Part shown: one piece after another, positions 1-22,643 of the stretch
Layout: each line of letters starts with the position of its first letter
Position numbering within the stretch: the first letter of the stretch is position 1
Virus record (IMG/VR): IMGVR_UViG_3300047200_000376
Span: 1-22,643 of that record
Direction: 5' to 3' (one strand)
Origin: a virus
Length of the DNA: 22,643 nucleotides
Translations under genes and position numbers: made by a program
Notes under the pieces: model-generated
The model's input: the letters and a program-made list of their open reading frames with translations, nothing else
Database searches by the model: none
What the model was told of the DNA's origin: nothing

Positions 1-176
1 GTACCGGTAACCGTAGCGCCAGAGACGATTGTACCTTGAATTGTGGCACCAGAAATAGTACCGGTAACAGTTACACCGGATGTAATAGCGCGGTAGATAC
101 CAGAAACTGTAGTAGCTTGATCAGCGCTACTATTGGTAAATGTAATATTATCAACTTTAATTGCACCGTAAGGCAT
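1..176 (-). CDS. Partial tail-fibre-like repeat protein (N-terminus only)
   Basis: An open frame begins at ATG (174-176) and runs off the left edge of the window, so only about 58 residues are visible. It opens MPYGAIKVDNITFTNSS and passes into SG/TG repeats (VTVTGTISGATIQG). This N-terminal pattern (M-[PA]-Y-G-x-I-K-V-D-x-I-x-F-T) followed by 'VTGTISG' repeats is, from memory, common in cyanophage fibre or virion proteins. The gene lies 48 bases downstream of the 607 aa fibre on the same strand and shares its repeat type, so the two probably arose by duplication or form one fibre assembly. No clear ribosome-binding site is visible. The function is inferred from repeat type and position; the missing C-terminus would decide it. 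Confidence 0.75.
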   Translation of the reverse strand, partial: MPYGAIKVDNITFTNSSADQATTVSGIYRAITSGVTVTGTISGATIQGTIVSGATVTG

Positions 177-224
177 GGTAATACTCGTTCGTTATACCAA
201 TAATAACAGGAAAACAATTATGCC

Positions 225-2048
225 TTAAGGAAGGATGGTAATTGTCCCACGGATAATTAACCCAGCATCACCTGAGATTACACCAGATGAAATTAAAGCG
301 GGTGTTGCACCTGAAGGAGCCGTGAATACACCAGAAACACCAGTGATGTTACTAAACCTTCCCGCATCACCTGTGATTACAGCGCCTGAGACCTGAGTCG
401 TATAAACACCAGAGACAAAATTAGCAGTAGTACCCGTGACCGTAACACCTGTGATTGTGGTGAAGGCACCGGATACTCCTGTAACTGTTGTAAATTGTGC
501 CGTGGTACCGGTAATGGTTTGACCACTGATGGTACCAGTGACTGAAACACCAGAGCCAAAAAACCCTGAACCACTGACCGTCAGGTTTCCTGAGATTGTG
601 GTGTTACTAAAAACAATGTTAGTAAAATTACCACTGGTTGCATTGACCGTGGTTACATTTAACGTGGTGCCACTAATTGTTGTACCAGTAACTGAAGTGA
701 ATCCAGCGGTACCGCCTGTAAGAGTTGTAAACTGAGCCGTATTACCGGTGATGGTTGCACCAGAGATACTGGTAACAAAGACCGCAGCAAGGCCAGTTAG
801 GTTACTAAACAGTCCCGTATTACCCGTAACAGTTAAACCGGAGACAACAGTTGTAAAAGTACCAGTGGCGCCGGTGACCGTTGTAGCAAGAACCGCATTA
901 CCGGTAATAGTTGCCCCACTAACACTAGTTGTGAAAACACCGGTTCCTCCCGTTACGGTGGTAAACCTGCCTGTGTTTCCTGTAACTACAACACCAGAAA
1001 CAACATCAGTAAAGATGCCGGAAACACCAGTAACAGATGCAAGTCTTGCAATGTCTCCAGTAATTGTGGTACCAGACAGGACTGTGTAAACACCAGAAAC
1101 ACCTGTGATATTACTAAATAATCCAATGTTTCCCGTGATGGTTGCACCAGAGATAAGCTGTGTGTAGATACCAGAGAGTGCAGTCACTCCCCCAAAAGAA
1201 CCCGAATCACCGGTAATTGTTGCACCCGATAACCTTGTAGTGAATGTACCGGAAACACCTGTGGTATTGGCAGCTCTTACGGTGTCTCCGCTAATAATTG
1301 CACCGCTTAATAACGTAGTAAATACACCCGTAACACCTGTAACACTAGTTGCGCGAACCGTTGTTCCAGTAATTGTGGTACCTGAGAATGTACCCGTGGC
1401 ATTAACAGTGGATGCAAATTGAGCGGCGCCAGAAACAATCAGTCCGCTTTCAACGGTTAGGTTGCCGCTAACAACAAGAACAGGAGTGGCGAGTGTTGTA
1501 AAAATACCTGAGGTTGCTTGGACGGTTGTGCCAGTAATTGTTACACCGCTTAACGCATTAAAAACACCTGATGTACCAGAGATATTGTTGCCGGTAATTG
1601 TTGCACCACTTAGGCGTGTAGAAAAATTACCGGTGATTGCATTGACAGTTGTACCCGTAAAAGTCGTAGCCGTAACCGTTACACCATTGATGGCGGTACC
1701 TTGTATGGTATTACCAGTAATTGTGGTACCACTGATCGTTCCACTGACAGTCGCGTTGTTCTGGACAATTAAGCCGCTGACAGATGCCTGATTACTAACT
1801 GTTAAACCAGAGGTGGTTGCTAAGCCTGAAACACTAAGGTTCCCACTAATTGATGTATTACCACTAATGGTGCCCCCCGTGCGGGGAAGGTAGTAAATAT
1901 TAAGATATTCTTTAGTTCCTGAGATGGTAATCTTTTTATTTTTTAACGCCGGGTCAACTTCAAAAACATGCACAATAGTAAAAAGATCCTGCTCGGCGAC
2001 GTCAATGCCAGCAAGTTCTTGTAAATCGCTAATGCGCCTGTTGGCCAT
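225..2048 (-). CDS. Repeat-rich tail fibre protein, 607 aa
   Basis: Residues 1-56 form a non-repetitive N-terminal domain (starts MANRRISDLQELAG, with VEQDLFTIVHV-like and KKITISGTKEYL-like strands). It resembles N-termini I associate with T4-like cyanophage fibres and may attach the fibre to the virion. From about residue 60 to the end the protein consists of Ser/Gly/Thr/Val repeats of the form (V)SGATITGN...VTGVSGVFTT. In the middle they recur with a period of about 26 residues and have almost no charge or Cys. Such repeats suggest a trimeric beta-solenoid shaft. There is no obvious globular receptor-binding tip: the C-terminus ends in a short non-repeat stretch (GLIIRGTITILP). ATG at 2046-2048 is chosen because the conserved-looking N-terminus starts there and a TATAAT-like box lies about 30 bases upstream. 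Fibre identity is likely; the receptor cannot be read. Confidence 0.85.
   Translation of the reverse strand: MANRRISDLQELAGIDVAEQDLFTIVHVFEVDPALKNKKITISGTKEYLNIYYLPRTGGTISGNTSISGNLSVSGLATTSGLTVSNQASVSGLIVQNNATVSGTISGTTITGNTIQGTAINGVTVTATTFTGTTVNAITGNFSTRLSGATITGNNISGTSGVFNALSGVTITGTTVQATSGIFTTLATPVLVVSGNLTVESGLIVSGAAQFASTVNATGTFSGTTITGTTVRATSVTGVTGVFTTLLSGAIISGDTVRAANTTGVSGTFTTRLSGATITGDSGSFGGVTALSGIYTQLISGATITGNIGLFSNITGVSGVYTVLSGTTITGDIARLASVTGVSGIFTDVVSGVVVTGNTGRFTTVTGGTGVFTTSVSGATITGNAVLATTVTGATGTFTTVVSGLTVTGNTGLFSNLTGLAAVFVTSISGATITGNTAQFTTLTGGTAGFTSVTGTTISGTTLNVTTVNATSGNFTNIVFSNTTISGNLTVSGSGFFGSGVSVTGTISGQTITGTTAQFTTVTGVSGAFTTITGVTVTGTTANFVSGVYTTQVSGAVITGDAGRFSNITGVSGVFTAPSGATPALISSGVISGDAGLIIRGTITILP
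740..1340 (-). repeat. Degenerate in-frame tandem repeats of about 78 bp in the fibre gene
   Basis: On the plus strand, phrases such as 'gtaattgttgcacc', 'acaccagaaacacc' and 'ttactaaa' recur about every 78 bases. They encode successive 26-residue units of the type GNTGRFTTVTG-GTGVFTT-SVSGATIT. Copies differ at many positions, so this is an old, protein-level repeat and not a fresh microsatellite. The edges given are approximate; weaker repeats continue on both sides, to about 300 and 1870. Confidence 0.75.
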
Positions 2049-2077
2049 TTACTTATTATGTGAGTACCCTTAAATGC

Positions 2078-2105
2078 ATTATAGTGTGCCCGTGCCCAGC
2101 CCTAA
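2078..2105 (-). promoter_or_regulatory. Candidate promoter for the 607 aa fibre gene
   Basis: Read on the minus strand, a perfect TATAAT (2078-2083) lies 16 bases from a weak TTAGGG (2100-2105) and about 30 bases upstream of the fibre ATG. The -35 half overlaps the stop codon of the upstream gene. The match is good only in the -10 box, so this is a suggestion. Confidence 0.35.
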
Positions 2106-2419
2106 TTAACCTTAATTTCAATACGTGGCAAGATCTTAGATGCAAAATTCCAACCTACTTGGACTCCCGTCACAAGACCGCAGGACAACAGTACAACAAG
2201 AATGAGTTCAGCCACCGTTAAATTACGGCGTACATAGACAACTTGTGGGGGAGCCATTTGTTGTTGGCGTTGTTCCATGGTTGTTCGCACTGCCGCTTCC
2301 CTTGCGCGGGCTTTCATCATTTCAAGTTGCTCAGGGGTAATGGTCCCAGGGATTGGAATGTTTTGAGAGACAGCTATGGTTTGTTGGGGAATCTGGCTGG
2401 GAGAAATTTGCTCTTCCAT
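2102..2419 (-). CDS. Small single-pass membrane protein, 105 aa, unknown
   Basis: The N-terminal 60 residues are Gln/Pro/Met-rich and probably disordered (MEEQISPSQIPQQ and EQRQQQMAPPQ are visible). A hydrophobic segment at about residues 70-93 (AELILVVLLSCGLVTGVQVG) and a short basic tail follow. RR just before the hydrophobic segment would favour that side staying in the cytoplasm. There is no signal peptidase site, so a C-terminal anchor is likely. ATG at 2417-2419 was preferred to the in-frame GTG at 2441-2443, which would add eight residues; neither has a strong ribosome-binding site. The gene is divergent from the helix-turn-helix gene at 2474. A single-helix holin or spanin component is possible, but nothing specific shows it, and the endolysin is some 4 kb away. 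Confidence 0.6.
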   Translation of the reverse strand: MEEQISPSQIPQQTIAVSQNIPIPGTITPEQLEMMKARAREAAVRTTMEQRQQQMAPPQVVYVRRNLTVAELILVVLLSCGLVTGVQVGWNFASKILPRIEIKVN

Positions 2420-2473
2420 GGTAACAACAAAATCTTTTCTCACACACTAGCATTAAACAAAACTTTTTGTCTT

Positions 2474-2887
2474 ATGAAATACGGACTTCGAAAAGGATTA
2501 GAAGATGTAGCGTTTGAGCTGAAAGGAATCAGAAATATCTTGGCCTCCATGTGGCACAGCCGTTATCAAAACGGAGAAACGGACCTGTTAAATCCAGAAG
2601 CATTTGCAGACGAGTACGTTTCAACCGAAGAATGTGCCAGGCGGCTTGGGGTGTCAGATCAAACTATTCGCAACTGGATGGCAACTGGACGTAAAAATGC
2701 TGATAAAGGATGGAGCGAAGGTGTCCATTACATTAATGTTTGCCCAGATCCAGGGAAACGCGCTGTAATTCGTATACCCTGGAATCATCTGGTCCGTTCA
2801 TTTTCCAAAGACAGGCCTGTGGTTTCTTCTGATTTTCATAAGATAAAACCGTTATATCAAACTACTACTGAAGGAAAATTAGAATAA
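2474..2887 (+). CDS. Helix-turn-helix DNA-binding protein, 137 aa
   Basis: Residues 48-72 read YVSTEECARRLGVSDQTIRN, a MerR/excisionase-type helix-turn-helix. The wing and tail (GVHYINVCPDPGKRAVIRIP, then WNHLVRSF to residue 110) match the layout of the small regulator at 11421-11636: helix-turn-helix, 'G-x-H-[YF]', then an R-x-x-I/W strand and a final helix. The N-terminal 47 residues are helical and basic; the C-terminal tail looks disordered. The frame stays open far upstream, but the ATG at 2474 fits because the upstream codons translate to sequence antisense to the 2102-2419 gene. It is the first gene of a coupled set: its TAA overlaps the next ATG as TAATG. It probably regulates the operon or early transcription; the target is unknown. 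Confidence 0.75.
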   Translation: MKYGLRKGLEDVAFELKGIRNILASMWHSRYQNGETDLLNPEAFADEYVSTEECARRLGVSDQTIRNWMATGRKNADKGWSEGVHYINVCPDPGKRAVIRIPWNHLVRSFSKDRPVVSSDFHKIKPLYQTTTEGKLE

Positions 2888-3345
2888 TGGCTTATCGTTT
2901 CCAAGGAATTTGCATTGATTCCGTAACGGTTGAAAACTATGAAGAAGTCTTGTCCAAATCATTGGTGTTTCAAGTTGCGGACTTTCTTCCCCCCAGTGGT
3001 TCTTTTGACGATAAGTGTTTGCAACGATACTTGCAAAACCTTAAAAATTATGAAGAAGAAGACGCCAATTCCAACATGACGTTGGCAAATCGATTACGAA
3101 TTGCATTTAAAGATATGCAACCGGATACCATCTGTGGTAAATTCCCACTGGCCGAGTTGCCTTTGAAGAGAAGGCTGAGATGCGTGGCAGAATACCTGAT
3201 TCGTTCCGGTGAATTTGACAAGGTGCGGGACGAAAGGGGTAAGCTGGTTAAAAAGCGTGGTAACTTAGGCAAGCTTGTCGTACTGTATAAGCCTCTTCCC
3301 AAGCTCCTCGAATCTCTTGCACGGCAAGGACTTTTGGAAAAATGA
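2887..3345 (+). CDS. Unknown protein, 152 aa, possible winged-helix C-terminus
   Basis: I do not recognise the family. The first 60 residues are acidic (NYEEEDANSNMT is visible). Residues 80-150 are basic and contain CVAEYLIRSGEFDKVRDERG followed by KLVKKRG and VVLYKPLPKLLESLARQGLL. The alternation of helix, charged beta-hairpin and helix is compatible with a winged helix, but this is only an impression. The gene starts in a TAATG overlap with the upstream regulator, and its own stop overlaps the next start as ATGA, so translation is probably coupled on both sides. A DNA- or RNA-binding partner of the neighbouring regulator and methyltransferase-like protein is the simplest guess. Confidence 0.6.
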   Translation: MAYRFQGICIDSVTVENYEEVLSKSLVFQVADFLPPSGSFDDKCLQRYLQNLKNYEEEDANSNMTLANRLRIAFKDMQPDTICGKFPLAELPLKRRLRCVAEYLIRSGEFDKVRDERGKLVKKRGNLGKLVVLYKPLPKLLESLARQGLLEK

Positions 3346-3728
3346 AAAAACGTGAACAGTTAATTGCTTCAGTTATCGGTCCAGACCTGGATCCAACTAA
3401 GGCCAAGATGCTTGATGCCACCATTAAGCTGATTCTTGGTGACATGGGGCAACAATATTTCAAGATGTGGGAACACGAGGGTCCTGGCATCATGGTGTTC
3501 CAGCCTGAGAATAAAGAACGCTCTATGTTCTTTTTGACTTTGAAGGAAATTCACTCAGCACAGGAAGAGTGTGAACGCAGTAATGACGGTGATTTGGCTG
3601 AAACTTTCCGTCGTATTCTCCAGGCTGCACAAAAGATTGATCCCACTGAAAAGGCGGGTTATATCATTAACGATGCACAGGGCATTCGCTATTTGGAAAT
3701 AGACTATAACAAGGCGGCTGAGAAATAA
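3342..3728 (+). CDS. Unknown protein, 128 aa
   Basis: Not recognised. The protein is soluble, of mixed alpha/beta composition and without Cys pairs, signal or membrane segments. Visible landmarks are LDATIKLILGDMGQQYFKMW (residues 24-43), GIMVFQPENKERSMFFLTL (residues 49-67) and a C-terminal strand region GYIINDAQGIRYLEIDY. It starts inside the preceding stop (ATGA) and ends in TAATG with the next gene, so it belongs to the same coupled operon as the helix-turn-helix and Dam-like proteins. The tight coupling suggests a stoichiometric or functional link with these neighbours. No function is offered. Confidence 0.6.
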   Translation: MKKREQLIASVIGPDLDPTKAKMLDATIKLILGDMGQQYFKMWEHEGPGIMVFQPENKERSMFFLTLKEIHSAQEECERSNDGDLAETFRRILQAAQKIDPTEKAGYIINDAQGIRYLEIDYNKAAEK

Positions 3729-4315
3729 TGCCTATTCATGACATTCGTAGTCGCAAAGAAGATCTTGAGTTAATCACCAACTATGACTTAATAGCTTCTG
3801 CGCATGCCTTGTTGAATGGCATTGAACTTGATGTTGCTAGTTCTAAGGTTGCCAATGAGTATGTCGAAGCGGAAAAGTTTTTTACTCCGTTAGATGACGG
3901 ATTAAATGCTCAGCAGTGGTACGGACGTGTTTATTTATTTCCCCCAGGGGGAGCATATTTCCGTGACAAAAAGAACGATAGGTGGAAGATGACCAGGGCT
4001 TCATCTCCAACCTTGGTATCTTCTCATGCTGTTTGGTTTAGAAAGTTGTATCGCTCATGGTTTAACCGTGAAGTTGAGCAAGGTTTGTACTTTACCAACT
4101 GTCCGGACATGATTCGATACGAACAAAAACTGTTTGACTTCCCTGTCTGTATCTTAAAAACTGCACCAACATTAATCAAAAACACCAGTCAGGGCATTGA
4201 CAAACACAAGACTTGTACTTCGTTCTTGGTCTACTTGCCACCAATGGATGATCCAGGGAATGCGGTTCAAAAATTTATTGATATTTACGGGGAAAAGGGT
4301 CGGATTCTCTGCTAG
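3728..4315 (+). CDS. Dam-like DNA N6-adenine methyltransferase homologue with altered catalytic motif
   Basis: The region GIELDVASSKVANEYVEAEK (residues 31-50), followed by FFTPLDDGL (51-59) and W..RVYLFPPGGAYF (64-78), follows the layout of phage Dam-type adenine methyltransferases. That family has fDlDvAas..N...., then yT..dDGL, W.g..flNPPYs. Here the catalytic (D/N)PP(Y/F) is FPPG (71-74), with no acid or amide and no aromatic residue at the usual places. The later LYFTNCPDMIR and CTSFLVYLPP strands also fit the family. The length (195 aa) is near that of phage relatives. The overlap with the upstream gene is TAATG. It may be a dead or repurposed enzyme, such as a DNA-binding decoy, or it may use different chemistry. 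The family call rests on motif order only. Confidence 0.6.
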   Translation: MPIHDIRSRKEDLELITNYDLIASAHALLNGIELDVASSKVANEYVEAEKFFTPLDDGLNAQQWYGRVYLFPPGGAYFRDKKNDRWKMTRASSPTLVSSHAVWFRKLYRSWFNREVEQGLYFTNCPDMIRYEQKLFDFPVCILKTAPTLIKNTSQGIDKHKTCTSFLVYLPPMDDPGNAVQKFIDIYGEKGRILC

Positions 4316-4348
4316 GTTTTGTAGACTAAAGGACGATTCGACGCAGCA

Positions 4349-4936
4349 ATGAGCATCCTGGCCGATTGGGAAATCAAGTATCTGGCTCAAAACAAGGAGA
4401 TGATTGCTCCGTTTAAAGATCATCTTGTCAGTCAGCGAGGTGAGCAGCGGATCTTAAGTTATGGACTCAGTTCCTATGGCTATGACATTCGCCTATCACC
4501 TAAACAATGCCTTATCTTTGGGCGCATCCAAGCTGGTGAATGTGACCCAAAAGATTTCAACCCTGAAATTCTCTGTGAATCAGAATTGCTAGAAGATGAA
4601 AAGGGCCAATATTTTATGCTGCCTCCTTATGGGTATTGTTTAGGTGTTGCTCAGGAGCGCCTTAAACTTCCTCGTGATGTAACCGTTGTTGCGGTCGGTA
4701 AATCTACATATGCCAGGTCGGGAATCTTGGTTAACATCACCCCAGCAGAATCTGGGTGGGAAGGGTATTTAACTTTAGAAATCAGTAACTGTACCGGTTT
4801 GTTTAATCGGATCTATGCTGATGAAGGTATTACACAACTGTTGTTTTATCGTGGCAACCCCTGCGAGATTACTTACCAAGACCGAAAAGGTAAATACCAA
4901 AACCAAGAAAAAGAAATTGTCTTCTCTCAAGTTTAA
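4349..4936 (+). CDS. dcd: dCTP deaminase
   Basis: This enzyme deaminates dCTP to dUTP, the precursor for thymidylate. Diagnostic motifs in order are SYGYDIRLS (residues 42-50), LPPYGYCLGVAQERLKLP (91-108), GKSTYARSG (117-125), TPAESGWEGYLTLEISN (131-147, with E144 as the likely catalytic glutamate) and GITQLLFYRG (160-169), ending in the Y-x-D-x-x-GKYQxQ tail typical of Dcd. At 195 aa it has the usual length, and the family works as a homotrimer. The gene follows the Dam-like gene by 33 bases on the same strand. The ribosome-binding site is weak (AGGA about 15 bases upstream). It presumably raises the phage dTTP supply when host DNA is degraded or host base composition differs. Whether it is bifunctional (dCTP to dUMP) cannot be decided by eye. 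Confidence 0.93.
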   Translation: MSILADWEIKYLAQNKEMIAPFKDHLVSQRGEQRILSYGLSSYGYDIRLSPKQCLIFGRIQAGECDPKDFNPEILCESELLEDEKGQYFMLPPYGYCLGVAQERLKLPRDVTVVAVGKSTYARSGILVNITPAESGWEGYLTLEISNCTGLFNRIYADEGITQLLFYRGNPCEITYQDRKGKYQNQEKEIVFSQV

Positions 4937-4958
4937 TTAATGTAGGAAAAACGGACAA

Positions 4959-5156
4959 ATGAATGCAGAAAAAAAGCTTGACATTCTGGAAGTCCTGATT
5001 CGTTCGGTGATTTTCCAGGAGAACGAAGAGATTTCTAAAAAGTTATCTCGATACCGCAGTGACGATGTTCAGTGGGTACTTAACATGCTCTCTGATATGT
5101 TTGAGCAACTTCAAGATTCTTTAGAACTTGAAGATTATAATAATCGTCACCGCTAG
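4959..5156 (+). CDS. Small helical protein, 65 aa, unknown
   Basis: Highly charged and predicted almost wholly alpha-helical: KKLDILEVLIRSVIFQENEE, then VQWVLNMLSDMFEQLQDS, with heptad-like hydrophobic spacing, so a coiled coil or helical hairpin is likely. It starts 22 bases after dcd, with AGGA about 11 bases before the ATG, and is probably the last gene of the plus-strand operon. Its TAG stop shares the palindrome CTAG with the stop of the convergent gene at 5153-5590. Not recognised. Confidence 0.55.
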   Translation: MNAEKKLDILEVLIRSVIFQENEEISKKLSRYRSDDVQWVLNMLSDMFEQLQDSLELEDYNNRHR

Positions 5157-5590
5157 AAGAATCCCCTAAAACTTCCAGAAGAGCGTTGCGGGCCATCTGC
5201 ATAATTTGTACCGCCTGCTTTGCCAATCCTATCACCCATGCTTGGTAGGGCAGTACCAGCAATATTAGCTTCTGTCCTGGGGGTCTTACCACTAATGGTT
5301 GGTTCATCAATTGCGGCTTTTTGACGAAACTTACCAGCACTCCTAGCAGCCGCAAAATATTTAGCAATTTGATCTTGTTTATTGTTTAACGATTCAACCG
5401 CTTGCCTTTCATCCGGCTCTACGCGGCGAAGATCTGTATCATACGCTTGCTCAGGATGCAAGTCAGATGATTCAGCTCCAGAGGTGCCAGAGTCGTGCCT
5501 TGGGTCGTATTGAAGACGCCCCTTCTTACCAATCCGTGTATCAAACGGTTCGTCTTCTTTACCTTGACGAGGGTCGTAAAATCTTGCCAT
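5153..5590 (-). CDS. Unknown basic/polar protein, 145 aa, probably disordered
   Basis: It starts MARFYDPRQGKEDEPF and is rich in Asp, Arg, Gly, Ser and Gln, with few hydrophobic runs. One helix is likely at VESLNNKQDQIAKYFAAARS. The end is Gly/Ser/Phe-rich (SSGSFRGFF). The frame stays open upstream to 5761, but those codons are antisense to the plus-strand gene at 5631 and look like noise, so ATG at 5588-5590 is taken. About 40 bases separate it from the divergent gene at 5631, leaving little room for promoters. The style (short, disordered, 'YDP') is like small accessory structural proteins, but I have no family to name. Confidence 0.6.
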   Translation of the reverse strand: MARFYDPRQGKEDEPFDTRIGKKGRLQYDPRHDSGTSGAESSDLHPEQAYDTDLRRVEPDERQAVESLNNKQDQIAKYFAAARSAGKFRQKAAIDEPTISGKTPRTEANIAGTALPSMGDRIGKAGGTNYADGPQRSSGSFRGFF

Positions 5591-5630
5591 GATAGTATTG
5601 TAATTGAGAAAATTTAAGTCGTATATAGTT

Positions 5631-6002
5631 ATGCACGGCGCTGCAGGATTCTTAGATAGTTTTGTTGAAGACGAAGTCAAGTGCCGTTGCCTTGACGAAG
5701 ATATGTTTGGTGCACCTCTCGATAACGAGGAAAATGATGTACCCTTGTATGACATGTACAACAGGGGCTTAGCAGCATGCGAGCAAGGAATGGAGCGGAC
5801 GAATCTCGGGTTGGAGGGGAATCCAGCGTTGCAGGAACAGAGGCCGGGGATGACCGGTTACATCCCATCGATGGAGGAAGCACTGGAGCAGTATCCAGGG
5901 GCCGCACCCAAGCCCAAGACATTGATGATCTCTCTACCGTCAGCGGACACTATGGAGCAGGAACAACTGCTGTCAAGGAAGCGCCGTGGTTTGAGCCGGT
6001 AG
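5631..6002 (+). CDS. Unknown protein, 123 aa, overlapping the DUF3310 gene
   Basis: Starts at ATG 5631 (MHGAAGFLDSFVEDEVKCRC). The in-frame TTG at 5604 would add nine residues and lies in the divergent spacer, so it is less likely. Residues 1-50 are acidic and look like genuine coding sequence. Residues 50-123 include MTGYIPSMEEALEQYPG and a basic end (SRKRRGLSR), and come from a visibly more G+C-rich stretch shared, in another frame, with the next gene over 226 bases. No family is recognised. Either both frames are translated, or the true gene ends earlier by a frameshift into DUF3310; I see no classical slippery heptamer. Confidence 0.5.
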   Translation: MHGAAGFLDSFVEDEVKCRCLDEDMFGAPLDNEENDVPLYDMYNRGLAACEQGMERTNLGLEGNPALQEQRPGMTGYIPSMEEALEQYPGAAPKPKTLMISLPSADTMEQEQLLSRKRRGLSR

Positions 6003-6286
6003 TAGACAACGGTTGTAAAGATGGGGTTTGTCCAGTTCCATGGGCAACAAAACCTTACCGTCCTGAACTAAAACTTGATTTTGTCAATCATCCACCCCAT
6101 TATACGGACGGCGGAATTGAATGCATCGAGGCTATTGAAGCGCAGTTAACCACTGAAGAATACCGTGGGTATCTAAAAGGGAATTGTGCCAAGTATATTT
6201 GGCGTGAGCGCCATAAAGGCGGGACAGAATCACTGAAGAAGGCACGTTTTTATCTTGATCGTCTGATCGAACTTGGTGATATTTAA
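5777..6286 (+). CDS. DUF3310 family protein, 169 aa as opened
   Basis: Residues 103-166 match the phage DUF3310 ('SaV-like', often annotated nucleotide kinase) pattern: VNHPPHYTDGGIECIEAIEA, a middle part with GNCAKYIWRERHKGG, then ESLKKARFYLDRLI. The biochemical role of the family is not established. Upstream are a Cys pair (NGCKDGVCPVPW, residues 78-89) and 70 residues of low-complexity Gly/Ser/Ala/Asp that overlap another ORF. ATG 5777 has a plausible AGGGG nine bases upstream, inside the previous gene, and there is no later ATG before the conserved domain. The stop overlaps that of the convergent NblA-like gene (shared TTAA at 6283-6286). The domain call is strong; the N-terminus is doubtful. 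Confidence 0.75.
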   Translation: MRARNGADESRVGGESSVAGTEAGDDRLHPIDGGSTGAVSRGRTQAQDIDDLSTVSGHYGAGTTAVKEAPWFEPVVDNGCKDGVCPVPWATKPYRPELKLDFVNHPPHYTDGGIECIEAIEAQLTTEEYRGYLKGNCAKYIWRERHKGGTESLKKARFYLDRLIELGDI

Positions 6287-6585
6287 AAAGGAACGCCCTC
6301 TTCGTCATCATCATCCTCGTCGTCGTATACACATGCGGCGGCGAGTTCTGATAGCTCTAAATCCGTTGGTACATCAAAGTCAAGCTTGATGTTTTCATTC
6401 TCCAAGATATCCTTGACCGCATGCCATTCCATCAAACGTTGATGGTAGAGGTTTAAAAGGGCAGAGTACAGCTGATCCCATGTCATTTCTTGAGCTTCAA
6501 GCTCTGCTTTGCGCATGGCAAATTGAAGTTCTAAAGGCAGTTCAAACTCCCTGGGTTCAGATGAGCGTTCCATCCCTGTATTCAT
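6283..6585 (-). CDS. Divergent NblA-like (phycobilisome degradation) protein with acidic tail
   Basis: NblA proteins are about 60 aa helical hairpins that mark phycobilisomes for proteolysis by host Clp, and several cyanophages carry them. Here residues 14-63 fit that fold and pattern. FELPLELQF corresponds to the family's 'LSLEQQF', EMTWDQLYSALLNLYHQRL to 'MSxEQAQxxLxxLYxQMM', and E53-K58-L61 to the 'E..YK.LL' end. Unlike typical NblA it has a C-terminal extension of about 37 residues ending in an acidic run (DDEDDDDEEGVPF), plus a 13-residue N-terminal addition that a start at the second Met (6573) would shorten. It lies just downstream of the endolysin gene on the same strand. The call rests on motif reading, so it is probable, not certain. 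The alternative is an unrelated helical-hairpin protein. Confidence 0.6.
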   Translation of the reverse strand: MNTGMERSSEPREFELPLELQFAMRKAELEAQEMTWDQLYSALLNLYHQRLMEWHAVKDILENENIKLDFDVPTDLELSELAAACVYDDEDDDDEEGVPF

Positions 6586-6603
6586 GGCTTCAATAAGTGT
6601 ATT

Positions 6604-7269
6604 CTAGGACCAGCTGTTAAATAAAGAATCTAGCTCATCAGAAGGATAATCGACCCAATCGGCATCATCAGTGCGAAAAGCGTTGGCAAATTCCGACAAC
6701 ACATACGGACTGATTCGTTCTTCCAGCTGCCTAATTGCCTGTACCTGCTTAGGTGCTGCTGTGTAGTTGCGAAAAGCAGCAAGCAAAATATCTGTAAGAA
6801 AAGAAGGGGTAGCATCTACTTCCTGGAGGAACAGATTTACTTCTTCTCGTCTGCGATCTAGAAGGCTACCAATGGCTCGATGCTCTTCATCAAAGATCCA
6901 GCGAACAATTTCTTCTGTTGCTGCGGCTAAATCTTCGTGTTCAATGCAATCAATTACACGACTGTAAAGAAATGCTTCCCAGCCTACTGAATGAATAAAC
7001 GAAATCAATGCTTGGCGCATGCAGTCGTCTAGACCAATGTTTAACTTGGAGAGCTGACCATCAATGACATTGATTTCATGAAACAGATATTCCAGCGCTT
7101 TTTCTTTACTGCAGTATTGCCCTTTTTTTACTGGCGCACCATCTGGATAAAATTGCGTGCCATATCCAAACGTGTAAGGTTCTCCGCCAGTTAAAAGATT
7201 GGCATAAGCTTTTTCATTAAACCCTTCGTATTTACGAATGAGATTAATTGCATACGAAAAATCTGCCAT
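6604..7269 (-). CDS. Endolysin, GH24 lysozyme family, 221 aa
   Basis: The muramidase cleaves the peptidoglycan glycan backbone at lysis. The N-terminal motif IRKYEGF (catalytic Glu15), then KAYANLLTGGEPYTFGYGTQ (residues 20-39), match the phage lysozyme pattern E-8-D-5-T-[IF]GYG; Thr33 is present. The usual Asp of AYxD is Asn24. Later GH24 signatures are QALISFIHSVGWEAFLYSRV and SLLDRRREEVNLFL. No signal or SAR helix is visible, so a holin would be needed. About 60 extra C-terminal residues (FRNYTAAPKQ..., acidic end) have no clear domain. ATG 7267-7269 (MADFSYAI) is taken; an in-frame TTG eight codons upstream lies within an inverted repeat. There is no Shine-Dalgarno sequence, and a perfect hairpin abuts the ATG. 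Confidence 0.85.
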   Translation of the reverse strand: MADFSYAINLIRKYEGFNEKAYANLLTGGEPYTFGYGTQFYPDGAPVKKGQYCSKEKALEYLFHEINVIDGQLSKLNIGLDDCMRQALISFIHSVGWEAFLYSRVIDCIEHEDLAAATEEIVRWIFDEEHRAIGSLLDRRREEVNLFLQEVDATPSFLTDILLAAFRNYTAAPKQVQAIRQLEERISPYVLSEFANAFRTDDADWVDYPSDELDSLFNSWS

Positions 7270-7291
7270 GGGAGTAACTACTGTTACTCCC
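7270..7291 (-). promoter_or_regulatory. Perfect hairpin abutting the endolysin start codon
   Basis: On the minus strand GGGAGTAAC (7283-7291) and GTTACTCCC (7270-7278) form a 9-bp perfect stem with a 4-base loop, and the next base is the A of ATG. The GGGAG that could pair with 16S rRNA lies in the 5' arm. Folding would both hide it and place it beside the start, so translational control is plausible. Confidence 0.55.
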
Positions 7292-7304
7292 AATCATACA
7301 CAAA

Positions 7305-7430
7305 TTACCTACCTTGTCCGCGCATTTTTTTGCGACCGTGATTAGGTACTGAATTTTGACCTTGGCCTTGCCGTGTTTTTTTTGGCTTGGATTCAATCTT
7401 GGTGCTGGAAGTTGTTTTTGCTTTTGCCAT
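7305..7430 (-). CDS. Small basic protein, 41 aa, ending GRKKMRGQGR
   Basis: ATG 7428-7430 opens 41 codons: MAKAKTTSSTKIESKPKKTR, then a Gly/Gln-rich centre, then PNHGRKKMRGQGR and TAA. It is very basic (Lys/Arg), with no Cys or hydrophobic core. A short Lys-rich peptide with a K-[MY]-R-G-Q-G-[RK] end is something I remember from many marine cyanophages, where it has no known function; that recollection was not checked. It sits between the HNH gene and the endolysin on the same strand, leaving 35-base and 27-base gaps. A nucleic-acid or virion-associated role is only a guess. Confidence 0.55.
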   Translation of the reverse strand: MAKAKTTSSTKIESKPKKTRQGQGQNSVPNHGRKKMRGQGR

Positions 7431-7449
7431 GAGGTTACCAGTTGTAATT

Positions 7450-7465
7450 ACAGGTTTTCACCTGT
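7450..7465 (-). other. GAAA-capped hairpin at the stop codon of the HNH gene
   Basis: On the minus strand ACAGGT and ACCTGT pair as a perfect 6-bp stem around a GAAA loop. The HNH stop codon TGA (7458-7460) spans the end of the 5' arm and the loop. No T-run follows, so it is not a classical terminator; it may protect or process the mRNA end. Confidence 0.4.
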
Positions 7466-7901
7466 TCCGACAGTTTACCTGATGCGTGACCCAACGGCAA
7501 TTCCCTGGGCAGTAATCGCCATAGTTATCGGTACGGTCCAGTTCCAAGGCTTGATCTGCTCCGTTTTCTTCCGCCCATTTTTTAAATGCTGGGTAACTCG
7601 AAATCCATTCGTCACATACTTGAATTCCTTTTGCTATGTACGTGGGATATTCTTTACAACGACGACGCATTTTCAACCATCGTCCATATAACCAATGGCC
7701 TCTACTATATTTGTTTTTGGCATCTCCATGTATTGTATTTGCTTTTTTTGTTGCGTTAATAATAAAATCAGTACACGAGTGCACATGTTTCCTTGCACAA
7801 GAACGGCAACGACCTTGCCATGTTTTCAAAGAATCTTTTCTCTTATTGCAAGGTTTAAAACAGTCTTTGCACAAACCCACAACGTATTTGTTTTTAGCCA
7901 T
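7458..7901 (-). CDS. HNH-type phage endonuclease with N-terminal zinc ribbon, 147 aa
   Basis: The N-terminus carries paired Cys (C11-x2-C14 and C32-x2-C35), compatible with a zinc ribbon. The C-terminal half follows the common phage homing-endonuclease-like pattern: LYGRWLKMRRRC (residues 71-82), KGIQVCDEWISSYPAFKKWA (91-110), then LELDRTDNYGDYCPGNCRWV (119-138) and a final Q-x-N-x-R-N-R. This 'LDR.DN.G.Y.P.NCRWvt' block is the family signature. It lies free-standing in the minus-strand operon, with no sign that it interrupts another gene, so it is a probable stand-alone homing endonuclease and potential mobile gene. The start MAKNKYVVGL is the only ATG near the first Cys pair. Confidence 0.82.
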   Translation of the reverse strand: MAKNKYVVGLCKDCFKPCNKRKDSLKTWQGRCRSCARKHVHSCTDFIINATKKANTIHGDAKNKYSRGHWLYGRWLKMRRRCKEYPTYIAKGIQVCDEWISSYPAFKKWAEENGADQALELDRTDNYGDYCPGNCRWVTHQVNCRNR

Positions 7902-7927
7902 CTAAAACTTTTGCTACCAGTTAAAGT

Positions 7928-8215
7928 CTACCACGAATAATGACAGCTCCACCATCCCGGAGTCAGTTTGTCTTTCTTCTCGGAGCAGTTGTGCCTGGCC
8001 TTAAAGTTAGCACGTCTTCCCTCATCGTGGTGTGACAGGTAGTCGTCGTATCCACGCAAGCCAAACCGTACGATAGACTCCTTGCCATCCTGGCACCCTT
8101 TGACGACGTACTTATGCTTATCTCCCTTGGGAGCCCGTTGAGGCTTGTTGCACTCCATCTTGTCTTTCTGGAAGCGCTTGGCTGCGGCTGCTGCTTTTTT
8201 ATGTTTGTCTGCCAT
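7928..8215 (-). CDS. Conserved cyanophage-type small protein (DUF5754-like), 95 aa
   Basis: A basic N-terminus (MADKHKKAAAAAKRFQKDKM) is followed by CNKPQRAPKGDKHKYVVKGC, KESIVRFGLRGYDDYLSH, FKARHNC and a final KLTPGWWSCHYSW. The order 'KP-R..., VVKxC, GK...I.RFG, R+..FKARH, A-x-[YFW]WS...W' is one I recall from many small cyanophage proteins and, more distantly, from DUF5754 of large eukaryotic viruses. Its function is unknown. Conserved His, Cys and Arg invite a nucleic-acid or metal role. It overlaps the stop of the 900 aa gene as TAATG, so it is translationally coupled to it. The family assignment is from memory; the gene itself is secure. Confidence 0.65.
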   Translation of the reverse strand: MADKHKKAAAAAKRFQKDKMECNKPQRAPKGDKHKYVVKGCQDGKESIVRFGLRGYDDYLSHHDEGRRANFKARHNCSEKKDKLTPGWWSCHYSW

Positions 8216-10917
8216 TAGAGTCCTTTAAACATGGAGGTGAATTCACCTAAGATTTTTTGGCCTGTTCCAGATTTGTAATCTGTGTCTTCCTCATCTGATC
8301 CTAAGCTGAAAAAATCTGGCGTATCTGTTTCATCTGTAGAACTACTTTTATCTTTTTTAGCATCGGCTGCATTTTCTTCTGCAAAGAAACCTTCAATTGT
8401 CCCAAGAGATGCGAAGGGATCGCTAAAATCCAATCCTGATAGCTTTAATGCTTTATTACCGCCCGCCTTAGTCAGCAATGATTGCTCAGAACGGTCTACG
8501 TCAGGGAAGAACTTTGTGTAAAACTCATCCTCTGTTCCTTGGAATCCAGCTGATTGAAATGTTTTGTATAGTTCAGTATCCGCATTAGCTTTGGCTTTTT
8601 CATTTTTAAAATCTTCAGGACGTTCAATGTAAGTAAGGCCCAAAACTTTCTGCGTTGGTTTTTCTCTTTTTTCATTGAGATATTTAATTTGTTCTCGAAT
8701 GTCTTGAGCTGAACCCGTGCGTAAAGTTTCAGCCACATATTTTTTTAACTCTTCTACAGTACCTTTAAAATCTGTTAAGCCATACTGTTTTAATACTTCG
8801 TTCCAGGTGCTTTTATCATTTGGATCTAATCCACGTAACATGTCATCTGCAAATTCTTCAGGTGTAACAAATAAACCAAACACAGTGCCTTGTTTTAAAG
8901 CTTCGTCTTTTAAAGCGGGCAGGATATTACCGTAAATTTCATCTTGTACTTTACCAGCATTAAGAATGTCGTCTGCTGCGTCATAGCCCTTTCCCTGGCC
9001 CTTAACTTCAAAATGCATACGCGCAAACGCTGCTTTGTCATTGATATCTACACCAAATCGATAAGCCTGTTGCTGCCAATACTCATCTCCTTGCTTAGCT
9101 GCTTCCCAGTCTGCATTTACGGTTGATGCTTGATCAGCATAAGCTGTTTCCCTAGCCTTATCGCCTGTTGGGTTAAAGTAAAAATTAGGATCAAAACTGC
9201 GTGCAGCCGTAGATTTTATTTGGTCTAGGTATTGCTGTGATCGTAAATCAGCAGTAAGTTTTGTGGCATTAAGTATATCTTGTGTTTGAAAAGGGTTTTG
9301 CTCTTCTTGTCTAACATCAAGATACTCAACAAACTCATCCATTGATCTAGATGTATTAAACCGAGGTGTTAAATATTTATCAATAAAATCACGTGCAAAT
9401 TGTCCATCAACTTTTACTTGTTCAGTAGCTTGCTCTGTTGTATAACCAAGCTCTATATCTTTATTGTACTTTTCCTTTAACGCCGTATCAAACCATTGTT
9501 GCCAGTTATATGTAGTATTGTTTTTCACGCCTGTAATATTTTGAAGGCTTTTAGTTAAAGACTCTTCTGCTTTACCAGCGGAAGTAAAAGAAAGCACTCC
9601 ACCAACACCACTATCTCCAAGAATTGAATTTGTAAGTGTTTTACTAATATCCATGATTTCACTAAAGCCACTAAAACCTCTAATCAAACCTAAAGTTTGT
9701 TCTTTTGTTTTAGCTTTTTGCATTTCTTTGATAGAATCTTTTAACACATTTTGAGCCAATGCTCCAAAACGTTTAACATCTACGATGGCTTTTTCACCAA
9801 CAGCTTGGTTTAATGCGTCTTCAAGTTGAGTAACACCGTAACCAGCATTGATATTGTAGTTAAGACTTACTTGTTTATCTTCCGGACGATTAGATAAACG
9901 AAACAATGCAGCAAATTCATCCTTTTTAGAAACGTCTAAGTATTTTTCTTTGGCTAATTTATCCCAATATGGATCACCATTTTTAGCAGCATCCCATTGT
10001 TTTGCAATTTCTGGAATATTAAGCAAACGTTGAGATTGTGTTTTTGTATCCACACCCAGCTGCAGATCTCTAACAGCTTGTAAATCTGCATCAGTAGGTG
10101 GATTCTCTTGGTACTGCTCTGCTTTTTTGGCTATTTCCGTAGCATTTCCTCTTAATCCAGCAGGTTTACCTTGTGTTGTGTAGTGTTGTAGGTAAAATCC
10201 ATTCTCTCCGTATCGTTCAGTAATATCAATGTCATCATTTGCAACTGCATTTCTCCATTGCTCTGCTGCTGTTGGATTAATTCCTTTGTAATACTGAGCG
10301 TTAAAATCCCCATATGCAGGTTTAGCACCTAAAGCTGGATCCCAGGTTTGTAATTTTTCTGTTCTATAAAAAGTTTTATATTGATCTTGAAGCGAAGAAG
10401 TTAATGCTGTTGCCTGTGTTTCTGGAACATTTGCTGCTTTTAATGCGTTTGCAATATTAATAAGGCTGTCACGTTGCGTAACATAATCGCCACCTTGCGT
10501 GCTATTTGCTGTGGTAAGTACGGTGTTGTAAGCCGTATTTTTAGCTTCGTTTTGTTTGTTAAGTAAAGCGTTATTGTTGTTTGCTAATGCGTTAGCTTTC
10601 CAATCTGCTTGAACGGCTTTATAGGCTTGTGCAATTTTTGGGTCAACAGAATTGAGATCTGTATTGGCATCGATATTAATTGGAGTTGGATCTGCAATTA
10701 TTTTTCCAACCGTTGCACCTCTATAATCAATATCCTGAGAAGTGCCTGGGGTTGTACTATATGTTACGGTTTTTTGACTACCATAGCGATAGTTAGCAAG
10801 ATTATTAATTGTTGTAATTTTATATAGCGTTGTACCAGTTGGCTTAGTTGTTTCGTGATCTGTTTTTTCATTTGTTACTTGCCATTTTCTTGCTGCCGGA
10901 TCGTAAAAAATTCCCAT
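8215..10917 (-). CDS. Large repeat-module protein, 900 aa, probable virion protein
   Basis: It starts MGIFYDPAARKWQVTNEKTD. At least three internal modules share W-[RDE]-x-A and acidic/aromatic spacing: residues 203-254 (with INPTAAEQWRNAVANDDIDI), 300-340 (EIAKQWDAAKNGDPYWDK) and 575-646 (VNADWEAAKQGDEYWQQQ). The first and third add a Y/H-[TVK]-x-G-[KQ]-x-x-G end. A single hydrophobic, glycine-rich stretch occurs at about 405-450 (GLIRGFSGFSE to GVGGVLSFTSAG). The C-terminus from about 850 is Asp/Ser/Glu-rich and disordered. There is no signal peptide. Size, the helical module and the position among structural genes suggest an internal virion, tape-measure-like or ejected protein, but I know no named family. 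It begins one base after the HNH gene's stop. Confidence 0.7.
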   Translation of the reverse strand: MGIFYDPAARKWQVTNEKTDHETTKPTGTTLYKITTINNLANYRYGSQKTVTYSTTPGTSQDIDYRGATVGKIIADPTPINIDANTDLNSVDPKIAQAYKAVQADWKANALANNNNALLNKQNEAKNTAYNTVLTTANSTQGGDYVTQRDSLINIANALKAANVPETQATALTSSLQDQYKTFYRTEKLQTWDPALGAKPAYGDFNAQYYKGINPTAAEQWRNAVANDDIDITERYGENGFYLQHYTTQGKPAGLRGNATEIAKKAEQYQENPPTDADLQAVRDLQLGVDTKTQSQRLLNIPEIAKQWDAAKNGDPYWDKLAKEKYLDVSKKDEFAALFRLSNRPEDKQVSLNYNINAGYGVTQLEDALNQAVGEKAIVDVKRFGALAQNVLKDSIKEMQKAKTKEQTLGLIRGFSGFSEIMDISKTLTNSILGDSGVGGVLSFTSAGKAEESLTKSLQNITGVKNNTTYNWQQWFDTALKEKYNKDIELGYTTEQATEQVKVDGQFARDFIDKYLTPRFNTSRSMDEFVEYLDVRQEEQNPFQTQDILNATKLTADLRSQQYLDQIKSTAARSFDPNFYFNPTGDKARETAYADQASTVNADWEAAKQGDEYWQQQAYRFGVDINDKAAFARMHFEVKGQGKGYDAADDILNAGKVQDEIYGNILPALKDEALKQGTVFGLFVTPEEFADDMLRGLDPNDKSTWNEVLKQYGLTDFKGTVEELKKYVAETLRTGSAQDIREQIKYLNEKREKPTQKVLGLTYIERPEDFKNEKAKANADTELYKTFQSAGFQGTEDEFYTKFFPDVDRSEQSLLTKAGGNKALKLSGLDFSDPFASLGTIEGFFAEENAADAKKDKSSSTDETDTPDFFSLGSDEEDTDYKSGTGQKILGEFTSMFKGL

Positions 10918-10918
10918 T

Positions 10919-11281
10919 TTAAATTGCCAGTTGTAACGTATCTACCTGATACACAAAGAGGTCTATGGCCTCTTGAGACGTCCAGGTTTTAATTCTATCC
11001 ATCTTAGCCTGATTAAAGAATTCTTGTTTTGTGTACCAGGTTTCCATTGGCTCGCTTGCCTTAGACGTATTACAACGTCGGCATGCGGGAAGCAAGTTGT
11101 TTCGATTACTAGAACCAGATTTAAACCTTGGGATAATGTGATCAAGACTTGTGGCTTCGTCCCCACAGTAACCACATTTACAGTCCCAGGAATCGTAGAT
11201 AGCTTGTCTAAATCGTTTCTTTGCAAGTTTGGGAGTCAGTTCAAGGAGCAATGCGAGGGGTTCGTGTTCGCAGCTGAACAT
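10919..11281 (-). CDS. HNH endonuclease, 120 aa
   Basis: Classical compact HNH motif: CKCGYCG (Cys36, Cys39), SLDHIIPRFKSGSSNRNNLL (Asp47-His48 and Asn62), then PACRRCNTSK (Cys67, Cys70, Asn71). The two CxxC pairs bind structural zinc and the DH...N...N residues form the beta-beta-alpha-metal active site, as in phage HNH nucleases. ATG 11279-11281 is chosen over an in-frame TTG two codons earlier. The gene runs into the 900 aa ORF with one base between, although the two proteins have no obvious functional link. Free-standing HNH genes in phages may be homing or packaging-associated; no terminase genes are visible nearby, so homing is the better guess. Confidence 0.87.
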   Translation of the reverse strand: MFSCEHEPLALLLELTPKLAKKRFRQAIYDSWDCKCGYCGDEATSLDHIIPRFKSGSSNRNNLLPACRRCNTSKASEPMETWYTKQEFFNQAKMDRIKTWTSQEAIDLFVYQVDTLQLAI

Positions 11282-11365
11282 GCTCAATTTGCAGTTATCT
11301 TATTTTAATTTGACCTCACACATTTTCAGCTTAAATATAAAGATGAAAAAACTGTAAACACCCCC

Positions 11366-11393
11366 TTGACAGGGGTCGTCATGCTGATAGGGT
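11366..11393 (+). promoter_or_regulatory. Promoter with operator-like inverted repeat before the 71 aa regulator
   Basis: A perfect TTGACA (11366-11371) lies 16 bases before a weak TAGGGT (11388-11393), about 28 bases upstream of the ATG. The -35 box sits inside CCCCT-TGAC-AGGGG (11362-11375), a short inverted repeat that could be an operator, perhaps for self-regulation. The spacer between divergent genes (11282-11420) holds no other feature that I can support. Confidence 0.5.
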
Positions 11394-11420
11394 GGATGCG
11401 CACACGATTTTTCTCAAATC

Positions 11421-11636
11421 ATGACTAAGAGCCGCGAGTGGGTGTCCATCCAGCAGGCGGAGACACTGCTCGGAATTGACCGGGCAACGCTCTTCAAGTA
11501 CCGCGATGACGGCACCCTGAAGCTTGGGCCGCACTTCGCTGCCTTCCCTGGTACCTACTCACGGGATAGCTATCGCTGGAACATTGAAGCAGTAAAAAAA
11601 CACCTGCGTAAACAAGAAAAGCTAGCCGCTGTCTAA
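11421..11636 (+). CDS. Small helix-turn-helix regulator, 71 aa
   Basis: WVSIQQAETLLGIDRATLFK (residues 7-26) is a MerR/excisionase-like helix-turn-helix, followed by a wing with GPHFAAFPG and R-D-S-Y-R-W-N, and a final helix EAVKKHLRKQEK. It has the same architecture as residues 48-110 of the protein at 2474-2887. Small proteins of this layout ('WIS..EAE.LLG..R.TLF..R..G.L..GPH') are, from memory, common in marine cyanobacteria and their phages and mobile elements. The gene is the only plus-strand gene in a long minus-strand block, with its own promoter and terminator. The first two thirds are clearly more G+C-rich than the neighbours, which fits recent acquisition from a host. There is no ribosome-binding site. 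Confidence 0.8.
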   Translation: MTKSREWVSIQQAETLLGIDRATLFKYRDDGTLKLGPHFAAFPGTYSRDSYRWNIEAVKKHLRKQEKLAAV

Positions 11637-11654
11637 CTTTACTTAACACATGAA

Positions 11655-11680
11655 AGACTCCAGAACCTGGAGTCTTTTTT
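11655..11680 (+). terminator. Rho-independent terminator of the 71 aa regulator gene
   Basis: AGACTCCAG (11655-11663), loop AAC, CTGGAGTCT (11667-11675), then TTTTT. The 9-bp stem is perfect and starts 18 bases after the stop codon. The T-run overlaps the stop of the convergent minus-strand gene at 11679. On the minus strand the stem is followed only by TTTC, so reverse activity would be weaker. Confidence 0.9.
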
Positions 11681-11861
11681 ATGTTGTTGTAGCAGGGGGG
11701 ATTCTAAAAACAATTTCAGTGCCTCCCATGATTGGATGTTCAATTTGTGCTCCAGGAGTATTATTAGCAGCAGTAATAGCTTCCTCAAGAGTATTGTAAC
11801 TACTGTTAAAACCAACAGCAATTGATTCGGAATCAACGGGAAGGAGAAGAATGTAAGTCAT
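11679..11861 (-). CDS. Small protein, 60 aa, downstream of the fibre-like gene
   Basis: MTYILLLPVDSESIAVGFNS and then a helix (TLEEAITAANN), ending in FRIPPATTT. Mixed alpha/beta, with no Cys and no membrane segment. Its ATG overlaps the stop of the 704 aa gene as TAATG, which strongly supports translation and coupling, and its stop lies in the T-run of the opposing terminator. It is the last gene of the minus-strand block that runs down from the virion genes to this point. A chaperone or small tail accessory role would fit the position, but there is no motif to show it. Confidence 0.6.
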   Translation of the reverse strand: MTYILLLPVDSESIAVGFNSSYNTLEEAITAANNTPGAQIEHPIMGGTEIVFRIPPATTT

Positions 11862-13975
11862 TACTCAATGGCAAAAATGTGGATGGCGTTAATAACTTGG
11901 GCGCTACCTGCGCTAGTACAAGTTACCCGTATAAATCTTGCTCTTAAACCTGCGGTAATTGGAATAATAGTATTATTTGCAGTAGTAGCACCGATGACTA
12001 TTGCTGCTGATGCAGTAAACCAGTTTGTTCCGTCAATGGACATTTGTGCTTGGAAAGTAGCTGCTGTGGTAGCTGTTCCGGCTTGCATCATGACAGTGAA
12101 AGCATCACACCCGGTAACTTCATATGCTGCCGAGTTAGTATTAAGTACTGCAGTACCTGAACCAACGCCAGCTGTGCGATCAAAATATTGCCGTTGTGTT
12201 GGCAATGCTGATGATGTACCAGTTGCGGTGACTGTTAACGTTGCTGTAGTTGCAACACCAGTTCTGTTCACCCAACGAATGCGACGCCTCCCCGTAATAG
12301 GAAGAGGTGGGATCCTGGCGCGTCCCACCGCCGTAAACGCTTCACACTGCCAGATGTCATACCATGTTGTTCCGTTGTCTGGACTTATCTGCAAAAAGAG
12401 ATCTAGTCCGGTACTAGAACCTGCAGTAAACGCTGTTAAGTTAACATCAAAAGTGTAGGCAGGTGTATTAAAACCACTTGTAACAACTGTAAGAGAACCG
12501 TTAAGAGCAGCTACGTTTTGTGCTGAATAATCTGTATTAACAAAACCAGCGTTAAGAACTACACCAAGGTTGACGTTGGTTCCTCCATTAACTGCTGTTG
12601 TGTTTATTGCTGTACCAGCAAGTTGTGAGAGGTTAACTGGCGCTGTGCTGTTAGGCGATATAGCAACAACTAATGACGGATCTGTTGCAACAGCAGCAGT
12701 TGATGCAGCTTTGACGGTAAGGCTACTAGGTATTTTAGTGTTTAATGATGCAAGGTTACCGCCTGTTTCTAGAGCTAGAGAAGCAGTGCTTGTGTTAGTA
12801 CCAGCATTAACTGTGATTGTGCCGCTTACGGGCTGCGTAACAGCAGAACCATCAACTTTTAGTGCTGTCATTGACGCGGCGCCTTGGACAGTTAATATAT
12901 CTGCTGAAGGAGTACCGGCTGTTCCAAGAGCAGGTTGTTTGGCGGCTGTGGATGCACCAGTCGGTAGAGGCAGGCTGACTGCTGAAATAGCAGCCGTGCC
13001 AGTAACAGAAACACTGCCAGAAACAGGTTGTGTAACACCGGAACCATCAACAAGTAAACGTGTACTTATAACCGTTAAACTACTAGGTATTTTTGTATTA
13101 ATAGAAGCAAGATTTCCCCCGGTTTCCAACGCAAGAAGAGATGTGTTTAAATTGGTACCAGCATTGGCTGTTACCGTTGGCGTTCCAGTTATGCCAACGT
13201 TCCATGCACCTGATTGTGTGGAAGCAAAACTTGTATTGGTAATCGAACCAATAGCATTTGCTCCTGTACCTAGTGTTACCGTGCCAGTAACAGGTAAAGG
13301 ATTGGCTGCTGAAATACCAACTAAGTTACCACCGCTGTTAAAGCCCGTATAGCTTGCAGAAGCTGGGACAGCTGCTCCTGTTGTGCCAGCTGCTGCATTA
13401 CTTGCAGAGCCCGCTGCCATATTGACGTTTAAATTACCAGAAGCATCGAGACTTAAAGCATTAAGAATATTACTGGGATTTTTACCAAGTGCTACGGTGC
13501 CAGTGGGAGTAGCTTGCGTAGTGCCTGTTGCATATTGAGTGCTTCCTCCAAAACTGGTGATCTGTGTACCAGTACCGTCTACAAGCATTGTTGCCAATGC
13601 CTTGTTGTTAGTTAGGTTACCAATGGTTGCAGTACTTGTGCCATCGGTTAATTTTACTGAGCCAATAGTATTTGTTCCTGTATTTAAGTTGGCTGATACA
13701 GTACCACTAATTGATTGTGCAATAGCACCATCATCAAGCCATACCTCTAAATCATCAGCGTTGCTATAGCTGGTAGTGTCTTGTAAAAACGTAAGAGTTG
13801 GACTGGCCCACGTGCCGCCATAAGTAGGGTCCTGCGGTTGATATAACAAACCACCCCTAGCCCTTGTCACGTTTAAGATCAAAGCTTGACGTGCCGGAAT
13901 CTGTGCTGTAAACGTCAGCGTTTTTGCACTGGCGTTAAATGTGTAACTCGTAGAAGAAGCTAGAAATTTGGCCAT
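11861..13975 (-). CDS. Fibre-like virion protein with internal repeats, 704 aa
   Basis: Residues 1-90 (MAKFLASSTSYTFNASAKTL, then FTAQIPARQALILNVTRARG and a strand ending LEVWLDDGAI) form a beta-rich N-terminal domain. The middle (about 90-490) is a low-complexity Thr/Ala/Gly/Asn/Val repeat region with several near copies of LALETGGNLASxNTKIPSSL and of VTQPVSGxxxV. The last 200 residues hold two jelly-roll-like segments (SGLDLFLQISPDNGTTWYDI and FQAQMSIDGTNWFTASAAIV), each with a 'DGTxW' turn, and could be a glycan- or virion-binding module. Overall it looks like a tail fibre or capsid fibre. It starts two bases after the stop of the upstream gene. The receptor and assembly place are unknown. 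Confidence 0.75.
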   Translation of the reverse strand: MAKFLASSTSYTFNASAKTLTFTAQIPARQALILNVTRARGGLLYQPQDPTYGGTWASPTLTFLQDTTSYSNADDLEVWLDDGAIAQSISGTVSANLNTGTNTIGSVKLTDGTSTATIGNLTNNKALATMLVDGTGTQITSFGGSTQYATGTTQATPTGTVALGKNPSNILNALSLDASGNLNVNMAAGSASNAAAGTTGAAVPASASYTGFNSGGNLVGISAANPLPVTGTVTLGTGANAIGSITNTSFASTQSGAWNVGITGTPTVTANAGTNLNTSLLALETGGNLASINTKIPSSLTVISTRLLVDGSGVTQPVSGSVSVTGTAAISAVSLPLPTGASTAAKQPALGTAGTPSADILTVQGAASMTALKVDGSAVTQPVSGTITVNAGTNTSTASLALETGGNLASLNTKIPSSLTVKAASTAAVATDPSLVVAISPNSTAPVNLSQLAGTAINTTAVNGGTNVNLGVVLNAGFVNTDYSAQNVAALNGSLTVVTSGFNTPAYTFDVNLTAFTAGSSTGLDLFLQISPDNGTTWYDIWQCEAFTAVGRARIPPLPITGRRRIRWVNRTGVATTATLTVTATGTSSALPTQRQYFDRTAGVGSGTAVLNTNSAAYEVTGCDAFTVMMQAGTATTAATFQAQMSIDGTNWFTASAAIVIGATTANNTIIPITAGLRARFIRVTCTSAGSAQVINAIHIFAIE
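12723..13190 (-). repeat. Two diverged direct repeats (about 110 bp, about 357 bp apart) in the 704 aa gene
   Basis: On the plus strand 'ctactaggtatttt' begins a similar stretch at 12723 and again at 13080. Each continues through coding sequence for LALETGGNLAS, and each is flanked by a shorter repeat containing 'gaaccatcaac' (near 12845 and 13041), which encodes VDGSxVTQP. A duplication within the fibre shaft is the simplest explanation. Confidence 0.75.
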
Positions 13976-13977
13976 GA

Positions 13978-14424
13978 TTATCCAAGTACGATGGCAAGAC
14001 CGGCAACCAAGCCGAGGGGTTGAGCTGGACCAGCTGGACCAGGGGCGCCTGCTGTCCCTTTAGGCAAGCCACTTGCATTGTAGACAGTCCAATCTCCGTT
14101 TTGATTAAGTGCTAATTCTTCAGCGGCTTCCAATATTCCATTCCAAAGGGTGACGGTGTTGGTGCCATCGTAATGATTGACTGTAATTGTGTTGTTTCCA
14201 ATTGCTACATCATTTTTTATATAAAACGTTCGTATATTACGTTGAATAGGACTTGCTGCACCGCTAACAATTGTGGTTGTTGTTGCAGAGGTAATAATGG
14301 TATTGATACGACTAGCGCTTACAACACCGTTGTTATTGTCGGCATAAGAAACATGCGCTTCAAGATTACTAGCCGCCGCAGTGGTGACCGTAAGTAAATC
14401 AGAAGCAGAAGCCAACATTAACAT
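13978..14424 (-). CDS. Virion protein with short collagen-like segment, 148 aa
   Basis: Residues 1-120 are beta-rich (NIRTFYIKNDVAIGNNTITV, then TVTLWNGILEAAEELALNQN) and resemble small phage fibre or base proteins. Residues 121-136 carry four Gly-X-Y triplets (KGTAGAPGPAGPAQP), a collagen-like trimerisation element. The C-terminus is hydrophobic (LGLVAGLAIVLG). ATG 14422-14424 has no ribosome-binding site; a second Met two codons later would work as well. It lies between the 545 aa and 704 aa genes, with a two-base gap to the latter, so it may be a trimeric adaptor for the fibre. Virion role inferred. Confidence 0.6.
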   Translation of the reverse strand: MLMLASASDLLTVTTAAASNLEAHVSYADNNNGVVSASRINTIITSATTTTIVSGAASPIQRNIRTFYIKNDVAIGNNTITVNHYDGTNTVTLWNGILEAAEELALNQNGDWTVYNASGLPKGTAGAPGPAGPAQPLGLVAGLAIVLG

Positions 14425-14467
14425 TTACGTTTTAACCCCGTGCTTAAAGTATTCTAAAACAAAAAGT

Positions 14468-16105
14468 TTAAGTGCCAGGCTTTTCTCCGTTAGCTGGAAC
14501 ATACGGCAAACCGTTTTTATCGTACATGGTGAACCCATCAATTTTTATATATGTCAACGGAATATTAAACAATCGTTGGAGCATGGGTTGCATAGCTTGA
14601 GTTTGACAATTGTATGGTGGCACATCCATTAAACACAAAGCACGTCGTACAACAGCCGCAGTAGCTTCCCTTTGATCTTTATCGTTTTGAGCAACCAGCT
14701 TTTGTTCCCACGCCGCCATGCTTTCTATTTCTACAGGGAAATCTGATGGCTCAGGCGGCAACACACCCTCGTGAAAACGCATAGCGTAAATGTGTTTACA
14801 ATATCGCATCTCATCTAAAACCGGAGTCCATATATCGGTTAAGGATTGAATTGAATTTCCAGTAGCCGAATAATCAGCATAGCTAGGCATACCTTCTGCC
14901 TTGGATCCTTGCAATGCAGGGTTTTCACTGGTCCTTAAATACAAGGAGCCAAACTCTCGGTAGACACCAGGGTTGTCACGTGTTGCTTGTCTGTTGATAG
15001 ATGTTTCCGTTGTAATTGTCCCAGGGACTTGGAAAGCTTGTGACGGCGCAACAATTTCTAAGATACGGTTAATCTCTGCATCCGTCATCGAAGCGTTATC
15101 GACTATACCTAAGCTTTTCAATAATTCATAACGGCCAGGCTTAACGCTTGCAACACTAGTACGTGGAAAAGCCCTCTTATTTGTGGCGCCAAGATTTATC
15201 ATGTAGCTGTAATCACGCCGATTAAAATCTTGGCATGTACAGCAATACCTGGTGCCGGTAATAAAATATCTACCAATATCTGGTGGGCGTGTCGCAGGTG
15301 TTACAAGAACACGATCTGGCGTGGCTTCAACTGAACCATTCTTTCGTAAGGTTAAAATTCCCGTGTCTTCATCAGTGTCAACCAAAACCGCTTGAACATA
15401 CCCGTAGCGTTTTTGTGTGTTGGGATCGATTGAATCACGGTCAATTATTATTCCATCTTTTGTAATTATTCGATCTTCTATAACCTCTCCGTTTAACGCT
15501 TTCAACCCTTCAATTCCACCCCCTAAATTTATATACAGAGGAGCTGGTAATTTATTGGATGCGCTCCAGGGACCATTTAACTTCACATACCAGTTGTTAG
15601 CGTCTTCAGTAATTGATTCAATGTACGCGTCAATCGACTGAGCTGTTGTTTCTTCGTCTAACCACTGACCAACGTTTTCATAATCCTCAATCTGTGCATC
15701 AAACCAGTACTGATTTACCAAAAGGAATTGATCTTGTAGTTGATCAAATCGAACACTTCCAAATTTTTTTACCCCGCCCCAGTGCATCCCAAACTCTTTA
15801 TTCTTAGTCGGATACCCTTTAAAAGAACCTTGTATGTCTGGATATGTTGTGCCAGCAGGCAGAAAACCTTCAGGGAACGGTACTTTATATGAAAAATCAT
15901 AAGCATAATCGTTATCACCTAACGAAGCACAGGACATCTCGTAACCTCTGCGCCACCTAGTCCAAGAAGATTCCCGATCAATTACACTAATTGATCCTGG
16001 TACTCCTCCTTTAGAGAACTCTGTTCTAATTACCGGCACACGAAAGGGATCTGGACTTTCAGTTCTACCAAAAGTTCCAAAAGTATTTCCTTGTTTGCCC
16101 GCCAT
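14468..16105 (-). CDS. Virion-region protein with split SWIM-type zinc motif, 545 aa
   Basis: The N-terminal 270 residues are of unknown fold and rich in Trp and Tyr (SWTRWRRGYEMSC, NQYWFDAQIEDYENVGQWLD). At residues 288-297 is CCTCQDFNRR and at 434-443 RYCKHIYAMR. Together these match the CxC...CxH signature of SWIM zinc fingers ('CxCxDFxxR...xCKHIxA'), using C289, C291, C436 and H438, but with about 144 residues between the halves. The insert includes TDAEINRILEIVAPSQ and YREFGSLYLRTSENPALQG. SWIM fingers bind DNA or proteins. The start is three bases after the upstream stop. The gene stands in a series of virion genes, so a structural or DNA-contacting virion role is likely but unproved. 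Confidence 0.7.
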   Translation of the reverse strand: MAGKQGNTFGTFGRTESPDPFRVPVIRTEFSKGGVPGSISVIDRESSWTRWRRGYEMSCASLGDNDYAYDFSYKVPFPEGFLPAGTTYPDIQGSFKGYPTKNKEFGMHWGGVKKFGSVRFDQLQDQFLLVNQYWFDAQIEDYENVGQWLDEETTAQSIDAYIESITEDANNWYVKLNGPWSASNKLPAPLYINLGGGIEGLKALNGEVIEDRIITKDGIIIDRDSIDPNTQKRYGYVQAVLVDTDEDTGILTLRKNGSVEATPDRVLVTPATRPPDIGRYFITGTRYCCTCQDFNRRDYSYMINLGATNKRAFPRTSVASVKPGRYELLKSLGIVDNASMTDAEINRILEIVAPSQAFQVPGTITTETSINRQATRDNPGVYREFGSLYLRTSENPALQGSKAEGMPSYADYSATGNSIQSLTDIWTPVLDEMRYCKHIYAMRFHEGVLPPEPSDFPVEIESMAAWEQKLVAQNDKDQREATAAVVRRALCLMDVPPYNCQTQAMQPMLQRLFNIPLTYIKIDGFTMYDKNGLPYVPANGEKPGT

Positions 16106-16108
16106 TCT

Positions 16109-16894
16109 TTAGAAGAATCCGCCTTGCGCAGTCACTTCAACACCTGGAATATAACCAGAAGAGTTGGGACCATCTGGAAACACACCTACGTAAATACGAT
16201 CACCACGCTCTAGATAAATCCCTTTGTTACGTAATGGTGCAGTTTGGCCTAGGCCATTAGTGTTGCCTGCACTGACACTAGGAACAGCTAATTGTGGCAT
16301 CACATCCGAACAATCAACAATTGCAGTGTTGGCTGGTATTGTTTTTGCAAACAAAATCCCGTAGTCACCAGAACCGGGAATGGGAACCGTTGTGCCACGG
16401 GTGTGATAAAACACAAAAGTTACAGCAGGTTGATTACCATAAGCAACACCTTGGTAAAGAAAGCCCGTAGCTGTGCCTCCGGAGTAGTTCAGTGCATTGT
16501 TGACGCCAGTAAGCGTAGTAGCACCTGTGTAGGTGTAATAGCCATAACCGTTGAAGGGAGCCCCGCCACCAGTCAGCACTCCAGTATTGGAGACGAGTAC
16601 AATCTGCCCGCTGACAAGGGAGATTGGCGTGCCAGATGTCGTTGTACTTACGGTGTAATCTGGAGCCCGGTAAAAATCATTACGAAGGATAGTGATTGAG
16701 TCAATTACACCACCGCTGTTATTGTCTTCACTCAGGTTTGCATCCATATCAACCAAGATTGAAGGAGCCTGGCCGCCTTGAACAAATAAAGTATTGGTAG
16801 CAGCACTGCCAACAGTCTGTGTAGTAACACGAACTGTATCGATAAGAGGACGATCAACCAATAGGGGTTGCTTATTTGTGCTAGTTGAGGACAC
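16109..16894 (-). CDS. Probable virion structural protein, 261 aa
   Basis: Beta-rich with many Gly, Thr, Ser and Asn residues. Visible segments are TDRVRV-like and FVQGGQAPSILVDMDANLSE, then ITILRNDFYRAPDYTVS and, near the end, NKGIYLERGDRIYVGVFPDG. The 'L.RGDRIYVGV' strand is of a type common in virion and tail-spike base proteins. It starts at GTG (16892-16894), after TAAGAAG, because no ATG precedes the well-formed N-terminus; it opens MSSTSTNKQPLLVDRPLIDT. It is followed after three bases by the 545 aa gene. No family recognised. Confidence 0.65.
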   Translation of the reverse strand: MSSTSTNKQPLLVDRPLIDTVRVTTQTVGSAATNTLFVQGGQAPSILVDMDANLSEDNNSGGVIDSITILRNDFYRAPDYTVSTTTSGTPISLVSGQIVLVSNTGVLTGGGAPFNGYGYYTYTGATTLTGVNNALNYSGGTATGFLYQGVAYGNQPAVTFVFYHTRGTTVPIPGSGDYGILFAKTIPANTAIVDCSDVMPQLAVPSVSAGNTNGLGQTAPLRNKGIYLERGDRIYVGVFPDGPNSSGYIPGVEVTAQGGFF

Positions 16895-16915
16895 GCTTCT
16901 TACTTCAGCTTTTTA

Positions 16916-17185
16916 TTAATTATAACCGTTAGCCATTTGATTGAAAGCTAAAAATCCTGCAGGCAGTTTCATCTTTGAAGACATTGCTGCTTCCGGGTTG
17001 TTTTGCCAATTTAAAAAGTCTTGAAAAGACGCACCATCAGGTTGAGTGCTTGGTTTAAATTTCCATCTTTTCTTGTTTTCATACGCGATTGTAGCCAGGG
17101 GATTTAATGCTGCACTGTCATATGCGGCAGTACGAACTTCCCCTGGTAAATAATCCTTATCAACGTAATCAGCAAAGCGTGCCAT
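16916..17185 (-). CDS. Unknown small protein, 89 aa
   Basis: MARFADYVDKDYLPGEVRTA, then a basic Trp-containing stretch (YENKKRWKFKPSTQPDG) and MKLPAGFLAFNQMANGYN at the end. Soluble, with no Cys. ATG overlaps the preceding stop as TAATG, so it is coupled to the tail-lysozyme gene. The 'LNWQNNPEA' and 'GFLAFNQM' elements do not recall any family. Probably a small virion or assembly protein by position alone. Confidence 0.55.
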   Translation of the reverse strand: MARFADYVDKDYLPGEVRTAAYDSAALNPLATIAYENKKRWKFKPSTQPDGASFQDFLNWQNNPEAAMSSKMKLPAGFLAFNQMANGYN

Positions 17186-17823
17186 TATGCAAAAAGATTG
17201 AGGTAATCATCTGGCATGGCATCCGCCATGGCAAGGTTGCTATCCATTAATAAACCAGTCGCACTGCGTTGTTGAACAGCAGCAGGAACTAACTGTTTTA
17301 AAATTTGTTGCACCAGGGAATTCCCCAGGTTGTTGCCTCTTTCAACAGCTTGTGTTGTGGCTGCTCCTGGAGCTGGGCCCAAACTTCCTAACTGGCCAAG
17401 AGCTGTCCTTGCTGCTTTGAAACGATTCTCGTCTTTAGGCACACCTGCTCTTTCAAAATCACGCCTAAACACTAAGGCAGATTGCTCAGGGGACACAGCT
17501 CCCTGCAAAGATGCGAGTGCTCTTTTTTCAGGACCTTGTAACTCAGCTGTTAAAAACTGTGCCTGTAAATTTGGATCACCGGGATCCATCTTTCTTTGCT
17601 TGGCAAAATTAATAAGATTGGTTTGCCTACCGCCAGTCCATTGTGCAAGGCCAAAACCACCTGCACCCTTGGGAGCACCAATGCCGCCGCCTTCATTGAC
17701 GCGTGAATTAAAACCAGACTCCTGGGATAAATTACCCAGGACACCAGCTATCTGCGCATCGGACAACTTAAGATTATCTCTTAAGTGTCTTGCAACAATA
17801 GCGGCGTTTGGATGCAGTCCCAT
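17185..17823 (-). CDS. Phage tail lysozyme domain protein, 212 aa
   Basis: Residues 8-100 match the phage tail lysozyme (Phage_lysozyme2-like) pattern: LSDAQIAGVLGNLSQESGFN (20-39, with Glu35 as probable catalytic acid), GAGGFGLAQWTGGRQTNLIN (54-73), FAKQRKMDP, then QAQFLTAEL and ALVFRRDFERAGVP. These domains cut peptidoglycan, usually on the virion during entry. The C-terminal 90 residues (AAPGAATTQAVERG, PAAVQQRSATG) are Ala/Gln-rich and probably anchor it to the particle. There is no signal peptide, consistent with virion delivery. No Shine-Dalgarno sequence precedes its ATG; AGGAG occurs only about 18 bases away, inside a small upstream ORF. Confidence 0.83.
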   Translation of the reverse strand: MGLHPNAAIVARHLRDNLKLSDAQIAGVLGNLSQESGFNSRVNEGGGIGAPKGAGGFGLAQWTGGRQTNLINFAKQRKMDPGDPNLQAQFLTAELQGPEKRALASLQGAVSPEQSALVFRRDFERAGVPKDENRFKAARTALGQLGSLGPAPGAATTQAVERGNNLGNSLVQQILKQLVPAAVQQRSATGLLMDSNLAMADAMPDDYLNLFA

Positions 17824-17833
17824 TGGTTTATTA

Positions 17834-17953
17834 TCAGTTTGCTCCTACCCAGTTTGAATTAGCTTTGAGACCAGGGATAAAAACGGTTTGGCATGCAAGC
17901 ACAAGCGTTAATTTGGTCAGGGTGCTTTTAACAAACTTAGGGCAAAGAATCAT
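17834..17953 (-). CDS. Doubtful small ORF, 39 aa, with hydrophobic centre
   Basis: In the 236-base gap between two virion genes the only appreciable frame starts at ATG 17951-17953. It reads MILCPKFVKSTLTKLTLVLA, then CQTVFIPGLKANSNWVGAN. A positive stretch followed by a hydrophobic run looks like a signal peptide or one membrane helix. In frame, 24 further codons without ATG (Cys-rich: CIHGSQCCCIKP) precede it back to a stop. Both this ATG and the lysozyme ATG are preceded by TAAACCA. The stop lies 10 bases before the lysozyme start. It could be a coupled small membrane protein, a decayed gene, or chance. Confidence 0.3.
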   Translation of the reverse strand: MILCPKFVKSTLTKLTLVLACQTVFIPGLKANSNWVGAN

Positions 17954-18059
17954 TGGTTTAATGCAACAACACTGGCTTCCGTGAATACAAACGTATTCGT
18001 TATCCAGTTGGTGGACTTACCTGCTGAGCAGTGCCAAGTGGCTTTAGTCTACCAAACGT

Positions 18060-18857
18060 TTATTTAAGCTTTTGATTGTAAGTTTGAATAAGGAGTTGGC
18101 GTTGTTTTTCATCGATGTTTTCAGCAGATGGAGCATATGCCTGAACAGGATTGGTTAAGTAATCCGTAATGTTTTTAGGTAATGGTTGAGTAAATGCTCC
18201 TGCAGCCACAGAAGATTGCAATGCAGATGTATCCATTCCAGGGATGTTAACTTGTGGAGCGTTTGCACCAAAGACTTGTCCCGCCGTTGGCATTGTACTT
18301 GCGTCAACGGCAGGCATGGTGAAATTACCTGGGGCCATGCCACCGGCAATATTGCCAACAGGGCTTAGTTTTTGGAATGCAGTCGCAACGTCAGAATAAC
18401 CTGTGGCACCCGGACGCAGCTTAGCTGCTAACTGAGGGTTTGTTTGCGCCCAGATTTGCATGCCAATCTTTTCCCTTTCATCCCCCTTGGCAGCATTGTA
18501 CTGTTTGCTTAGTTCAGCAACCTGGTACTTTTTAAATAATGGGTCTTGTTCAGTTAACTGAGCAACCCTTGATTTTTCTGCTTCGTACTCACGTTTTCCT
18601 GCGGGGGTTGTATCTGTTTGTACAGTTACGGTAGGTTGCGCTGTACTCATACCAGCAGGACGTGCTGGAAGTTCTGACGCTGGTGTTGACAAGTACTTTG
18701 GATTTGTATAATTTTTAAACGCTTGATTAAATCCTGGATTTTTTACACCAGGTTGAAAAAGATTTCCAATAGCCTCAGTAAACCCGTAATCCTGAGTGCC
18801 TGGGATACGGCCTTGAACTGGGGTATTAGGAACCAAAAACTTTTTAGGGGTGGCCAT
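18060..18857 (-). CDS. Probable virion protein, Pro/Gln/Ala-rich, 265 aa
   Basis: MATPKKFLVPNTPVQGRIPG opens a largely disordered N-terminus with TPASELPARPAGMSTAQPTV. A central helical, charged part follows (EYEAEKSRVAQLTEQDPLFK, then AELSKQYNAAKGDEREKIGM), then a Pro/Gly/Met-rich region (GGMAPGNFTMPAVDASTMP) and a final helix ENIDEKQRQLLIQTYNQKLK. No enzymatic motif, signal or membrane segment. ATG overlaps the previous stop as TAATG. Composition like this is usual for internal or linker virion proteins. Not recognised. Confidence 0.6.
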   Translation of the reverse strand: MATPKKFLVPNTPVQGRIPGTQDYGFTEAIGNLFQPGVKNPGFNQAFKNYTNPKYLSTPASELPARPAGMSTAQPTVTVQTDTTPAGKREYEAEKSRVAQLTEQDPLFKKYQVAELSKQYNAAKGDEREKIGMQIWAQTNPQLAAKLRPGATGYSDVATAFQKLSPVGNIAGGMAPGNFTMPAVDASTMPTAGQVFGANAPQVNIPGMDTSALQSSVAAGAFTQPLPKNITDYLTNPVQAYAPSAENIDEKQRQLLIQTYNQKLK

Positions 18858-19318
18858 TACCTATAAACTCCTCTTAGATAAATACGGGAACCAACAGCTG
18901 TGTCGGCAGGTCCAGGTAAAGCCTGGATGAATTCAGCACCTGAACGTTCGTAACGATAGCGAGCCTGAAAAGGATCTTTATAGTTGGGAACGTACAGGAT
19001 ACCAGCAAGGCGATTGGTTTCGTAGAGATAAATCTCATCCCAAACCTTGAGCGCTTCTTTGGCATTACTTGATCTAATTGTACGATCAACGTCCCCAGCA
19101 ATACTTTCTAAACGTGTAGAAGGCGAGGTGGCGACTTCTGTTTTCTTTTCAGCCGTATCACAACGACCGATTTGAATAACAATTTTGTCGTAAAAATAAG
19201 AGTCTGGTACTGTGTTTAGTGACTCTTCCAAACGGGCATAGTCACCTGCTGGGACGGACACAACAAAATAACCCAGGTGATACCTGACCCTGCTTTTGTC
19301 GAAGTCAGATAATTGCAC
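18857..19318 (-). CDS. Possible head-tail connector-type protein, 153 aa
   Basis: Opens with FDKSRVRYHLGYFVVSVPAG, then an alpha-helical region with CDTAEKKTEVATS, EALKVWDEIYLYETNRLAGI, and the end YVPNYKDPFQARYRYERSG. The succession 'vrYHLGY...', a helix, 'E...L', 'R.A..L.VP..P' reminds me of a small cyanophage and siphovirus protein family near head completion or connector genes, but I cannot name it with confidence. The start is GTG (19316-19318), with TTTTAGAAG before it, because no ATG precedes the conserved-looking N-terminus. It is coupled by TAATG to the following 265 aa gene. Confidence 0.55.
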   Translation of the reverse strand: MQLSDFDKSRVRYHLGYFVVSVPAGDYARLEESLNTVPDSYFYDKIVIQIGRCDTAEKKTEVATSPSTRLESIAGDVDRTIRSSNAKEALKVWDEIYLYETNRLAGILYVPNYKDPFQARYRYERSGAEFIQALPGPADTAVGSRIYLRGVYR

Positions 19319-19357
19319 TTCTAAAACTCTTCGTTATTTGATTATAAAGCAACAAAA

Positions 19358-20248
19358 TCAGCGGGGTTGTTTTTGTACTTGTGATTGAAGTTCTTTGATT
19401 TTTTTATCTCTAGCGTCTTGAATACCAAGTTGACTAGCTACTAAGCCCCCTGCTGCTAAGCCACCTATTATGCCTATTTCATCCCCTATGAAACGACCGG
19501 CAGCTCGACCAATGTTCTCCCCAGTAACAGGAAGAGTAGGTTGCAGTAAAGAATCAAATACGTCACTAAGGCTTTTACCTGACCCAGGGATCTCTACTTC
19601 TTTTGTTTTGGGATTTTGTGCCATTCTGGCAATGTTCTCATCCATGCGATTAGCAGCGTTTGAGGCGACTGCCTGCTCAACATTTCTATAAGGAGAAGTA
19701 ACATGATGTACGAGATCATGCCGTTGTTGTTCCGATAGTCCTGACCACATATCTGCTGCAGCTGCTGCTTTGCGGCCGGCTTTAACAGCTGGAATATATT
19801 TACTAAACTCATCAGCTGTAACTCCGTATTTTTGTGCAAATTGATTTGGATTAGTCAACGCTTCTTCCAGCATTGCAGATGAAGTTTGATTAATTAAAGA
19901 TTCTTGAACAGCAAGTTTCATTGCTCTTCCTTGTTGCTTTGCTCCCTCAATTGTTGATTCTGAGCCTGTTACTCTAGCCCACGCAGCAACCGGACTGTTT
20001 TGGTCTTTTAATGGATTTGGATTGATACGTCTTCCTATTGCCGCACCTATTTTGCGCCCAGCCATACCAAGAGCAATACCGCCCGCAATGGCACCTGCTG
20101 TTTTTAAAGCGATTTCCTCAGGAGGTGAGTCAGTCCCTATTTGTGATAAACCTGCCATCCCCCCGCCCATTACACCTTCTACAACTTCTTCCCCCACTGG
20201 AGTATGAAGAAACTGAAGTAACTTATTTTGAGTGCCGGCTAATTTCAT
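19358..20248 (-). CDS. Glycine-zipper, membrane-active-looking virion protein, 296 aa
   Basis: Two glycine/alanine-zipper stretches stand out: residues 24-62 (GVMGGGMAGLSQIG, then TAGAIAGGIALGMAGRKIGA) and about 246-275 (GRFIGDEIGIIGGLAAGGLV). Between them lies a soluble helical part with EEALTNPNQFAQKYGVTADE and WSGLSEQQRHDLVHHV. Paired Gly-zippers are typical of proteins that insert into membranes, such as ejected phage internal proteins or pore formers. There is no cleavable signal. It is coupled by TAATG to the M15 peptidase upstream, suggesting joint use: one protein crossing the membrane, the other the wall. A charged/Gln C-terminus (KELQSQVQKQPR) follows. Function inferred. Confidence 0.6.
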   Translation of the reverse strand: MKLAGTQNKLLQFLHTPVGEEVVEGVMGGGMAGLSQIGTDSPPEEIALKTAGAIAGGIALGMAGRKIGAAIGRRINPNPLKDQNSPVAAWARVTGSESTIEGAKQQGRAMKLAVQESLINQTSSAMLEEALTNPNQFAQKYGVTADEFSKYIPAVKAGRKAAAAADMWSGLSEQQRHDLVHHVTSPYRNVEQAVASNAANRMDENIARMAQNPKTKEVEIPGSGKSLSDVFDSLLQPTLPVTGENIGRAAGRFIGDEIGIIGGLAAGGLVASQLGIQDARDKKIKELQSQVQKQPR

Positions 20249-20883
20249 TATCCTAGTACCTTGGAGGGATCAAGAAGAGCGTCTTCGTATGGGTTGACTT
20301 GACTTAAAGCAGCAACGCTAGACTGTGGGGCTAAACGTTTTTGAATTGCTTGCGCTACAGCACCACCAATTAACTGATCTGCTAAACTGGCCTGTTTTTC
20401 TTTTTCACCTAATTGAAACAAAGCCCTAAGTAACGTATCTGTCGAAGCTTCTGGTGATACTGTTTGTGTTGACGTGGTAGCTCCAGGCATGACATCAGTT
20501 AACTTTCCTTCTGGTGTTTTGTAACGTCCTGTTGCAACCCACTGCATCATCTCGGGAGTTGTGTTAACAGGTCCTTTCAATGCCAAGTGAGTATGTGTAT
20601 CGTGTCCCGCATCCCCTGGGCCTAATACTTCAGTAAATAAACCTGTTTGTTTTGCACGATATTTCAAATCACCAGTGAGGTCTTTCCAGGATCGCTTAGG
20701 TCCTCCTGCATATGCAGCAGACATATCGGCTCCTTGCCGTGTTACATCAATAGCATTACCTGAATAATGATGTGAACCAGGGGCATGTTTGCCTACGCGA
20801 CCAGTTCCAAAAGCGGGGTTCTCTCCTACGGTCCAACCATACTTTTGAAGTTGCTTACCAATATCAGTAATATATACAGCCAT
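20248..20883 (-). CDS. M15-type zinc peptidase (peptidoglycan), 211 aa
   Basis: Residues 36-48 read GSHHYSGNAIDVT, the SxHxxGxAxD zinc motif of M15/DD-peptidases (His39, Asp46). A second motif GHDTHTHLAL (93-102) supplies the C-terminal H-x-H zinc ligand (His99) of this class. Such enzymes cut the peptide part of peptidoglycan. The N-terminus YITDIGKQLQKYGWTVGENP fits the family's first helix. Residues after 140 (MPGATTSTQTVSPEAS, then helices to LLDPSKVLG) form a non-catalytic tail, as in virion-bound enzymes. The ATG sits in an AT-rich run without a ribosome-binding site, just after a terminator. It probably acts in entry, because it is coupled to the Gly-zipper protein; a lysis role is also possible. 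Confidence 0.8.
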   Translation of the reverse strand: MAVYITDIGKQLQKYGWTVGENPAFGTGRVGKHAPGSHHYSGNAIDVTRQGADMSAAYAGGPKRSWKDLTGDLKYRAKQTGLFTEVLGPGDAGHDTHTHLALKGPVNTTPEMMQWVATGRYKTPEGKLTDVMPGATTSTQTVSPEASTDTLLRALFQLGEKEKQASLADQLIGGAVAQAIQKRLAPQSSVAALSQVNPYEDALLDPSKVLG

Positions 20884-20909
20884 ATGTTTTTATTTTTTAT
20901 TTTAAAACG

Positions 20910-20934
20910 AAAAAACCCCCGGTTGCCCAGGGGG
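20910..20934 (-). terminator. Rho-independent terminator after the helix-hairpin-helix gene
   Basis: On the minus strand CCCCC-T-GG (20927-20934), loop GCAA, CC-GGGGG (20916-20922), then TTTTTT (20910-20915). A GC-rich stem with a GNRA loop and a T-run is a strong terminator. It lies 17 bases after the stop at 20952 and before the M15 gene, so the two transcription units are separated here. Confidence 0.88.
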
Positions 20935-20951
20935 AGTAAAGGAGATGAGTA

Positions 20952-21362
20952 TCAGACCCGAATTAGGTCAGCAGCCAAGACAGAATCCCAATCAACCCGT
21001 TTGATTTGTTTGAGTTGCTCCAGGTTATTAAACCTTTCACCCGATAAGGACATTTGAAGGTCTTTGATTTCCCGGGCAGTTTTAAGACCAATACCTTTAA
21101 TATGATCAGCGATCATCTGTGGGGTAGCAGAATTAATATTCAAACGTGTTTCCGGAGGGAATGTTCGGACTTCTTCTTTGGCTGCTTTATCTTTAACTTG
21201 TAAAGTTGTTACTTTTTTAGTAGCAGCTTCATCAGGAGTTAATTCAGTTTTGTAAGCAGTGAAAACACGACCGTCTTGGTCTTCAACCATCAACCAATCG
21301 CCGTTGTCAAACTCACTAACAACTTTAACTCGTGCACCTGTTTTTTTGTGTTGGTAAAGCAT
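20952..21362 (-). CDS. Helix-hairpin-helix protein with beta N-terminal domain, 136 aa
   Basis: Residues 7-43 (TGARVKVVSEFDNGDWLMVE, then DQDGRVFTAYKTEL) form an SH3/KOW-like beta barrel. Residues 72-103 (TRLNINSATPQMIADHIKGI, then GLKTAREIKDLQ) match the ComEA-type helix-hairpin-helix 'LNINTA...L..LPGIG...A..I', and FNNLEQLKQIKRV continues that motif. Helix-hairpin-helix domains bind DNA without sequence preference. It stands between a virion gene and a terminator. A perfect 10-bp hairpin fills the space before its ATG and there is no Shine-Dalgarno sequence. It could be a DNA-binding protein at the portal or head end, or a regulator. The domain call is good, the role open. Confidence 0.75.
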   Translation of the reverse strand: MLYQHKKTGARVKVVSEFDNGDWLMVEDQDGRVFTAYKTELTPDEAATKKVTTLQVKDKAAKEEVRTFPPETRLNINSATPQMIADHIKGIGLKTAREIKDLQMSLSGERFNNLEQLKQIKRVDWDSVLAADLIRV

Positions 21363-21393
21363 CTGGGACCAGGAAGTAATTCACTGGTCCCAG
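21363..21393 (-). promoter_or_regulatory. Perfect 10-bp hairpin abutting the helix-hairpin-helix gene start
   Basis: On the minus strand CTGGGACCAG (21384-21393), an 11-base loop, and CTGGTCCCAG (21363-21372) are followed directly by ATG. The two flanking genes (stop at 21404, start at 21362) leave no room for another signal. It is probably an RNA element controlling translation or mRNA processing; the plus-strand T-run is only TTT, so terminator use is unlikely. Confidence 0.6.
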
Positions 21394-21403
21394 TTTAGCT
21401 TAA

Positions 21404-22219
21404 TCAGCTAACGGTGCGGTTATTCAGATACGATTCGATATCTTCGTAGCCAGGAGCAACGTCAGGTTGGACGTAGCACACTTCAACAACCAGATAGCCA
21501 ACACGACCAGCAGCGGAGTCGCCACTAGAGATGTAGAAACCACCAGCAACAGAACCCGAAGTGTTTGCGGTTGCCTTGGAGAACACCTGAACAGTAGTGG
21601 AAGCAGCAACGCCATAGTAGGCGGTACCAGGGCCAGGGACCGTACCAGCAGCACCAGTGGCGGTGATGAAAGGATCCGTGCTGAGGGCGGAGGTGCCAGC
21701 AGCAAAGAAGATTTCACCAGCCTGGGTACCAGAGACGGTAGACGCCATGTTTGCCTGGAACACACCCTCACCAACACCAGAGGCGGCGGTGGGGAGGCTG
21801 CTGACGGAACGACCCACGGAGATCACGTTACCCGTGGCGTTGTAGACACCAGAAGCAACACGATCATCACCCCAGCCAGAAGCAACGGAGATGGCGGTGC
21901 GGTACACATAGCCAGTGCTTGTAGCACTACCAGAGATCACCATGCCGGTGATATCGGTGCGAGTATCATCCTGCCGATAGGGCGAAGGAATGATGATCGA
22001 AGCAACGCTAACGGGACCACTACCGGAAGTTGCGGTAACGGGGACATAACCACGTTGTTGGAAGTAACGGTAGCCAGGGACAGCCAACACAGAAGTGGGG
22101 CCACCCACAGTTGCGTCCCTAGTACCATCAACAGGGTTAGCGTCAATGTTTTTGTACCAACCGTTTAAAGCATTTACCCAGTTACCAGGATAAATCTTTT
22201 TAGCAGACAAGTAAGTCAT
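21404..22219 (-). CDS. Probable virion structural protein, 271 aa
   Basis: Beta-rich and rich in Gly, Ser, Thr, Val and Ala, but with an ordered start (MTYLSAKKIYPGNWVNALNG, then WYKNIDANPVDGTR). Repeated VSG/ATG/SSGD turns, the VSASIII-like strand (SVASIIIPSPYRQDDTRTDI) and an ending DIESYLNNRTVS are visible. Cys occurs once (EVCYVQP). A good ribosome-binding site AGGAAAAATAA precedes ATG at 22217-22219, the best in the region, so strong expression is likely. It is a candidate capsid decoration, major tail or minor head protein; no family is recognised. Confidence 0.65.
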   Translation of the reverse strand: MTYLSAKKIYPGNWVNALNGWYKNIDANPVDGTRDATVGGPTSVLAVPGYRYFQQRGYVPVTATSGSGPVSVASIIIPSPYRQDDTRTDITGMVISGSATSTGYVYRTAISVASGWGDDRVASGVYNATGNVISVGRSVSSLPTAASGVGEGVFQANMASTVSGTQAGEIFFAAGTSALSTDPFITATGAAGTVPGPGTAYYGVAASTTVQVFSKATANTSGSVAGGFYISSGDSAAGRVGYLVVEVCYVQPDVAPGYEDIESYLNNRTVS

Positions 22220-22247
22220 TTATTTTTCCTAAAGTTATTGTTGATTA

Positions 22248-22643
22248 TCAAGTGCCACTACGGCGAATAATGCCGTCATCAGAAACAAAGCTGAATGCAG
22301 TGGTAACAAAATCTTTGTTTAAGATTTCAAAACCAGCGTACAGCTGCCAAATCAAGATGATAAAGCGGCTGAAGTCATCGTTGTTGTTGATGAGAACTTG
22401 AGCATTGGGACCACCAATACCAACACCAATTGCCTGAGGACCAAAGAAATAACCTTGTGAAATTTCGTTTTGGGCAAAGGTGGAGTTGTTAAAGGTAGAG
22501 TTAATGGTCCGGGTGGGGAAGTTAGTCGATTCGAAGAACTTCACACCTTCAAACTGAACGCCAGTAGGCATAACAGGTTCACCAGCCAGGAAATAACCTT
22601 GGCCAGCCTGAGGACCTTGGTAGAAACTGGCGTTGTTAGGCAT
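22248..22643 (-). CDS. Probable virion structural protein, 131 aa, at window edge
   Basis: The first codon ATG is the very last triplet of the window (22641-22643), so the protein may be complete, or the true start may lie beyond. It opens MPNNASFYQGPQAGQGYFLA and contains NFPTRTINSTFNNSTFAQNE, FFGPQAIGVGIGGPNAQVLI and then a more hydrophobic, aromatic part (FSRFIILIWQLYAGFEILNK) before a short beta end. No known motif. It lies 28 bases upstream of the 271 aa gene on the same strand and probably in the same transcript. Asn/Gly/Phe-rich composition suggests a minor head or tail protein. Confidence 0.6.
   Translation of the reverse strand: MPNNASFYQGPQAGQGYFLAGEPVMPTGVQFEGVKFFESTNFPTRTINSTFNNSTFAQNEISQGYFFGPQAIGVGIGGPNAQVLINNNDDFSRFIILIWQLYAGFEILNKDFVTTAFSFVSDDGIIRRSGT

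Follow-up and report, generated by a model that had tools for sequence, protein, structure and literature searches.

Does a viral gene that resembles nblA, and whose product ends in an acidic tail, still serve to degrade the light-harvesting antenna of cyanobacteria, or has its product acquired another target? The question is raised by a locus in the IMG/VR virus record IMGVR_UViG_3300047200_000376, whose entire 22,643-nucleotide stretch is called the window here. The open reading frame concerned (6283..6585, minus strand; ATG start; 100 aa) had been described in an initial annotation as encoding an NblA-like antenna-degradation protein with an acidic extension. The frame is real, it is kept in relatives from IMG/VR and in Synechococcus phage S-EIV1 (AHV82245), and the description of its sequence proved accurate; Met5, at which several relatives begin, may be the true start. 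A marine phage NblA was reportedly described by Nadel et al. in 2019. Cyanophage nblA genes are already known from Ma-LMM01, MaMV-DC, PaV-LD, and marine cyanophages, according to PMC9602691. A survey of cyanophage genus-level groups recorded nblA in other groups and not in the S-EIV1 group, for whose environmental genomes hli and ptoX were listed (PMC5332604).

We regard the homology of residues 14-63 (6397..6546, minus strand) to NblA as settled by the sequence comparisons. In hmmscan the window protein matched the Pfam NblA model (PF04485) over aa 15-63 and profile positions 1-49 of 50 (E 2.7e-4), with 21.8 bits, which lies under the curated cut-off of 25 bits. The family set comprised 99 unique proteins and the diverse alignment 40 members, all of which match PF04485 at E ≤1 (best 2.8e-6); one of the 10 members scanned singly (L341) rose above the cut-off with 26.3 bits. 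Comparison of the phage-family profile with that of 14 NblAs gave a single gapless match of 50 columns with 32% identity (E ~1e-7), and the hhalign score of 42.4 compares with at most 15.0 for 30 column-permuted phage alignments and 10.3 for the reversed one. The reciprocal search, which returns NblA genes, is strong evidence: the top matches of the phage-family profile in 386 cyanobacterial genomes (E 2e-6 to 1e-3) were mostly genes also found by the NblA family model. Anabaena NblA (1ojh) was matched in the PDB by phmmer (E 0.005) and came first in a profile search (E 9e-4), in which another NblA, 3cs5, was listed weakly. Weak PDB matches to HRD1 were rejected as largely due to the acidic tract, and weak matches to Pfam PHF12_MRG_bd and DUF4030 were rejected as lying under their cut-offs. 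Homology of this kind does not settle whether the protein belongs among the functional NblAs.

The predicted structure agrees with this assignment. As the initial annotation expected of an NblA, the AlphaFold2 monomer is an antiparallel helix-loop-helix of the type that defines the NblA superfamily, with helices at 18-32 and 36-63/64 and a mean pLDDT of 91.1 in the core (73.5 for the full model), and its hairpin loop sits at the M-[ST] position at which the phage family and NblA align. With the full and core models as queries, neither Foldseek nor VIA-align yielded a useful match, not even to NblA chains, short hairpins being poor queries.

The family is widespread among cyanobacterial viruses. 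One scan of IMG/VR yielded relatives in 412 stretches and another in at least 589, and further, more distant members were reached from S-EIV1 and sister-clade queries. Because it recurs in hundreds of IMG/VR stretches and in S-EIV1, the family is not a product of chance. When 50,697 phage records were searched by tblastn with the window protein, S-EIV1 was the only match, through a relative annotated as "hypothetical protein" (AHV82245) with 69% identity over aa 5-85; a tblastn search of phages with a known NblA sequence as query gave no match, and a pattern scan of a bacterial genome collection found no relative.

NblA is a small protein that delivers the light-harvesting antenna of the host to the host's protease. 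Its N-terminal part has been reported to bind ClpC and its C-terminal part phycobiliproteins (PMC4103541). The resemblance of the phage family to NblA is uneven between these two ends, with consensus identities of 10/18 in the N-terminal segment, 6/19 in the middle, and 1/17 in the C-terminal segment. Judged by alignment, the N-terminal motif at aa 14-31 (FELPLELQFAMRKAELEA; 6493..6546, minus strand), which matches the reported ClpC-binding side, is kept in the phage family, and the motif on the phycobiliprotein side is not. Leu51 and Lys53 of Anabaena NblA, which we take to be involved in phycobilisome binding, correspond by alignment to I/L60 and A/E62 of the phage proteins. The retained motif suggests that the phage protein may dock on ClpC. 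Of the function first proposed, therefore, the relationship to NblA stands, and antenna degradation is not borne out by the C-terminal segment or by the NCBIfam NblA equivalog model NF045916, which did not match the window protein and, with its cut-off at 100 bits, scored a sister-clade member (L377) at 13.1.

Beyond the hairpin, all members carry a conserved extension from residue 64 (DxPTDLELxEL, an acidic run, and usually a C-terminal Pro-Phe). Its first part, aa 64-87 (6325..6396, minus strand), reads ENIxxDxDxPTDLELxELAAxC in the family, with E64, D71, P73, T74, E77, and L81 invariant in the 40 diverse members, and a third helix (75-87) is predicted in it at low confidence. The run of nine acidic residues that had been pointed out, DDEDDDDEE at aa 88-96 (6298..6324, minus strand), is present and predicted to be disordered, and is followed by the tip GVPF at aa 97-100 (6286..6297, minus strand); the pLDDT of aa 92-100 is below 50. 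The cellular NblAs compared measure ~55-69 aa, whereas the phage protein has 100, and the tail indeed exceeds the usual NblA length: none of ~45 cellular NblAs sampled has a similar extension, all of them stopping at most ~20 residues past the domain and without an acidic tail. No cellular source of the extension was found in the 386 cyanobacterial genomes, where the profile gave NblA genes as the only credible matches. The phage protein thus shares with cyanobacterial NblA (PF04485; Anabaena 1ojh, 3cs5) a gapless stretch of 50 residues, the helix-loop-helix, and the N-terminal motif, and differs from it in having the conserved extension and acidic Pro-Phe tail in place of the C-terminal phycobiliprotein-binding segment. 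With Ma-LMM01, PaV-LD, marine cyanophages, and S-SCSM1 (ORF237) it shares the presence of an NblA-family gene in a cyanophage, but the S-SCSM1 protein has 54 aa and lacks the extension, and nblA of Ma-LMM01 overlaps nrdA and is early (PMC4103541), whereas the window gene lies behind an endolysin. The S-SCSM1 protein itself (L475:19952-20116) shows little visible similarity to NblA and was assigned by a remote-homology search in its source paper. In the literature consulted, which covered papers other than that on the S-EIV1 genome, we found neither such an extension nor an NblA with an SSB-like tip reported.

The SSB-like end of the tail is the most telling feature of the protein. A Pro-Phe end after 5-15 acidic residues occurs in 91 of the 99 unique proteins; in the S-EIV1 group a short linker separates the acidic run from the tip. 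The most frequent ending is E-L-Q-P-F, and position -4, an acid in SSB, is mostly Leu. None of ~5,900 other unique ORFs from the same loci ends in an acidic stretch and Pro-Phe, and among the S-EIV1 ORFs with 60 or more codons only three end in Pro-Phe, namely those of the NblA-like protein, of SSB, and one without an annotated counterpart. The tip codons vary synonymously (Pro: CCT 40, CCG 37, CCC 13, CCA 1; Phe: TTC 56, TTT 35), and selection therefore acts on the protein. The stop of a convergent gene lies over the L-Q codons in 44 cases, about half of the variants, and overlaps only the last bases (offset -3) in 42 unique cases, which include L431 of the non-Pro-Phe set. Pro-Phe is found in both overlap geometries and also without overlap (L070, L332); we accordingly rejected the idea that the overlapping gene forces it, given this independence and the synonymous variation of both codons. 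A sister clade shares core and extension and lacks Pro-Phe, ending in TKSFL, NCFL, SFAV, and similar sequences; the core, whatever its function, therefore does not require the tip.

The acidic tip of Escherichia coli SSB (MDFDDDIPF) recruits more than 17 partner proteins, and its final Pro and Phe occupy a hydrophobic pocket of RecO (PMC7913777). The tail of the NblA-like protein has the SSB-Ct pattern of acidic residues, C-terminal Pro-Phe, and predicted disorder, a combination common to the phages' own and to host-type SSBs: cyanobacterial SSBs in our sample end in DDIPF, DEVPF, or DEIPF, and the phages' own SSB of ~270 aa ends, for example, in LDEIPF, FDEVPF, LEEAPF, or EELPF. One related phage SSB ends in DDDNQPF, matching the QPF common in the NblA-like family. 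Unlike SSB, the NblA-like protein has no OB fold, its tip is placed on an NblA hairpin, and the commonest ending is LQPF rather than DIPF; that it is itself the SSB of the phage was rejected, as it has no PF00436 match and a helical model, and the phages have separate SSB genes. By analogy with E. coli SSB, the tip may bind the pocket by which partner proteins hold SSB. Both genes were seen in one sister-clade phage, whose SSB ends in CFQLF and whose NblA-like protein lacks Pro-Phe too, and a closely related SSB on a different contig has the end DDNEHF, likewise without Pro-Phe; this joint loss, known from one or two related phages, is suggestive only. These two close SSBs (L450, L451) differ in that one stops at DDNEHF and the other continues to CFQLF, and their acidic tip may be lost or masked by read-through. 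A second SSB-like ORF of 118 aa ending in NTNDEVAF stands beside the usual 275-aa SSB in L379 (the 95-kb contig of L355).

The gene lies immediately behind an endolysin gene (phage lysozyme, PF00959, E 2.2e-15; 6604..7293, minus strand), 18 bp away, as the initial annotation had remarked, and this position is kept in 94 of the 95 unique variants with enough flank, mostly with a gap of 18-36 bp. The short gap suggests co-transcription of the two genes, and late expression is plausible from position alone. Downstream, a convergent DUF3310 gene (5777..6286, plus strand; PF11753, E 5e-18), the stop of which overlaps that of the NblA-like gene, is present in 90 of the 95 variants. This gene overlaps another window ORF (5604-6002, plus strand) by ~225 bp in a different frame, and both frames are likewise long and open in the sister-clade loci L372, L376, and L377; S-EIV1 has two separate genes at the corresponding place, and the pair could reflect dual coding, a wrong start, or a frameshift fusion. 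Elsewhere in the window, 225-2048 (minus strand) encodes a 607-aa protein that consists mostly of degenerate SGxxITG-type repeats and is probably a fibre or adhesin, and 3728-4315 (plus strand) encodes a partial DNA-methyltransferase-like protein (PHROG 111, E 1.3e-8, aa 17-106), adjoining a dCTP deaminase.

Because the ClpC side is kept, the phycobiliprotein side is lost, and the Pro-Phe end is both conserved and uncommon, we favor, at a probability of roughly 40%, the reading that the protein is a Clp adaptor of the NblA type whose target arm has changed and bears an SSB-like docking tip. Its hairpins would pair as in NblA, where they form a homodimeric four-helix bundle, and the conserved N-terminal motif would dock on the host ClpC unfoldase. 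In place of the phycobiliprotein-binding end the protein has a new segment followed by a flexible acidic arm with Pro-Phe at its end, and that arm would enter the pocket by which host or phage proteins hold the C-terminal tip of SSB. A protein that partners SSB, either by itself or in addition to phycobilisome proteins, would then be delivered to ClpCP or kept off SSB, any effect on phycobilisomes being presumptive; the adaptor may have a new or an additional target and, to judge from the 18-bp gap, is probably made together with the endolysin. That the tip serves such a re-aimed adaptor as bait, capturing host repair or replication proteins in order to feed them to ClpCP or keep them off SSB, we consider unlikely. 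Against an SSB-tip adaptor, the common tip is ELQPF and not DDIPF, roughly half of the variants have the convergent stop over its L-Q codons, the sister clade lacks Pro-Phe, and the phages already own an SSB with such a tip. The antenna-degrading NblA with an extra tail of the initial annotation remains the main rival, although we find it somewhat doubtful. Such an ordinary phage NblA would bind both phycobilisomes and ClpC, leading to antenna degradation, and its tail would tune solubility, dimerization, or its own co-degradation by Clp; NblA homology and the Synechococcus host of S-EIV1 speak for it, as do other phage NblAs that bleach cells when expressed (PMC9602691). However, conservation is lacking in the segment that corresponds to the phycobiliprotein-binding side, the extension is absent from the known phage and cellular NblAs compared, and a two-residue end fixed in 91 of the 99 variants is unexpected for a mere solubility tail.

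The match between the tip and that of the phage's own SSB, together with the absence of Pro-Phe from both genes in the one sister-clade phage showing both, would also fit a role in replication without any part for Clp. The NblA hairpin would have been co-opted to serve as a dimer scaffold, with the tip to tether it to the phage polymerase, the primase, or host repair proteins, or compete with SSB for them. We think this improbable, as the NblA N-terminal motif is the best-kept segment, the gene adjoins the endolysin and not replication genes, and the co-loss is known from one or two related phages. In the SspB adaptor, a flexible arm carries a short conserved end peptide that docks on the unfoldase. 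The structured core, disordered arm, and conserved terminal tip of the phage protein recall this arrangement, and its tail could be a protease-docking tether, with the hairpin recognizing the substrate. Against this, the tip resembles SSB-Ct and is not known to resemble the docking peptide of SspB. A tether of this kind would suit the fact that NblA is a Clp adaptor (PMC7966870), but NblA's own ClpC-binding motif is conserved here, and we give this explanation less credence still.

If the protein is an adaptor with a changed target arm, a widespread cyanophage group would carry an adaptor previously unlisted for the S-EIV1 group, and a protease adaptor that imitates the SSB tip would offer a simple means of redirecting host proteolysis, with the direct prediction that the target is decided by the final two residues. 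Should the protein do no more than degrade phycobilisomes, the S-EIV1 group would still gain antenna degradation, and its extension would raise the question of how NblA activity is tuned.
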